This document shows positions 1 to 64,000 of a stretch of DNA of 64,000 nt, piece by piece. This stretch comes from Thermoplasmatota archaeon (GTDB lineage: Archaea > Thermoplasmatota > Thermoplasmata > Thermoplasmatales > Thermoplasmataceae), in contig JAMCUL010000019.1 of the NCBI GenBank assembly GCA_023381355.1, positions 1 to 64,000 on the forward strand, written 5' to 3'. The notes under the pieces were generated by a model, which saw only the letters and a program-made list of their open reading frames with translations, was not told the origin of the DNA and ran no database searches. Within the stretch, counting starts at the first letter, position 1. Every line of letters begins with the position of its first letter. The translations under genes were made by a program, and so were the position numbers.

Positions 1-83
1 AGAGGATCGCATGGATGAACTCAGAAATATTCAGAAGGAGAGGCAAAAGAGAAACAGCACTAAAGGAAAGATAAATAAATCGG

Positions 84-437
84 ATGCAATTACATGATTA
101 CCATAGAACTTTTTTCATAGAAGGATACATGACAAGAAAAGAAGAGATGAGAAAGGTATCCAGAGACTGTTATGTATCATACAGGGGAAACAGGTATTCT
201 GTTCCATGGAAATATGCAGGTAGAGAGTGCAGGATCATAGAGGAATCATCCATTATCAAAATAGAGATTGATTCCATTGTTGCTGCATCTCATGAGATCA
301 TTACAGGAACTGGAAGGATATCAAGGAAGAAGGAACATTTTGAAGGTCTTCTTAAAGCAGTTAGGGAAGAGAATTTAGCAATATATGAACAGCATGTTGA
401 AACACGTGATCTGAAGAGATATGAAGAGGTGATATGA
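84..437 (+). CDS. IstA-type transposase, C-terminal portion (5' part truncated, frameshifted or outside window)
   Basis: Translated 'RKVSRDCYVSYRGNRYSVPWKYAGRE', typical of the IstA C-terminal domain; directly followed by istB with ATGA-type overlap. Confidence 0.8.
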   Translation: MQLHDYHRTFFIEGYMTRKEEMRKVSRDCYVSYRGNRYSVPWKYAGRECRIIEESSIIKIEIDSIVAASHEIITGTGRISRKKEHFEGLLKAVREENLAIYEQHVETRDLKRYEEVI

Positions 438-1195
438 TGGATTCATACGAAAAGGTTCATGAATATTTATCAAGGCTTGGACTCACAACAATTGAGAATA
501 CAATAGACAGCTATCTTGAAACATCCCATGACAGACCATTCATGGAGATACTCGATCATCTTCTCTCAGAGGAATTGAAACATAAGATATCAAGGAAGAC
601 AGAGAACATGCTTAAATGGTCAGGATTTCCTTTTCATAAAACAATGGATGATTTTGATTTCTCATTCCAGCCATCCATTGACAGATCTGTAATTGATGAA
701 CTCATGACAATGAGGTATATACACAACAATGAGAATGTTGTATTCCTGGGACCACCAGGTGTTGGAAAGACTCATCTTTCCATTGCACTTGGAATGAGAT
801 CAATCATGTCAGATATACCTGCATATTACATATCTGCAGTGAAGCTTGTGCAGACATTGAAGAGAGATTATGATCTGAAGAGACTTGAATATCGCATAAA
901 GACATATTCAAGATTCAAGCTCATGATAGTGGATGAGATTGGATACCTTCCATTGACAAGGGAAGAATCCAATCTCTTTTTCCAGTTCGTATCATCAAGA
1001 TATGAGAAGAGATCAACCATATACACAAGCAATAAATCTTTTTCAGAATGGGGAGAAGTTCTTGGAGATTCAGTAATGGCAGCTGCTGTCCTTGATCGCA
1101 TATTGCATCACTGCACTGTCATAAACATAAAGGGTGAATCTTACAGGCTCAAGGACAGGAAGAAGAATTCATTACAAACAATGAGGAAGGAGTGA
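434..1195 (+). CDS. istB: IstB-like AAA+ ATPase of IS21 family
   Basis: Walker A 'FLGPPGVGKTHLS', Walker B 'LMIVDEIGYLPL', 'YTSNKSFSEWGEVLGD'. Confidence 0.93.
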   Translation: MMDSYEKVHEYLSRLGLTTIENTIDSYLETSHDRPFMEILDHLLSEELKHKISRKTENMLKWSGFPFHKTMDDFDFSFQPSIDRSVIDELMTMRYIHNNENVVFLGPPGVGKTHLSIALGMRSIMSDIPAYYISAVKLVQTLKRDYDLKRLEYRIKTYSRFKLMIVDEIGYLPLTREESNLFFQFVSSRYEKRSTIYTSNKSFSEWGEVLGDSVMAAAVLDRILHHCTVINIKGESYRLKDRKKNSLQTMRKE

Positions 1196-1272
1196 AAAGG
1201 GAATGAAAACTACATATGAAGTGGATCAATTTCAAACCGGCGATTTTGCACAAATCTTGATCGGCGTTTACA

Positions 1273-1427
1273 TTGAGATCAATATACCTTGATCTGAACT
1301 GTTCTAATTCATTTATATTATTACCAATCTCATACTGCTCACCTATGCTTCCATCTTCATTCATTTCCGTAATGTATACGGTACGTTTATGTACATCCAT
1401 TCCAATCAGTATTCTGACCACCTCCAA
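1273..1427 (-). pseudogene. IS110-family transposase N-terminus, truncated by the IS21 element
   Basis: 'ILIGMDVHKRTVYITEMNEDGSIGEQYEIGNNINELEQFRSRYIDLN', typical DEDD/RuvC-like N-terminus; the frame then runs into IS21 terminal sequence. Confidence 0.85.
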
Positions 1428-1605
1428 GTGGTTGGTGAGAGTCTAAAGTCGGAGATATTTCGACAGCCTTCTATTCACCCTTCTTTCAGGGTATTATGTC
1501 GAGACGAAGAGCAGTTAATCTGTAATGCGGCCTCGAAGGCCAAGAGATTAAACGACTGCCTCTCCTACTCTCACGCTGACACCGTCATGCCAACGTGGCC
1601 AAAAG
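1428..1605 (-). ncRNA. Candidate IS110 bridge RNA / left-end non-coding region
   Basis: Non-coding DNA immediately upstream of an IS110 start codon with several inverted repeats: GCAGT-TAATC(1511-1520)/GATTA(1546-1550)+ACTGC(1555-1559) enclosing GGCCT-CGA-AGGCC (1529-1541); ACCCT/AGGGT (1477-1492); GTCG/CGAC (1448-1464). Confidence 0.45.
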
Positions 1606-1960
1606 AACTTTTTTCATGACATCTGCATAGATGATCCAGATTGCCTCCCAATCGCCCATGATCTTTTGCACAGATTAGGTACCTCTTCACAGTTCCATTG
1701 AAATTCCGCATTAAATGATGCATTGGTATACATGCCTGTACACATACTGAACAATCATTACTGGCAAAAACTGATTCAGGTCATGTATTGAGTATTCTTC
1801 CTCGGTAATTGTGTTCCATGTCTTCCTGATAACAGTCCGGATGCCATCAATCCCAGTAAATCAACCATGTTTGAGCAATAAAACTGCATCTTCCGTGACA
1901 ATCATTTGTATCCCAGGTCTTGAAAATTCATGTCGTATAATAGCGAGGAAATAGGTCCCC

Positions 1961-2788
1961 TCATAAATTTGTATAAAACGCCCTCTTCCTTGGAGGAGGA
2001 TTTGCAATCCCGTCAGAAGGGCCATTCTCATTCCTGTATTCCTTGATGTGCACCGGGATCCCGAAAATCTCCATTATACCCTCTGCATCCGGGTCGATTG
2101 TCATCAGGTATTTTCCTTCGAGCCCTGAAATAAGCCTGGAGAGTTCCCTGAAATCACCGGCATCGAAATTTATCTCATACCAGTCAGTGCCGGAATAGGG
2201 TGGATCAAAGTAGAAGAAAACATTCCTGTCGTCATACTTCTTCACAAGATCACGGAAATCCATATTCTCTATTTTCCATCTTGAAACCCGGTTCTTGATC
2301 ATGTCAAACTGATCAAGTGTCTTTGAAATATAGGACATAGCCGCCTTTTCCTTCTTTGTTGCATAGGTATTCCCCATTCCTCCGAATGTCAGGTTCATTC
2401 CGGTAAGGAAGATTACAGATTCCACATCTTTTTCTGGAATCCCTCTTTCCCTGCCCTTTATCTTAATAAAATCTTCAACCTCTGGATCAATTGTCCTTTT
2501 TTTCCAGCTCCCCTCTTCCTCCAGGAGTGAACGTCTCTTTTTTACCCCCTCCTTCAGGAGGAAATATATATTTTCAGGCCTTTTTTGAATATTCGTGAAC
2601 ACATTAATGAGATCTGGATTAAGGTCATTATAAACCGTATACCTGCTTTCTATATTCAGGGACACAGAGCCTGAACCTCCAAAGACATCCACAAAAGTCC
2701 TCCTCCCTGATTTCAAATATGATGCCTGTATATCACTCAGAAGGGCTTTCTTGGAGCCCGGGTACTTCATCAGTCTAATATATTCCAT
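1961..2788 (-). CDS. D12-class (Dam-like) N6-adenine DNA methyltransferase
   Basis: N-terminal 'MKYPGSKKALL', 'VDVFGGSGSVSLNI', catalytic 'FYFDPPYSGTDWY'. Confidence 0.88.
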   Translation of the reverse strand: MEYIRLMKYPGSKKALLSDIQASYLKSGRRTFVDVFGGSGSVSLNIESRYTVYNDLNPDLINVFTNIQKRPENIYFLLKEGVKKRRSLLEEEGSWKKRTIDPEVEDFIKIKGRERGIPEKDVESVIFLTGMNLTFGGMGNTYATKKEKAAMSYISKTLDQFDMIKNRVSRWKIENMDFRDLVKKYDDRNVFFYFDPPYSGTDWYEINFDAGDFRELSRLISGLEGKYLMTIDPDAEGIMEIFGIPVHIKEYRNENGPSDGIANPPPRKRAFYTNL

Positions 2789-2958
2789 TGCTGGAGGTAT
2801 ATTATGTGGTGGTTAAATATATTATTGAATGCATGGTGGTGATTTAATTCAACCGGATTGCGCACAGTCATTGTTTTGTGCAGATAGCATGGAATTACAA
2901 TATAGTTCATACGAAATATGTAGCCAATGTTTAAGTAAATTCTCAATCTCACGTTTTT

Positions 2959-3888
2959 ATGGCAATCGATCCGGGTCTGCAGAAGGCTATTGAATTATCC
3001 AAAATGATGGAACCATGGAAGTTTACTGAAGATATGGTTGTCGCCCTGAGAAAGAATCTGGATGAATCTTACAGGGAACCATATACAGAGAGGATAAACA
3101 GTGTCAGTGACCTGAAGATAAGATATTCCGATATTACGCTTGATGCACGTCTTTATGAGCCTGATACCCCTGGTGACGGAATTATAATCTTTTTTCATGG
3201 GGGAGGGTTTGTTTTCGACTCGATTGACTCTCACGACAATGTGTGCCGGATAATTGCAAACTCATCTTCATTCAGGGTTCTTTCAGTTGGATATCGGCTG
3301 GCACCAGAAAACAGGTTCCCTTCAGCGGTTGAGGATGCTTTCAATTCATTCCTCTGGGTTTATGAAAGAAGTGAAGAGATGGGGATAGACAGGAACAAGA
3401 TTGCAATCATGGGTGATAGTTCAGGAGGAAACCTTTGTGGGGCAGCAAGCCTGATGCTAAGGGATCGCGGGAAGCCAATGCCAAAAATACAGGTCATGGT
3501 ATACCCATTCGTGGGTGTTGACCAGTCCTCATTCTCCATGAGAGAGTATACGAAAGGATACAGGCTGGACAGGGAGATGCTCTTATGGATTGCATCAATG
3601 TACCTGAGGACGCCGGAAGACATGGTTTCACCATACTTCTCACTTTTCGCTGCTGATGATTTCAGGGGTATAGAGGAGACCATTATTGTAACCGGTGAAT
3701 ATGATCCTCTGAGGGATATGGGTGAAAGCCTTGCAGACAGGATGATCAAGGAAGGCGTAAGTGTAACATCATTCAGGTGCCTTGGAATGGTACACGGGTT
3801 CGTGAATTTCACTGGCATATCACCATCTGCAAGGAATTTTCTCGAAATGATATCATATATTACAGGAAGAAGGCTTTCAGGAAAGTAG
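2959..3888 (+). CDS. Alpha/beta hydrolase, HSL-family esterase/lipase
   Basis: 'FFHGGGFVF' oxyanion motif, 'GDSSGGNLCGA' nucleophile elbow. Confidence 0.9.
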   Translation: MAIDPGLQKAIELSKMMEPWKFTEDMVVALRKNLDESYREPYTERINSVSDLKIRYSDITLDARLYEPDTPGDGIIIFFHGGGFVFDSIDSHDNVCRIIANSSSFRVLSVGYRLAPENRFPSAVEDAFNSFLWVYERSEEMGIDRNKIAIMGDSSGGNLCGAASLMLRDRGKPMPKIQVMVYPFVGVDQSSFSMREYTKGYRLDREMLLWIASMYLRTPEDMVSPYFSLFAADDFRGIEETIIVTGEYDPLRDMGESLADRMIKEGVSVTSFRCLGMVHGFVNFTGISPSARNFLEMISYITGRRLSGK

Positions 3889-3932
3889 AATATTTTAATT
3901 ATCCCTGATGAATCCAGAAAAAATGATCTGAG

Positions 3933-5276
3933 ATGGACAATGACAATTCAGTCCCGCTGAGTTACAGCAGGAGATGGCGACTCTGGTATTCTTCATACAT
4001 ATCTTCCAACCTTTCTGCGGGACTTTTAAATCCCATGATACCACTCTTCATCTCGATCTATTTTGATCGCTCTGTCATTTTTGTCGGGATAGCCTCGTCC
4101 CTATCATCATTATCTTCTGTAATTGCTCTGATCCTCTGGGGGAATATCTCAGATAATGTGAAGAGGAGGAAAATATTCGTGCTGATTGGATTCCTGGGCA
4201 GCTTTGTATCTCTGTTCCTGATTGCGTTCATTTATACCATTTACGAATACATAGGCGTCCTTGTGATGTACCAGTTCTTCGCAATGGCATCTGTACCGGT
4301 CTCCACCCTTCTTGTCATAGAGAATGAGAACGAAAGCCAGTGGGCAAGGGTTGTGGGAAGTTTCAGCGCAATTTCCACTATTGGCACGGTGCTCGGACTT
4401 GCATTCGGGCTTGTCATTGTAATACAGAACCCGGATTCGATCTCAGTACTAAAAAATATATACCTGATCTCGTCACTATTTTACCTGGTCTCATTCGTAC
4501 TTGCATTCTTTCTGCTGAGGGAATCCACCGTGACGGTAAGAAGGAATTCCATACCGGAAATATTTTCCCTCAGGATGTTTGAACGAAGCAGGTATGCACC
4601 ATCCTATGTTATTCATATTATCAGGCTTTTTGGAAAGAAGAGCCCAGAAAAGATATCCAGTGATCTGAAACTCTATCTTTTGGTATGTATCATGCTTATG
4701 CTCGGATTCCAGCTCTTCTTCACGCCGTATCCTGTTCTTCTCATAGAGAGATTCAATGCAAGCGAGCCGGAAGTATATATGATGTATCTCCTCAACAGCG
4801 CTTTTTCTGTTATCTCTTTCAGGATGTCCTCGGGCTATATCAGGAAGAGGAGCCTTGAAAGGGCCATGTACCTTCCACTCTCATTGAGAGTTGTACTTTT
4901 TTCTGCCACCGCGATCATTCCTTTCTTTGCATTCTATTCATTCCAGATGATGGTGATTGTAATACTTCTCTACGGTTTCATGGGATTCCTGTGGAGCTTC
5001 ATAAGCATCACCCAGATAACCACAGTCACAAGAATGGCATCTTCAAGATTGAGAGGAAGGGCAGTTGGCTACTATAACTCCATACTTGGAGTCGGCCAGA
5101 TTCTTGGAGCCCTGATATCAGGATTCCTAGTTTCGTTTGTTGGATTTGGCTATGATTTCATGATATCTGCAGCAATAGTTCTTCTCGGTCTTGTTGCAGT
5201 GGCCAGGATGGGATTTAAGATAAAATCCCTTGATAGCGTAAAAACACAAATCAACAAGGAAGCTACTTCACAGTGA
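3933..5276 (+). CDS. MFS transporter
   Basis: About 12 hydrophobic segments; 'LWGNISDNVKRRKIFVLIG' MFS loop 2-3 motif. Confidence 0.85.
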   Translation: MDNDNSVPLSYSRRWRLWYSSYISSNLSAGLLNPMIPLFISIYFDRSVIFVGIASSLSSLSSVIALILWGNISDNVKRRKIFVLIGFLGSFVSLFLIAFIYTIYEYIGVLVMYQFFAMASVPVSTLLVIENENESQWARVVGSFSAISTIGTVLGLAFGLVIVIQNPDSISVLKNIYLISSLFYLVSFVLAFFLLRESTVTVRRNSIPEIFSLRMFERSRYAPSYVIHIIRLFGKKSPEKISSDLKLYLLVCIMLMLGFQLFFTPYPVLLIERFNASEPEVYMMYLLNSAFSVISFRMSSGYIRKRSLERAMYLPLSLRVVLFSATAIIPFFAFYSFQMMVIVILLYGFMGFLWSFISITQITTVTRMASSRLRGRAVGYYNSILGVGQILGALISGFLVSFVGFGYDFMISAAIVLLGLVAVARMGFKIKSLDSVKTQINKEATSQ

Positions 5277-7617
5277 TTGAGAAGTCCACTCCTTCCCACT
5301 TTTTCGATTCAGGCCAGTAGAAAGTGAACAGGAGTTCTGTGCTATCATTCTGGGGAGTTTTCAGATCTGCATAAAATACCCCATGATCCGCCATTGCCGA
5401 AGATTTATCGCTGACTGTATGCCATTTATCCCATGAATAGTGCACGGAAAACTGGCTTCCCGAAATGAAGCGTACTGTCCTCCCACTCTCTATCCACCTG
5501 AACCTGTTCTTGAAGCTCCAGATTGAGATGGAGTTCTGTGTTCCATTTTTGGCGTATCTTTCGCTAACCGTTTCAATCCTGTCAAATATCTCACCCTGTT
5601 CAATGGACTTTGCCAGTTTAAGGTATTCAGCGTGTGCCCATACAAGCGGCATGGCTGACCCTGATGGTTTCCCGTTGTAAAGTCCTCTGGATGGTATGTC
5701 ATCTGAATCCCATACCTGCTCGGGTATCATCCCATTTTTGCCGGTCTCTTTTTCCATCACGTGAAGCAGTTTTTCAGCCTCTTCCATGTTGCCTGCGGCC
5801 ATTTCATACATGCCCCTCTCACCCACGAGCAGTGGCCATCCTCTTCCCCTTCCAGTGCCGTCAAACGGCCTTCCGTCATCATGCTCCCCGTACCCATCGT
5901 GATTGTATCTATGCCATACAGGGCCGTTCTTGGTTTCAGTTTTGAGAAGCATATCGATAACTTTCACAGTATTGATTATCCTGGGATCATCCCACGCCCT
6001 AATGCCGAACCTCACCAGTGCAAGAGACCCGGTGCTGATGATGTCAGAGCTTGAGAATAGGTCCTTGCCTCCACTCCTGTTCTTTATGGGTATTATCCCT
6101 CTCTCCCTGTAATCCTGCACGTCCGAAGGCGCAATTCTAATGTAATGCCCCTCAACACCTGCCTGCTTTGCGAATTCCGACCCCTTCACATATGTCCATC
6201 TCTCTATGTTTGAGTTGTATGAATCAGCAACTTCACGGTAGAACTTTGACCTTCTTCCACCCATTGAATCTTCCATCTCCGCGGCACATATCAGTGCAGA
6301 GATCTCCACGCCTATTGTAAAAGGGGAATACCCACCATCCTCTTCCCATCTATCCTGATCTGTGGCAGGACCTGACAGGCATATATAATTTGCCGCCTTC
6401 CTGATCATGTGGATGTAATCCGGCAGGTTAACCAGATCCCTTCTCCACAGCATGTATGCAAGTATTACTGGAAATGCGGCCTCATCCATCTGTATTCCCT
6501 TCCAGTATGGCTTGCCGTCAAGCCACATGTTCTGTGGCCAGTGACCGTCGGGTTCCTGGGTTGATCTCAGGTATGAAAGTGCCTCCATAGAATCCTGGAA
6601 GTCTCCACTTGCGAGCAACGCCTCTGATGCTTCAACCATGTCCCTTGGCCATATGAGATGGTAACCTCCGATATCGTTGTCTCCCTTGGAATAGCCCCAT
6701 GGAATTGATAGACTCGCAATGATTCCGCCCTTGAACTGGAAGCCGGCCTGATGACTCTTTATCACGCTCATGCTTCTCCTGGATAGCCTGTATTTGGATG
6801 TATTGGGAATTTCTCCCTCAAGCGTGGAATAGAATGATTTCCACCTCTCGGTGAAGAGACGGAGCTTGTTTTCCCAGCCCTCGGAGTAGCTCAGGAGTGT
6901 CTTGAGGGCAGCCTCTTCCGGAGTATCTCCGAATCCAATGAAGAAAGTGAATTCCGAGGATTCATTTATCTCGGCAGTCATGGCTATATTTCCATCATTC
7001 GCGTGATCATAGGAGGTGTCCAGCTGAAATTCCTTACTCAGGAGCTGCCATCCGTCTGAATAACCCGAGTATCCAATGCTCATTGCACTCTGTGCCGATG
7101 GCGAGAAGAGGGCCATGAATGCTCCATCCCTTGTTGCAATCATGAACCTGCTTCCCTTGTAATCCATTATCCAGCCGCTATTCCCATAACCGGAATTCTT
7201 GATGTGTGGTGCAGTGAGTGAGTATATTTTCAGGTTCTCTCCAGAGAGATCATTGAACTTTACATGCTCAATCAGGACATCCCTTTCAGGATCTGAGAAC
7301 ACCGTCTTCCTCAATTCATATTTTCCCCCTCTGTGCCTGTTGACAATGATGAATGCGGGAATGCCGTCCTCAATACAGTCGGTTTCAGAATCTGTCTCCC
7401 TTTTCTCCTCTGAAAAGAATTTGTCTCCAACTATGAGATATTCATGATCTCTTGTATTGGCGATATCTATTCTCGGATAGAAAATTTCATTGATTATCCC
7501 ATGAGATACTGTATACCACACCCGACTGGAGGCAGAGATTGCTGATCCAACCCCATCCTTTGCACTAGATGTCCATCTCGGTTCGATTCCCGGCTTTCCT
7601 GGCGGCTCCATTCCCAT
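5263..7617 (-). CDS. Glucoamylase / glucodextranase-like GH15 glycoside hydrolase
   Basis: 'YHLIWPRDMVEASEALLA', 'DGHWPQNMWLDGKPYWKGIQMDEAAFP', 'PVWHRYNHDGYGE', 'GRGWPLLVGERGMYEMAAG'. Confidence 0.93.
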   Translation of the reverse strand: MGMEPPGKPGIEPRWTSSAKDGVGSAISASSRVWYTVSHGIINEIFYPRIDIANTRDHEYLIVGDKFFSEEKRETDSETDCIEDGIPAFIIVNRHRGGKYELRKTVFSDPERDVLIEHVKFNDLSGENLKIYSLTAPHIKNSGYGNSGWIMDYKGSRFMIATRDGAFMALFSPSAQSAMSIGYSGYSDGWQLLSKEFQLDTSYDHANDGNIAMTAEINESSEFTFFIGFGDTPEEAALKTLLSYSEGWENKLRLFTERWKSFYSTLEGEIPNTSKYRLSRRSMSVIKSHQAGFQFKGGIIASLSIPWGYSKGDNDIGGYHLIWPRDMVEASEALLASGDFQDSMEALSYLRSTQEPDGHWPQNMWLDGKPYWKGIQMDEAAFPVILAYMLWRRDLVNLPDYIHMIRKAANYICLSGPATDQDRWEEDGGYSPFTIGVEISALICAAEMEDSMGGRRSKFYREVADSYNSNIERWTYVKGSEFAKQAGVEGHYIRIAPSDVQDYRERGIIPIKNRSGGKDLFSSSDIISTGSLALVRFGIRAWDDPRIINTVKVIDMLLKTETKNGPVWHRYNHDGYGEHDDGRPFDGTGRGRGWPLLVGERGMYEMAAGNMEEAEKLLHVMEKETGKNGMIPEQVWDSDDIPSRGLYNGKPSGSAMPLVWAHAEYLKLAKSIEQGEIFDRIETVSERYAKNGTQNSISIWSFKNRFRWIESGRTVRFISGSQFSVHYSWDKWHTVSDKSSAMADHGVFYADLKTPQNDSTELLFTFYWPESKKWEGVDFSITVK

Positions 7618-7656
7618 GAATAGGCATGCCCTGACCGCTTAATATTCCTTCCTAAT

Positions 7657-8772
7657 TCATAGATAATTTTGAATCCCGCCCGGATAAATGATGGATTCGA
7701 TGGTTTTCTCCTTTTCGACGAGCTTAGCCTGAGTGCTGGCAGTTACGCATACATGTCCCATCTTCCTTTTCCTCCTGGTTTCGCCCTTCCTGTACATGAA
7801 TATGCGAGTTCCGGGAATTTCTCCTATTCTTCTTAGGGATTCCATTGAGAGGGATGTCCCTATAATATTCACTATTCCTGATGGTACGTAGGTCACCGGA
7901 TCATCCATTGGTATGTCACTCACTGCCCTTATGTGATTTTCAAACTGCGAAACGGATGACCCCATAAGTGTATGATGTCCTGTATTGTGAACTCTTGGCG
8001 CATATTCATTGATTATGGGCCCATCCTCAGTGATGAAGAATTCTATTCCCATGATCCCTGTATAATCAAGACTTTTCATGAGTCTGGATGCTATCTCCCT
8101 CATCCTCAGTACCGTTTCTCCATCCTTGATGCCTGTATAATTCCTCACCAGTATGCCCTGCATGTTAAGGTTGTATGATGGCTCGTAAAAGATCTCATTT
8201 CCCTGTGAATCCCTGCCACAGATGATTGACGCTTCCGATGTATAGTCCACAAACTTCTCAACCACGAAATAACCTTTTTCATTTTCAGGAAAATCAATCA
8301 TGTTGTTGTAATAGAACTGCCCCTTCCCGTCATATCCTCCTGAGGACCTTTTTATTACAAATCTTCCAAACCGGGTGGATTTTACAAGGGCATCCTCCGA
8401 TCCAGAGGCAACAATGAAATCTCCAACGGGAAATGAATTATCCCTTAGAAACTCCTTTTCAAGATGCCGCTGCATCTTCAGTTCTATTGATTTGATTCCT
8501 GGCCTGAGTTTGCCCTGACTGGATGCATATTCAATCATCCTCCTGTTTATATGCTCAAACTCAAATGTTACAAAATCTGAGTTGTCTACAAATTTCTCAT
8601 AGTCATTGCCTATGAAATTCTGTGACGCAATTTCTGTTGCTGGATCTCCCATGCTCTCGGAATACACATTGAAGAAAATTGGGAGACCGCGGCTCTCCAG
8701 TATCATCATTGTGCCAAGCTGGCCTGCCCCCCCTATTCCAACCTTACTGAGGAAGTTTTGAGTTCTCGACAT
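7657..8772 (-). CDS. purK: 5-(carboxyamino)imidazole ribonucleotide synthase
   Basis: '[19 protein letters not shown]' ATP-grasp PurK start, '[13 protein letters not shown]'; overlaps purE. Confidence 0.93.
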
Positions 8773-9220
8773 TTTCCTTTTCCTTTTCCATGAAGTTCCT
8801 CATCTTGAATGCAAGTTCGGGATATTTAAGCGACAGTATCCTCACTGCAAGAAGTGCCGCATTCTTGGAGTTGTTTATTGCCACCGTTGCAACAGGTATT
8901 CCTGCAGGCATCTGCACTATGGAAAGAAGAGAATCTATTCCCTTAAGTGCCCTGGTTTCCACTGGAACCCCGATCACTGGAAGCGTGGTTATTGATGCAA
9001 CCATCCCTGGGAGATGTGCTGCCCCTCCGGCACCTGCTATTATTATTTCAACTCCCCTCGAACTCGCCTTTTCAGCGTATTCAAACATCATCCTTGGAGT
9101 CCTGTGTGCGGATACAACTTTCTGCTCACAGTCAACCTGGAAATTCCTCAGGGTCTCGCAGGCAGCCTTCATAACCTCATAATCAGACTGACTGCCCATA
9201 ATTACAGCTACTTTCGGCAT
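8744..9220 (-). CDS. purE: 5-(carboxyamino)imidazole ribonucleotide mutase
   Basis: '[17 protein letters not shown]', '[15 protein letters not shown]', '[17 protein letters not shown]'. Confidence 0.96.
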
Positions 9221-9352
9221 GCCTGTATATGGACATATCTTTTATAAAGAATCTGTGGTTTTACTCCGATGCGATGTGGAGCCTACAGATACTGTCATGA
9301 AAAAATGCACTACCCGGATTGATTCAAGTAGCGGGATGCAGGCACTGTAATT

Positions 9353-10336
9353 CTACAGTTCGACTGAAGCCTTCCTGATTCGGTTCATAATGGAAGTGAA
9401 GAATCCCTTCTCTGGCATGCATTCTATTATTCCCCGCTCATATTTAGAAGAATCGAGAGTCCTGAATGAATCATAAAGGGATGATGATATTGCGTATGGA
9501 TCATTGATGCTGCCTAGAATTAACCTGTCTCCCTTTATATCTGCTGCAGTCTCGGCAGTGACTATCGGAAGAACATCATGATGGATGTCGAGGTAGGCAA
9601 GCAGTTGCTCCTTCTCTGCCCTAAAAAGCTGCTTTCCGGGAGAGTAGTGCCGGTACTTCATTCCCGGCGATCTCACCTTATCCGCTGGTCCTGCATATTC
9701 GACAATATCAAAAATGTTGAGCAGATCCTCCCGTGTATATGCCCCAGGCCTCAGAATCGTGCATTTTGTACCCTGTGGGAGGATGACAGTAGATTCTATA
9801 CCTATCCGGCTTTTCTCAGCCCTGTATATGAGGTCCACGCCTGAAAGTTCATCCATGATATGCTCAGCCCTGGTTGCACTTGGCCTCCCGGACATGTTGG
9901 CACTTGGTGCTGCAACACCTTTCCTGCTCAACCTTATGAAGTCCCTGGTGAATGCGCAATCCGGTATCCTGATCCCCACAGTATCGAGACCCGCACTTGC
10001 CACCTGGCTAACGCGGTCGTTTCGCGGCATCACAACCGTGAGTGGCCCCGGCCACAACCCTGACAGTTCGTGAAATTTTTCCACCTGAGATGTGTATGCA
10101 TAATTTCCAGCCTGCTTGATGTCCGAAACATGCACGATCAGGGGGTTATCCTGCTGTCTTCCCTTGATGCGGTATATCTTCCTGCAAGCCTCATCACTTT
10201 CCGCGTCGGCACCAATTCCATAGACAGTCTCCGTTGGAAAGACGACCGTTCCACCTTCCCGGATGATGAGGGCGCCAATGGAGGCTTTTTCTTCATCAAT
10301 GCTGCTGCACTGAACATCGATCAGCTTAAACATCAT
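9353..10336 (-). CDS. Sua5/YciO/YrdC threonylcarbamoyl-AMP synthase
   Basis: 'GGTVVFPTETVYGIGADAESDEACRKIYRIKGRQQDNPLIVHV', 'PSANMSGRPSAT', C-terminal Sua5 linker 'SPGMKYRHYSPG'. Confidence 0.93.
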   Translation of the reverse strand: MMFKLIDVQCSSIDEEKASIGALIIREGGTVVFPTETVYGIGADAESDEACRKIYRIKGRQQDNPLIVHVSDIKQAGNYAYTSQVEKFHELSGLWPGPLTVVMPRNDRVSQVASAGLDTVGIRIPDCAFTRDFIRLSRKGVAAPSANMSGRPSATRAEHIMDELSGVDLIYRAEKSRIGIESTVILPQGTKCTILRPGAYTREDLLNIFDIVEYAGPADKVRSPGMKYRHYSPGKQLFRAEKEQLLAYLDIHHDVLPIVTAETAADIKGDRLILGSINDPYAISSSLYDSFRTLDSSKYERGIIECMPEKGFFTSIMNRIRKASVEL

Positions 10337-10381
10337 ATCACTTTACCGTAATCTTTTATAATTAATCAAATTACAGTTAAT

Positions 10382-12757
10382 ATGAAAGAGATTGAGAGAT
10401 ACGATATCAGATATACAGTAAATGTCAAGGACCTTACCTTCTCCGGGAAGGAAACGATTAAGGGAACTGCCGGTGGAAGTATATGGCTGAATTCAGTGGA
10501 CATGGAAATTCCATGGGTCAGAGTCAACGGGAAAACGGTGGATTTCAAGATTGACAGGAAGGAGGAATTACTCAATGTTGAAGGTGAATTTAATGGAGAA
10601 TTTACACTGGAACTTGAATTCAGTGGCAAGATCTCTGACGGGATGAATGGGATATATTATTCCAGGGAGGATGGATTTTATTTCATATCCACACAGTTCG
10701 AATCAACTGGGGCAAGGTATGCATTCCCGTGTGTTGATCACCCTGCATACAAGGCTGTATTCAAGCTTTCTATGGATATTCCATCGGATTATGATGCAAT
10801 TTCCAACATGCCTGCAGAATCCGTGAAGGATGAAAAGGAAAGAAAGGTAGTGGACTTCATGGAAACACCAAGAATGTCCACGTATCTGCTCTATCTTGGG
10901 GCTGCCAGGTATGATACTATTCATGTTACGCATGACGGGAAGCCGATTTATCTTGCAGGTGCCAAAGGAAAATTCAAGATGTCTGAGGTGCCGGTAGATA
11001 TGGCTGACAAGACACTTGACTTCTATGAAGACTATTTCGGAATCAAGTACCAGCTTCCAAAACTCCACCTCATCGCAGTCCCGGAATTTGCCTTTGGAGC
11101 CATGGAAAACTGGGGAGCAATAACATTCAGGGAGATCGAACTGATGGTTGGAGAGAGCACGAGCTCAGCCATACTGAAGAGGGTTGACGAGGTTATATCC
11201 CACGAGCTTGCGCATCAGTGGTTTGGAGATCTTGTTACAATGAAGTGGTGGGATGATCTCTGGCTGAATGAGAGTTTTGCAACTTTCATGAGTTACAAGG
11301 CCCTTGAGCATAAGCATCCTGAATGGGAAATAATGTCAGAATTCGTGACTGATGAAACAGAACGAGGAATGACGGGAGATTCCCTGAGAAACACGCATCC
11401 GATTCATGTTGATGTGAAAAATCCGGATGAGATATCCCAGATATTTGACGAGATATCCTATTCAAAGGGCGGCAGCATCCTGAGAATGATAGAGGCCTAT
11501 GTGGGCGGCGAACATTTCAGGAACGGGGTTAGGAACTACCTGAAGGATAATAGTTTCTCCAATGCCATAGGAGAAAATTTGTGGAATTCAATAGAGAAGG
11601 TTTCCAGCATGCCGGTTTCGCGCATAATGAATGCCTGGGTGACCATGCCCGGCTATCCACTTATCACTGTTACAACAAGGAAGGATTCCCTGCTCCTGAG
11701 CCAGGAAAGATTCTTCATGGATGGAAGCCCGGATTCAAGCCTGTGGCCAATACCTCTCACCGTGGTTTATGAGGACAGGGTTGAGCCCATCTTGATGGAC
11801 AAGAAAGAGACTGAGATCAAGAAGGATAAATTACTCTATATAAATTATGAGAGGACTGGCTTTTACAGGATATCATATGATGAGGAATCCTTCAGGAAGG
11901 TTACAGAAATCTCAGGGCGGATGGACAAGTTCGCCAAACTTGGCCTTGTTTCAGACGCATCAGCATTCTATCTTTCCGGAAGGACAGGTCTTGATCGGCT
12001 CATAGCAGCAATAAACCTGTTCAAGGATGACGACGATTACATACTGAGAGATGAGATTACAGGAATAATTCTCAACCTTCACAATATCCTTGCAAAGCCT
12101 GAAAAGATTGATGCCGTCGGAAGGGAATATATCAGGAGCCACCTGAAAAAGCTTGGAGAAAAGAAGGAAGGAGAGCCAATAAATGATTCAGTCATAAGAG
12201 GCAGAATGCAGTCTGTCCTTGTTCTAATAGATCCTGCGTTTGCCAGGGAGTTTTCATCAAAATTCAAGAACATAGAAAAAATCAGCCCTGACTCCAGGCA
12301 GGCAGCTGCCTATGCATATGCGATTGCTGAAAATGACCTTGATGGAATGCTTAACAAACTGAACACGTTGAAGGCCGATGAGGACAAGGTGAAGATAATT
12401 TCAGCAACTGGATATCTCAACGGAAACGATAAACTGGAAAGAGTCTGGAAACTTATTGAGGAGGGGAAGATAAAGAAGCAGGATTCTTTCAGGTTCATCA
12501 GTAGCGCATCAATCAATGTCAGGAACCGTGCATATATTGCTGAAAACATGGAGAAACTCATCACTGCCATTGACAGGTTTTTCGCAGGCACAGGCTACAC
12601 TTCCAGGTTCCTTGAGATGATGATACCTTATGTTGGTCTTTCTGATGAGAAGGAGGTTACAGAGTTCATAAGCAAGCACTCGAGGGATGACTGGGACAAA
12701 GGCGTGAAGAAGGGCCTTGAGTACCTTAACATATACAGGGAACTCAATAAGCAATGA
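10382..12757 (+). CDS. M1 family aminopeptidase (tricorn protease interacting factor F2/F3-like)
   Basis: 'FGAMENWGAI', 'HELAHQWFGDLVTMKWWDDLWLNESFA'. Confidence 0.94.
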   Translation: MKEIERYDIRYTVNVKDLTFSGKETIKGTAGGSIWLNSVDMEIPWVRVNGKTVDFKIDRKEELLNVEGEFNGEFTLELEFSGKISDGMNGIYYSREDGFYFISTQFESTGARYAFPCVDHPAYKAVFKLSMDIPSDYDAISNMPAESVKDEKERKVVDFMETPRMSTYLLYLGAARYDTIHVTHDGKPIYLAGAKGKFKMSEVPVDMADKTLDFYEDYFGIKYQLPKLHLIAVPEFAFGAMENWGAITFREIELMVGESTSSAILKRVDEVISHELAHQWFGDLVTMKWWDDLWLNESFATFMSYKALEHKHPEWEIMSEFVTDETERGMTGDSLRNTHPIHVDVKNPDEISQIFDEISYSKGGSILRMIEAYVGGEHFRNGVRNYLKDNSFSNAIGENLWNSIEKVSSMPVSRIMNAWVTMPGYPLITVTTRKDSLLLSQERFFMDGSPDSSLWPIPLTVVYEDRVEPILMDKKETEIKKDKLLYINYERTGFYRISYDEESFRKVTEISGRMDKFAKLGLVSDASAFYLSGRTGLDRLIAAINLFKDDDDYILRDEITGIILNLHNILAKPEKIDAVGREYIRSHLKKLGEKKEGEPINDSVIRGRMQSVLVLIDPAFAREFSSKFKNIEKISPDSRQAAAYAYAIAENDLDGMLNKLNTLKADEDKVKIISATGYLNGNDKLERVWKLIEEGKIKKQDSFRFISSASINVRNRAYIAENMEKLITAIDRFFAGTGYTSRFLEMMIPYVGLSDEKEVTEFISKHSRDDWDKGVKKGLEYLNIYRELNKQ

Positions 12758-12852
12758 GGACAGTTTAACACATCAACATCCTGCAGGTGCTGGATATTGA
12801 CCTGTCCAAAACCTCAACATTTTTAATATACCGGTCATGATGAGAGCATGTA

Positions 12853-13770
12853 ATGACTGCCAATAATAGAAAAAAGTACATAAGTGGACTTGCCCAGATC
12901 AATTTCAGGGTCCCATTTTCCTATACTCATACGGAAGCATCTGAGATGTACCGTAAATCGGAAGGTGTCTTAGGGCAGCAAACAGACACAATAAATTATG
13001 AGGACTGCGTATCCGGCATGTCCAGGATACCTGAAAATTCAGTTGATCTCATCATAGCTGATCCCCCGTTTGGGATCGGATTCAATGGAAAGAAAAGCAA
13101 CTACAACAGAAGGGGTGACCTTGTGAGGAATGGCTACGTGGAGGCACGTGGATCCTATGGAGATTTCAGCGAGAAGTGGATAGGATCCATTTACCGGATA
13201 CTGAAGCCCTCAGGGTCCGCCTACATTCTTTCAGGGTGGAATAACCTTGGAGACATCCTGAATTCCCTGTCCCGATCAGGTCTCACACTAATGAACCACA
13301 TAATCTGGAAATATCAGTTTGGTGTTTATACGAAGAGAAGGTTTGTAACATCCCACTACCATATCCTTTTTGCAGTAAAGGATCCAGGGAGATACTTCTT
13401 CAACAGGTATGAGTTCTATCCACAGGATGTGTGGGAAATCCGGAGGGAATATGACAGGGGGAAGGAGAAGAATGGCACCAAGCTTCCCTGTGATCTGGTC
13501 GAGAGGATGATCAATTTCTCGTCAAGACCGGGGGACATAGTGCTTGACCCCTTCATGGGAAACGGGACGACTGCAATTTGCGCAAAACGCCTGTTCAGGA
13601 GATACTGCGGCTTCGAGATAAACAGGGAGATGATGGTTCTTCATGAGTCAAAACTCAGATCGACCTTACCTGGAGAGGCCTATTGCAATCTAAACGATAT
13701 GAGGCCATCCATCGAAGAAATCATAAAAAAATATCCTCACCTGAAAAAGATACTGGAAAATGGTGGATGA
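12853..13770 (+). CDS. Site-specific DNA methyltransferase (beta-type N4-cytosine/N6-adenine), orphan
   Basis: 'DLIIADPPFGIGFNG' (motif IV) precedes 'GDIVLDPFMGNGTTAICAKRL' (motif I). Confidence 0.9.
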   Translation: MTANNRKKYISGLAQINFRVPFSYTHTEASEMYRKSEGVLGQQTDTINYEDCVSGMSRIPENSVDLIIADPPFGIGFNGKKSNYNRRGDLVRNGYVEARGSYGDFSEKWIGSIYRILKPSGSAYILSGWNNLGDILNSLSRSGLTLMNHIIWKYQFGVYTKRRFVTSHYHILFAVKDPGRYFFNRYEFYPQDVWEIRREYDRGKEKNGTKLPCDLVERMINFSSRPGDIVLDPFMGNGTTAICAKRLFRRYCGFEINREMMVLHESKLRSTLPGEAYCNLNDMRPSIEEIIKKYPHLKKILENGG

Positions 13771-13803
13771 AAATCACCCGGATTGTGCAGTTATTTGGTG
13801 AAA

Positions 13804-14910
13804 TTACTCTTTTCCTGATTCCTTCTTGACCCTTCTCTCGTAAGTCTCAAAAATATCAGACATTACCCTGCCTGCATTCCATCCTGAGCTGCTTTCAGTA
13901 AGGTTTGTTTTCCTGGCCAGAAGCCTTGTCCTGATAGAGTACTTGATCCTGCCCTCATCACTGTGGTACTTTATGACATGTATGTTGAGGGATGCCCCCT
14001 TGAGATTCAGTATCCTTGAAAATCTCGGGACAAACTTATCTGCCATGGAATATATTGTCTCGTACAGATCAGTATCTCCCGACGATAATCCTGAAATGTT
14101 GATCAGTAGGCCCTCAGTTTCCTCCCCGGACGATATGATGCTGATGATATCATCTATGGTGATGACACCAGTCAGTCTCATTCCCTTGTTGCATACAGGT
14201 AGGGAATGGAGATGGTTCCTTACCATTAAATCGCATGATGTTGTAAGATTATCATCCTCATAAGAGAAGATGGGTGCATCCATGAGGGATTTTACAGAGA
14301 TGTCCATCCGTTCCTTCTGGCTGAAATCTCCGCTTCCCATCTGCTCCTTGCTCACTATGTCATAATTTGCAACATCCTCAAGCCTGACTATGCCCTGGAT
14401 TTTCTGATCCTTGTCCACAACAGGTGATATGTCCGTGTCGTGTTCCCTTATTTTTTCAAGGGCTTCCTCCACCCCACTTTCCAGATCAACACTGAACGGT
14501 TCGTTCATTATGTCCTGAGCCTGGAACTGCTCAACCTCATCAAAATCTGAAATATTCTTGATTATGTCGGTTCTTGAAACAAGCCCAACAAGCTTATCCT
14601 TTTCAAGTACGGGTACTGCCCCAAGCGAGGTATCCTTCAGGAGGTCAATTGCGTCCTTGATAGTATTTTTCCTGTTCAGCACTGGAGGATTCATGGCAAA
14701 GTTCCTTACCTTTGAGTTCAGGTGAAGGCTCTTCCTTCTCAAAAGTTCCCTGTAACTTATCATCCCTGAATATTTGCCCCTTGATTGTATTGGCAGCTGG
14801 GCTATTGATTTCTCCCTCATCCTGTTCATCGCAAATGACACTGTCTCTTCCTCATCGATTGCCAGCGGGCTTGAAGTCATAATCTCTTCTACAGATTTCA
14901 TATTTTTCAC
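13804..14910 (-). CDS. Protein with four CBS domains
   Basis: Repeated CBS signatures 'VEEIMTSSPLAIDEEETVSFAMNRM', 'AVPVLEKDKLVGLVSRTDII', 'DISPVVDKDQKIQGIVRLEDV', 'SLPVCNKGMRLTGVITIDDII'. Confidence 0.88.
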   Translation of the reverse strand: MKNMKSVEEIMTSSPLAIDEEETVSFAMNRMREKSIAQLPIQSRGKYSGMISYRELLRRKSLHLNSKVRNFAMNPPVLNRKNTIKDAIDLLKDTSLGAVPVLEKDKLVGLVSRTDIIKNISDFDEVEQFQAQDIMNEPFSVDLESGVEEALEKIREHDTDISPVVDKDQKIQGIVRLEDVANYDIVSKEQMGSGDFSQKERMDISVKSLMDAPIFSYEDDNLTTSCDLMVRNHLHSLPVCNKGMRLTGVITIDDIISIISSGEETEGLLINISGLSSGDTDLYETIYSMADKFVPRFSRILNLKGASLNIHVIKYHSDEGRIKYSIRTRLLARKTNLTESSSGWNAGRVMSDIFETYERRVKKESGKE

Positions 14911-16076
14911 CTACAGTATTTTACACCGGTATTTCTCAGTATCTCAGTAACATCCTTCCTGACGTCCTTTCCCTTTATTGCGTCAGACATTACCTGTCCA
15001 AGTTTCATCATATCTGTCAGGCCAAGTCGTGTAATTTCGGATGTCCCGATTCTCCCTTCAGTATCAACAATTATATTGTTGTTTCCAAGCTTTTTGCTGA
15101 TTTCCCTGAAGTCCCCATATTTCTCCCTGTTGTCACTGGACAGTATGACCTGATGGGATTCTGTATACCAGGGAGCATATTTTACACTTATGCCTGAATC
15201 CTGAAGTGCCCTCGCCAGGTTTGCAGAGTTAGATACAACCCATGATGCATATGTTTCTCCGAACTGTATCAGATCCTGCGCCGCTATTCCCAGGGCAGCT
15301 ATATGGTTTGGATGGTAGTTATCAAATGTCTTCCAGACAGTGTTTTCCTGGATGTGAGTGAAGAAATCCCCATCATTGGTCAGAATGATTCCTCCCTGTG
15401 GACCGAAGAAGGTCTTGTGGGTGGAACCATAGAGAACGTCTGATAAAGCCATTGCATCAGGCTGGAATTTCTTGCCGGCAATGAGACCCATCGGGTGAGA
15501 TCCATCGTACAGCACCTTCGCTCCGCACGAATCCGCAATTTCCCTGATCCTCTTTAAATCATAATGTTTCACGAGGAAAGACTGGCCCAAAACAATGGCC
15601 TGTGGCTTCACCTCCTTAGCCTTTGCCTCAAATTCGTCGTAGATAATTTCCTGTGTTTCCCCATTATATGGTATCGGCTCATACTTCATTGAGTACAAAT
15701 CGGGGAGATAGGGCTGCATGTACCCGGTATACCCCCCATATTCTTCGGGTATAGCCATCAGTGTCCCTCCCTTTTTGACTGAGGAGAGAATGCATATCTC
15801 GGCAGCAATATGACCACCGGTTGGCCTGATTTCGGCAAATTTTGACTTGAACAGGGCCTTCACGGAGACCTCAGATTCTGTATATATTTCCTCGATTTTA
15901 TCGGTACCGCCGTATGCATTATGGCCATCCGGCATTATATGGGAATAACGGGCTGCGAGATCTGACCCAAGTGCCATCCTGACATGGGAGCAGATGAAGT
16001 TTTCGGAAGCCTGCAAATTCAAAACGTTTCTCCTGTACCTTTCATATCTGTCCACAATATCAACCATTGGTGCCAT
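14907..16076 (-). CDS. glyA: Serine hydroxymethyltransferase family protein
   Basis: 'NLQASENFICSHVR', 'GSTHKTFFGPQGGIILTND' PLP-lysine region; short archaeal form. Confidence 0.82.
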   Translation of the reverse strand: MAPMVDIVDRYERYRRNVLNLQASENFICSHVRMALGSDLAARYSHIMPDGHNAYGGTDKIEEIYTESEVSVKALFKSKFAEIRPTGGHIAAEICILSSVKKGGTLMAIPEEYGGYTGYMQPYLPDLYSMKYEPIPYNGETQEIIYDEFEAKAKEVKPQAIVLGQSFLVKHYDLKRIREIADSCGAKVLYDGSHPMGLIAGKKFQPDAMALSDVLYGSTHKTFFGPQGGIILTNDGDFFTHIQENTVWKTFDNYHPNHIAALGIAAQDLIQFGETYASWVVSNSANLARALQDSGISVKYAPWYTESHQVILSSDNREKYGDFREISKKLGNNNIIVDTEGRIGTSEITRLGLTDMMKLGQVMSDAIKGKDVRKDVTEILRNTGVKYCR

Positions 16077-16203
16077 ACTTTCTCACCTGTGTAATCACAT
16101 GATGTGTATTATAATAATTCTATTGAAGTATAAAGTATATCTAATTGAAGGGGATAGAAATATGATATCTGGTTATTAATTGCCTCATGGCCCTGAGGGA
16201 GAA

Positions 16204-17499
16204 TCAATAATCTATGGACGTGTTGTATGTTTCAACACCATAGAAGTACCAGAATATCGATACTGCAAGCCCTGCTCCCCAGAGGCCAGCGTTCACCAGC
16301 AGGAAATCAGTCAGGTTCATTGATGATGTCAGGTATGTGAATATCGGATAGGCAACCATTGGCCACAGTCTCACGAGTCCTATGGAACTTGACCTGTATC
16401 TTGTGCTGAAAAGCTCCGGCTCAAGCACAGATCTTGATGCCCATGCAAACTCACTCATGAACATGTTGGCGAACAGGAGGGGGAGGAATATGAGCATATC
16501 CTGGAGATAGGGAAGCAGTACGATTATAATCACCATGGTTATGGTACCGAGCATGAATGAGTATAATGTGTAATCCTTCCTCTTCCCTGATACCAGTGGC
16601 GCTGCAAAAAAGCCCGCAACCGATGCACCTATAAGTGCAACCAGGATTATGAGGTCGTCCTCGGAACTGCTCGGGAACTCAATTGGAGCAATCACATACG
16701 CCATAAGCCCGAATGTGAGGTACTGGGAAACACCGATTATTCCAAGGAATATATAGGAAGATATGAACGGCGGATGTATCTTCCGTTCCCCGGACGTTTC
16801 ATTGAAGAACTCATTTTCACCTGCCTCAGGCCAATCACTGTCTGGTTGACCTCCCAGGAATGGATCAGGGTGGCTTGATTCTACCGGATCCATTTTTTCC
16901 CGGGAGCTGATCCTGTCCGCCTTCATCCATATCTGAGATTCCTGCAGCCAGATTCTTGCAACAAGAATGAACGTGATAACCACAAGGGAGGAAACCAGCA
17001 GAATTATTCTATCCTCGGCATTGTCTGTGACTATGAAAAATAGACCTGCTGTTAATGCACTACCTATATTATTGAAATTTGTTATCAGTGTAAGCCACAC
17101 TGGCCTCTTCCGTGCACTTATCTCCTCGGAGATGAGGGAAAGCGATGAGGGTTCCTCGCCTCCCACACCAAATTCTGCCATTATCAGGCCAATTGCAAGG
17201 TACAGTACGCTGTAGCTCATGCTTATCACAATTATACCCACTGTATACAGGATCATTGTAAAGGTAAACACCGTCCTTCTTCCGAACTTGTCCGCAAGGA
17301 ACCCCATGATCACATTGCCAGCAGGCACAGTAACCGGCCCGACAAGCAGGAAGAAGACCTTATAATTGTGACTCAGGTTGCCTATTATGGAACCTGATGC
17401 AACAAGTGGACCCAGTGTTGCAATGATCCCCCAGAATCCAAATGAGAGCGATGTGGAAACCGCAAGACTACCCTTATTGACAGCCATTGTACCGACCAT
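16204..17499 (-). CDS. MFS transporter, predicted thiamine or thiamine-precursor transporter (TPP-riboswitch controlled)
   Basis: MFS hydrophobicity and 'GFLADKFGRRTVF' motif; TPP riboswitch directly upstream in the leader. Confidence 0.85.
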   Translation of the reverse strand: MVGTMAVNKGSLAVSTSLSFGFWGIIATLGPLVASGSIIGNLSHNYKVFFLLVGPVTVPAGNVIMGFLADKFGRRTVFTFTMILYTVGIIVISMSYSVLYLAIGLIMAEFGVGGEEPSSLSLISEEISARKRPVWLTLITNFNNIGSALTAGLFFIVTDNAEDRIILLVSSLVVITFILVARIWLQESQIWMKADRISSREKMDPVESSHPDPFLGGQPDSDWPEAGENEFFNETSGERKIHPPFISSYIFLGIIGVSQYLTFGLMAYVIAPIEFPSSSEDDLIILVALIGASVAGFFAAPLVSGKRKDYTLYSFMLGTITMVIIIVLLPYLQDMLIFLPLLFANMFMSEFAWASRSVLEPELFSTRYRSSSIGLVRLWPMVAYPIFTYLTSSMNLTDFLLVNAGLWGAGLAVSIFWYFYGVETYNTSIDY

Positions 17500-17560
17500 T
17501 TTTAAAAATAAACACTATGACTGGCAGATTCTTTCCTGTTTTTTGTACACAATATACCAT

Positions 17561-17641
17561 TTCATCCCTCCGCCGGCATTACCCGGATCAGGTTCAAAGG
17601 GTCGATCCAACGGATCCTCTCAGCCTTTCAGCTCCCCTGAA
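17561..17641 (-). promoter_or_regulatory. TPP riboswitch (THI element)
   Basis: Reverse complement reads TTCAGGGGAGCTGAAAGGCTGAGAGGATCCGTTGGATCGACCCTTTGAACCTGATCCGGGTAATGCCGGCGGAGGGATGAA: contains GGGGAGC, GCTGAGA, CCCTTTGAACCTGATC-GG-TAATGCCGGCG-AGGGA and a closing P1 TTCA/TGAA. Confidence 0.96.
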
Positions 17642-17784
17642 CTGATGCCATATCGATATGAAAGCAATAAACTTTTTCGGATAACTTATTGGCTACATTC
17701 TTTAATGTCGCGTGGGAACTCCTGTAATTCTAATATCCGAAAAACAATGGAATGTATTTTAATCCTGAATAACATGTAAAGGCA

Positions 17785-20148
17785 ATGCAAATAAAGATGA
17801 GGATAATTGCAGCCTCATACCGTCTTGACGATATCCGGATTGAACTGTTTGGCAGGCTTGATGATGGGAGATCCGTGACGGTTTTATGTGGTGGCTTTGA
17901 CCCTTATTTCGATGTGATTGAACCATCTGAGGCAGAGATCAGGGGCATAAAGAATAACCAGGAATTCAAGAGGGTAGAAGACAAGAAATTATGGTATGAC
18001 GGGCAGGAGAGGAGTGTAAAGCGGATATACATAACACACCCGTACAAGGTTCCCGAGATAAGGAAGCTGTTTGTCTCGCGAATTGCTGCTGCAGATATTC
18101 CCTTCCATCACAGATTCATTTACGATCACGATCTGGGTTCCTGCATACAGGTTGATGGCAGGGAAATAGACAGGCCACAGTATTCAACAGATATTGTAAT
18201 GGAGACCACGTGGGACGGGATCAGGAATACTGAGGACTTCAATCCCCCTGTACGAATCCTGAGCTTTGATATTGAAAATGCCTTTCCTCCGGAAAATGGG
18301 GAGGAATATGGCAGGATCATCATAATAGGATATTCCATTTCAAACAGCAGGAATGGAGGTGTCGAAAAGGGATGCCTCACCGGAACTGAGGAGGAAGTAC
18401 TGCGGGGCTTCAATGCTCTTGTATACAGTTCTGACCCGGATATCCTCATCGGCTACAATATTGACGGGTATGATCTTCCTGTAATCGAATACAGGATGAC
18501 AAGATACAACATGACGCTTGATATAGGCAGGGACAGGAGCAGGGGAAGGAGGATCAACGGGCAGTTCTGGAGAACCAGGGGCCGGATTATCAGTGATGTC
18601 TGGTGGAATGTGAAGAAATACCTTCACCCCAAGCATGAAACCCTGAATTACGTTGCCCAGGAGCTGCTGGGGGAAGGCAAGGATGATGTTGACAGGCTGA
18701 GAATTGTTGAGGAATATGAAAAGAGGCCAGATGATGTTATAAATTACTGCATCAAGGATGCTGACCTGACAAGGCAGATCATGGAAAAGATGAGGGTTGT
18801 TGAAAGGAATATGTTCATGTCAACAGTAACAAAACTGCCACTGGAGGATACCACGAATGGAGGTACGAGCAATTACGTTGATTCACTTCTTATAAGACTG
18901 GCGGACAGGAGGGGTATTGCAGTTCCAATGACAGCATCGTCAAACCTGAAGGACAGGGCCATTGAGGGTGGGCATGTTGAATCAATTGGAGCAGGACTCT
19001 ATGATATGGTTGTTGTCCTTGACTTCAAGAGCATGTACCCCTCGATGATCATGAAGTATAATATCTGCTTCTCCACGCTGAGCCCACATGGCACAATTGT
19101 TTCACCTACCGGTGCGAGATTCCTTGACCCTTCCATCAAGAAGGGGATCATCCCCGAATTGCTAAAAAACCTCATGGACAGGAGGGACGAGGTCAAGAAA
19201 GCAATGAGAAATGCCTCGGGAGATCAGAAGACATACCTTGACGGAGTCCAGAATGCACTCAAGATATTGATGAATACATTTTACGGTGTGCTGGCGTCTG
19301 CTTTCTACAGATTCACAAATCCCGAGCTTGGGGCTTCAGTAACTGCCTTCGCCAGGGAAACAATCCTGAAACTTATTGATGACCTCAAGCATAACGGATA
19401 CAGGGTCATATACGGGGATACGGACAGTGTTTTCATAGAATCAGGGAAGACCAATGTGCATGATGCAATTGCACTTGGAAAATCCCTATCAGAGGATATT
19501 TCCAGGAGACTACAGGTAATAATCGAATTCGAGAAGATCATGGATCCATTCTTCTCCCATGGAGCAAAGAAGAGATATGTCGGTACAATCGTATACCCTG
19601 AGCAGGATAAGGGACAGATGCTGGTGAGGGGATATGAGGTCAGGAGGACTGATTCCTTTGATCTTCAGAGCGAGGCATTGCAGACAGTCTTCAACTACCT
19701 CATGGAGAAGGATATAGACGGGGCGAGAAAATATTCTGAGGATATTGTGAGGAGGCTCATCGACGGCGACAGGTCACTTGGAATAGAGAAACTTGTAATT
19801 TCTAGATCGGTGAAGGATGAGGATTCATATGCAAATGCGAACTCACTTGCCAATGTGAGGGCGGCAAGGAAACTGCAGGAAAGAGGTGAAAGGTTCATAC
19901 CGGGAATGAAGGTGTCATGGATTGTTACAGACAGTTCAGTGACCCCACAGGAGGTGGAACCTTACATTGATGGCGAGAAATTCGGGTTCGAACCTGACTG
20001 GAACTACTATGCGAGGAGGGTTGAGGAGACGGTTAACAGGGTTCTTGAAAGCCTTGGTACTCCGCTCAATCTAACATCAGCAAAAAGGACACAGAAAAAG
20101 AAGTCGGGTTCCGGCAATGGAAGCAGTACACTTGACAGTTACTTCTGA
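17785..20148 (+). CDS. polB: DNA polymerase family B (archaeal PolB)
   Basis: Exo I 'LSFDIENAF', 'DFKSMYPSMIMKYNICFSTL', 'VIYGDTDSVFIES'. Confidence 0.96.
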   Translation: MQIKMRIIAASYRLDDIRIELFGRLDDGRSVTVLCGGFDPYFDVIEPSEAEIRGIKNNQEFKRVEDKKLWYDGQERSVKRIYITHPYKVPEIRKLFVSRIAAADIPFHHRFIYDHDLGSCIQVDGREIDRPQYSTDIVMETTWDGIRNTEDFNPPVRILSFDIENAFPPENGEEYGRIIIIGYSISNSRNGGVEKGCLTGTEEEVLRGFNALVYSSDPDILIGYNIDGYDLPVIEYRMTRYNMTLDIGRDRSRGRRINGQFWRTRGRIISDVWWNVKKYLHPKHETLNYVAQELLGEGKDDVDRLRIVEEYEKRPDDVINYCIKDADLTRQIMEKMRVVERNMFMSTVTKLPLEDTTNGGTSNYVDSLLIRLADRRGIAVPMTASSNLKDRAIEGGHVESIGAGLYDMVVVLDFKSMYPSMIMKYNICFSTLSPHGTIVSPTGARFLDPSIKKGIIPELLKNLMDRRDEVKKAMRNASGDQKTYLDGVQNALKILMNTFYGVLASAFYRFTNPELGASVTAFARETILKLIDDLKHNGYRVIYGDTDSVFIESGKTNVHDAIALGKSLSEDISRRLQVIIEFEKIMDPFFSHGAKKRYVGTIVYPEQDKGQMLVRGYEVRRTDSFDLQSEALQTVFNYLMEKDIDGARKYSEDIVRRLIDGDRSLGIEKLVISRSVKDEDSYANANSLANVRAARKLQERGERFIPGMKVSWIVTDSSVTPQEVEPYIDGEKFGFEPDWNYYARRVEETVNRVLESLGTPLNLTSAKRTQKKKSGSGNGSSTLDSYF

Positions 20149-20157
20149 GGTGGTAAT

Positions 20158-21312
20158 ATTTACGATTTTATAGTAAACGGAGCAGGTCCGGCAGGTTCAT
20201 TTGCCGCATATAACCTGAGCATGAAGGGATTCAGGGTGCTCCAGCTGGAGGAGCATCCGTCAGTTGGAAAGCCAGTCGAATGCACAGGACTTGTTTCCAG
20301 AAGGGTTATAGAGATGAGCAGAACATCATCTGTGGTAAACATGGTTCACGGGGCTCACATATACTTTCCCGATGATGATAGCATACACATCAGGAAGGAT
20401 GAAGAAACATATGTCCTGGAACGTGACAGATTTGACCAGGATGTCTCAGGTCTCGCAACCGGTGCAGGAACAGATCTCAGGCTGAGTAGCACTGTCAGGA
20501 ATGTTGAATCAGGTGATGAGGGTGTCAGGGTCACATTCAGGGAAGATGGTGATTTAAGGGAGGAGAGTGCTATGGCGGTGATTGGTGCTGACGGAGCAAA
20601 CAGCATCACACGCAAGATACTGTTTCAAGGAATGAAGATCGCCAGAGTGATTTCAGCATACCAGATTGATTGTGCAGTTAAGATGGATGACCAGGATTCC
20701 GTGAATGTATACCTTGGCTCAAAATATTCGAAAGGATTCTTCGGTTGGGCAGCCCCTGCAGATGATCTTTCAAGGATCGGCACAGCAGGTTTCGGGATGT
20801 CAAGAGAAAAATTCATCAGCATTTACTCGAAGTTTGGGAATCCGTCCAAAATAACCATTACAGGCGGTCCGATACCGATAAGTACACTCGAAAGAACATA
20901 CGGAAACAGGGTCCTCCTTGCGGGAGACGCTGGTGGAATAGTCAAGCCACTGAGTGGTGGTGGAATATATACAGGAATGCTCTCAGGCCAGAAGGCAGCA
21001 GAAACACTTGTTTCAGCATATGAGAACCAGGATTTCACTCCGGCCTTCCTGAGGAGGTATGAGAAGATGTGGAAGGATGAGATAGGAAAGGAACTTTCCA
21101 GGGATCTGAGAATACAGAAAATGTTTGCCAGGATCAGCGATGCTTCGTTCAATGAAATGGGAAGGAAACTGAGCAGCCCGGGAATCATGAAGCTGATAAA
21201 CGATCTTGGAGACATAGATTATCCATCATCAGTGGTCTTCAGGGTACTGATGAAGAGCCCATCGATTGTAAGGCATGTGCTTTTTCCTGTGAGGGATGGT
21301 ATTGGAAAATGA
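20158..21312 (+). CDS. Geranylgeranyl reductase family FAD-dependent oxidoreductase (start codon apparently ATT)
   Basis: Frame from 20158 encodes IYDFIVNGAGPAGSFAAYNLSMKGFRVLQLEEHPSVGKPVECTGLV (Rossmann start), 'GADGANS', 'RVLLAGDAGGIVKPLSGGGIYTGMLSG'. Confidence 0.85.
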   Translation: MYDFIVNGAGPAGSFAAYNLSMKGFRVLQLEEHPSVGKPVECTGLVSRRVIEMSRTSSVVNMVHGAHIYFPDDDSIHIRKDEETYVLERDRFDQDVSGLATGAGTDLRLSSTVRNVESGDEGVRVTFREDGDLREESAMAVIGADGANSITRKILFQGMKIARVISAYQIDCAVKMDDQDSVNVYLGSKYSKGFFGWAAPADDLSRIGTAGFGMSREKFISIYSKFGNPSKITITGGPIPISTLERTYGNRVLLAGDAGGIVKPLSGGGIYTGMLSGQKAAETLVSAYENQDFTPAFLRRYEKMWKDEIGKELSRDLRIQKMFARISDASFNEMGRKLSSPGIMKLINDLGDIDYPSSVVFRVLMKSPSIVRHVLFPVRDGIGK

Positions 21313-22192
21313 CATAAAGTACTCGTTTCTGATAATAGTATCAACACTCTCATGGGGCGTTACGTTCCCCCTCATAAAGATCTCCCTGGAATATATGTCT
21401 CCAGTGATTTTTCTTTCAGTGAGATTCGGGATTTCAGCGCTAATAATGATTCCCTTCATCCCCAGGCCCCTGAATCTTTCAGGACTGCGGGAGGGCATGA
21501 TTGCAGGATTCTTCCTGTTCATGGGTTATTATTTCCAGACGGTGGGGCTCTACTATACTACGCCTGCAATATCAGGCCTTATCACAGGGCTTTATGTTGT
21601 GCTTGTTCCCATAATTTCCTTTGTCTTCCTCAAAGTGAGGGTTGCAAGGTCTGACTGGCTTGCAGTTCTAATTGCAGTGGCAGGACTTGTCATAATTACA
21701 GGTGGCCAGTTATCAAATGCCTCGGTGCAGTTTGGAGATATCCTGACGCTCATATGCGCAGTTGGATATGCACTCCAGATGATCTATGTTGCAAGGCACA
21801 GCCATGTTGAGACTGTGAAGTTCACGTTCTTCCAGATGCTTGCCGTCTTTCTGTTTTCAACATTGCTGATACCATCATTCGGGATATACGCAAACCTCAC
21901 CATTCCAATCGTCCTGTTCAGCGTCCTCTTCACAGCGGTGTTTGCCGGGGTTATTGCATACTTCCTTGTCAACAGGGCCCTCGTTTTCGTAAAACCGGAA
22001 AAAGCCGGGATAATAATGGTATCTGAGCCCATATTTGCAGCCCTCTTTTCGGTGATAATAACTGGAGTCCCACTGAGCTACTACACCATAGCGGGTGGAT
22101 CGTTGATGGTTATTGCCATGTTCTGGACAGTCTATGATCAGTATGCAAAGAAGAAAAGGGCAATCAGTTATTCCTCACATGATGATTTATGA
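21296..22192 (+). CDS. EamA/DMT-superfamily transporter
   Basis: Ten hydrophobic segments in two halves; 'STLSWGVTFPLIKISLEYMSPVIFLSVRFGISALIM'. Confidence 0.85.
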   Translation: MVLENDIKYSFLIIVSTLSWGVTFPLIKISLEYMSPVIFLSVRFGISALIMIPFIPRPLNLSGLREGMIAGFFLFMGYYFQTVGLYYTTPAISGLITGLYVVLVPIISFVFLKVRVARSDWLAVLIAVAGLVIITGGQLSNASVQFGDILTLICAVGYALQMIYVARHSHVETVKFTFFQMLAVFLFSTLLIPSFGIYANLTIPIVLFSVLFTAVFAGVIAYFLVNRALVFVKPEKAGIIMVSEPIFAALFSVIITGVPLSYYTIAGGSLMVIAMFWTVYDQYAKKKRAISYSSHDDL

Positions 22193-24044
22193 CAACAGCA
22201 GTACCTTTCCTGTATTCCGACATCTCCCTCCCTGATGCGAGAGCCCTTCCCACTGCCACAAGATTATCCCCCTGATCTACAACAAGGACATCATTATAGG
22301 GTATGATATCCGGGTCGCATTCTACGATAAACTGGAAGAATACGGATTTTCCGACTGAATTGAACGTGGCGCTTTCTTCTGTGACCCTGACCCTGTTCCT
22401 TATCCCACCATGCAGTCTCCTGATGATCTCGCCCCCGGTCATTGTGAGTGCAAGATATCCATCATGAGCCCTCATGGTTGCAATTATCCCTTCACCATTC
22501 CTCACTGTTCTTATCCTTCCGGTGTTCCTCGATATATCAATTATGACACCGTCCGGGAACAGCGCTTTCCCAGAACCACGGCCAAACTGTACATCAGCCA
22601 GGAAACGGATCTTTTCCAGCGGGAAATATCTTGACCTAGCTGATTCCTCATCCACCTCAAATTCATCCCCATGATAGGATCCCGGGATTCTTTCCGAGAC
22701 TATTGACTGTTGCACCGGATAGGATTCATCCATCTCTGCAGGTACCATGATTTCTCCAAGGGGAAACATGAAATTGCGGTCTGAATGCTCATATATCCGC
22801 CTGATGAATTTCTGGTCCAAACCAGCAGGAAGGCAGTATCTTGGGTGAATCTTCACATAATTGCCTCCCGATTCCCTTATCTTCTCGATACGCCTGCCAT
22901 ACGGGGAGAGGGACGAAAGGCTGTCGAAGTAAAAGAACGGGGATTTCCTGTACAGTTCGGTATATTTCTCAATGACATGGGAATAGTCCATTATCCTGCG
23001 AAACGCATTCATCAGGGATGGGTGGGAACGTGCCTTCCCCTCCACATACTGCCACAGGGTCTGTTCCCTGATCCTTTCCCTGATCTCTCCCAGTTCCATG
23101 TATATTGCAAACAGGTTATGCTCTGCAAGAGCCTTCTTCCTCTCTTCATCCTTGAGAGATTTCAGCTCAGTGGCAGTAAACCTGTCATGAAGTGGGGACC
23201 ATATGGGAATTTCCACAATTTCTTTGAGGTCCCTCGTGCCTTCCGGAAAAAGGAGCCTGTCATCCTTTGCATATTTAACATAGGAAGCTGAATCAAACAT
23301 ATCCACCCCGAGAAGGACTGCCATGCCCATGAACATTGGGTGCCCTCCTCCAAAAAGATGAACAGGCCTCGCAAAATCTGAATTTATCTTGGAAGTTAAT
23401 ATTATGTCTACAAGCTCACTGTACCTGTACTGCTCAAGTAGCGGAACAACTCCGCCTATTGGGAGATAGGATGCCTGAGAGCGTGACATCAGTATGGCAC
23501 TCTCCCTTCTCAAATCAGGATATATTGACCCCTGTATCGGCCCGGCGATATTGGCAGATTCAGCGATCCCTGATACCTCATCCATCCTCCTCCTTGTTTC
23601 GTATACTGCATTTGAGGCTTCTTCGAAGGTGTGATCCGGAGTTGTAAAAATATCCAGGATCGTGGAAATATCACTGCCTATGTCCACCTGAAACTTCACG
23701 GTGTCGGTATTCTGGAATTCCACATCTCCATATACGTAGCTCTGGAATGTCCCGGAATCGGTCATTATGGGCCCATCAAAGCCAACAACCGAATGCAGTC
23801 CGTCTCTGAGAACCTTTTCCTTCAGTTCAGGTGTCCGCCTAATTATATAACTGTTCGTTATCAGGCACTGCATCCCCATCTTCTTCATGGTTTCCATAGG
23901 AAGCGTCCGGATGTTCGGGTTTATCACAGGCATTATGTTTGGAGTGTCGATCCTTCCGTGCGGGGTATTGAATCTCCCTATCCTGGCCAGCCCTTCCCTG
24001 TGAAGGAGTTCCATTGTTATTTTTTCCTCACCCAGAATGCTCAC
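22164..24044 (-). CDS. tgtA: tRNA-guanine(15) transglycosylase (archaeosine synthesis), TGT plus C-terminal PUA
   Basis: 'GRIDTPNIMPVINPN', 'MTDSGTFQSYVYGDVE', 'PVHLFGGGHPMFMGMAVLLGVDMFDSASY'; C-terminal PUA-like region. Confidence 0.93.
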   Translation of the reverse strand: MSILGEEKITMELLHREGLARIGRFNTPHGRIDTPNIMPVINPNIRTLPMETMKKMGMQCLITNSYIIRRTPELKEKVLRDGLHSVVGFDGPIMTDSGTFQSYVYGDVEFQNTDTVKFQVDIGSDISTILDIFTTPDHTFEEASNAVYETRRRMDEVSGIAESANIAGPIQGSIYPDLRRESAILMSRSQASYLPIGGVVPLLEQYRYSELVDIILTSKINSDFARPVHLFGGGHPMFMGMAVLLGVDMFDSASYVKYAKDDRLLFPEGTRDLKEIVEIPIWSPLHDRFTATELKSLKDEERKKALAEHNLFAIYMELGEIRERIREQTLWQYVEGKARSHPSLMNAFRRIMDYSHVIEKYTELYRKSPFFYFDSLSSLSPYGRRIEKIRESGGNYVKIHPRYCLPAGLDQKFIRRIYEHSDRNFMFPLGEIMVPAEMDESYPVQQSIVSERIPGSYHGDEFEVDEESARSRYFPLEKIRFLADVQFGRGSGKALFPDGVIIDISRNTGRIRTVRNGEGIIATMRAHDGYLALTMTGGEIIRRLHGGIRNRVRVTEESATFNSVGKSVFFQFIVECDPDIIPYNDVLVVDQGDNLVAVGRALASGREMSEYRKGTAVVINHHVRNN

Positions 24045-25820
24045 CTAGTCCGAATAGTAGTATTCTCCCCTGCCTATCTGCTCTCTGTCCATGCTGCTTC
24101 CCGGCTTGTTGATTCTTGGCCTGCCTGTGTTATGATCTCTCCTGAAAGTGACTCCAGCTTCCTTCAGGAACAGGTTCATCCCTTCACGCATTGTCATCGG
24201 TCCGTAGGCGGTCCCTTCCTTGCCGGGTTCACCAAGAAATACCATGAGGAAGTCTGAAATTATGTCGATGAAGTATATGTCGTGATCCACGATCATCGCT
24301 GTCTTCTTGCGGTTTTCCATTGTCCTTCTAATTATCTTTCCCACTTCCATCCTCGTGGAACTATCAAGATTTGCAGAAGGCTCATCCATCAGGTAAAGGT
24401 CAGCATCCGTTGCAAGAGTTATTGCTATTGAGAGCCTCTGAAGTTCTCCGCCTGACAGGCTCTGCACATCTTTCTCCATCAGAGGGTCAATGTCAAGTGG
24501 CCTGAATATCTCATTTTTCACAAAGATATCGCTCATGTTTTCCTTCAGTGACCTGAAGAGTAAGTCCTCGCACGTGCCGTCGAAATCGGTTGAAATATAC
24601 TGTGGCTTGTATGCAATCCTTACTTTCGGATCAACGAAGCCGGAATCCTCCTTCATTACTCCCGCAAGGATTTTGGTGAATGACGATTTTCCCAGGGCAT
24701 TCCTGCCAAGAACACCGGTCACCGAACCGATTTCAAGGTTACCCTTGGGTGCCTTAAGAGTGAAATCACCAAGCTTCTTCGTGATGTCCTGCCACTGCAC
24801 GAGATCTGGAGTCACTGTCCTCCTGCTTGCACCCTTCTGCTCAAATTTTATCCTTTCCTTCCTGATCCTCACATTTTCTTCCTTAAGATATCCTTCCAGA
24901 AACTGGTTTATGGCCTTGTTTGGGGATTTCTGCTGTACGATGACGCCGTATACCCCGGGAGAGCCATATACCAGGTGTATCTGGTCTGATATCCAGTCAA
25001 GTATTGCGAGATCGTGCTCCACAACAAATACGGTTTTCCCGCGGTCCGCATTTTCCCTGAGTATTCTTGCAACCCTCAGTCTTTCCGATATATCGAGATA
25101 TGAGGATACCTCATCGATCAGGAGTATATCGCCATCCTTCAGAAGTGCTGCTGCAACTGCAAGCTTCTGAAGCTCGCCGCCAGAGGCACTCCTTACATCT
25201 TTCTCGAGAGAATTTTCCATGGCAAGATCCCTGACAACACTGTCCAGATTGCCATTAAGGTCAGATTTGACAAGCAGTTCCCTTATTGTACCCTTTGCCA
25301 CCTTTGGTATCTGATCCACAAACTGGCTCTTCAGGACGACCATCTTTTTCCCATCATAAACATCCCTGAAATAATCCCCAAGTATGCTGTTCGAATATTT
25401 CTCAATTACCTGTTCCCTGCTGCCTTCCCTGTCGAATTTCCCGAAGTTTGGCACCACGATTCCGCTCAGAATGTTCATTGTTGTGGTCTTTCCCATTCCG
25501 TTCGGTCCCAGTATGGCTGTTATCCCGCGTCCGGGGACAGGAATTGAATACAGCCTGAATCCATTTTCACTGTACTGGTGCACATTATCCTTATTCAGCT
25601 CGTCAGGTACAGTGACAATTTTAATTGCTCCAAAGGGACATCTATTCACGCAAATCCCACAGCCTATGCATAGATTTTCCGTTATGAGCGGATAAATATC
25701 CTCTCCCTGGTTGAATTCTATTGTTGGCGTCCCTGAACGAACCGGAGGGCAGTATGCCTGACACTCATGATTGCATTTCTTTGGATGGCACTTCTCCTTA
25801 TCCAGAACAGCAATATGCAT
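24045..25820 (-). CDS. ABCE1/Rli1-type ribosome recycling ATPase
   Basis: N-terminal ferredoxin cysteines 'CIGCGICVNRCPFGAI', two ABC cassettes ('GPNGMGKTT', 'GRNALGKSS') with 'SGGELQ' signatures. Confidence 0.96.
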   Translation of the reverse strand: MHIAVLDKEKCHPKKCNHECQAYCPPVRSGTPTIEFNQGEDIYPLITENLCIGCGICVNRCPFGAIKIVTVPDELNKDNVHQYSENGFRLYSIPVPGRGITAILGPNGMGKTTTMNILSGIVVPNFGKFDREGSREQVIEKYSNSILGDYFRDVYDGKKMVVLKSQFVDQIPKVAKGTIRELLVKSDLNGNLDSVVRDLAMENSLEKDVRSASGGELQKLAVAAALLKDGDILLIDEVSSYLDISERLRVARILRENADRGKTVFVVEHDLAILDWISDQIHLVYGSPGVYGVIVQQKSPNKAINQFLEGYLKEENVRIRKERIKFEQKGASRRTVTPDLVQWQDITKKLGDFTLKAPKGNLEIGSVTGVLGRNALGKSSFTKILAGVMKEDSGFVDPKVRIAYKPQYISTDFDGTCEDLLFRSLKENMSDIFVKNEIFRPLDIDPLMEKDVQSLSGGELQRLSIAITLATDADLYLMDEPSANLDSSTRMEVGKIIRRTMENRKKTAMIVDHDIYFIDIISDFLMVFLGEPGKEGTAYGPMTMREGMNLFLKEAGVTFRRDHNTGRPRINKPGSSMDREQIGRGEYYYSD

Positions 25821-25829
25821 AAGACCAAC

Positions 25830-26255
25830 TCAGTTGAGGGACCAGTATTCGTCCGGTATCTCTTCATACACGGAAAAATCCTGATCCTCGCCCATATCCA
25901 TATAATTGGACTTCATCTGGGCAAGTGACATTATTTTTGATATGTTGAGAATCCAGTAATGGATCCTCCATTCCCTTCCATCGAAGAGAGTTGTTTCTTC
26001 CCTCTCTGTCCTGAGGACGCCAATGTCCTCCATTGTGTAAAATGCATCCCTGTCCTCAGGCTCAAGCATGTTGTCTATAACCCTGTCACTATATCCAAAA
26101 AAATTTATAAGATGCTCAGCGGCTGCCATGGATTCCTCGTATACCATCCTCTTGTTCTGTAAACTTAAACCTCTGCTGATAGCCTGCGACAGCTCATCTA
26201 TCTTAGTATAATTTCTGACCTGTTTACCCTTAATTTCACTACTATCGTCTGACAT
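25830..26255 (-). CDS. Conserved hypothetical, acidic, Thermoplasmata-type
   Basis: Complete ORF upstream of and co-directional with ABCE1; no recognised catalytic motif. Confidence 0.6.
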   Translation of the reverse strand: MSDDSSEIKGKQVRNYTKIDELSQAISRGLSLQNKRMVYEESMAAAEHLINFFGYSDRVIDNMLEPEDRDAFYTMEDIGVLRTEREETTLFDGREWRIHYWILNISKIMSLAQMKSNYMDMGEDQDFSVYEEIPDEYWSLN

Positions 26256-26310
26256 ATGAACACTCTATGATCGGCAGATATAACATATTACAATTGACCT
26301 ATTAACGTTA

Positions 26311-27360
26311 TTGATTTATATACTCGTAATATTCAGTTATATGGATTCCACACCATCTTTTTTTTATCCACAGCACCTTAATTCAGGTGGCAAACTCTCG
26401 ATTATGTCCTATTATGAATCGGACAGTAATGACCTGAGTTCAGTCCAGATCAAAGGCAGGTCATACAGGAGAGTCAGTGAAGAATTATCGACCAGCGAGA
26501 TCAGGGATATTCTCCGGGCAGATGGACTTGAGGATTATGCCGGTTTCATGACGAATGGCATGGTAATGCAGCTTGGTGACGGGCATGCCGGAAGGTCCGC
26601 CATCATGGCAATAGTAAATGCCACGCCTGATTCATTCTTCTCTGATTCCCGCCTCTCTGGGCACGTTCCTGAAAAGATCATTGAATCCGGGGCAGATATT
26701 ATAGATATTGGGGGAGAAAGTACCAGGCCGGGATCAAGGGAAATAACCGGTGAAATAGAGATCGAAAGGCTCCAGGACATACTCCCTGCATTGAGGTCTC
26801 AATTCAATGGACCCATATCTCTCGATACAAGACATATCCGGGTTGTTGAGAAATTTTCCTCACTCATAGACATGGTTAATGATGTTTCCGGGCTGATGGA
26901 CAGGGACCTTGCCTGTACTGCCTTCGAAAACGGGTTGAAATATGTCCTGATGCACATAAATGGTGAGGTGAATAATATGACCGCCAGGGAAAACTATTCA
27001 GATCTTCCCGGAGAAATGGCTGAATTCTATTTCAAAAATCTAAGGATTCTTATGAATATGGGAATGAAGCCTGAAAATATCATCATCGATCCGGGACTGG
27101 GCTTTTCAAAGAACTTTGAGCATGACTATTATCTTGTGAGGAATACCAACGTATTCACCCTTGGTTTCACCAGGCTTGTAGGTCATTCTAGAAAGAGGTT
27201 TCTCGGGGCAAAAACGGGGTCAGGAATCAAGGACAGACTTCCGGAGACACTCGCTGCAAGCTTATATCTGGAAAGGAAAGGAATTGAGATATTGAGGGTG
27301 CACGATCCAGGTGAGAATATCAGATTTCTTGAACAATTTCGTTTTCTTTCTCAGCAGTAA
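26311..27360 (+). CDS. folP: Dihydropteroate synthase (start probably internal, e.g. about 26341 or 26404)
   Basis: 'IMAIVNATPDSFFSDSR', 'GADIIDIGGESTRPGS', 'VNDVSGL', 'IIIDPGLGFSK', 'VGHSRKRFLG'. Confidence 0.92.
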   Translation: MIYILVIFSYMDSTPSFFYPQHLNSGGKLSIMSYYESDSNDLSSVQIKGRSYRRVSEELSTSEIRDILRADGLEDYAGFMTNGMVMQLGDGHAGRSAIMAIVNATPDSFFSDSRLSGHVPEKIIESGADIIDIGGESTRPGSREITGEIEIERLQDILPALRSQFNGPISLDTRHIRVVEKFSSLIDMVNDVSGLMDRDLACTAFENGLKYVLMHINGEVNNMTARENYSDLPGEMAEFYFKNLRILMNMGMKPENIIIDPGLGFSKNFEHDYYLVRNTNVFTLGFTRLVGHSRKRFLGAKTGSGIKDRLPETLAASLYLERKGIEILRVHDPGENIRFLEQFRFLSQQ

Positions 27361-27763
27361 GGCATTCTTCACAGATGCCTCGAACCAGAACCGTTGAGGA
27401 AAGGATCTTCCCCTTAACATCTGATTCGATCTGCTTCAGATCTCCCTGAATTTCTGAATCATAAATCTTCCCACAGGACTGGCAGTAGAAATTTATGTGC
27501 GGTTCAACCCTTCCCTCGTACATTGCCCTGCCGTTGACTTCAAATGAATTGATCAGCCCACGCTCGGTGAAAACCTTCAGTATATTGTATACAGTCGCAG
27601 CTGGTATGTTGGGGTTCTCCTTCTTTACATATTCATGTATATTCTCTGCAGAAAAGTGATCCCCACTCCCCCTTTTTATATATTCAAGTATCTTGACTCT
27701 CTGTGGTGTCACTTTGAGTCCGTGATTTTTGATTTGTTCTTCGGTGATTCCCATTCTAATCAA
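27320..27763 (-). CDS. Fur/PerR family metalloregulator
   Basis: 'LKVTPQRVKILEYI', 'PAATVYNILKVFTERGLI', 'EPHINFYCQSCGKIYD', C-terminal 'CEEC'. Confidence 0.92.
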   Translation of the reverse strand: MIRMGITEEQIKNHGLKVTPQRVKILEYIKRGSGDHFSAENIHEYVKKENPNIPAATVYNILKVFTERGLINSFEVNGRAMYEGRVEPHINFYCQSCGKIYDSEIQGDLKQIESDVKGKILSSTVLVRGICEECLTAEKENEIVQEI

Positions 27764-27773
27764 ATCATTTAAT

Positions 27774-27812
27774 CCTTATTAAGTATTTTTAACTAACACC
27801 TTAAGGATAAGG
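27774..27812. promoter_or_regulatory. Inverted repeat in fur-hisS divergent intergenic region (candidate operator)
   Basis: CCTTAT (27774-27779) ... CCTTAAGG (27799-27806) ATAAGG (27807-27812) immediately upstream of hisS ATG. Confidence 0.35.
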
Positions 27813-27813
27813 T

Positions 27814-29076
27814 ATGATTGATCGACTCAAAGGTTTCAGGGATTTTTATCCTGAGGACATGGAGATAAGGGAAAATATATTCAGCACGATGAGGGAGAGA
27901 GCAAGAGTTTTTGGATTCAGGCCAATCGACTATCCGAGCCTGGAACTCCTGGAAATGTTCAGATTGAAATCAGGTGATGAAATATTATCCCAGACTTACA
28001 GTTTCAGGGATAGGGGTGATCGTGAGATCACACTAATCCCGGAGGCAACACCCTCAACTGTGAGGATGCTGGTTGCAAGAAAAGACCTTCCCAGGCCGGT
28101 GAGATGGTACAATATACCCAAGCTTTGGAGATATGAGGAACCCCAATCCGGAAGAACAAGGGAACATGTCCAGATGAATGCAGATATTTTTGGAGATGAT
28201 TCTGCTGTGGCCGATGCGGACATAATCGGACTGGCCTGTTCAATCCTCAATTCCCTGGGCCTCGAATCGAGGTATGAGGTTAGAATCAATGAAAGGAAGA
28301 TAATGGAATACATCCTCACTGAATCTGGTTCACGAAATATCCTGTCGGATATGGCAGTAATAGACAGGTTTCACAAATCAGATAAGGAGGAAATTGTCAG
28401 TAAACTTTCTGCAAATGGAATGGGTAGTGAAAATGCAGAAAGGATGTATGACTTCCTGGGCAGAAAGTATAAGATAAATGCAATAGAGGAAGGGATTGGC
28501 GAATTCTTCAATTTTTCAGATTTCAGGGAAAAAATCCAGAGACTTGAGAGGACAGGAGAGATCCTTGTAGACAATGGATTCAGGGATGTTGTATTCAATC
28601 CTTCAACTGTAAGGGGACTTGCCTACTATACAGGAATTGTCTTTGAGGGATTTGACATCCAGGGCAAGTTCAGATCTATTTTTGGTGGGGGAAGATATGA
28701 CAATCTAAGTTCACTTTTCTCCGGTATTGAGATTCCGGCAGTTGGCTTTGGCATGGGAGATGCCGTTCTTGAGAACCTGATGAGGGACCTCGATCTCTGG
28801 AAACAGAAGAGTAAAGTAAGGAGATATTACATAATAGGAATTGGAGATGCGGGGAACCTGGCAGCAGTAAAGATGGCATTCTCCCTTAGAGACAGGGGGA
28901 TTCAGGCCGTTGCACACACAGGTGGGAAAAACCTGTCAAACGCAATGAAAACGGCATCAAATCTTAATTTCACGCATGCAGTGATGATTGGGAGCAAGGA
29001 AATCGAGGAAAAAAACTGTACAGTCAGAGATCTTGCATCCGGTGAACAGAAAAATGTCAACCCGGATGATATTTAA
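27814..29076 (+). CDS. hisS: Histidyl-tRNA synthetase
   Basis: 'RGFRDFYPEDM', class II motif 2 'WRYEEPQSGRTREHVQMNADIFG', 'GLAYYTGIVFEGF', 'FGGGRYDNL'. Confidence 0.95.
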   Translation: MIDRLKGFRDFYPEDMEIRENIFSTMRERARVFGFRPIDYPSLELLEMFRLKSGDEILSQTYSFRDRGDREITLIPEATPSTVRMLVARKDLPRPVRWYNIPKLWRYEEPQSGRTREHVQMNADIFGDDSAVADADIIGLACSILNSLGLESRYEVRINERKIMEYILTESGSRNILSDMAVIDRFHKSDKEEIVSKLSANGMGSENAERMYDFLGRKYKINAIEEGIGEFFNFSDFREKIQRLERTGEILVDNGFRDVVFNPSTVRGLAYYTGIVFEGFDIQGKFRSIFGGGRYDNLSSLFSGIEIPAVGFGMGDAVLENLMRDLDLWKQKSKVRRYYIIGIGDAGNLAAVKMAFSLRDRGIQAVAHTGGKNLSNAMKTASNLNFTHAVMIGSKEIEEKNCTVRDLASGEQKNVNPDDI

Positions 29077-29151
29077 TGAAGCAGGATAAAACTGTTCATA
29101 ACCAGTTGAAAAATTTATTAATCATTTACCATTCCGTTAATAGGTGATAAA

Positions 29152-29385
29152 ATGTCAATAGCTTTTGTTCTTGTAAGTACTGTTCCCGGAAAGGAGCAGG
29201 AAGTATACAATAAGATTTCCAAGATTAACTATGTGGTTGAGATACATCCTCTCTTTGGGGAATACGACCTGATCGTCAAGATTGATGCACAGGATTTCAG
29301 TGAACTCGGTAAGGTCGTGATTGAACAGATAAGGAAGATCGATGGCGTTATAGATACGAAAACACTTGCAGGAATAAAGTTGTGA
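29152..29385 (+). CDS. Stand-alone Lrp/AsnC ligand-binding (RAM) domain protein
   Basis: 77 aa with 'VVEIHPLFGEYDLIVKIDAQDFSELGKVVIEQIRKIDGVIDTKTL'. Confidence 0.88.
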   Translation: MSIAFVLVSTVPGKEQEVYNKISKINYVVEIHPLFGEYDLIVKIDAQDFSELGKVVIEQIRKIDGVIDTKTLAGIKL

Positions 29386-29390
29386 TCTGA

Positions 29391-29711
29391 ATGAGTGACG
29401 TACTACCATGGTATCCTACATGGAATCTTGATATATTCCTTCTTACCATAATCGGAATCATTGCCCTGTCCCTTCTTATCTTTGGAATACTGACAGCTTA
29501 TTTTGGAAAGTCAAAGACAAGGGCTGTTGGGGGAGGGATGATCGTGGGTGCACTGATAATCGGTTTTATTACGTATTATCTCTCAGACTATGTATTCAAG
29601 CTCAGTCTGGTAAATGAGGTCATACTGGGTGCCCTGTTCTATCTTATTGCCGCAATCATAGGCGTAGTTATAGGATTACTTATATTCCTCGCTGCAATCA
29701 TGAAAACCTGA
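29391..29711 (+). CDS. Small membrane protein of unknown function
   Basis: Three to four hydrophobic segments; tightly packed between lrp-like gene and guaA-B. Confidence 0.65.
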   Translation: MSDVLPWYPTWNLDIFLLTIIGIIALSLLIFGILTAYFGKSKTRAVGGGMIVGALIIGFITYYLSDYVFKLSLVNEVILGALFYLIAAIIGVVIGLLIFLAAIMKT

Positions 29712-29717
29712 GGTTTC

Positions 29718-30647
29718 ATGGTTTCGCAGATGATGGATGATGTTCTCAGGAACATAAGGGAAAATTTGGATGGAAAAGGGATCCTGGCCTGTTCAGGTGG
29801 TACTGACAGCTCAGTGCTTGCAGTGGCGAGTGCCATGGTTGCAGGCGACAACGTGAAAACAATTTTTATCGATACCGGGCTTCTCAGAATAGGAGAAAGG
29901 GAGAGGGTCCAGAAGCTTTTTGATGATTTTCACATAAATGGCCAGATAGTTGATGCATCCGACCAGTTCATTGCAAACCTGAGAGGAGTTACAGATCCTG
30001 AAAGGAAGAGGAAGGTGATAGGGGAGACCTTCATCCGGATATTTGAGGATCTGGCCACAGGAAGCGATGCTAAATACCTCCTCCAGGGGACCATTGCCCC
30101 TGACTGGATCGAGAGTGGTGGAAAGAACCGGGATGCGATAAAAAGCCACCATAACGTAGGAGGACTGCCAGAGAAGATGAACCTGAAGCTTATAGAGCCC
30201 CTCAGGGACCTCTACAAGGATGAAGTAAGACAGTTAAGCAGTGAAATGGGCCTCGATCAGTATCTCCAGCCCTTTCCCGGGCCAGGACTTGCAGTAAGAA
30301 TTATAGGTGAAGTTACAAGGGATAGACTTGACCGGCTAAGGCGTGCAACGAGGATTGTGGAAGAGATTGTGGAGGGGAAGTACGCCCCTGAGGATAGGCC
30401 GTGGCAGTATTTTGCCGTCTATGTCCCTGTTAAGACAACTGGTGTCCATGGGGACAAGAGATCCTATGGTGATACGATTGCAATAAGGGCAGTGAATTCA
30501 CTGGATGCGATGACGGCAACATTTTCCAGGATAGACTGGGAAATTATTGAGGAGATGTCAGTCAGGATAAGCAACGAGATAGAGGGGATAAACAGGGTTG
30601 TGTATGATGTCACGCATAAACCACCGGGGACAATAGAATGGGAGTAA
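29718..30647 (+). CDS. guaAB: GMP synthase subunit B (ATP pyrophosphatase)
   Basis: '[17 protein letters not shown]', '[13 protein letters not shown]', '[16 protein letters not shown]', C-term '[14 protein letters not shown]'. Confidence 0.96.
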
Positions 30648-30716
30648 GAAGTGAAATGAATATATATTTAAAAAGAATGAGCATAGACCTTAAGCGTAAA
30701 AGAGAGATGAAATAAA

Positions 30717-31316
30717 ATGGGAAATGAACTATTAATTGCGGAAGAGGAGTACCAGAAATCAGGTGTTCACATCGGAACCCAGGTCAAGACACATGATATG
30801 GTCAAATACATATTCAAGATAAGAAATGATGGTCTTTACCTTCTGGATATAAACGCAACAGATTCAATGCTCAGAACTGCTGGAAAGATGCTGGCAAGAA
30901 TACCATACGAGCAGATACTTGTTGTTGCCCAGAGACAGTATGCATTCAGGCCAGTAACGAAGTTTTCTGAAGTTATTGGATCGAAGGCCATTGTCGGAAG
31001 GTTCATACCCGGGACACTCACAAACCACCAGCTTCCGACATATACTGAAACCAAGGCCATAGTTGTTACAGATCCACTTGCCGATACACAGGTCATGAAG
31101 GAGGCGAAAAATGTTGGAGTTCCAATAATTGCATTATGCGATGCAAACAACAAGACTGATTTTGTAGACCTCATAATACCAAGTAACAACAAGGGAAGGA
31201 GATCGCTTGCACTTGTTTACTGGATACTTGCAAGGGAAATACTGAAGAACAGGGGCCAGATAAACAACTACGAGGATTTTAAGTATACAATTGAGGACTT
31301 CGAATCTCAGATATGA
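30717..31316 (+). CDS. rpsB: 30S ribosomal protein uS2
   Basis: 'SGVHIGTQVKTHDM', 'RFIPGTLTNHQLPTYTETKAIVVTDPLADTQVMKEA'. Confidence 0.96.
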   Translation: MGNELLIAEEEYQKSGVHIGTQVKTHDMVKYIFKIRNDGLYLLDINATDSMLRTAGKMLARIPYEQILVVAQRQYAFRPVTKFSEVIGSKAIVGRFIPGTLTNHQLPTYTETKAIVVTDPLADTQVMKEAKNVGVPIIALCDANNKTDFVDLIIPSNNKGRRSLALVYWILAREILKNRGQINNYEDFKYTIEDFESQI

Positions 31317-32284
31317 TTTGAGGAATTGAACTCACCAATATTTTTAATTCTTCTTATTTCCACATATACAGGCTTTCCATCCATAATGGAGGCGAATATC
31401 ATGCTCTTCTTAACAGCCCCTGCCACCCTGACAGCGCGGCTCACCTCGTACCATTCCATTTTCTTTCCTGCCACGTGAATCAGGTATTCGGAATGATTCT
31501 CTATGCTGTCTTCATAAGCACGGAACGTACAACCATACTTGAATCCTGTCTTGACAATCATTCCATTCTGTACAAGGTTCCGGTAAATCAGGCTTACGTT
31601 CTCCTCAGACTCCGGGTTAGTAAGGATTGAAAATTCCTGTTCTGACAGAAATGAGACAGATCCCACCCTGTCACCCATCCACGCTGGGATGTCTTCCTGT
31701 CTCGCCAGACCTCTCTTTCCAATTTTTACAATATCCCGGGGTGTTTTTTCCTCTGTTATATTTTTCCCGTGCAGGTCAGCCGCATTGAGCCGGTAATAAG
31801 TCACATCCCCGTCATCATCCACTGAGGCAACGTTCTTTCCCAGCATCTCGTGCAGCCATGCAAAGGTGATGCTTTCCTTTTCCCTGACTGGAACCACCCT
31901 TCTTATCACAGACTGTTTCTCATTCTTTCTCACGACGTTGAAAAAGTCCGGATCAATGGAGATTTTTGTTCCTTCTTCCTTAAGCTCCAGATATACCTTG
32001 AGTTTGTGTATATCCTCCTCACCAATCAGGTTTGAAATCAAGGAGACCTCGGATTTCAGTGCTCCATTGAATGGCTCTATCCTCCTTCTGAGGTAAAGGT
32101 ATATCGCCTCATATGGCTTCAGAATGAGGTTCCTTCCATCAACGGTTCCCATTGAATACTTGTTGTGAATGAAAATCGCACTCTTGTCCCCATTGATTTC
32201 AAATGCCATACTGTTACAGATGGCTACGTGCTTTGCATTAGAATTTTCCATTTTTCCTTTCCAGAAGCCTGATGACGATATCAT
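31307..32284 (-). CDS. Conserved protein of unknown function, partner of adjacent small GTPase
   Basis: Complete ORF overlapping the 3' end of the GTPase gene; no recognised motif. Confidence 0.7.
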   Translation of the reverse strand: MISSSGFWKGKMENSNAKHVAICNSMAFEINGDKSAIFIHNKYSMGTVDGRNLILKPYEAIYLYLRRRIEPFNGALKSEVSLISNLIGEEDIHKLKVYLELKEEGTKISIDPDFFNVVRKNEKQSVIRRVVPVREKESITFAWLHEMLGKNVASVDDDGDVTYYRLNAADLHGKNITEEKTPRDIVKIGKRGLARQEDIPAWMGDRVGSVSFLSEQEFSILTNPESEENVSLIYRNLVQNGMIVKTGFKYGCTFRAYEDSIENHSEYLIHVAGKKMEWYEVSRAVRVAGAVKKSMIFASIMDGKPVYVEIRRIKNIGEFNSSNHI

Positions 32285-32756
32285 CAGTCATCTTTTTCAC
32301 GGTATCCGGGATCCTGGAAGAAACCATGTATACAGGAACATTGTACTCTTTTGAAAGTGGCTCAAGATCCTCCTGCCATGTCACAGCCTCATATTTCCTG
32401 TCAATTTTAGTGGCAGATATAACCATTAAGGGCTTTCTATCGAGAATTGATACAAATTTTATAAATTTATGTATCTCCTTTTCGTTGAGTTCCTTCGTGA
32501 CGTCCGCAACAATAATGATAACGCTGGAACCAGACATGATCTTCTCATTCTCAACAAACCCGTCTATTTCCTGGATAATGAACTCACTTTCAACCTGCTT
32601 CCCGTCATAATTAACTGAGATTTTTTTCCTTAGCAGTCCCTTATTGCCAAAGTTTCCGTTATCACTGTCGTAGACTATTCTTGAAATTAAAGAACTTTTG
32701 CCGGATCCAGAGGTACCCACTACGCTTACCTTCCATATAAACCGGCTGGAAATCAT
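32238..32756 (-). CDS. Small Ras/Rab-like P-loop GTPase
   Basis: G1 'VVGTSGSGKSSLI', 'FIIQEIDGF' switch II-like region, 'ISATKID' (NKxD-like). Confidence 0.75.
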   Translation of the reverse strand: MISSRFIWKVSVVGTSGSGKSSLISRIVYDSDNGNFGNKGLLRKKISVNYDGKQVESEFIIQEIDGFVENEKIMSGSSVIIIVADVTKELNEKEIHKFIKFVSILDRKPLMVISATKIDRKYEAVTWQEDLEPLSKEYNVPVYMVSSRIPDTVKKMTDDIVIRLLERKNGKF

Positions 32757-32865
32757 GGGTCACGATTTTTTACTCAATTATAATATTTTTCCTTTCGGCA
32801 AAAAAATGCCGGAAAAAATTGGATCGGTTTATCGGCAAGGTATATAACTATGGATATGTTTATTT

Positions 32866-34092
32866 TTGAACTGTAATTGTAGAGGCATGAAATTCAACTT
32901 TTCTGAAAGCGTGAACAGGATGAAAACCTCAGAGATCAGGGAGCTTAACAAGATGGCATCAACGCCCGGGCTCATTTCTCTTGGTGGGGGAATGCCAAGC
33001 CCTGAAACCTTTCCAAAAAAGGATCTCGAGGAGATAATGGATTACGTAATGGAGAACTTTGCTGATCTCGCACTCCAGTATGGTAACACCCTGGGAAATG
33101 ACGGGGCCAGAGAGGTCATCTCAGGAATGCTGAGGAAGACTGAAGGTATTGATACAGCAATGAAGAATATCATAATAAACTCCGGCTCCCAGCAGGGATT
33201 ATACGAACTGGCCACTGTTCTTGCAAATCCCGGTGACACGGTAATCACGGAGGAACCAACCTATGTAGGTGCAGTTTCAGCTTTTTCTGCAAACATGCTG
33301 AGGATGGAAGGCATTGAAATGGACCATCAGGGGATGATAGTTGAAAAACTGGAAGAGAAGATTAAAAAGTTGATAGGAGAGGGAAGAAACCCCAGATTTA
33401 TCTATGTGATTCCAACATTCCAGAATCCTACAGGATATACAATGCCTGAGGAAAGAAGGAGGGTACTCATAGAGATTTCAGAAAAATACAACATACCTCT
33501 TGTCGAGGATAATCCATATGGACAACTGCGGTATTATGGGAAGCCGGTTAATTCCATAAGATCGATGAGGGGAGGGGAAAACACCATCTATCTGGGCACT
33601 TTCTCGAAGGTAATGACACCGGGTCTGAGACTCGGTTACACTGTTGCTCCTGATGAGGTAATGGAGAAGTTCAACCTGATCAAACAGGCTCTGGACCTTG
33701 CCACAAATTCATTTTCTCAATATGTTGCACTCGAATATGTCAGGAGAGGAGTGATCTACAGCCAGATTGAGGAAAACAAGAAAATATACAGGGTAAAGCG
33801 TGACAGGATTGTATCTGCACTTAAGGAGAATATGGACGGAATGGCAACGTGGTCAGAGCCGGAGGGTGGTATGTTCGTCTGGGCAACCCTGAAGGGGGAC
33901 ATTGATACGCGGATGATGAGGGAGAGTGCATTTAAGAATGGCGTTGCCTATGTCAGTGGACAGGCCTTCACGACAAATGGCACCCAGAGAAGTAGTATGA
34001 GGCTCAATTTCACATTTGGGACTCCCGATCAACTTGAGGAAGGAATAAAGAGAATAAGGAAGACGGTGGATAGTTACATTGGAAAGAAATAA
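32866..34092 (+). CDS. PLP-dependent aminotransferase, class I/II (2-aminoadipate/LysN-like); start probably 32887
   Basis: 'LISLGGGMPSPETFP', 'IYVIPTFQNPTGYTM', 'YLGTFSKVMTPGLRLGY'. Confidence 0.92.
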   Translation: MNCNCRGMKFNFSESVNRMKTSEIRELNKMASTPGLISLGGGMPSPETFPKKDLEEIMDYVMENFADLALQYGNTLGNDGAREVISGMLRKTEGIDTAMKNIIINSGSQQGLYELATVLANPGDTVITEEPTYVGAVSAFSANMLRMEGIEMDHQGMIVEKLEEKIKKLIGEGRNPRFIYVIPTFQNPTGYTMPEERRRVLIEISEKYNIPLVEDNPYGQLRYYGKPVNSIRSMRGGENTIYLGTFSKVMTPGLRLGYTVAPDEVMEKFNLIKQALDLATNSFSQYVALEYVRRGVIYSQIEENKKIYRVKRDRIVSALKENMDGMATWSEPEGGMFVWATLKGDIDTRMMRESAFKNGVAYVSGQAFTTNGTQRSSMRLNFTFGTPDQLEEGIKRIRKTVDSYIGKK

Positions 34093-35002
34093 GATAACCA
34101 TAGTGGCGGGATCATTCGGCCATTTCCATAAGGGCCACAGGAAGCTGTTGCAGGCCGCAGTTGATACGGGAAATTATGTGATCGTAGGATTGACCTCTGA
34201 TACATATGGAAAGATTACAAAGCATTACGACTTCCCTGATTTCCCTACAAGGAAGCAGCGGATTGATTCATTCCTCAGGGAAAAGAAATGTGGTTATGAG
34301 ATAAGGGAACTGAAAGACAACACCGGGGATTCAACGAATAATCCCGATTATGACACGATTGTTGTTTCAAGGGAGACGGAGAAAAATGGGCGGATCATTA
34401 ATGAGAAGAGAAGGAAGAATGGGCTAAGGGAAATGAAAATTATTCCTGTGGATCTTGAGATGGCCGAGGATTTTTTTCCAATAAGTTCCAGGAGGATTGA
34501 AAGTGGGGAGATCGATGAGGATGGAAGGAGGCTTGAACCCGTAAAGATATCAGTAAGGACAAACATCAATATTGGCCAGAATTTGGTGGTGGGAATTCTC
34601 AGCAATGCATATCAGAATGCCCGTCTTGATGTAAAATATGAACATGACGAAAATACAGATGATCTTAGACCGGAGGAGTTTATAAGGGATCGGGATTTCG
34701 CCTTTGCAATATTATGCGATGTATCATATGATTATGAGTCAACGTTTCACCTGTTAAGGGTCAAATGTACTGCTCTCGACAGATATGGGGTTACGACGGT
34801 TGGGTACGGTCCCTCAAAGATTATCAGCGATGTGGTTTATCATCAATATGTAAGAGGTGACGGCATGAGGGAGGAAATATTCATAGAAAACGATGGTAAT
34901 GCACTCAGCAACATGGTATCGCAATCATTCCAGATGTCACTGGAACCCAGAAAAAGGCCATGGGATTATGACATGATGGACTATTTCCAGGAACAGCCCT
35001 AG
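34079..35002 (+). CDS. coaD: Archaeal phosphopantetheine adenylyltransferase with extra C-terminal domain
   Basis: 'VAGSFGHFHKGHRKLLQAA', 'PDYDTIVVSRETEKNGRIINEKRRKNG', 'ISSRRIESGEID'; about 150 aa additional C-terminal domain; TTG start. Confidence 0.87.
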   Translation: MERNKITIVAGSFGHFHKGHRKLLQAAVDTGNYVIVGLTSDTYGKITKHYDFPDFPTRKQRIDSFLREKKCGYEIRELKDNTGDSTNNPDYDTIVVSRETEKNGRIINEKRRKNGLREMKIIPVDLEMAEDFFPISSRRIESGEIDEDGRRLEPVKISVRTNINIGQNLVVGILSNAYQNARLDVKYEHDENTDDLRPEEFIRDRDFAFAILCDVSYDYESTFHLLRVKCTALDRYGVTTVGYGPSKIISDVVYHQYVRGDGMREEIFIENDGNALSNMVSQSFQMSLEPRKRPWDYDMMDYFQEQP

Positions 35003-35367
35003 GACTTTTTCCGGAAAAGTTCAATTATCACCGCAATTAACCAGAAGAACAGGATGACCACCGGAACGGATGCCGCGAAGGACGCAAGGAGGATGTAGTA
35101 GCTGGTCCCGAGAGATCCACTGCTGAAAACAGGAAAAAAAGTGTTCATTCTTATTCCCATGTTCATTATGTATTGAAGCCCCCCATGCCCTTCGGAGATT
35201 CCGTATAAATTGAATGTGCTGTTGTGGATAGCCGAATATACAGCACTGTCTGGAATCATGCTGCTCGATCCACTCATCCGGTATTTTATGAAATTGCTAT
35301 GAGACATAATAACGAGAGTTGATGCAGCCACGAAAGTGATGAGCATGATGATTTTCTGAAACTTCAT
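34999..35367 (-). CDS. Small membrane protein, two TM segments
   Basis: Hydrophobic segments at N- and C-termini. Confidence 0.55.
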   Translation of the reverse strand: MKFQKIIMLITFVAASTLVIMSHSNFIKYRMSGSSSMIPDSAVYSAIHNSTFNLYGISEGHGGLQYIMNMGIRMNTFFPVFSSGSLGTSYYILLASFAASVPVVILFFWLIAVIIELFRKKS

Positions 35368-35513
35368 CGCTGTGAACCATGTATATCTCGAATAAATATT
35401 TAGCTGAGACAGAAGTTATGCGAATCTCACTGCCAAACCCATTTCACATTCCATCGCATAAAATGATCAGATTCAGGTAACAATAGACATATAAACCTGT
35501 TTGAAATGTTAAA

Positions 35514-35819
35514 ATGATAATGATGGTAACCAAGGAAGAAATACTCGAGGAATTGAAGATTGTGGAGGACCCTGAAATAGGGATGGATGTTGTGAATCTG
35601 GGACTCATATACGATGTCCAGATTGATGGCGACAAGGTATACATAAAAATGACAATGACGGCTCCTACCTGCCCTGTCACACCCTGGATCCTATCTGAGG
35701 TTCAGAAAATAGTCGAGAATATGGCAGGAGTGGAAATGGCTGATGTAGAACTGGTCTGGGAGCCTCCATGGAAACCTGACAGGATGTCTGATGTAGCCCG
35801 TGAAGCACTGAACATGTGA
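35514..35819 (+). CDS. DUF59/MIP18-like (PaaD/SufT-type) protein
   Basis: 'EELKIVEDPEIGMDVVNLGLIYDVQIDGDKVYIKMTMTAPTCPV', 'VELVWEPPWKPDRMS'. Confidence 0.93.
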   Translation: MIMMVTKEEILEELKIVEDPEIGMDVVNLGLIYDVQIDGDKVYIKMTMTAPTCPVTPWILSEVQKIVENMAGVEMADVELVWEPPWKPDRMSDVAREALNM

Positions 35820-35916
35820 AGAAATCTTCCTGGCTATATTGACAAAAACACAAATTTATTCCAAAGAGCTGCTATATAATTTATGTGTATGAAATTTCTC
35901 ACCAAAAAGTGTAGTC

Positions 35917-35938
35917 TTTATATATAGTTTAAATATAG
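35917..35938 (+). promoter_or_regulatory. TATA-box-like elements upstream of tbp
   Basis: 'tttatatatagtttaaatatag', two overlapping TATA-like boxes about 15-35 nt upstream of the tbp ATG. Confidence 0.45.
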
Positions 35939-35952
35939 CAGTTTAGGTTTTT

Positions 35953-36507
35953 ATGAGTGAGAGAGAAAAAATCAACATCGAAAACATTGTAGCCTCGACA
36001 TCACTTGCTGAGCATCTTGATCTCAGCAAAATTGCACTTGCCCTTGAGGGATCGGAGTATGAACCGGAGCAATTCCCTGGCCTTATATATAGGCTGCACG
36101 AACCCAAAACTGCAGTATTGATATTCAGAAGCGGAAAAGTCAACTGTACCGGTGCAAAGAACCTGGCCAATGTGAGGCTTACGATTCAAACCATAATCGG
36201 GAAACTCAAGAAGGCAGGAATAGAGGTTTATGATGACCCAGACATTGTTGTTCAGAACATAGTTGCTGTATATGACCTGGAGTCAGATCTCAACCTGACA
36301 CAGATAGCAATGTCACTTGGACTTGAAAATGTTGAGTATGAGCCTGAACAGTTTCCAGGCCTTGTTTACAGGGTAGAAGAGCCAAAGGTGGTACTCCTTC
36401 TCTTTGGATCCGGGAAGGTGGTCTGCACTGGGGCAAAGGAAGAAAGCGAGATAGAACAGGCAGTCATTAAAGTAAAGAAAGAACTGCAGAAAGTTGGGCT
36501 TATTTAA
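35953..36507 (+). CDS. tbp: TATA-box-binding protein
   Basis: Two imperfect repeats 'EPEQFPGLIYRLHEPKTAVLIFRSGKVNCTGAK' / 'EPEQFPGLVYRVEEPKVVLLLFGSGKVVCTGAK'. Confidence 0.98.
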   Translation: MSEREKINIENIVASTSLAEHLDLSKIALALEGSEYEPEQFPGLIYRLHEPKTAVLIFRSGKVNCTGAKNLANVRLTIQTIIGKLKKAGIEVYDDPDIVVQNIVAVYDLESDLNLTQIAMSLGLENVEYEPEQFPGLVYRVEEPKVVLLLFGSGKVVCTGAKEESEIEQAVIKVKKELQKVGLI

Positions 36508-37697
36508 GTCTCAACGTTTATTCCCCGGAATATCTGATCGAGAAGTGCTGTTGCATAAATTCCCTTTCCCAGCGTGAATTCAAGTATCTTCGATTCAGTT
36601 ATTCTCATGTCGACTGGAATGAAGCGAATTCCCCGGTAACTCCCGGTTGAACTCATCTCCCGCTTTTCCTCTATTTCAAATGAATTGAAAGAAATCCCCT
36701 CTCTTTCCATCAAGGATTCCATTATTTCGCCGGGGACTCCTTTCTGTTTCACGGTTTCTGTTCCTATGAGTGGAGCCAGTACAGATACTTTCCCTTCTTC
36801 TGAAAGTTTTCTGATCCTCTCAATGTTGAATGAATCTACTGGAATCAATTTGTTCTCATCAATATTCCAGTACTGATCCACAGGTGAAACTATATCGCCG
36901 CAAACCACCTGGGATGGATTCCCTATCCTGCTCTTCCGCTCATTCAGTATCTGATTGAAAATATATGACTGGTATGCATGGACAAACATAATTTTCAGGC
37001 TTCTGGGAAGTGCGTCAAACGAATCCTTATATGATTTTCCAGAGACAAGCTCATACATCATCGCCCTTTCGAACTGGAGATGCTCGGGAAATTCCTTCAG
37101 GGCTTTCTGGAAGTCCCATCCTTCAAGAAGGTCAATCCTGTACTGATCATGGTCTATTTCTGGATCAGCAAGATACTCCTTTACAGCGGATTCAAAGCCC
37201 TCCTTTATCAGCTTCTCCCCTACCCTGTGCGTGTTGTACCGTATGCTCCCGAATCTCTGAATCCCGAAATAATTCCAGAATCCTCCATTCTGAATGATCT
37301 GTTCGAATCCTTCCCTGATTTCATCCGCACTGCTTCCCGTGTCCACCCTTATTGAGAAATGATTTCCCGTCAGATCACCCAGGTTAATGAGAGCGCTGCT
37401 TCTGAATCTTTCCAGAATTTCGCAGTCCCTGACGTTGATTCGATCCGGAATTCTTTCAGCGTTTACACAGAAATACTGAGTTGTTACCGCCCTCTTGTCC
37501 TTCGTGCCTGCATAAGTAATCCTCTTCCTGCTTATGCCGATATACCTTGCCAGTTCAGACAAAAAGTGATTCGTTTCCCAGTTGGTCAGCCTTATTTTCA
37601 GGATTGTATATTTCCCGTCCGAGTCCTCCATGATCTTATTGGAAACCTCATATACCTGGAAATCACCAGGTTCCATCTTTATTGTGTAACTGGTCAT
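36504..37697 (-). CDS. truD: tRNA pseudouridine(13) synthase TruD
   Basis: 'RKRITYAGTKDKRAVTTQYF', 'GGFWNYFGIQRFGSIRYNTHRVG', 'MMYELVSGKSYKDSF'. Confidence 0.94.
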   Translation of the reverse strand: MTSYTIKMEPGDFQVYEVSNKIMEDSDGKYTILKIRLTNWETNHFLSELARYIGISRKRITYAGTKDKRAVTTQYFCVNAERIPDRINVRDCEILERFRSSALINLGDLTGNHFSIRVDTGSSADEIREGFEQIIQNGGFWNYFGIQRFGSIRYNTHRVGEKLIKEGFESAVKEYLADPEIDHDQYRIDLLEGWDFQKALKEFPEHLQFERAMMYELVSGKSYKDSFDALPRSLKIMFVHAYQSYIFNQILNERKSRIGNPSQVVCGDIVSPVDQYWNIDENKLIPVDSFNIERIRKLSEEGKVSVLAPLIGTETVKQKGVPGEIMESLMEREGISFNSFEIEEKREMSSTGSYRGIRFIPVDMRITESKILEFTLGKGIYATALLDQIFRGINVET

Positions 37698-37700
37698 CCC

Positions 37701-38810
37701 TCACACGTATGACTTTATGATCTGGTATCTGTTATCTCTCTCTACCGGGAACATGCCTATTCCCTTCAGTGCCCGTATTATTGTCTCCTTCCTCAGATTT
37801 CCAACCATTTTTCCTGTTGCAGGAATCACCTTTTCATCATAGATCGTTCCACCCCAGTCATTGGCCCCGAAGTATATGGACATCTGTCCCATTTCAACAC
37901 CATTCGTAAGCCAGGATGACTGGATTATGGGCAGGCGCTGGTTAAGCACGATTCTGGAGATTGCTATATTTCTCAGGACTTCCTCTCCACCAACCCTTCT
38001 TGTTACAAGGCCTTCTTTTTCCAGCTTTGTATTTCCGGGCTCAAAATTCCATGGAGTGAATGAGAGAAAACCGTTGTACTTCTTTTGAAGTTTTAATAGG
38101 GCAAGCAGATGGTCAGCCCTGTGGTATGCATTTTCCACATGGCCGAACATCATTGTTGCGCTTGTCCTTATCCCGAGACTGTGTGCTGTCTCCATTACAT
38201 CAAGCCACTGCTGCCCACTATTTAATGGCCTTCCCAGGACTTTCCTGACATCACTGGAAAATATTTCAGCTCCTGCCCCCGGGATTGTTTCAAGACCGCT
38301 TTCCCTGAGTGAGATGAGGACATCCTTTACGCTTGTCTTTTCCTTCCTCGCAATGAAGGAGATCTCTGATGTTGAGAGCCCATTGATCCCCACACCCGGG
38401 ACATTCTCCTTTATTTTCCTGAACATGTCTGTATAATATTCCAGCGGAAGGTCAGGGTTCACACCTCCCTGGATAAGAAGCTGTTTTATCCCGTACAGGG
38501 AATCAAATTGCTTGAGCCTTTCAACAACCTGATCGGCGGTCATTGTATAGGAATCGTCTTCCTTCCCTGTTCTGTAAAATGCGCAGAAATTACATCTTAC
38601 ATTGCATATATTTGTGTAATTGAGGATCATGTTTGACACAAAACTTACCTGCCTTCCCGTGATGTGATCGGTCAGGATACGGGCTACATAGCCAAGTTTC
38701 TTGATATCAACCTCATTATACATATAAGCAATTTCATCCCGGTTTAATTCATCGCCCTTTCTTGCCTTCTGCATAATGTCGATCATGGGATCCTGTACGT
38801 TGATCATCAT
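37701..38810 (-). CDS. mqnC: Cyclic dehypoxanthinyl futalosine synthase (radical SAM)
   Basis: 'NICNVRCNFCAFYR' (CxxxCxxC), 'IKQLLIQGGVNPDLPLEYYTDMFRKIK', 'TIPGAGAEIFSSDVR', 'FTPWNFEPGNT'. Confidence 0.87.
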   Translation of the reverse strand: MMINVQDPMIDIMQKARKGDELNRDEIAYMYNEVDIKKLGYVARILTDHITGRQVSFVSNMILNYTNICNVRCNFCAFYRTGKEDDSYTMTADQVVERLKQFDSLYGIKQLLIQGGVNPDLPLEYYTDMFRKIKENVPGVGINGLSTSEISFIARKEKTSVKDVLISLRESGLETIPGAGAEIFSSDVRKVLGRPLNSGQQWLDVMETAHSLGIRTSATMMFGHVENAYHRADHLLALLKLQKKYNGFLSFTPWNFEPGNTKLEKEGLVTRRVGGEEVLRNIAISRIVLNQRLPIIQSSWLTNGVEMGQMSIYFGANDWGGTIYDEKVIPATGKMVGNLRKETIIRALKGIGMFPVERDNRYQIIKSYV

Positions 38811-39147
38811 AGCTTACTGATTCTATATTAATAGATAAACAATTGTTATTTTTCCCTGCACATCTGCCACTCTGAAAAATCACCGATACCTGCCCCCGGT
38901 ACTGAACCCTGAATGTGACATGAGAATTCCAATAGACTCCCCTGCGTGCTCCTGCGGAGATAACAGATGTATGAACCATTCAGAAGTGGAGGGAATGCCG
39001 GGTTTATTAGATCCTGACTTACACCTCCGATAAAAATTCCCCTGAAAGTCGCACAGAAACTCCCTGAAATTGCATTGAATACTTATTGCCTGAAGGAAAA
39101 CTTCAAATTCCAAAAAACATTATAATTAAAGGTATGATACCTTATAC

Positions 39148-40257
39148 ATGATTAATTCTTATTCAACAGACTACTGGAAAGCGTTATCAACAGGCGATCA
39201 CCGATTCACAATGAAGGAAGCAATGGAGATGCTGGATACATTTGATGTACATGAGATCATGGCGCTTGCAGATTCTCTAACCGATTATGAGATCGGGAAC
39301 AGGGTTACTTTTGCTGTTTCATATAACATAAATTACAGTAATTACTGTGCAGCAAGCTGTCCTATTTGTGCGTTCTATGTGCCGGCTAAAATAAGGGGTA
39401 AGACTGACAGGGGTTACGAGCTAAGTGTTGATGACATCAAGAAGGAGCTTCAAAAGGCCAGGATGTACAACCCTACTGAGATCCACATAGTGGGAGGCTT
39501 TAATCCGTATCTTCCCATTGAGTATTATGAAACGCTATTTTCAACTGTCAGGAAGTATATGCCTGAAAGTACTCTTAAGGCTCTTACCATCCCTGAAATT
39601 GATTTTATTGCGAGGACAACAGGTAATTCACTAAGGGAGACTGTTGAAAGGTTCCACAGGGCTGGTATGGAGGCACATACAGGTGGAGGAGCGGAAATCT
39701 TCGATGCAGAAGTCAGGAAGATAATCACAACGCCTGAGAAGATCAGCGGGGAGAAATGGCTTGAAGATGCCAGGATTATTCACTCCATGGGGATTAAGGG
39801 AAACTCAACAATGACCTATGGACACGTAGAGAAGTGGAACCATATCATAGATCATATGCTCAGGCTTCGTGACCTTGAATCGGAAGTGCCTGGATTCCTT
39901 TCATTCATTCCCCTGAAATACAGTCCCGAGAACACTCCTCTCATGAAAATGGGGAAGGTAAGCGGCCCCTGCTCTGGTGAAAAGGACCTGAAGGTTATAG
40001 CACTGGCAAGGATACTGATGGGTCACCAGATAAAGAACATAAGTGTTTACTGGGTTGCAATTGGCAAGGGTGTTGCCCAGATGGCGCTGACAGGAGGAGG
40101 GAATGACCTGGTTGGCACAGCAGCAAGTGAAAAGATATTTGGTGCCACCAACAGGAAGGAGCAGACAAGTGTCGAGGAACTGAGCGCAATGATAAATGAG
40201 ATTGGAAAGGTTCCGGCTAAGAGGGATACATTCTACAATATAAGGGGATACTTTTGA
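39148..40257 (+). CDS. mqnE: Aminofutalosine synthase (radical SAM)
   Basis: 'NYSNYCAASCPICAFY', 'PTEIHIVGGFNPYLPIEYYETLF', 'AHTGGGAEIFDAEVR', 'MTYGHVEKWNH'. Confidence 0.88.
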   Translation: MINSYSTDYWKALSTGDHRFTMKEAMEMLDTFDVHEIMALADSLTDYEIGNRVTFAVSYNINYSNYCAASCPICAFYVPAKIRGKTDRGYELSVDDIKKELQKARMYNPTEIHIVGGFNPYLPIEYYETLFSTVRKYMPESTLKALTIPEIDFIARTTGNSLRETVERFHRAGMEAHTGGGAEIFDAEVRKIITTPEKISGEKWLEDARIIHSMGIKGNSTMTYGHVEKWNHIIDHMLRLRDLESEVPGFLSFIPLKYSPENTPLMKMGKVSGPCSGEKDLKVIALARILMGHQIKNISVYWVAIGKGVAQMALTGGGNDLVGTAASEKIFGATNRKEQTSVEELSAMINEIGKVPAKRDTFYNIRGYF

Positions 40258-41000
40258 ATTCCTTCGAACTCATCAACCTGATACACAGTGAGCCTCTTGC
40301 TGCCCACCTTGAGGGAAGGTTCAGCATCCACAGGGGAACGACAAGGGAAAACCTCAAGATGGTGCTTTCTGGAAAGACCGATTATGCCATGGTCTCCATA
40401 GTTGATTATTTCAGGCATATGAACGAGCTTGAACTTGTTCATGGACCGACAATAACAGGAAAAATACACTCCATGTCAAATCTGGTTATTTCAAGGGATC
40501 TTGATCCTTATCCTGGCATGAATGTGGCAGTTACGGCGGAAACAGATACAACTGCATTCTTCCTGCGGGAGATACTGGATGAGATGTATCCCGGCTCGAA
40601 TCTGATACGTAGCAGGAGAAGCAAGCCCGATGAACTTCTATCGGAAGAAGATTTTGCGCTTGTTATTGGTAACAACGCGCTTACGGTATATGAATCGAGT
40701 TTTCGTGTCCTCTTTGACGTTACAAAAATGTTCGGAAAACTGTTTGACCTTTACAGTATATACGCCGTGACTGTTGCGAGGAAGGATAGCGGAATGAATA
40801 TCTCCATGAAAGGGGAATTCGAGGTAGAACCGTGGGAGAAAACTGAACTTGTTGATTCAGTGAGTTCTAAGTTCGGCATAAGCAGGAATATCATATCTGA
40901 TTATTTCTCAGCCATAAGCTATGATTATGATTCTGTCATTGAAAAACAGATTGGGGTAATAAGAGAAATGTATGAGGAGAAGAAGGACAATATCTTCTAA
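40254..41000 (+). CDS. mqnA: Chorismate dehydratase
   Basis: 'HRGTTRENLKMVLSGKTDYAMVSIVDYFRHMNEL', 'IHSMSNLVISRDL'; overlaps mqnE stop. Confidence 0.85.
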   Translation: MNSFELINLIHSEPLAAHLEGRFSIHRGTTRENLKMVLSGKTDYAMVSIVDYFRHMNELELVHGPTITGKIHSMSNLVISRDLDPYPGMNVAVTAETDTTAFFLREILDEMYPGSNLIRSRRSKPDELLSEEDFALVIGNNALTVYESSFRVLFDVTKMFGKLFDLYSIYAVTVARKDSGMNISMKGEFEVEPWEKTELVDSVSSKFGISRNIISDYFSAISYDYDSVIEKQIGVIREMYEEKKDNIF

Positions 41001-41350
41001 TTACAGGCCTTCTCTGAAAAAACTGCTGCAAGATAGATGGGTGTGTGGGTTTCTTGACGCTAAATTTAGGATTTTGTGGAAACATGATCCGGTTTTAGAA
41101 CATCTCATGATCTGATCTATTTCCCCATCCACACGGGAGTTATATTCATTCCATCCTGAAACCCAAGACATGGTGCTTTATTGAATAACCCTGTCCCTGG
41201 ATTTGACATCTCGACGACTCCTGGCCTGATATTCTTCACATAGATTCAGTCAATCCTCATGCTTTTCCTTCTTGGGAGATTCCGGGTATAGTATTCATGA
41301 ACAATGCTCCCATTGATCGATGGAGTGATGCATATTCCTCAGGCATCCCC
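41001..41350 (-). pseudogene. Possible degenerate IS5-like transposase N-terminal remnant
   Basis: Minus strand, with frameshifts/stops, reads '...SGWNEYNSRVDGEIDQIMR...', resembling the 'WxEYNxxLxxRGxI' start of IS5-type transposases. Confidence 0.25.
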
Positions 41351-41390
41351 GGTGCATATGAATTCATATGCAAAGAAAAAATTCCTACCC

Positions 41391-41918
41391 ATGATCAGGG
41401 AACTTAAATGGACAGATATGCATGATCTCATCGACAATTATTATGGATATTACGATGAACTTGAGGATGATCCTGATATTGGACTTGCATTTTACAGGAT
41501 AAAACCTGAGTACAGGAATGAGGTTGAATGGTTTGCCAGCCTCTATGAAGAAGTTATATCTGGAAATGCAGTAGCCGTTGTTGCTGAAGAGGATGGCAGG
41601 GCGGTGGGGCTTTGCGACATCCACAGGATAAGACCAAATTCTGAGCTGGATCATGTAGGAACTCTAGGGATCGCCATAATCAGGCAGTACAGGAACAGGG
41701 GAATTGGAAAGGAACTCATAAGAAAGGCTCTTGAATTATCAAGAGGTAAGTTTGAGATAGTAAAACTGGAGGTATTTGCAGTGAACAGCAGGGCCATCTC
41801 CGTTTACAGGAAGGCTGGATTCAAGGAATATGGTATATTTCCGGATTCCCTCAGGAGGGGAGAAAGATACTATGACCAGATTCTTATGTATTATAGACTG
41901 GATGGCGAGACGGGATAA
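41391..41918 (+). CDS. GNAT acetyltransferase (start reassigned from 41304 to 41391)
   Basis: 'LGIAIIRQYRNRGIGKELIRKAL' acetyl-CoA motif A, 'VNSRAISVYRKAGFKEYG'; 'MIRELKWTDMHDL' is a typical GNAT N-terminus. Confidence 0.87.
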   Translation: MIRELKWTDMHDLIDNYYGYYDELEDDPDIGLAFYRIKPEYRNEVEWFASLYEEVISGNAVAVVAEEDGRAVGLCDIHRIRPNSELDHVGTLGIAIIRQYRNRGIGKELIRKALELSRGKFEIVKLEVFAVNSRAISVYRKAGFKEYGIFPDSLRRGERYYDQILMYYRLDGETG

Positions 41919-42108
41919 CCAGTATTTACCGGTGACCAGAGGAAATGATGTCCATGTTGCGGAAAATATGTTAACATGAATTTTCAGGCCGTGACTGGCT
42001 CAGGTTTCCTTGAAATGAATCTGTGCAGTTAATTAATTCCCGCCTGGAGAGAGCAGGGATTCAGGAGACATGAAAAATTTATCTACTTATTTACTCTTCC
42101 TTCTCATG

Positions 42109-43560
42109 TTTGCAGACAAATTGAAGAAGATAAAGGAAGGGCTTACCTTTGACGATATTCTTGTTTTACCGAGCAGATCACCTATAGAGCCCCGGGAGAC
42201 CGACATAAAAAGCAGGTTTTCCAGACATATAGCGCTGAATGTCCCCATATCAAGTTCCCCGATGGACACTGTAACTGAATGGCAGATGGCAGTTGGCATG
42301 TCAAGAACAGGTGGATTGGGAATAATTCACAGAAACATGTCAAGAAATGAAGAGGTTGCCATGGTCAGGAAGGTGAAGAGGGAAGAATCTCTCATTATAC
42401 GAAACGTTCACACCATAGACCCTGAAACTCCCGTAAGTGTTGCAAGGAATATCATGGAAGAAAAGAACATCGCGGGTTTTCCTGTTGTCCAGGGTGAAAA
42501 GCTTGTCGGGATAGTAACCAAGCGTGACATAGAATTCGCCGATGCACAGAAGGGAAAGATCAGGGAGATAATGACAAAGGATGTTATCTATGCGAAGGAC
42601 AACATAACACCGGAGGAGGCAAGAAGAATCCTCTATGAGAACAGGATAGAAAAACTCCCCCTTGTGGACAACAACGGAAAAGTTGTTGGACTCATAACGT
42701 CCAAGGATATTGTTACCAGGCAGAAATTCCCCCATGCAACAAGGGATGAGGAAGGACAGCTCATGGTTGGCGCCGCCGTGGGCCCCTTTGATATTGACAG
42801 GGCCCTGCTGATGGAGAAGGAAGGGGCTGATGTGATAGTGATAGATACTGCTCATGCTCACAACGACAATGTTATTGCCTCACTCAGGAAGATGAGGAAG
42901 CAGGTTGATGTGGACATCGTTGTGGGAAATATTGCGACTGAACAGGCCGCAGAGGATCTGATTTCATGTGACATTGATGGATTGAAGGTTGGAATCGGGC
43001 CTGGCTCCATATGTACTACAAGGGTTGTCGCAGGCATTGGTGTCCCACAGATAACGGCAATTACAGAAGCAGCAGATTACGCAAAGGAACACGATGTTCC
43101 GGTGATTGCAGATGGGGGAATCAGGTTTTCAGGTGATATTGTCAAGGCGATTGCAGCCGGTGCTGAATGTGTCATGCTCGGTTCCCTCCTGGCCGGAACT
43201 GACGAGAGCCCTGGTGCAGAGATGATCATAAATGGCAGAAAATACAAGACATACAGGGGAATGGGTTCAATCGGTGCTCTTTCCAGGGGTTCTGATAGAT
43301 ATGGCAAGTTCAGCGGAAGCAAGTTTGTCGCTGAGGGAGTCGAGGGGGCTGTCCCCTACAAGGGAAAAGTTGAGGAGGTTGTATACCAGCTGAGTGGTGG
43401 AATCAGGGCAGGAATGGGTTATGCAGGATGCAGGAATATACAGGAACTCAGGACAAAGACAGAATTCATAAAAATCACGAACAGCGGATTGAGGGAAAGC
43501 CATCCTCATGATATAAGGGTAGTATCGGAACCACCAAACTACCAGATGTTTTCAAACTGA
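42109..43560 (+). CDS. guaB: IMP dehydrogenase with CBS domains (ORF from 42070; start likely 42109)
   Basis: '[13 protein letters not shown]', two CBS domains, '[20 protein letters not shown]', '[10 protein letters not shown]'. Confidence 0.96.
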
Positions 43561-43584
43561 TCCGCTGGCTTCATTGGAATGCAT

Positions 43585-44982
43585 CTAAACAGGTCCATTC
43601 CTCAAATTTACCATCTCACTATTTTCATTCAGGATTTCAGCAATAAGTGGTTTCACCGAATCACCCCTATCCTTCAGGTTGAAGGGGTACGCCTCCCTTC
43701 TTACAATTATGTCGTCAGGGAATATGGCACACTCATAATCCCTCTCGTACCTGTACAGATCCTTCCCGGACAGTTCAGGCCTCCTGTAATCGATAACCGG
43801 AAGATTCCTGACATTCATCCTCCTTCCAGCAGTCTTGCCATAAATCGTTGCAACCTTTCTTGACACCGATCTGAAGTTCGTCAGTTTTCCGCCATAAATA
43901 TTTATGAAATTTCCTTCCGTCTTTATCACAAAACCACGAGATATTGATCCTGGATCATCACTTTCGCCATAGAGGGGCCTGATTCCTGCATATGAATAGG
44001 TTATGTCTGAATAACTCAGGCCCGGGAAAAGCCTTCTCGCGCTTTCAAGTATATATTCCACGTCCTCGCTGTCAACCATGAAGTCATCGGGCGATCTTAC
44101 GAACCTGTCGGTTGTTCCAATTATGGTTACCTCCCCACGAGGTATTATGAACATCTGCCTCCCGTCAATGTGCGATCTCAGTACAATTGAATCCTTTATT
44201 CCTATCCTCTCTGAAGATACTACTATGTGGATTCCCTTGCTTAATTTAAGACTCCCGGAGAATTCTGGGTCATACATTCGGGAAATCTTCCCTGCCCAGG
44301 GCCCTCCTGCATTTATAACAAATCTCGCCTTGACCTCACTATCCTTATGCCGGATTTCATCGGTGAACCTTATCCTCACAAGATTCTCTTCCCTTGCAAT
44401 TTCCTTAACAGTGGAGTAATTGAGGCACACTGAACCCTTCCTAACTGCAGATACTATGTTGTATATTACCATCTTTGTGTCATCGGTGAAGGCATCCATG
44501 TAATTGAAATAGCCACTCACGCTGACGGGCATCTCTCCGCCATTCTTCACGAATCTTGGAAATGAGACATGCCCGCTAAGTACGTTGTAAACGAAGATGC
44601 CTAGCCATAGTGTACCCCGCTTCCATGAATACTGGTCAACAAGTATCCTGAAGTTCATTGGCCTCACTATTTCGGTGTGGCTGAGGAGATAATTTCTCTC
44701 ATGAAGGAGGTCCCTTACCTCCCTTACTTCAAGATTGGCAAGGTACCTTATTCCCCCATGTATCAATTTTGAGGATCCAGAACTGGTTCCGGACCCAAAA
44801 TCACCCTTCTCCAGTAGAACACATTTAATTCCGTTTGATGCAAGGATGTTGGCGATACCTGCCCCGGTGATCCCACCCCCTATTATTGCGACATCAAAAA
44901 CCGGTTCATTTCCAGAAAATGAATCTATCCACTCACAGCGTTTCCTGAGATCAAACATGGACTTATCAGTGGTACCCATCAA
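43585..44982 (-). CDS. FAD-dependent glycerol-3-phosphate dehydrogenase
   Basis: 'FDVAIIGGGITGAGIANILASNGIKCVLLEKGDFGSGTSSGSSKLIHGGIRYL', 'IIGTTDRFV'. Confidence 0.92.
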   Translation of the reverse strand: MMGTTDKSMFDLRKRCEWIDSFSGNEPVFDVAIIGGGITGAGIANILASNGIKCVLLEKGDFGSGTSSGSSKLIHGGIRYLANLEVREVRDLLHERNYLLSHTEIVRPMNFRILVDQYSWKRGTLWLGIFVYNVLSGHVSFPRFVKNGGEMPVSVSGYFNYMDAFTDDTKMVIYNIVSAVRKGSVCLNYSTVKEIAREENLVRIRFTDEIRHKDSEVKARFVINAGGPWAGKISRMYDPEFSGSLKLSKGIHIVVSSERIGIKDSIVLRSHIDGRQMFIIPRGEVTIIGTTDRFVRSPDDFMVDSEDVEYILESARRLFPGLSYSDITYSYAGIRPLYGESDDPGSISRGFVIKTEGNFINIYGGKLTNFRSVSRKVATIYGKTAGRRMNVRNLPVIDYRRPELSGKDLYRYERDYECAIFPDDIIVRREAYPFNLKDRGDSVKPLIAEILNENSEMVNLRNGPV

Positions 44983-45329
44983 AATGCTATCAAAGCAGGC
45001 GATATTATTTTACTGGAGGGACACGAGGTGCCATGAATTGGCTGCGATAATTTTGTTCCCGCCTGCAAGAAGTCGCCAAAGAATGAAGCAGGCTGCACAT
45101 GCCGTTATTATTGCTTTAGGGGCTCCCGGGTGTTTTTCCCCTGATTCCTGAAAAGACGCTGCTGGCAGTGATGCGCATATTGACAGTGAGATGCTCATTC
45201 CTATCTGCACACTCTACAGACATTCCACAGACATTCCACAGGTGATTATCTTCATTTCTCCGACATTGAAAAATACATTCCTGTTTTGCCGGCAGTATAA
45301 TTTTTAAAGGTGTCTTGATATCTTGTCCC

Positions 45330-46043
45330 ATGGTATTCAAGGTCGTAGGCCACAGGGGTAACCCGTCTCAGTACCCTGAGAACACGATAGCGTCTTTCGT
45401 AAGTGCCCTGAAATGCGGTTCCTCTGGAGTGGAAACCGATATACAGATCACAAGGGATAAAGAAATTGTCATTTTTCACGATGACGACATGAAGAGGCTT
45501 ACTGGTGAGCCTGGAATGATTGGGCAGTACACCCTTGCAGAACTGAAGGAGATGAGGGTCCTGGGAACTGATGAGGCCATACCCACACTCCAGGAATTCC
45601 TTGATTCAACGAATGGAATCGAGAGATTCATTGAGCTCAAGGCAAGGAATGAAAAGGGTGAAAGGATAAACACAGGCCTGGAAAAATACCTGAACAGTTT
45701 TTTCCATGATAATTACACCGTGGATATTCACTTCATATCATTTGACATTGAGGCGATAAGAAACATGAAGGAATATAACAGGAATTACAGTGTTGGACTG
45801 GACATAGGCAGGGAAACATCCCTCATCTGGGATAGCATGATGAAGGATCATATACCGGATTTTCTGGACTTCGTCATACCGGAATACTCAATAATTGAAA
45901 ATGAGGATAGGGATCTGGGCAGGAACAGTTCAAGAATCATTCCATGGGTTGTGAATGAACCGGAGAAACTGGAAACGCTGAAGAAGAAAGGAATTGATGC
46001 TTTCATGACTGATATGCCCTGCCTCATGGCAGGGTATTCCTGA
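45330..46043 (+). CDS. Glycerophosphodiester phosphodiesterase
   Basis: 'VVGHRGNPSQYPENTIASF', 'VETDIQITRDKEIVIFHDDDMKRLTG'. Confidence 0.93.
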   Translation: MVFKVVGHRGNPSQYPENTIASFVSALKCGSSGVETDIQITRDKEIVIFHDDDMKRLTGEPGMIGQYTLAELKEMRVLGTDEAIPTLQEFLDSTNGIERFIELKARNEKGERINTGLEKYLNSFFHDNYTVDIHFISFDIEAIRNMKEYNRNYSVGLDIGRETSLIWDSMMKDHIPDFLDFVIPEYSIIENEDRDLGRNSSRIIPWVVNEPEKLETLKKKGIDAFMTDMPCLMAGYS

Positions 46044-46054
46044 AATTATCAGGC

Positions 46055-48733
46055 TCATCTGGCCTTTGTCCTGTCCTTAACAGCAGCACGTGCTGCCGCA
46101 AGCCTTGCGATTGGTATCCTGAATGGCGATGCTGAAACATAATTGAGCCCGATCCTGTGGCAGAATTCTACAGTCTCAGGATCTCCACCCTGCTCTCCAC
46201 ATATGCCTATTTCGAGCGTCTTGTTGCCCTTCCTTCCCTTCTCCACAGCCATTTTCATCAGTTCTCCAACTCCCTCAAAATCGACTGTCCTGAAGGGATC
46301 TCCGGGAAGGACACCTTCCTCAAGATACTTTGACATGAACTTCCCCTCAGCGTCATCCCTGCTGTATCCAAAGGTCATCTGTGTAAGATCATTTGTTCCG
46401 AAGGAGAAGAAGTCTGCATGCCTGGCTATCCTGTCTGCTGTGATGCATGCCCTCGGGATCTCTATCATGGTACCGAACTTATAGTGGACCTCCCTGCGTC
46501 CCATTGCGTTTATGGCAACCTTCTCGAGCCTTTCCCGCAGTATGGATAGTTCCTTCTCAGTCCCGACAAGTGGAATCATGATCTCCGGAAAGATCTTCTT
46601 TCCCTCTGACATCACGTTTATCGATGCCCTGATGATCGCCTCCACCTGCATCTCATATATTTCTGGAAACACTATTCCAAGACGGCATCCCCGGAAACCA
46701 AGCATAGGGTTAAATTCCTCGAGTGATTTTATTGCCTCAAGCATTTCTGTCTCTGTCCCAAGGGTTGAGAGAATCTCATCCATTTCCTTTGAATCTGCCG
46801 CGTTCTTTAACCTGAACTTCAGCGAGTGAATGTTGTTCAGCACTTCCTCCTTGTCAGGAAGAAATTCATGGAGCGGTGGATCCAGGAGTCTGATAATAAC
46901 AGGGAATCCTTCCATTGTCCTGAAGAACTCTGTAAAATCATAAATCTGCATGGGAAGTAACTTGCTGAGGAAGAATTTTCTATCCTCCGTGTTCCTGCTC
47001 ATGATCATCGATCTCATGATTCCAATGCGCTCATTTCCCAGAAACATCCTCTCAGTTCTTGCAAGACCTATCCCCTCACCTCCATTTTTCCTTGCCATTA
47101 TTGCTTCCTCAGGTGTGTTTGCGTTTGCACGAACCCCGATTTTCCTCAGCTCATCAGCCCATTTGAGGAGATGCTCTATATGGATTCCAACCTGTGGCTC
47201 CTCAAGGTCAGTTATCCCGAGTATGAACTCCCCCTTGGTACCATCTACTGTGATCATGTCGCCTTCCCTCAGGATTGTTCCCCCTATGGAGAGGGATCTC
47301 TCCCTCACGTTGACATTCATGGATTCAACACCAACAACAGCCGGCTTGCCCATTGCCCTTGCCACCACTGCAGCATGGGAAGTCATTCCTCCCTTCTGGG
47401 TCAGGAATCCTTCCGAAACAGACATTCCACGAACATCATCCGCGGTGGTTTCAGGCCTTACCAGGATCACCTTCTTTTTTTCCTTCGCAAGTTCGACTGC
47501 CCTGTCCGATGAAAATACTATCGTCCCGATTGCTGCCCCGGGTGAAGCTGCAAGTCCCTGGCCAAGGACCTTCTCCCTCCCGGTCTTCCTTACCTGCGGA
47601 TGGAAGAGGATATCCAGTGTTGATGGGGTCACCCTCATGACCGCCTCTTCCCTGGTAATCAGCCCCTCATCAGCCATCTCCACTGCAATTCTGACTGCTG
47701 CCCGTGCACTCCTCTTTCCACTCCTTGTCTGGAGCATGTAGAATTTCCCCTTTTCAATTGTGAATTCCATATCCTGCATGTCCCGGTAATGCCTTTCCAG
47801 TATCTCTGCGCTTTTTACAAATTCCCTGTACGCGTCAGGCAGGATCCTCTCCATTTCGGATATCCTTCTTGGAGTCCTGATTCCAGCAACAACATCTTCG
47901 CCCTGCGCATTCTGCAGGAATTCCCCGAAAAGAACCTTCTCCCCACTGTTCGGATCCCTTGTGAATGCAACTCCGGTTGCAGAATCCTCCCCCATGTTTC
48001 CGAATACCATTGAAACAATATTCACTGCGGTACCGAGTGTTTCCGGAATCTGGTTCAGCTCCCTGTAGACCTTTGCCCTTGGGGAGTCCCATGAATTGAA
48101 TACTGCTTCTATTGCAAGTGTCAGCTGCTCCTTTGGATCCTGCGGGAAGCTTTTTCCCATGGATTTGTAGACCCTGTCAAATGCCTTGCTTATCTCCTCA
48201 AGCTCATTCTCATTCAATTCTATGTCATGCTTCTTCCCTGATCGTTCCTTGATCTTTTCTATCTCTCCCTCGAATTTCTCGTGATCTATTCCAAGGACAA
48301 CAGTACCGAACATCTGCTTCAGTCTCCTGTAAGAATCAAGGGCAAACCTCATGTTCCCCGTTGATTTTGCCAGGCCTTTGATCGTTGAATCGTTCAGCCC
48401 AACGTTCAGGATGGTGTCCATCATTCCTGGCATGCTGATGGGAGCTCCAGACCGGACCGATACAAGCAGGGGGCTTGATGTGCCTCCAAGTTTCTTTCCA
48501 GTTTCGGCCTCAACCCTTGCGAGTGCCTCCATTGCAGAATCCATCATTCCATCTGGAAATTTGCCAGTTTTCTGGAAAATTATGCAGGCTTCTGTTGTTA
48601 TTGTGAATCCCGGCGGGACAGGCAGCCCGATCTTTTTCATTTCTGCAAGGCCTGCACCCTTGCCTCCAAGAAGATCAGCCATGTCCTTATTTCCCTCTTC
48701 AAACATATAAACAAGCTTTTTTTTGTCTGTCAC
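46055..48733 (-). CDS. ppdK: Pyruvate, phosphate dikinase
   Basis: 'LLGGKGAGLAEMKKIGLPVPPGFTI', 'KGGMTSHAAVVARAMGKPAVVG', 'FFSFGTNDLTQMTFGYSRDDAEGKF', 'GICGEQGGDP'. Confidence 0.97.
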   Translation of the reverse strand: MTDKKKLVYMFEEGNKDMADLLGGKGAGLAEMKKIGLPVPPGFTITTEACIIFQKTGKFPDGMMDSAMEALARVEAETGKKLGGTSSPLLVSVRSGAPISMPGMMDTILNVGLNDSTIKGLAKSTGNMRFALDSYRRLKQMFGTVVLGIDHEKFEGEIEKIKERSGKKHDIELNENELEEISKAFDRVYKSMGKSFPQDPKEQLTLAIEAVFNSWDSPRAKVYRELNQIPETLGTAVNIVSMVFGNMGEDSATGVAFTRDPNSGEKVLFGEFLQNAQGEDVVAGIRTPRRISEMERILPDAYREFVKSAEILERHYRDMQDMEFTIEKGKFYMLQTRSGKRSARAAVRIAVEMADEGLITREEAVMRVTPSTLDILFHPQVRKTGREKVLGQGLAASPGAAIGTIVFSSDRAVELAKEKKKVILVRPETTADDVRGMSVSEGFLTQKGGMTSHAAVVARAMGKPAVVGVESMNVNVRERSLSIGGTILREGDMITVDGTKGEFILGITDLEEPQVGIHIEHLLKWADELRKIGVRANANTPEEAIMARKNGGEGIGLARTERMFLGNERIGIMRSMIMSRNTEDRKFFLSKLLPMQIYDFTEFFRTMEGFPVIIRLLDPPLHEFLPDKEEVLNNIHSLKFRLKNAADSKEMDEILSTLGTETEMLEAIKSLEEFNPMLGFRGCRLGIVFPEIYEMQVEAIIRASINVMSEGKKIFPEIMIPLVGTEKELSILRERLEKVAINAMGRREVHYKFGTMIEIPRACITADRIARHADFFSFGTNDLTQMTFGYSRDDAEGKFMSKYLEEGVLPGDPFRTVDFEGVGELMKMAVEKGRKGNKTLEIGICGEQGGDPETVEFCHRIGLNYVSASPFRIPIARLAAARAAVKDRTKAR

Positions 48734-48875
48734 AGCTGATTTATGGGTGTATATATAAAAAGATTATCCATAGGCAATATAGATGATTGCGAGTCTCGTA
48801 ACCATTTTTGAATACTTTTGCGATGGTTAAAAAGATTGGTCAAGATTTATCCTTATGATGCAATAAGGTATTTAT

Positions 48876-49583
48876 ATGAATAGGTTTTATGTACAGACAG
48901 ATCATGGCAGAATTTCCTATTTAAAGAAAGAGGGAAATCCTGTAATTATTATGCTTCATGGCATGGGGGGAATGGGAAATAATTTTTTGAAGATTTCCGG
49001 ATGTGTGAATGGAGACTATGGGTTTGTTTTTCCCGATCTTCTTGGTCACGGCAAATCTGATAAACCCGAAAACATAACAGTCGGAATTCAGGCCGAAGCC
49101 ATTGATGAATTGATAAGGGAACTTGGAATCGAGAAATATTACATAGGAGGAAATTCTTATGGTGGTTGGGTCAGCCTCTATCACGAATACATGTATGGAA
49201 GCAGCATGGGAATGATTCTTATAAGCAGTGCTGGAACCAATCCGACCGTCAGTGAATATGGAGGAGAGAATGAGGAGGCCTTTATAGAGCGAATAATGAA
49301 GATGAATCCGGCAAACGATAAGGAATCCATAAGGAATATGCTCAGGAATAACGGTGACGGGGATTTCAAGATCACTCCAGGGATTCTGGGGAAGATAGAA
49401 AAAAAATCACTGGTGATTTGGGGAAGCAACGACAGGATGATTCCACTGGAATATGGGAAACTGATTCACGATGGATTGCGGAATTCCGAGATGCATATAA
49501 TAGAAGGAGGTGGACACACTACACATGTTACACATTATGAAGAGGTGTGCTCACTTATAAACAATTTCCTTGGAGGGAAATGA
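48876..49583 (+). CDS. Alpha/beta hydrolase
   Basis: 'VIIMLHGMGGMGNNFL', 'YYIGGNSYGGWVSL', 'EGGGHTTHV'. Confidence 0.88.
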   Translation: MNRFYVQTDHGRISYLKKEGNPVIIMLHGMGGMGNNFLKISGCVNGDYGFVFPDLLGHGKSDKPENITVGIQAEAIDELIRELGIEKYYIGGNSYGGWVSLYHEYMYGSSMGMILISSAGTNPTVSEYGGENEEAFIERIMKMNPANDKESIRNMLRNNGDGDFKITPGILGKIEKKSLVIWGSNDRMIPLEYGKLIHDGLRNSEMHIIEGGGHTTHVTHYEEVCSLINNFLGGK

Positions 49584-50309
49584 GTAATATCCAGGATCCT
49601 CTGATTTCCGGAGTTCCCTCTTTTCCTCAACCTTCCCATCAGAATATATCACAGTGAATCTTGTCATCTTCAGTGCCTCAAGTTTCACGGTCCTCACACC
49701 ATTGTTCTCTGTATAGGTATCAATGAAGAGGGAATCCCCTCCAAAATTCTCGTTGGCTGAATTTACTGACAGCACGCTTATCCTGTTCTCAAGAGCCCTT
49801 GCTTCAATGTATGTGTGCCATTCCTTATGGAAATCGTTCCGTATCAGTGAGGGATTGATCAGGAGGGTTGCCCCCTTCATTGCGCTTATCTTTGCATAGA
49901 ACGGGAAATCTATATCATAACATATTGGAACTGCAAACGCAATATCGGGTGTCCTGAATATATTGATGATCCTTCCTTTCTCCACCCTGCCCCTCTCCCT
50001 GTCAAATGGAACTAATTTATCCTGAAAACCGATGGTGCTGCCGTTCATGAATATATATGATCTGTTGAAAATCCCTCCTGAAGTCTTCTCAAGAATGGAT
50101 CCGGCCACCACTATCCTGTTCTTTGAGATATTACTGAGCATCCTGAATGACCTTGATTCTGAGAAAGGCTCGAAGACATCAATAATGAATCTTTCGGGAA
50201 ATGCAACAATGTCGAGACCTTCATAATTCTGGTTTCCCAGCATATCCAGCATCTGCTCCTCCTCAAGTGGACCAACCTGGAATGCCCCAATTTTCAACCG
50301 TTCCTGCAT
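49551..50309 (-). CDS. Carbon-nitrogen hydrolase (nitrilase superfamily)
   Basis: 'DIVAFPERF', 'FAVPICYDIDFPFYAKISAMKGATLLINPS' (E-K-C triad context). Confidence 0.86.
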   Translation of the reverse strand: MQERLKIGAFQVGPLEEEQMLDMLGNQNYEGLDIVAFPERFIIDVFEPFSESRSFRMLSNISKNRIVVAGSILEKTSGGIFNRSYIFMNGSTIGFQDKLVPFDRERGRVEKGRIINIFRTPDIAFAVPICYDIDFPFYAKISAMKGATLLINPSLIRNDFHKEWHTYIEARALENRISVLSVNSANENFGGDSLFIDTYTENNGVRTVKLEALKMTRFTVIYSDGKVEEKRELRKSEDPGYYSFPSKEIVYK

Positions 50310-51481
50310 CAGATTTGCATCTCCCTTATTACGAATTCAGCAAGCTCCATCTTATTCATTAACCCGTTCTTAATTCTTTCGCTTCCCCTGAATATTGAGT
50401 ATTCGTTGGTCCCCTTATCAAATGGGTGATCCGAGACCCTGTTGAACACTGTCATATAATCAACGGTTCCTGACGGTACAAACCCGTCCTCTCCGAGCTT
50501 GAAACGGATTATCCTTGGCTTCCTCTTCCATGACCGGGATTGCTCCAGGATGGTGACCACGAGCTTCTCCCTGCGCTTCAGGTTGATAGCCACATCAGAT
50601 TTGCTTTCAATTTTCCTTTCGGATTTGTCATAACTGAAGTCTGAGAGTGCAGCAGGTATGATGATGAAGTCAAACTCCTCACCCTTCAAAAGGTTTACCG
50701 TTTCCCTGTAGAAATCATCCACATCCTCTGCTCTTCTCCACTCGCAGTACAGCGGTATCCTGAACTGTGAATTACCCAGGTATACTATCCTGCTGAAGCC
50801 GTGCCTCATTGCTGTCCTTGCAAGAGCAATCCCTGTTAATCCGGAACTCCTGTTGATGATGCTTCTAACCGGGTCAAGCTTAAGTTCGCTTCTCCCGGAA
50901 ATAATGAGCACTGACTTGCCGTTATAATCCTCCCGGAGTATGGAATCTATAATTTCTTCTGACCACATTATCTTGGCCTTGCCATCTTCTATTCTCGGCT
51001 GGACGATCCTTATTCCAAGGTCAGTCAGGGTTTTCATATTTCTTATGTTGATTGGATTTCTGTACATCTCAAGATGCATGGCAGGCACAATTACAATGGG
51101 AATTCCCATTCCGATGGCGTTGGAAAAGAATGTTTCTGCAACACCATCGGCAATTCCGTTGGCAATCTTTCCAATCTGGTTATATGTGGCAGGACACATC
51201 AGCATGACGACTTTCTTCTCCATGTTTTCGATCATGGCAATGTGTTCCATGTTTCCTGTGAGTTCACTTATCACAGGATTTCCTGATGCCCATTCCAGTG
51301 CCTGTGCACCGATCATCCTCGATGCGGACTCTGAGAGGATGCAATGAACCTCTGCACCTTCGTCGCGCAGGTCCCTGACAATATCAGGTGTCCTGTATGA
51401 GGAGATACTACCTCCTACGGACATCAATATCACGTATCCTTCAAGCGAGCCATGGCCTGTATCTACCTGTATATGCCCCAC
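50309..51481 (-). CDS. coaBC: Phosphopantothenoylcysteine decarboxylase / phosphopantothenate-cysteine ligase
   Basis: 'GGSISSYRTPDIVRDLRDEGAEVHCILSESAS', 'MLMCPATYNQIGKIANGIAD', 'IIPAALSDFSY'. Confidence 0.88.
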   Translation of the reverse strand: MGHIQVDTGHGSLEGYVILMSVGGSISSYRTPDIVRDLRDEGAEVHCILSESASRMIGAQALEWASGNPVISELTGNMEHIAMIENMEKKVVMLMCPATYNQIGKIANGIADGVAETFFSNAIGMGIPIVIVPAMHLEMYRNPINIRNMKTLTDLGIRIVQPRIEDGKAKIMWSEEIIDSILREDYNGKSVLIISGRSELKLDPVRSIINRSSGLTGIALARTAMRHGFSRIVYLGNSQFRIPLYCEWRRAEDVDDFYRETVNLLKGEEFDFIIIPAALSDFSYDKSERKIESKSDVAINLKRREKLVVTILEQSRSWKRKPRIIRFKLGEDGFVPSGTVDYMTVFNRVSDHPFDKGTNEYSIFRGSERIKNGLMNKMELAEFVIREMQI

Positions 51482-51861
51482 ACCCCATTGGCCACTGCTG
51501 TGTTTTCGTCCTCATCATTGAACATGTTCATGTGGATGAATGCATGGCTCCTTCCATGGGATTTGGATTCGGAGACAATCCTGGCATAACTGCCGGAAAG
51601 TGACCTCATGAAACTTGTGTTCATTGAGATCGTGAAGCCATTAACAACACCATCTATAGTGAATATAGTGAGAGAACCAGCAATGTCAAATAATCCAAGT
51701 ATGATGCCGCCGTTTACTATTTCGCCCATCCTGAGCATATCTTCCACTATTTCAACCCTGATCTCAAGGTACCCCTCCCTTGACTCAATTATCTTCATGT
51801 TGAAATGCTTCATGAAGTTGTCATTTTCCATCAGAGTTCTGAGTCGGCCTTCCCTGTCCAT
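51463..51861 (-). CDS. PaaI-type hotdog-fold thioesterase
   Basis: 'MGEIVNGGIILGLFDIAGSLTIFT', 'TISMNTSFMRSLSG'. Confidence 0.85.
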   Translation of the reverse strand: MDREGRLRTLMENDNFMKHFNMKIIESREGYLEIRVEIVEDMLRMGEIVNGGIILGLFDIAGSLTIFTIDGVVNGFTISMNTSFMRSLSGSYARIVSESKSHGRSHAFIHMNMFNDEDENTAVANGVWGIYR

Positions 51862-52147
51862 GCCATGACAACTTTCCTTTATATTTAATGTCTTTCAGGA
51901 ATTCAATGAATCGCCAGTACCGGCTGTGTCAAAACCTGCCAGTAATCCAGAGACTGCCGTATGTCAGGGTTTACAATGAATCCAGTTCATATCCGGGATC
52001 GCTGACATAAACCTGGGTGGAACTGCAGGAGGTGGTTCATTATCTGTACAGAAAATTAGTTTTTAAACATAATAAAACACTAATTATATTTGTATAATAG
52101 CAGGTAAAAAGCAGAAAACAATATTAATAATTGAGATATATTTAGTT

Positions 52148-52879
52148 ATGGAAACTACAACATCCAGACTTGAGAAGGTCGCCGAGATGTTGAAACTGTT
52201 CGGGCTTTCTGCATATGAGGCTCAGGGATTTTCTGCTCTTGTATATCACGGGGTGGCTAATGCCGATGAGATAGCGGATACTGCAAAGATCCCAAGAACT
52301 TCAGCGTACAAGGTGATGGAATCTCTTGTGGAAAAGGGATACGCAAAGGAAACTGAGGGAAGGCCGAAGATGTTCAAGCCAGAAGATCTGGAATCCTTGA
52401 GGAAGAAGATAGACATGAGGGTGCAGGAGCTCTTCTCCGAGATGAGGATGATGCAGGAAGAACTCCCTTCTAAGGGAGACCCACAGCTTGTTTACACAAT
52501 ATATGGCAGATCCAGGGTCATGAATAAGATTTCAGAAATGATAAACCTTGCCGAAAAAGAATTATACATATGCACGCCAATGGTAAAGGAAATGAGACTT
52601 GAGATGAAGAAGAATATTGAAAACGCCCTTAGGAGAAATGTAAAGGTGATTTTTGTAACGCCACCAAACAAAAGGGTTCCGCCAAATGTGCAGACCTTCA
52701 GGAAGGAGGGGCTGATCGCAACAGACATAGTCTCTGACAGAACCAGGGCTCTCCTTGCAGGCCCAGATCTGAACGCCTGTGGGTATACAGACAACCCTGC
52801 ACTGGCAATGCACGTTTACCAGTTTGTACAGATGATTATTGACAGCAGCGATTTTCATATATATGGTGGAAACGAATGA
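52148..52879 (+). CDS. TrmB-family transcriptional regulator
   Basis: 'LKLFGLSAYEAQGFSALVYHGVANADEIADTAKIPRTSAYKVMESLVEKGYA' wHTH; C-terminal PLD-like TrmB domain. Confidence 0.9.
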   Translation: METTTSRLEKVAEMLKLFGLSAYEAQGFSALVYHGVANADEIADTAKIPRTSAYKVMESLVEKGYAKETEGRPKMFKPEDLESLRKKIDMRVQELFSEMRMMQEELPSKGDPQLVYTIYGRSRVMNKISEMINLAEKELYICTPMVKEMRLEMKKNIENALRRNVKVIFVTPPNKRVPPNVQTFRKEGLIATDIVSDRTRALLAGPDLNACGYTDNPALAMHVYQFVQMIIDSSDFHIYGGNE

Positions 52880-53724
52880 AAATAACGGAAACCCATATGA
52901 TTGGCGGACATCTATCAACCTCTGTCGGAATTGAAAATACCCCATTGACAGCGAAAAAGTTCGGGTTCAGGGCATACCAGGTTTTCTCAAAGAATCAGAT
53001 GCAATGGAAGGCAAAGGATATCCCAGCTGATGTACCCGGGAAATTTGAAAATAACCGCAGAGACAACAGTATTGCCAGCGTTATGGTCCACGCATCATAC
53101 CTGCTTAATACAGCGTCCAGCGATAATGAACTGAGAGATAAGGTAAGGGAAGGATTCAGGATGGAAATAGAACGATGTGATATCCTGAAAGCTGAGCTTC
53201 TGACCTTCCACCCGGGCTCATTCAAGGAAGCAACCCTGAAGATCGGGATAGAGAATGTCACGTCAATGCTCAACGATGTGATGTCAGCAAAGCAGAAGGT
53301 GAACGTACTGATAGAAAATTCTGCAGGGCAGGGAAACAGTGTTGGAAAAACTTTTGGAGATATTGCAGAAATCATAGACGGTGTGCAGTATAAGGATAAG
53401 ATTGGAGTGTGCCTGGACACGTGCCACGCCTGGGCTTCAGGTTATGATTTTACGAATGAGAAGGGATATGAAGCCATGATGGATGAGATCAGGAGTACCA
53501 TTGGAATAGGAAAAATCATGGGATTTCACCTGAATGACAGCAAGAAGGGACTTGGGGAACATGCTGACAGGCACGAACAGATTGGGCTCGGAAAAATTGG
53601 AGCAGAAGGATTTTCCCTGCTTATAAATGATCCTGCATTTTACCATCTACCCATGATCATGGAAACGCCACTTGGGGAGGACGGGTACATGGATGATCTG
53701 GCCGCACTTGAGAAAATTCTCTGA
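52876..53724 (+). CDS. nfo: Endonuclease IV (AP endonuclease)
   Basis: 'IGGHLSTSVGIENT', 'VHASYLLNTAS', 'IGVCLDTCHAWASGYDF', 'GFHLNDSKKGLGEHADRHEQIGLGKIG'. Confidence 0.96.
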   Translation: MKITETHMIGGHLSTSVGIENTPLTAKKFGFRAYQVFSKNQMQWKAKDIPADVPGKFENNRRDNSIASVMVHASYLLNTASSDNELRDKVREGFRMEIERCDILKAELLTFHPGSFKEATLKIGIENVTSMLNDVMSAKQKVNVLIENSAGQGNSVGKTFGDIAEIIDGVQYKDKIGVCLDTCHAWASGYDFTNEKGYEAMMDEIRSTIGIGKIMGFHLNDSKKGLGEHADRHEQIGLGKIGAEGFSLLINDPAFYHLPMIMETPLGEDGYMDDLAALEKIL

Positions 53725-53738
53725 CAGGAAGTGAATAG

Positions 53739-54899
53739 GTGAAATTAGGTACTTTTAAGCCAATTATTTATGAGATGGGAAATGGAGACGTCACTTCTCC
53801 ACCATATGACACACTCACAGATGATGAAATAATAAAACTGAGGAAAAATCCTTACAACATACTCAATCTGTCAGGATGCGGAGATGAGGATGAATGCAGG
53901 AATCTAATAAAGAAATGGCTTGATACGGGAATATTGAAGAATTTTGACATGCCTTCCCTCGTAATACTGAGGCAGAGATATTCCAACGCAGGATCTTTTT
54001 TTGAAAGACTTGGAGTCATCGGGACTGTTGATGTAGGAGATCCAGAAAACAGGCTACTGGAACATGAGAATGTAATTCCTGAATATGTAAAACAAAGAAA
54101 AGACCACATAACAAGGCTTGGTGCACAGACCGAACCAGTCTTTACAGTCGTTGACTCTACCGGGCTCCATTCCATACTCTCAGAAATCATGGAGAGAAAA
54201 GGGTGTGCAAAATCCTATGAAGAGCCAAGGGGAACATGGAACGACATATGCATTGTGCACGAAGAGGAATACATCAACAGGATTTTCAGGGATCTGGTTG
54301 ACAGGACTGCAATTATCGCCGATGGTCATCACAGATACATGGCAATGAAGGAGATTTTCCATGAAACTTCTGGCTACTGGAACAGAATGCTTGTTTATGT
54401 TACCTCCATAGAATCCGACGCGACAAGGATTGGAGAGGTCCACAGGATATTTGATATCTGGGATGGAGTTGATGCCGATCTGTCCAGATATTATGATTTT
54501 GAAAAATTTGATGGAGAGGGGAGGGTTCCGGCTCCATCATTCCTTACAAGAGAGAAAGCAATTGTGCTGAAAAAAAACAAGGCAAATAGCCGCCAGGAAG
54601 ATGTATACCTGATTGAGGAGTTCCTTAATTCAGGAAGATCGAAGAAGAACAATCTCGGAATGGAATATACTTCAAGCCTGGACAAGGTAACTGAGGAGAT
54701 AGAAAAGGATGAACACAAAGGGGCGATCATAATGCCGGTCTGGAACAAGAAGAAGTTCTATGAACTAGTTAAGGATGGAAAACTGCTCCCTGCCAAATCC
54801 ACATATTTTTATCCCAAAATTCCATCAGGGATTGCGTTTTACACTATGGAAAAACTTCAGTGCCACTGTAGCTCAGGAGGTAGAGCAGCTGATTCGTAA
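53739..54899 (+). CDS. DUF1015 family protein (SerK-like); C-terminus overlaps tRNA-Thr
   Basis: 'LGTFKPIIYEMGNGDVTSPPYDTLTDDEI', 'IADGHHRYMAMKE', stop codon TAA lies inside the tRNA anticodon loop; start GTG/upstream of annotated M. Confidence 0.87.
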   Translation: MKLGTFKPIIYEMGNGDVTSPPYDTLTDDEIIKLRKNPYNILNLSGCGDEDECRNLIKKWLDTGILKNFDMPSLVILRQRYSNAGSFFERLGVIGTVDVGDPENRLLEHENVIPEYVKQRKDHITRLGAQTEPVFTVVDSTGLHSILSEIMERKGCAKSYEEPRGTWNDICIVHEEEYINRIFRDLVDRTAIIADGHHRYMAMKEIFHETSGYWNRMLVYVTSIESDATRIGEVHRIFDIWDGVDADLSRYYDFEKFDGEGRVPAPSFLTREKAIVLKKNKANSRQEDVYLIEEFLNSGRSKKNNLGMEYTSSLDKVTEEIEKDEHKGAIIMPVWNKKKFYELVKDGKLLPAKSTYFYPKIPSGIAFYTMEKLQCHCSSGGRAADS

Positions 54900-54934
54900 T
54901 CAGCAGGTCGGGGGTTCAAATCCCTCCAGTGGCT
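54862..54934 (+). tRNA. tRNA-Thr (anticodon CGT)
   Basis: GCCACTG TA GCTC AGGAGGTA GAGC A GCTGA TTCGTAA TCAGC AGGTC GGGGG TTCAAAT CCCTC CAGTGGC T: acceptor, D, anticodon (loop TTCGTAA) and T arms all pair. Confidence 0.96.
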
Positions 54935-55379
54935 TGTATCACAAAATATTGAGTTTTTAACATAATGCAAAGTGTTTATTTTCAGAACTTACTGATTTTC
55001 ATTTTCCTGTAAGTTTACTTTGAGTAAATATTGGATTTTCTCTTTATTTTCAACTGTTTTTCAGATATGAGATAGTGAGATTTTTTCCATACTGAATTCT
55101 ACATAATCTTCAGTATAACCAGTCATGCAAATTTTCACCGATTGTTCGAGAAGAAGCGCATCCCAGAGTAGGTGCAAGATATTCTGATTAGGGAGCATTA
55201 TAAACACATTGAATCCCGATATAAACTCAAGCAAGATTCCATAATAACAGGCTTGTGATAACTTACAAGTTTATCCATGAACCCACATGAAAGTCCGATG
55301 ACCCAATAAATTTTTGAATTGAATACAAGGATTTTCTTTACAGGAAAATATCAAGAAGAACCAGTTTAGATAGAGTACT

Positions 55380-55448
55380 ATCTACAACAAAGAAAGACTG
55401 CACTCTGCAATTGATTACAGAACACCAACGGAGGTATATGAGAAATAG
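55380..55448 (+). pseudogene. IS3-family OrfB C-terminal remnant
   Basis: Reads 'IYNKERLHSAIDYRTPTEVYEK*', matching the conserved 'YNxxRxHSAxxYxTPxE' terminus of IS3 OrfB. Confidence 0.7.
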
Positions 55449-55742
55449 AAAGAAAACGTAGTAGAGTAATCGACATAAGTCAATCTCACCCAGAATTACG
55501 TGTCCAATCCATACACGAATTGTGAATGATTTGACCCTAAATAACCAACACGTTTTATCTATCCATGGGGAATTATTTCATTTATTCTTACACTGAGTTG
55601 GGGATACTATCCCCAAAGTTCTGTAATCATTTTGGATACATCTCCCGATCATTTCCTTAATCACATCAATTCATTTAGAAAATTTAAATGATTTGAAAGA
55701 GGATAAAAAACATCGTCCAAATGATAAAGGGAACACATCAAT

Positions 55743-56250
55743 GATAGGGATGACAGGTATCTTACCGTTGATCTCACACATGTGCTGTCAATGAACGATG
55801 GAATAATATCAGCGAGACTTGGTAACAACAGCATGGATCAGTACCTGCCTCATGTACTGATCCTGTATTCACTGGATCATGAGAGACCATCTTATTTGCA
55901 TGCTTCTAGGATACATTAACGGTGTTGCGCCACTGAGGATGACAATGCTTGAATCAAATATATCAAAAATTGTTCTTGTACCTGATTCTGTAAACGTTCA
56001 AGAGCACAATACATGGGGATAGTTATTACATAGGGATGACAAATAGCTGCAGGGATGGATGTTCATCAACTTCATGGCACTCACGATAAATTACAGCATA
56101 TATGCCTTGCTGAAGTCAAAGAACATAATTGATGGACACGGCATACCTATTGTGTAAATTGGCAGGAGTTATAGCTCAATATGCGTTCTGATGAAAGTTG
56201 AATCGATTCCGACTACGCTGAGGAGTCTACTGTATAAGGAGAGATAATGC
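55743..56250 (+). pseudogene. Degenerate IS4/IS1634-type transposase
   Basis: Fragments across frames: 'DRDDRYLTVDLTHVLSMNDGIISARLGNNSMDQYLPHVLILYSLDHERPSYLHAS', 'GVAPLRMTMLESNISKIVLVPDS', 'FMALTINYSIYALLKSKNIIDGHGIPI'; multiple stops and frameshifts. Confidence 0.65.
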
Positions 56251-56675
56251 GCCATTATTTACGGACACATGAGGGAGTAGAACATCTCAACGAATGCCAG
56301 TTATGGCCTTTTCGTATCAATCTTGGAAAGTTGTGAGTTGCTGATTCCACTCTCTATTGCAGTATCTGTGAGTTCCTGATTCCTCATTGCGGATTTCATA
56401 AGGAGAACTGTGTGATCCAGGAGATCAGTCTTCTTTGAATGTTCATCAACAAGGGTGGTTTCAGAAATATCTGAACAGATATTCGTAAGCCCCTTTCTGA
56501 CAAGAACGAGCATGGATTAATAATTACATCATAGAATAAATATGATATCGGTCGGACAAAAAGTTAAATATTGGAAAAAAGATTATATTATCTGACTTGA
56601 TCATTTTTTACTCGACTTTTACATCCAAGGCAGTTCAGCCATCACCAGTAGTTGTTAACGGAGGGGCGGAGCAAA

Positions 56676-57629
56676 ATGCCACTGGATGAGATATCAAAGA
56701 AGATTATTCGTAAATTCCAGTGGCCGATCAGTGGAGATTCGAGTTTCACAAACAAACCTTCTGTCTACAAGATGGCAAGGGAGTTCCACGTGCATCCGAA
56801 AGTTATTAAGAACAGGATAAACAACATGCTGGAATCAGGATTGATTCGAGGGGTAAAGTTTTACGCGAACAGCAGATTTGTGCCCTGGAATCGTTACTTC
56901 ATTTTGATTGGTGCCGGAAATAGTTTTGCTAAAGAAATTCATGACCACTTTTCAGAATTTTCCCAGATAGAACGTGTGATTTTTGGTACCCTCAAGTTGC
57001 CGAACCAACCAGATGCTAATGGCGATGTAAACGTTGAAAGAGAATTTTCCAGCATTTCCATGATTGCCTCAAATGATTCAGATATGAAAGTGCAATTGTA
57101 CAATCTTGAAAAAACACTTGGTCACGCGCTGAATATTGCGGAGATAATGAACGAGTCTCCTAAAAAAGAAGAAGTGATATCCCCCGGTGAGCAATACATT
57201 CTGAATGCCGTTTTGTATCAAAACCCTTTGTCGATGAGCATAAATAAAATTGCCCACGAACTTGGAGTGCCTGCCCGTACAGTCCGCAGAAGGGTCATGA
57301 GAATGCTTAATGCAGGCGTTATTTACGAGGAGGTTTCGCTTGACACCAATATTGCACAGGGTGTTCTATTGCCCAGCATCATCTTAAATGGGGACTACCA
57401 GAAATGGCTGCCTGCAATAAATGAGTCTAAATTCCTGCAAGAGAGATTGCTATTATACAAGAACTGGTCCAGGTTTTCTTTTTTCATATTTTACGCAGAA
57501 ACCTTCTCCAACGTTGACCAATTAATCGCCCATGCAAGAGAAATTGATCCGGCAAGCATGTTGACATACAGAAATGGGTCATACAACAATCCGCATGTAA
57601 AATACCCTCCGCCGGAAATTGAAGAATGA
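56676..57629 (+). CDS. Lrp/AsnC-like regulator with two winged-helix domains
   Basis: Two HTH segments: 'SVYKMAREFHVHPKVIKNRINNMLESGLIRGVKFY' and 'SINKIAHELGVPARTVRRRVMRMLNAGVIYEEVSL'. Confidence 0.75.
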   Translation: MPLDEISKKIIRKFQWPISGDSSFTNKPSVYKMAREFHVHPKVIKNRINNMLESGLIRGVKFYANSRFVPWNRYFILIGAGNSFAKEIHDHFSEFSQIERVIFGTLKLPNQPDANGDVNVEREFSSISMIASNDSDMKVQLYNLEKTLGHALNIAEIMNESPKKEEVISPGEQYILNAVLYQNPLSMSINKIAHELGVPARTVRRRVMRMLNAGVIYEEVSLDTNIAQGVLLPSIILNGDYQKWLPAINESKFLQERLLLYKNWSRFSFFIFYAETFSNVDQLIAHAREIDPASMLTYRNGSYNNPHVKYPPPEIEE

Positions 57630-57837
57630 GCCGAGCGGATTAAGCATCATCTATTGATAATTCAAACGACCATTGTCCTGCGGAGGAATACTACTGAAAA
57701 TGCCTGCAATCGTAAATTGACCATTGACAGAGAGGCATCATTGGACTCATGTGGGTTCCTTCTCATATCTTCTGTCACATTCCAGCACTTTTTGTATCGT
57801 ATCGCCTAATATATTCACGCTCGTTTTCTTTTGCATG

Positions 57838-60117
57838 GAAAATCAAAAAAACGGTATGAGAATGATAGGGATTAACGTCCTTTCCGTGGTTGTCGTAATT
57901 GCACTTCTGGGTGCATCGTTCGCATTGGTAGGTGGCCATTCGAACCAGGGTCCAGCCTCAAATGGAGGATATTTGCCTTTCCAGGGCGGATCAGGAGGAT
58001 ATACGCTTACAATAAAGGAGACGGGACTTCCTGCGGGGCATCTGTGGAATGTTTCCCTCGGAGGATCTGGCTCAGGAGGATTCGTGTCGACTAGCGAGAG
58101 TTCGAACTCCACCACAATCCAGTTCACGCTGGCAAACGGTAATTATTCTTTTACCCCTGCAAGTGTGGGTTATGCAACCAATGTGACCATTACCACTCCC
58201 AATCAGATGCCATATTCTGTAACTATCAGCGGCAGCAACCTGGCTTACAACGTTTATTTCTACAAGACGTATGCAGTCACGCTTGTCGAGAAAGGTCTTC
58301 CGTCAGGCAGAGATTGGATGTCAGCTTTAACAGACTTGAGTTACAATGACGTTATTTTGTCTAACATAACTTCCAGCAATATGACAGTCTTTAGCTTGAT
58401 AAATGGGACCTGGGTTGCATCAGCCGTACCATGTGTCAGCGGATATCAAGCGTATTTTAACAATTCAGATCAGACATACCAGTTTTTAGACATCAATGGT
58501 GGGGGGCCAATGACGGTAAACATCCATTTCATCAGGGTATATAATATCAGTTTTACTGAAACAGGCCTTCCGGCAAACAGCATGTGGAAAATAGATATTG
58601 CAAATACCTCGATGGAGAATAAGGGTATTTTCAATACCGTTTATGTAACGGCGGCGAATTATACGCTGCCGGAATTTAACGGCACGTGGTACTACAGCTT
58701 CAGCACATCGGTTCCGGGAGGATACATTGCTTATCCATCCACAGGATCCGTTCAGGTCGCAGGGCATAACGTTTCAGTCGCTTTAACTTTTTCCACGGCC
58801 TTGTCGAATGGACATTACTTCTTGAACTTCACGGAAATGGGCCTTACGAGTGGGACCTCATGGTATGTGACACTTAACGGAAGCACAGAATCTTCCACCG
58901 CAAGCACAATAACTTTCTCTGTAACTGACGGAACCTATTCATACCTTATAGGTAACGTTACCGGGTATACAGTAATGCCATCATCCGGAAAGTTAACCGT
59001 CAGCGGAAGCAGCATCACTCAAACTGTCAAATTCACCCCTTACGTTACAACGCCTCCAGTGTGGGCATTCGTCGGGGCAAATGCGACTTACAGGCTCACC
59101 TCGGTTTACAAAGGCAGTACATACAGCATTAATATGACAATGCAGGTAATTGCTGTCAATTTGAGCAACAATACAGTTGAACAGAGAATGACGACCCAAA
59201 GCACAACTCCTGGGAAAGCAAACGTTACTACAGAGTATATTAACTGGAATGACTTCAATCTATGGCTTGGCAAGAGCCTGATATCAGAGTTGAACAACGG
59301 TACCAGCCCAATGGGGTTGAATGCCAGCCTTAGCAACTCGGTAGAGATAAGCACCCCTGATGGAACGTTTCTTACGGACAGAATGGTGATTTCATCAAAT
59401 GAACAGAGTTTGGTCTTTTATTTTGATATGTATTCCGGGATACTTGTTGCTCTTTATGGGACAAATGCAACAGGCAGCATAACACTCAACATCACATCCA
59501 CAAACATCCCAGAAGCCAGCACGACTGTGTCTTATTATACCGTAACATTCTCGGAATCTGGCCTACCGGCAGGAACAGAATGGTATCTCAATCTGAGCAA
59601 TGGCATGACGTACTCAACAACAGCCGATACAATATCCATACAGGAACCAAACGGAACTTATTCTTTCGCCGTTGCCTCGTCAAACAAGATGTTTGACCCC
59701 TCGCCTTCTTCAGGTACACTCACTGTTAAAAAAGGATCGGTGTCAGTATCCATAACATTCTCCCTGATCAAATATACTGTACTGTTCTCTGAAACAGGAC
59801 TTCCGTCAGGCACTTCGTGGTATGTGATTTTCGACGGAATGAACCAATCGTCTACGAAAGGCACAATCGCATTCACATTCCCTAATGGAACTTATTCTTA
59901 CACCATCGGTAATGTCTCAGGGTATTCTCTTGCAGCCTCATCCGGTTCGATATCTGTCAAAGGCCACAACGCAGCGGTGTCCATATCATTCACCCCCATC
60001 ACCAAATCGACTCCAGCATCTGGAATGGCTCCTGATGAACTATATGGAATATTAGGGGGATTGATAGCCGCCGTGGCAATAGTGTCAGCGCTTGCATTCA
60101 TGAGAAAGGGAAGGTGA
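57838..60117 (+). CDS. Large surface protein with six 'FxETGLPxGTxW' repeats and C-terminal TM anchor (ORF from 57724; start likely 57838)
   Basis: Signal/TM 'INVLSVVVVIALLGASFALVGG'; repeats YTLTIKETGLPAGHLW, YAVTLVEKGLPSGRDW, YNISFTETGLPANSMW, YFLNFTEMGLTSGTSW, YTVTFSESGLPAGTEW, YTVLFSETGLPSGTSW; C-term 'LYGILGGLIAAVAIVSALAFMRKGR'. Confidence 0.88.
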   Translation, partial: ENQKNGMRMIGINVLSVVVVIALLGASFALVGGHSNQGPASNGGYLPFQGGSGGYTLTIKETGLPAGHLWNVSLGGSGSGGFVSTSESSNSTTIQFTLANGNYSFTPASVGYATNVTITTPNQMPYSVTISGSNLAYNVYFYKTYAVTLVEKGLPSGRDWMSALTDLSYNDVILSNITSSNMTVFSLINGTWVASAVPCVSGYQAYFNNSDQTYQFLDINGGGPMTVNIHFIRVYNISFTETGLPANSMWKIDIANTSMENKGIFNTVYVTAANYTLPEFNGTWYYSFSTSVPGGYIAYPSTGSVQVAGHNVSVALTFSTALSNGHYFLNFTEMGLTSGTSWYVTLNGSTESSTASTITFSVTDGTYSYLIGNVTGYTVMPSSGKLTVSGSSITQTVKFTPYVTTPPVWAFVGANATYRLTSVYKGSTYSINMTMQVIAVNLSNNTVEQRMTTQSTTPGKANVTTEYINWNDFNLWLGKSLISELNNGTSPMGLNASLSNSVEISTPDGTFLTDRMVISSNEQSLVFYFDMYSGILVALYGTNATGSITLNITSTNIPEASTTVSYYTVTFSESGLPAGTEWYLNLSNGMTYSTTADTISIQEPNGTYSFAVASSNKMFDPSPSSGTLTVKKGSVSVSITFSLIKYTVLFSETGLPSGTSWYVIFDGMNQSSTKGTIAFTFPNGTYSYTIGNVSGYSLAASSGSISVKGHNAAVSISFTPITKSTPASGMAPDELYGILGGLIAAVAIVSALAFMRKGR

Positions 60118-60305
60118 CCTGGGTTGGTCAATGATCGCATTGGCATCCCTTTTGTGCCCTATATTTCACTTATCGCGAATAGGCGAAAGTTATGGCCGTG
60201 CCAACATTCAGGGCGCCATAGCGCCTTTAACCTATCTTTCACAGATGGACTACCTGCATTTAATCCCATAAGTGGCCGCTGCCTGCTCTCAAAAACCGGA
60301 GATAG

Positions 60306-60893
60306 ATGTGCATGGTTCTAAGACAGTATGCAGTTGCCAAGGGATTGGGAATCATTGTGACCGCTGTAATTTTCGTCATAATAATCGGAATCATCCTTGT
60401 CCCTTTTCTCCATGTTTTGGATAGAGGGACATCGGAAGCCAAGTTTGGGTTCCCATCTTCTTCTGACATCTCTAGCGCATCTGGAATTAACGCTAATTTT
60501 GAAGAGAAGGGAAACCCAAGCCCAACCAATGGAAGTGCCCTTGCCTATAATTCAGGCATTGTTTCCGGGGAATATGTCTACTACAACAGCACCTCCGACG
60601 GCTTTTTTGAGCTTTTTGAGTTCAAGATGTCCAGCAACGATAGCAGCAACAGCCTGTATTCCCACTATTATTCACAGTACTACACTGTTTGGAAAGGCAA
60701 CAGATCGAAAGACAGCATCTCTGCCAATATCTCTACTCTTGGATTCACATATTTCTATTTTCAGGGGGTCTCACTCATTTCGTATAAGCTATCCGTGGGC
60801 TTCAGCGGGAGTTATGCATTCCTCCTTTTATATCTTGGTGATGCCTCGATCGACATTAACAATACCGCAGAGGCTGTTATAATGCAAATGTGA
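60306..60893 (+). CDS. Membrane-anchored extracellular protein of unknown function
   Basis: N-terminal TM 'LGIIVTAVIFVIIIGIILVPFLHVL', then Ser/Asn-rich domain with N-glycosylation-like sequons. Confidence 0.6.
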   Translation: MCMVLRQYAVAKGLGIIVTAVIFVIIIGIILVPFLHVLDRGTSEAKFGFPSSSDISSASGINANFEEKGNPSPTNGSALAYNSGIVSGEYVYYNSTSDGFFELFEFKMSSNDSSNSLYSHYYSQYYTVWKGNRSKDSISANISTLGFTYFYFQGVSLISYKLSVGFSGSYAFLLLYLGDASIDINNTAEAVIMQM

Positions 60894-61589
60894 TTGCAGG
60901 TGATTCAATTATCTGAATGCACAAAGGCTAGGAGGGATTCCAACCTGATTGCGTAAACGGGAACAATAAACTAAAAATATCAAATATACCTTTTTCTAAC
61001 TAGGTATTAAATGGCTCAGCGTATTCTTTGACAGTTTGCGAAACCGAATATGATCCTGCTGCTACAATCCTTATAAATAAGGGAGAGCAGGGTATACGCA
61101 CTTGAGGAAAAACTGGAGAACATCCCTGATTGTAATATCTGTATCATGTCAGAGACAGATTTGTGCCAGAGATGCAATGCGAGAGCTGCAGGGTTCTAGA
61201 ACAGAAGTGGTCGAATCCTGGGCTGTACACCTGAGATATCTGGGAACCACCGCAAAATAGTTGGTGAGGTTCACACCAGGAATGAAAAGACTGCCACTTT
61301 CTCCTCTAAGGCATCGATAGTTTTACCGTGGTTGAAGCACCAGCGGCTTAATGATACATTCTGGGCTGCCCACACAGAAACAGATCTTGTCAAAAGGCCC
61401 TGCTGGTGGATTCACGCATCAAGGTGGGGGTGTATTTTACGTTCTGGTCGGTGGTTCATTTTCATCAATGGTAGTATCCCGAATTTTGTGTAAGAAAAAA
61501 TGAAATGAATCCATCAGCAATGGACAAATCTCATGAAACATAAAAGGATGCCTCCTTAGAACAACCACAGGAGGCAATGAATAATGGAA

Positions 61590-61857
61590 GAGTTTTGATA
61601 AAAAGATATCGGAAATTGTAAGGAAGAGAGTGAAGGCTCAAGGAATGGATGTTATGAAAGGGATCTTGGAACAAGATACAGAAAGATAAATGATCTGAGA
61701 ATTCCAAGGGATCGAAATAACGAATTCCAGACAGATCTCTTTGAAAGGTACCAACGCAATGTTGGTGTTGATGATCGTGTTGTATCCATGTATTCAAAGA
61801 GAGTGTCGATAAGGAATATGGCTGAAATTATTCAACATGATTGCCCAAGTAATGGAA
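61590..61857 (+). pseudogene. IS256/Mutator-type transposase N-terminal remnant
   Basis: 'KISEIVRKRVKAQGMDVMKGILEQD' (frameshift) 'ERDLGTRYRKINDLRIPRDRNNEFQTDLFERYQRNVGVDDRVVSMYSKRVSIRNMAEII'. Confidence 0.75.
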
Positions 61858-61979
61858 TGAGGATGTGACAATTAGGAAATACGGTGTATTAATCTAATAA
61901 CAAAACATAATCGTACTCCGGGTGTCCAGTGTCAAGGGCAGCGATCATTTCATAGGGTGAGAGAAAATTTCCACTGGAA

Positions 61980-62267
61980 CTAAGGAGTAAGTATTCGGTA
62001 TAGAAGAACCAGGATCATTATCCCGAAAATGTTTATGACGAATAACGGAATTGAAAGTATCAGCCCATATCTCAGAGAGAAACCATAATATATGTATATG
62101 GATAGCGCCTGCTGCATCAGGATCAGGAATCCCATTATGACTATTGGCCTGTAAATCCTCACGCTATTTTTCTTCATTTCCCTTGAAAACACATATATTA
62201 TTACAAAAGAAATCAGGAGTTCCGCACTGAGGATTCCTATGTTTAAATCCCATATTATTTCAGTCAT
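61980..62267 (-). CDS. Small membrane protein (three TM), co-transcribed with wHTH regulator
   Basis: Hydrophobic segments; overlaps stop of upstream regulator. Confidence 0.6.
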   Translation of the reverse strand: MTEIIWDLNIGILSAELLISFVIIYVFSREMKKNSVRIYRPIVIMGFLILMQQALSIYIYYGFSLRYGLILSIPLFVINIFGIMILVLLYRILTP

Positions 62268-62565
62268 TTTTAAACCTCTTCTTCATCATTTCAACTATCT
62301 CCACATAATGTGCTTCAATTTTCTGTGATGGAAAGTATATTCGTCCATACCCGTCACCTTCTTCCAGAACGAACCCGTTCTTTAGAAGTATATCCAGATG
62401 GTGTTCCACAGTACGGTAGTTAACTTTAAGTTCGTTTGCAAGGCTGTTCTTGTTGCACGGCTGATCCATGAGTTTACCCAGTATCCTCATCCTCATTGGA
62501 CCTCCCCGGGTTGCACCAAGTATATACCAGACAATTCTTTCCGTCTCCCTGTCCAAATATGACAC
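62260..62565 (-). CDS. ArsR-like winged-helix regulator
   Basis: 'GPMRMRILGKLMDQPCNKNSLANELKVNYRTVEHHLDILLKNGFVLEEGDGYGRIYFPS'. Confidence 0.87.
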   Translation of the reverse strand: MSYLDRETERIVWYILGATRGGPMRMRILGKLMDQPCNKNSLANELKVNYRTVEHHLDILLKNGFVLEEGDGYGRIYFPSQKIEAHYVEIVEMMKKRFKND

Positions 62566-62608
62566 TACCTGATTGACTCATAAATAAGTGAATATAAGGT
62601 TTTATCCT

Positions 62609-63736
62609 TTAAACCTTATTAATTGGCCCGGTTGCAGTATTGTCGAAATCCTCGTAGATTAACTCGTATTCGAATGCACCGGAGCGCAGGTTGAAACCGG
62701 TTTCAAGATATTTCAGTCCGTATGTGACATTTATGTACATGAACTTTGAAAGGTTAGAACTGCTCTGCACTATGAACTGAACCGTTGAATTTACCGTGAC
62801 AACCCTGCCGTGGAAGGCCACGACCGGCGGTGCCTCACTGTAGAACCATACTGCATTCCACAGGCCGAAGAACTTGTTCCAGGCACCTTCAATAGACTGG
62901 TTGCCTGAATAATTTCCTTTCAGGGGACCGTTTGTCCAGTGAAGAGTTGCGTTGGAAGCATATTCCGTCATGACTGTTGAGATATTCTCAATGGCAATAT
63001 TGTTCCAGTGGCTGAAGGCCAGGGACGTTATCTGATTGGTCATGGCAGCCTGCTGGTTGGAACTTATGAATCCTGTTCCTGTAATCTTCCATGTCTCCTG
63101 CTGAATCATATTTGCTGTGACAGTTGCAGGTGATGCTGAGTATGCACCTGTGCTGGATGAAGATGACGTTGTCCCGTTATTTATGGCATACGTGAGAGTG
63201 TAGCTTACATTGATGTACTGCACCTGGAATGGCGAATTCACCGGAGTTAGAACGAACTGGTTATCAGATGTTACCGTTGCATAATTTCCACTCATTGAAA
63301 CGACTGGTGGAGACTCCGCGTAGAACCACACAGCCCCCCACAGGCTGAAAAACCTGTTCCAGGTTGAGGTGATATTGCTCACTCCATGGTATGTCCCTGA
63401 AAGTGGCCCACCTATCCATTGAAGGGTTGCATTGCTTGCATACTGGCTTCCAAGGAGGGTTGCGTTTTCAATGGATATGTCGTTCCAGTGAGAAAACGCA
63501 TCACCAAGTATCTCGTTCTCATTGGCTCCAGAAACATTCTGGTTATGGTTATTCAGATTCGCGTATGTATATACAAATGCACCTGCGAATCCAACCATCA
63601 GAACGCCAAGAACCACTGCGATTATCTTTGTTGAATTCATTTTGATCATTCTATCATCATTTCCCGGATAAAGTTCATTTTTCAATATCTGTTGCAGATT
63701 ATATGCAAATCTATTGCAGATTGCAATCCATTCCAT
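62609..63736 (-). CDS. Secreted/membrane-anchored protein with two tandem NTF2/SnoaL-like domains (start probably about 63649)
   Basis: N-terminal TM 'KIIAVVLGVLMVGFAGAFVYTYANLNN'; duplicated 'AFSHWNDISIENATLLGSQYASNATLQWIGGPLSGTYHGVSNITSTWNRFFSLWGAVWFYAESPPVV' / 'AFSHWNNIAIENISTVMTEYASNATLHWTNGPLKGNYSGNQSIEGAWNKFFGLWNAVWFYSEAPPVV'. Confidence 0.75.
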   Translation of the reverse strand: MEWIAICNRFAYNLQQILKNELYPGNDDRMIKMNSTKIIAVVLGVLMVGFAGAFVYTYANLNNHNQNVSGANENEILGDAFSHWNDISIENATLLGSQYASNATLQWIGGPLSGTYHGVSNITSTWNRFFSLWGAVWFYAESPPVVSMSGNYATVTSDNQFVLTPVNSPFQVQYINVSYTLTYAINNGTTSSSSSTGAYSASPATVTANMIQQETWKITGTGFISSNQQAAMTNQITSLAFSHWNNIAIENISTVMTEYASNATLHWTNGPLKGNYSGNQSIEGAWNKFFGLWNAVWFYSEAPPVVAFHGRVVTVNSTVQFIVQSSSNLSKFMYINVTYGLKYLETGFNLRSGAFEYELIYEDFDNTATGPINKV

Positions 63737-64000
63737 GAATTATGTTGATAATCAGATGTGTGGTTTAGTTGCCCATCCTTCATCGTTAAGTCATGACGCA
63801 GTATTTTTCAGAATCACATACTGCCTTGATTACCGAAGAAAAGGTGTTGATGCCAGAAAATCCTGGGTGCATATGCAGGTATCGCTCCTGCAAGGCAGGG
63901 AAGTTCTTATCGGAAATATCCCGGATATGGCCATCAGTCAATTACAATTAGTGGGACCATCATCTCATCGGGGCCTAATCCTCCATGCCTTCCCCTGAAA

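What the first reader, a model, noticed from the sequence alone, without database searches (positions are those of the whole stretch)
1428..1605. Candidate archaeal IS110 bridge RNA preserved beside a truncated transposase
Seen: directly upstream of an IS110-type start codon (1427, - strand) is about 180 nt of non-coding DNA dense in inverted repeats. Read 5'->3' on the minus strand, GCAGTCGTTTAATC-TCTT-GGCCTTCGAGGCC-GCATTACA-GATTAACTGC forms an outer stem, an internal loop and an apical hairpin. ACCCTGAAAGAAGGGT and GTCGAAATATCTCCGAC hairpins follow. Known: IS110-group elements encode a bridge RNA in the left-end non-coding region, with internal loops that pair target and donor DNA. Inference: this is a (possibly relic) bridge RNA from an archaeal acidophile-type genome.
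Basis: partly seen in the sequence, partly recalled or inferred. Interest (0 to 1): 0.72.

Follow-up and report, generated by a model that had tools for sequence, protein, structure and literature searches.

The report
Archaeal bridge RNA, reversed guide order
The sequence is the guide RNA of a broken jumping gene in an archaeon, and its relatives form a family in which the same kind of RNA is read in two opposite orders, depending on which way round the gene block sits between the element's ends.

Summary
The finding holds and grows. Window 1428-1624 (minus strand) is the left non-coding end of an IS110-superfamily element whose transposase was cut to about 51 codons by an IS21 element ending at 1272. 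The region recurs in 43 of 117 genomes of the order. A 45-pair structure (5' hairpin, target loop, donor loop) shows strong covariation. Variable loop bases match each copy's own insertion site (left flank n=43, right flank n=17, each 0 of 20,000 permutations; a left-flank hold-out replicates). Donor-loop bases change together with the element ends in four lineages. It is a bridge RNA (seekRNA) by strong inference; expression is untested.

Ends (14-bp subterminal repeats, 7/3-bp extensions) and guide order are IS1111-type, yet the RNA lies upstream of the transposase, the IS110-group position. A sister lineage in the same genome has a homologous RNA and transposase with the block inverted relative to the ends; its guides read in IS110 order. 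Guide order thus appears to follow cassette orientation. New variant of a known kind; the window copy itself is a relic.

The parts
1438..1572 (-). Core of the bridge RNA (target loop + donor loop + closing stem)
   Evidence: Covariance model R1, 145.5 bits (this copy is in the training set); covariation
1572..1597 (-). 5' hairpin P1 (CACG..CGTG), the best covarying helix
   Evidence: 7 of 11 pairs with double changes
1510..1560 (-). Target-binding loop: outer stem GGCAG/CTGC, inner hairpin GGCC..GGCC
   Evidence: 6 of 7 outer pairs with double changes
1542..1554 (-). 5' target guide CGTTTAATCTCTT (complement of core + right target; predicted right target AG-AGATTAAACG)
   Evidence: Rule derived from relatives; this copy's right flank is lost, so untested here
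1520..1527 (-). 3' target guide CATTACAG (left target + core)
   Evidence: Rule from relatives; in this copy 3 of 6 non-core positions match its left flank
1459..1503 (-). Donor-binding loop: stem CTCGACA/TGTCGAA, inner hairpin ACCCT..AGGGT
1496..1500 (-). 5' donor guide GACAT, complementary to left end ATGTC
   Evidence: Changes with the ends in four lineages
1468..1474 (-). 3' donor guide ATAGAAG, identical to right end ATAGAAG
   Evidence: Changes with the ends in four lineages
1604..1624 (-). Left end: core AG (1623-1624) in a 7-bp extension AGATGTC (1618-1624), then subterminal repeat ATGAAAAAAGTTCT (1604-1617)
   Evidence: Homology of all copies stops here
1273..1427 (-). Transposase N-terminal remnant (about 51 codons)
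   Evidence: weak Pfam DEDD match E 0.087, strong DNA homology to L004-L006
124..1272 (+). IS21-family element that cut the transposase: istA 3' part (coding to 437), istB 434-1195, right end at 1272
   Evidence: IstB_IS21 E 1e-78; 93.5% identity to an intact IS21 on contig C1, ending at 1272
1..123 (+). Right end of a second copy of the same IS110-superfamily element, inserted in istA (subterminal repeat 105-118, core AG 122-123)
   Evidence: Same right end as the G104 copies; uninterrupted istA site on contig C1

Best explanation
The region is the bridge RNA (seekRNA) of an archaeal IS110-superfamily element. In intact relatives a DEDD recombinase is expected to bind this RNA. The donor loop pairs with both element ends (5' strand with AGATGTC, 3' strand with CATAGAAG). 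The target loop pairs with the insertion site around the core AG: its 5' strand is complementary to core + right flank, its 3' strand has the sequence of left flank + core. Insertion is scarless at one AG. Ends and guide order are IS1111-type, but the RNA lies before the transposase gene. In a sister lineage the RNA + transposase block is inverted relative to the ends, which gives the IS110 guide order. Shown here by comparison: structure, ends, core, empty sites, guide/site and guide/end co-variation. Inferred from the IS621 and ISEc11 literature: transcription, binding, recombination. The window copy is a relic that can no longer make a recombinase.
For: Covarying two-loop structure. Guide/flank agreement beyond all 20,000 permutations on both sides, opposite order null; hold-out left p 2e-5. 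Donor guides follow the ends in four lineages, best of 24 assignments on each side. Ends, core and scarless empty site. DEDD residues and SG motif invariant among intact relatives; NCBIfam 'IS110 family RNA-guided transposase' 233 bits over a cut-off of 140. IS4321, an IS1111 element, shows the same end layout and guide order. Flipped sister lineage with IS110 order: left p<2e-5, right p 0.003, one change of polarity on the tree.
Against: No expression or binding data. This copy's own flank match is weak (3 of 6 non-core, left; right lost). The right-side match needs an offset of 0-2 nt between copies. The right hold-out (n=4) is not significant (p 0.08). Element L004 sits at a left flank that fits its guide poorly (2 of 6).
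Confidence: 0.88

Rival explanations
1. Ordinary IS110-group (IS621-like) bridge RNA: left-end RNA, 5' guide strand equal to the left target.
For: RNA upstream of tnp, as in most IS110-group elements (PMC11208160, PMC11187229).
Against: Guide test in that order is null (p 0.1-0.5) while the reverse order is strong; 14-bp subterminal repeats with 7/3-bp extensions; transposase nearer to IS1111-type rows than to IS621 or ISEc21, though those two are long branches.
Confidence: 0.05
2. A structured cis-regulatory leader or attenuator of the transposase mRNA, not a guide.
For: It lies directly before the gene's GGAGGTG motif; structure is conserved.
Against: A leader does not predict that loop bases match unrelated flanking DNA or change with the element ends. 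Both roles may coexist.
Confidence: 0.04
3. A DNA structure: hairpins in the element end recognised by the transposase, never an RNA.
For: Dense inverted repeats beside the element end; no expression data.
Against: Two-loop layout with stems that covary, loops that vary with the target, and G-U pairs in the stems; homologous placement to experimentally proven seekRNAs.
Confidence: 0.02

Closest known systems
IS1111 group (ISEc11, ISKpn4, ISPa11; IS4321/IS5075) and its seekRNA (PMC11187229; IS4321 read here as L100)
   Same: Subterminal inverted repeats, 7-bp left and 3-bp right extensions, guide order (complement of right target first, left target second), scarless insertion, DEDD transposase.
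   Different: There the RNA is downstream of tnp; here it is upstream and no room is left downstream. Transposase about 370-390 aa instead of 330-350; about 26% identity to IS4321.
IS110 group (IS621, ISCro4, ISEc21) and its bridge RNA (PMC11208160, PMC11208158)
   Same: RNA in the left end before tnp; target loop followed by donor loop; guides overlap at a dinucleotide core (AG here is CT on the other strand, as in IS621).
   Different: Opposite guide order relative to tnp and long subterminal repeats; remote transposase (best PDB hits ISCro4 E 8e-11 and IS621 E 3e-7).
Exceptions listed by Siddiquee et al.: ISMtsp17 (IS1111 type with upstream non-coding region), ISHvo10 and ISAcp5 (long non-coding regions on both sides)
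   Same: An IS1111-type element with the non-coding region upstream is recorded.

Membership tests
IS110 superfamily (DEDD RNA-guided transposases) | DEDD RuvC-like domain plus Transposase_20 domain with conserved S-G | tested here: met
   Intact relatives: PF01548 and PF02371 over cut-off; D4, E51, D89, D92, S256, G257 invariant. The window copy keeps only the first ~51 codons.
IS110 superfamily (DEDD RNA-guided transposases) | Scarless insertion at a short core, no target duplication | tested here: met
   Gapless empty-site paralogue with one AG; istA site
Bridge RNA / seekRNA | Structured RNA with target guides matching both strands of the insertion site | tested here: met
Bridge RNA / seekRNA | Donor guides matching the element ends | tested here: met
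[quoted passage not shown]
   No transcript or protein data
IS110 group (IS621-like) | RNA upstream of tnp, in the left end | tested here: met
IS110 group (IS621-like) | 5' guide strand equals left target, 3' strand complements right target | tested here: not met
   Null in window lineage; met in the sister lineage L001/L154-L159
IS110 group (IS621-like) | Subterminal repeats absent or very short | tested here: not met
   14-bp perfect repeat ATGAAAAAAGTTCT in G104 copies
IS1111 group | Subterminal inverted repeats of about 11-13 bp with 7/3-bp extensions | tested here: met
   IS4321 control 12-bp repeat
[quoted passage not shown]
   IS4321 read by eye shows the same order
IS1111 group | RNA downstream of tnp, in the right end | tested here: not met
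   About 26 nt between tnp stop and right end in G104
IS1111 group | Transposase groups with IS1111-type transposases | tested here: inconclusive
   Archaeal rows fall with repeat-bearing elements, IS621 and ISEc21 outside, but these are long branches
Rfam families | Match to any of 4227 models | tested here: not met
   No match up to E=1 in 1200-1800

The most novel reading that the evidence does not exclude
The opposite guide orders of IS110 and IS1111 elements are not two mechanisms: they follow from the orientation of one RNA-plus-recombinase cassette between the two ends. This archaeal clade holds both orientations with homologous RNAs and transposases, and the window lineage joins IS1111 ends and order to the IS110 position of the RNA.
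Probability: 0.6. Interest if true: 0.75.

Novelty: new variant of a known kind. Interest (0 to 1): 0.62.

Why it matters
Siddiquee et al. suggested that the reversed guide order may mean different mechanics in the two families; Durrant et al. proposed that the RNA moved between the element ends. This clade offers intermediate states (IS1111 ends and order with an upstream RNA; a sister with the cassette inverted), so the question can be tested with a pair of close relatives. It also provides archaeal candidates for RNA-guided recombinases.

Tried and rejected
IS621 guide order for the window lineage: no signal. Rfam: nothing in the region. Empty site for the window's own copy: none found; for L018: none. 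Treating contigs C20 (left half, L004) and C19 (right half, window 1-123) as one element: the two junctions lie about 560 bp apart in istA, so there are two copies or a deletion; unresolved. RNAalifold alone missed the donor loop and paired the left end with the CTCCGAC strand, judged spurious; the structure used was drawn by hand from the alignment. Naming the organism by genome contigs failed (no answer). The record used by the paper for ISEc11 is not held, so IS4321 served as IS1111 control. Archaeal 16S is absent from the incomplete genome. Transposase fold prediction was not run: family membership is already clear.

Full report
What is there. The window is the start of contig C19 of an incomplete genome of 1.57 Mb in 24 contigs. 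It is archaeal: an archaeosine tRNA-guanine transglycosylase lies in the window itself (22701-24014) and the genome holds Alba. On the minus strand 1427-1273 encodes the first ~51 codons of an IS110-type transposase. Homology to an IS21 element (istA 3' part, istB) ends at 1272, so IS21 cut the transposase. Upstream, 1428-1624 is non-coding.

Boundaries. Three copies >99% identical in the complete genome G104 begin AGATGTCATGAAAAAAGTTCT and end AGAACTTTTTTCATAGAAG, with unrelated flanks. Many copies share these ends; the complete ones are mostly 1356-1411 bp. For copy L014 an uninterrupted paralogue of the site exists in the same genome: gapless alignment, a single AG. So the core is AG, insertion is scarless, and the window's left end is 1624. 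Window 1-123 is the right end of a second copy, inserted in istA; the intact istA on contig C1 reads CAGTACC-AG-GATACATGAC there.

Structure. 43 of 117 genomes of the order hold the region. On 34 aligned copies a 45-pair structure (5' hairpin; target loop; donor loop) has 90.7% standard pairs against 33-43% when slid by 1-3 columns, 119 double-change cells against 39.8 in shuffles, and 21 pairs with double changes; none of these was reached in 500 shuffles. The structure was drawn on this alignment, which favours the percentage of paired cells but not the double changes. A model built from 31 copies finds further copies across the phylum, including two in more distant families (G395, G332) and the sister elements L001/L002, none of which was in the training set.

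Target guides. The 3' strand of the target loop resembles the left flank plus AG; the reverse complement of the 5' strand resembles AG plus the right flank. Re-pairing guides and flanks at random 20,000 times never reached the observed agreement (left n=43: 0.63 against 0.33 for the three bases next to the core; right n=17: 0.75 against 0.47 over 7 bases, offsets 0-2). The opposite order, as in IS621, gave p of 0.1-0.5. A hold-out of 15 further copies repeats the left result (p 2e-5); its right side has only four copies and is not significant (p 0.08). Single cases: L018 AGCCATCAT 9/9, L088 AGGTATTG 8/8, and L150 from a distant family (left CTTTCGG against CCTTCGG, right AACTACT 7/7, core GG).

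Donor guides. In four lineages the donor loop changes with the ends: GACAT with AGATGTC and ATAGAAG with CATAGAAG; GATTTC with AGAAATC and ATAGGAG with CATAGGAG; TATCATC with GGATGATA and ATAGAGG with CATAGAGG; GACACC with AGGTGTC and ATAGTAG with CATAGTAG. The true assignment is the single best of 24 for each side. Individual copies can deviate: L010 has end TAGTAG but guide TAGAAG.

A flipped sister. The intact IS110 copies of this genome (L001 on C7, L002 on C8) have an RNA that model R1 recognises (46 and 40 bits) and a related transposase (45% identity to the G104 protein). Their ends are exchanged relative to tnp: the CATAGTAG end is upstream, the AGGTGTC end downstream. In tnp orientation their guides read left target first, the IS110 order: left p<2e-5 (n=14, two with the same flank), right p 0.003 (n=6), opposite order null. 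On the transposase tree the two polarities need one change; with L150 as outgroup the flipped form looks derived, support 85/90, which is modest.

Comparison with known systems, made last. Siddiquee et al. (PMC11187229) define the IS1111 group by subterminal repeats with 7/3-bp extensions, an RNA usually downstream of tnp, and a guide order opposite to IS110. Durrant et al. (PMC11208160) place the RNA in the left end for IS110 and in the right end for IS1111 and infer that it moved. I read IS4321 directly: ends and guide order as in the window lineage, RNA downstream. The window lineage meets the IS1111 criteria for ends and guide order and fails that for RNA position; it meets the IS110 criterion for RNA position and fails that for guide order. 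I file it in the IS110 superfamily as a new variant that works like IS1111, in neither group by strict criteria. An IS1111 type with an upstream non-coding region (ISMtsp17) is named in that paper, so that single trait is not wholly new; supplementary tables could not be read, and no held paper describes an archaeal bridge RNA of this kind.

Limits. No expression data. The window copy is a relic: its transposase is gone, its left flank matches the guide at 3 of 6 non-core positions, its right flank is lost, and no intact copy of the window polarity was seen in this incomplete genome. It could act only with a recombinase supplied by another copy.

Noticed in passing
window 1-123 and L004 (contig C20): Right end of a second copy sits in istA; the left half on C20 sits at another istA site about 560 bp away, although the C20 copy's guide fits the window-side site (GTACC-AG-GATACA) better. 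Two copies, or one copy with an adjoining deletion made by the recombinase.
   Followed up: partly
start of tnp in most copies, e.g. window 1400-1427, L001 and L002: After the GGAGGTG motif the expected start codon is often an Ile codon (ATA, ATC, ATT); L001 has ATG where the near-identical L002 has ATC. Possible rare start codons that keep expression low.
   Followed up: no
L151, L157 (G069, G072): A flipped-type element lies head to head with a window-type element, sharing one core dinucleotide; the guide of the former resembles the end of the latter, as if it had targeted it.
   Followed up: no
L014 (G050): This copy is inserted in an IS630-type transposase gene at the FWDN region; empty paralogues exist in the same genome. 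Targets in other insertion sequences recall ISEc21, which targets IS3 transposase genes.
   Followed up: partly
L002 right flank, L017, L019: The site TTTTAAGCGAATACT flanks a flipped-type copy and fits the guides of window-type copies L017 and L019: a shared hot spot.
   Followed up: no
window 17547-17648 (-): TPP riboswitch, 70.6 bits.
   Followed up: no
window 1961-2788 (-): Dam-like adenine methyltransferase beside the insertion-sequence cluster, below the curated cut-off.
   Followed up: no
window 5263-7617 (-): Glucan 1,4-alpha-glucosidase-like protein, 696 bits, slightly under the cut-off.
   Followed up: no
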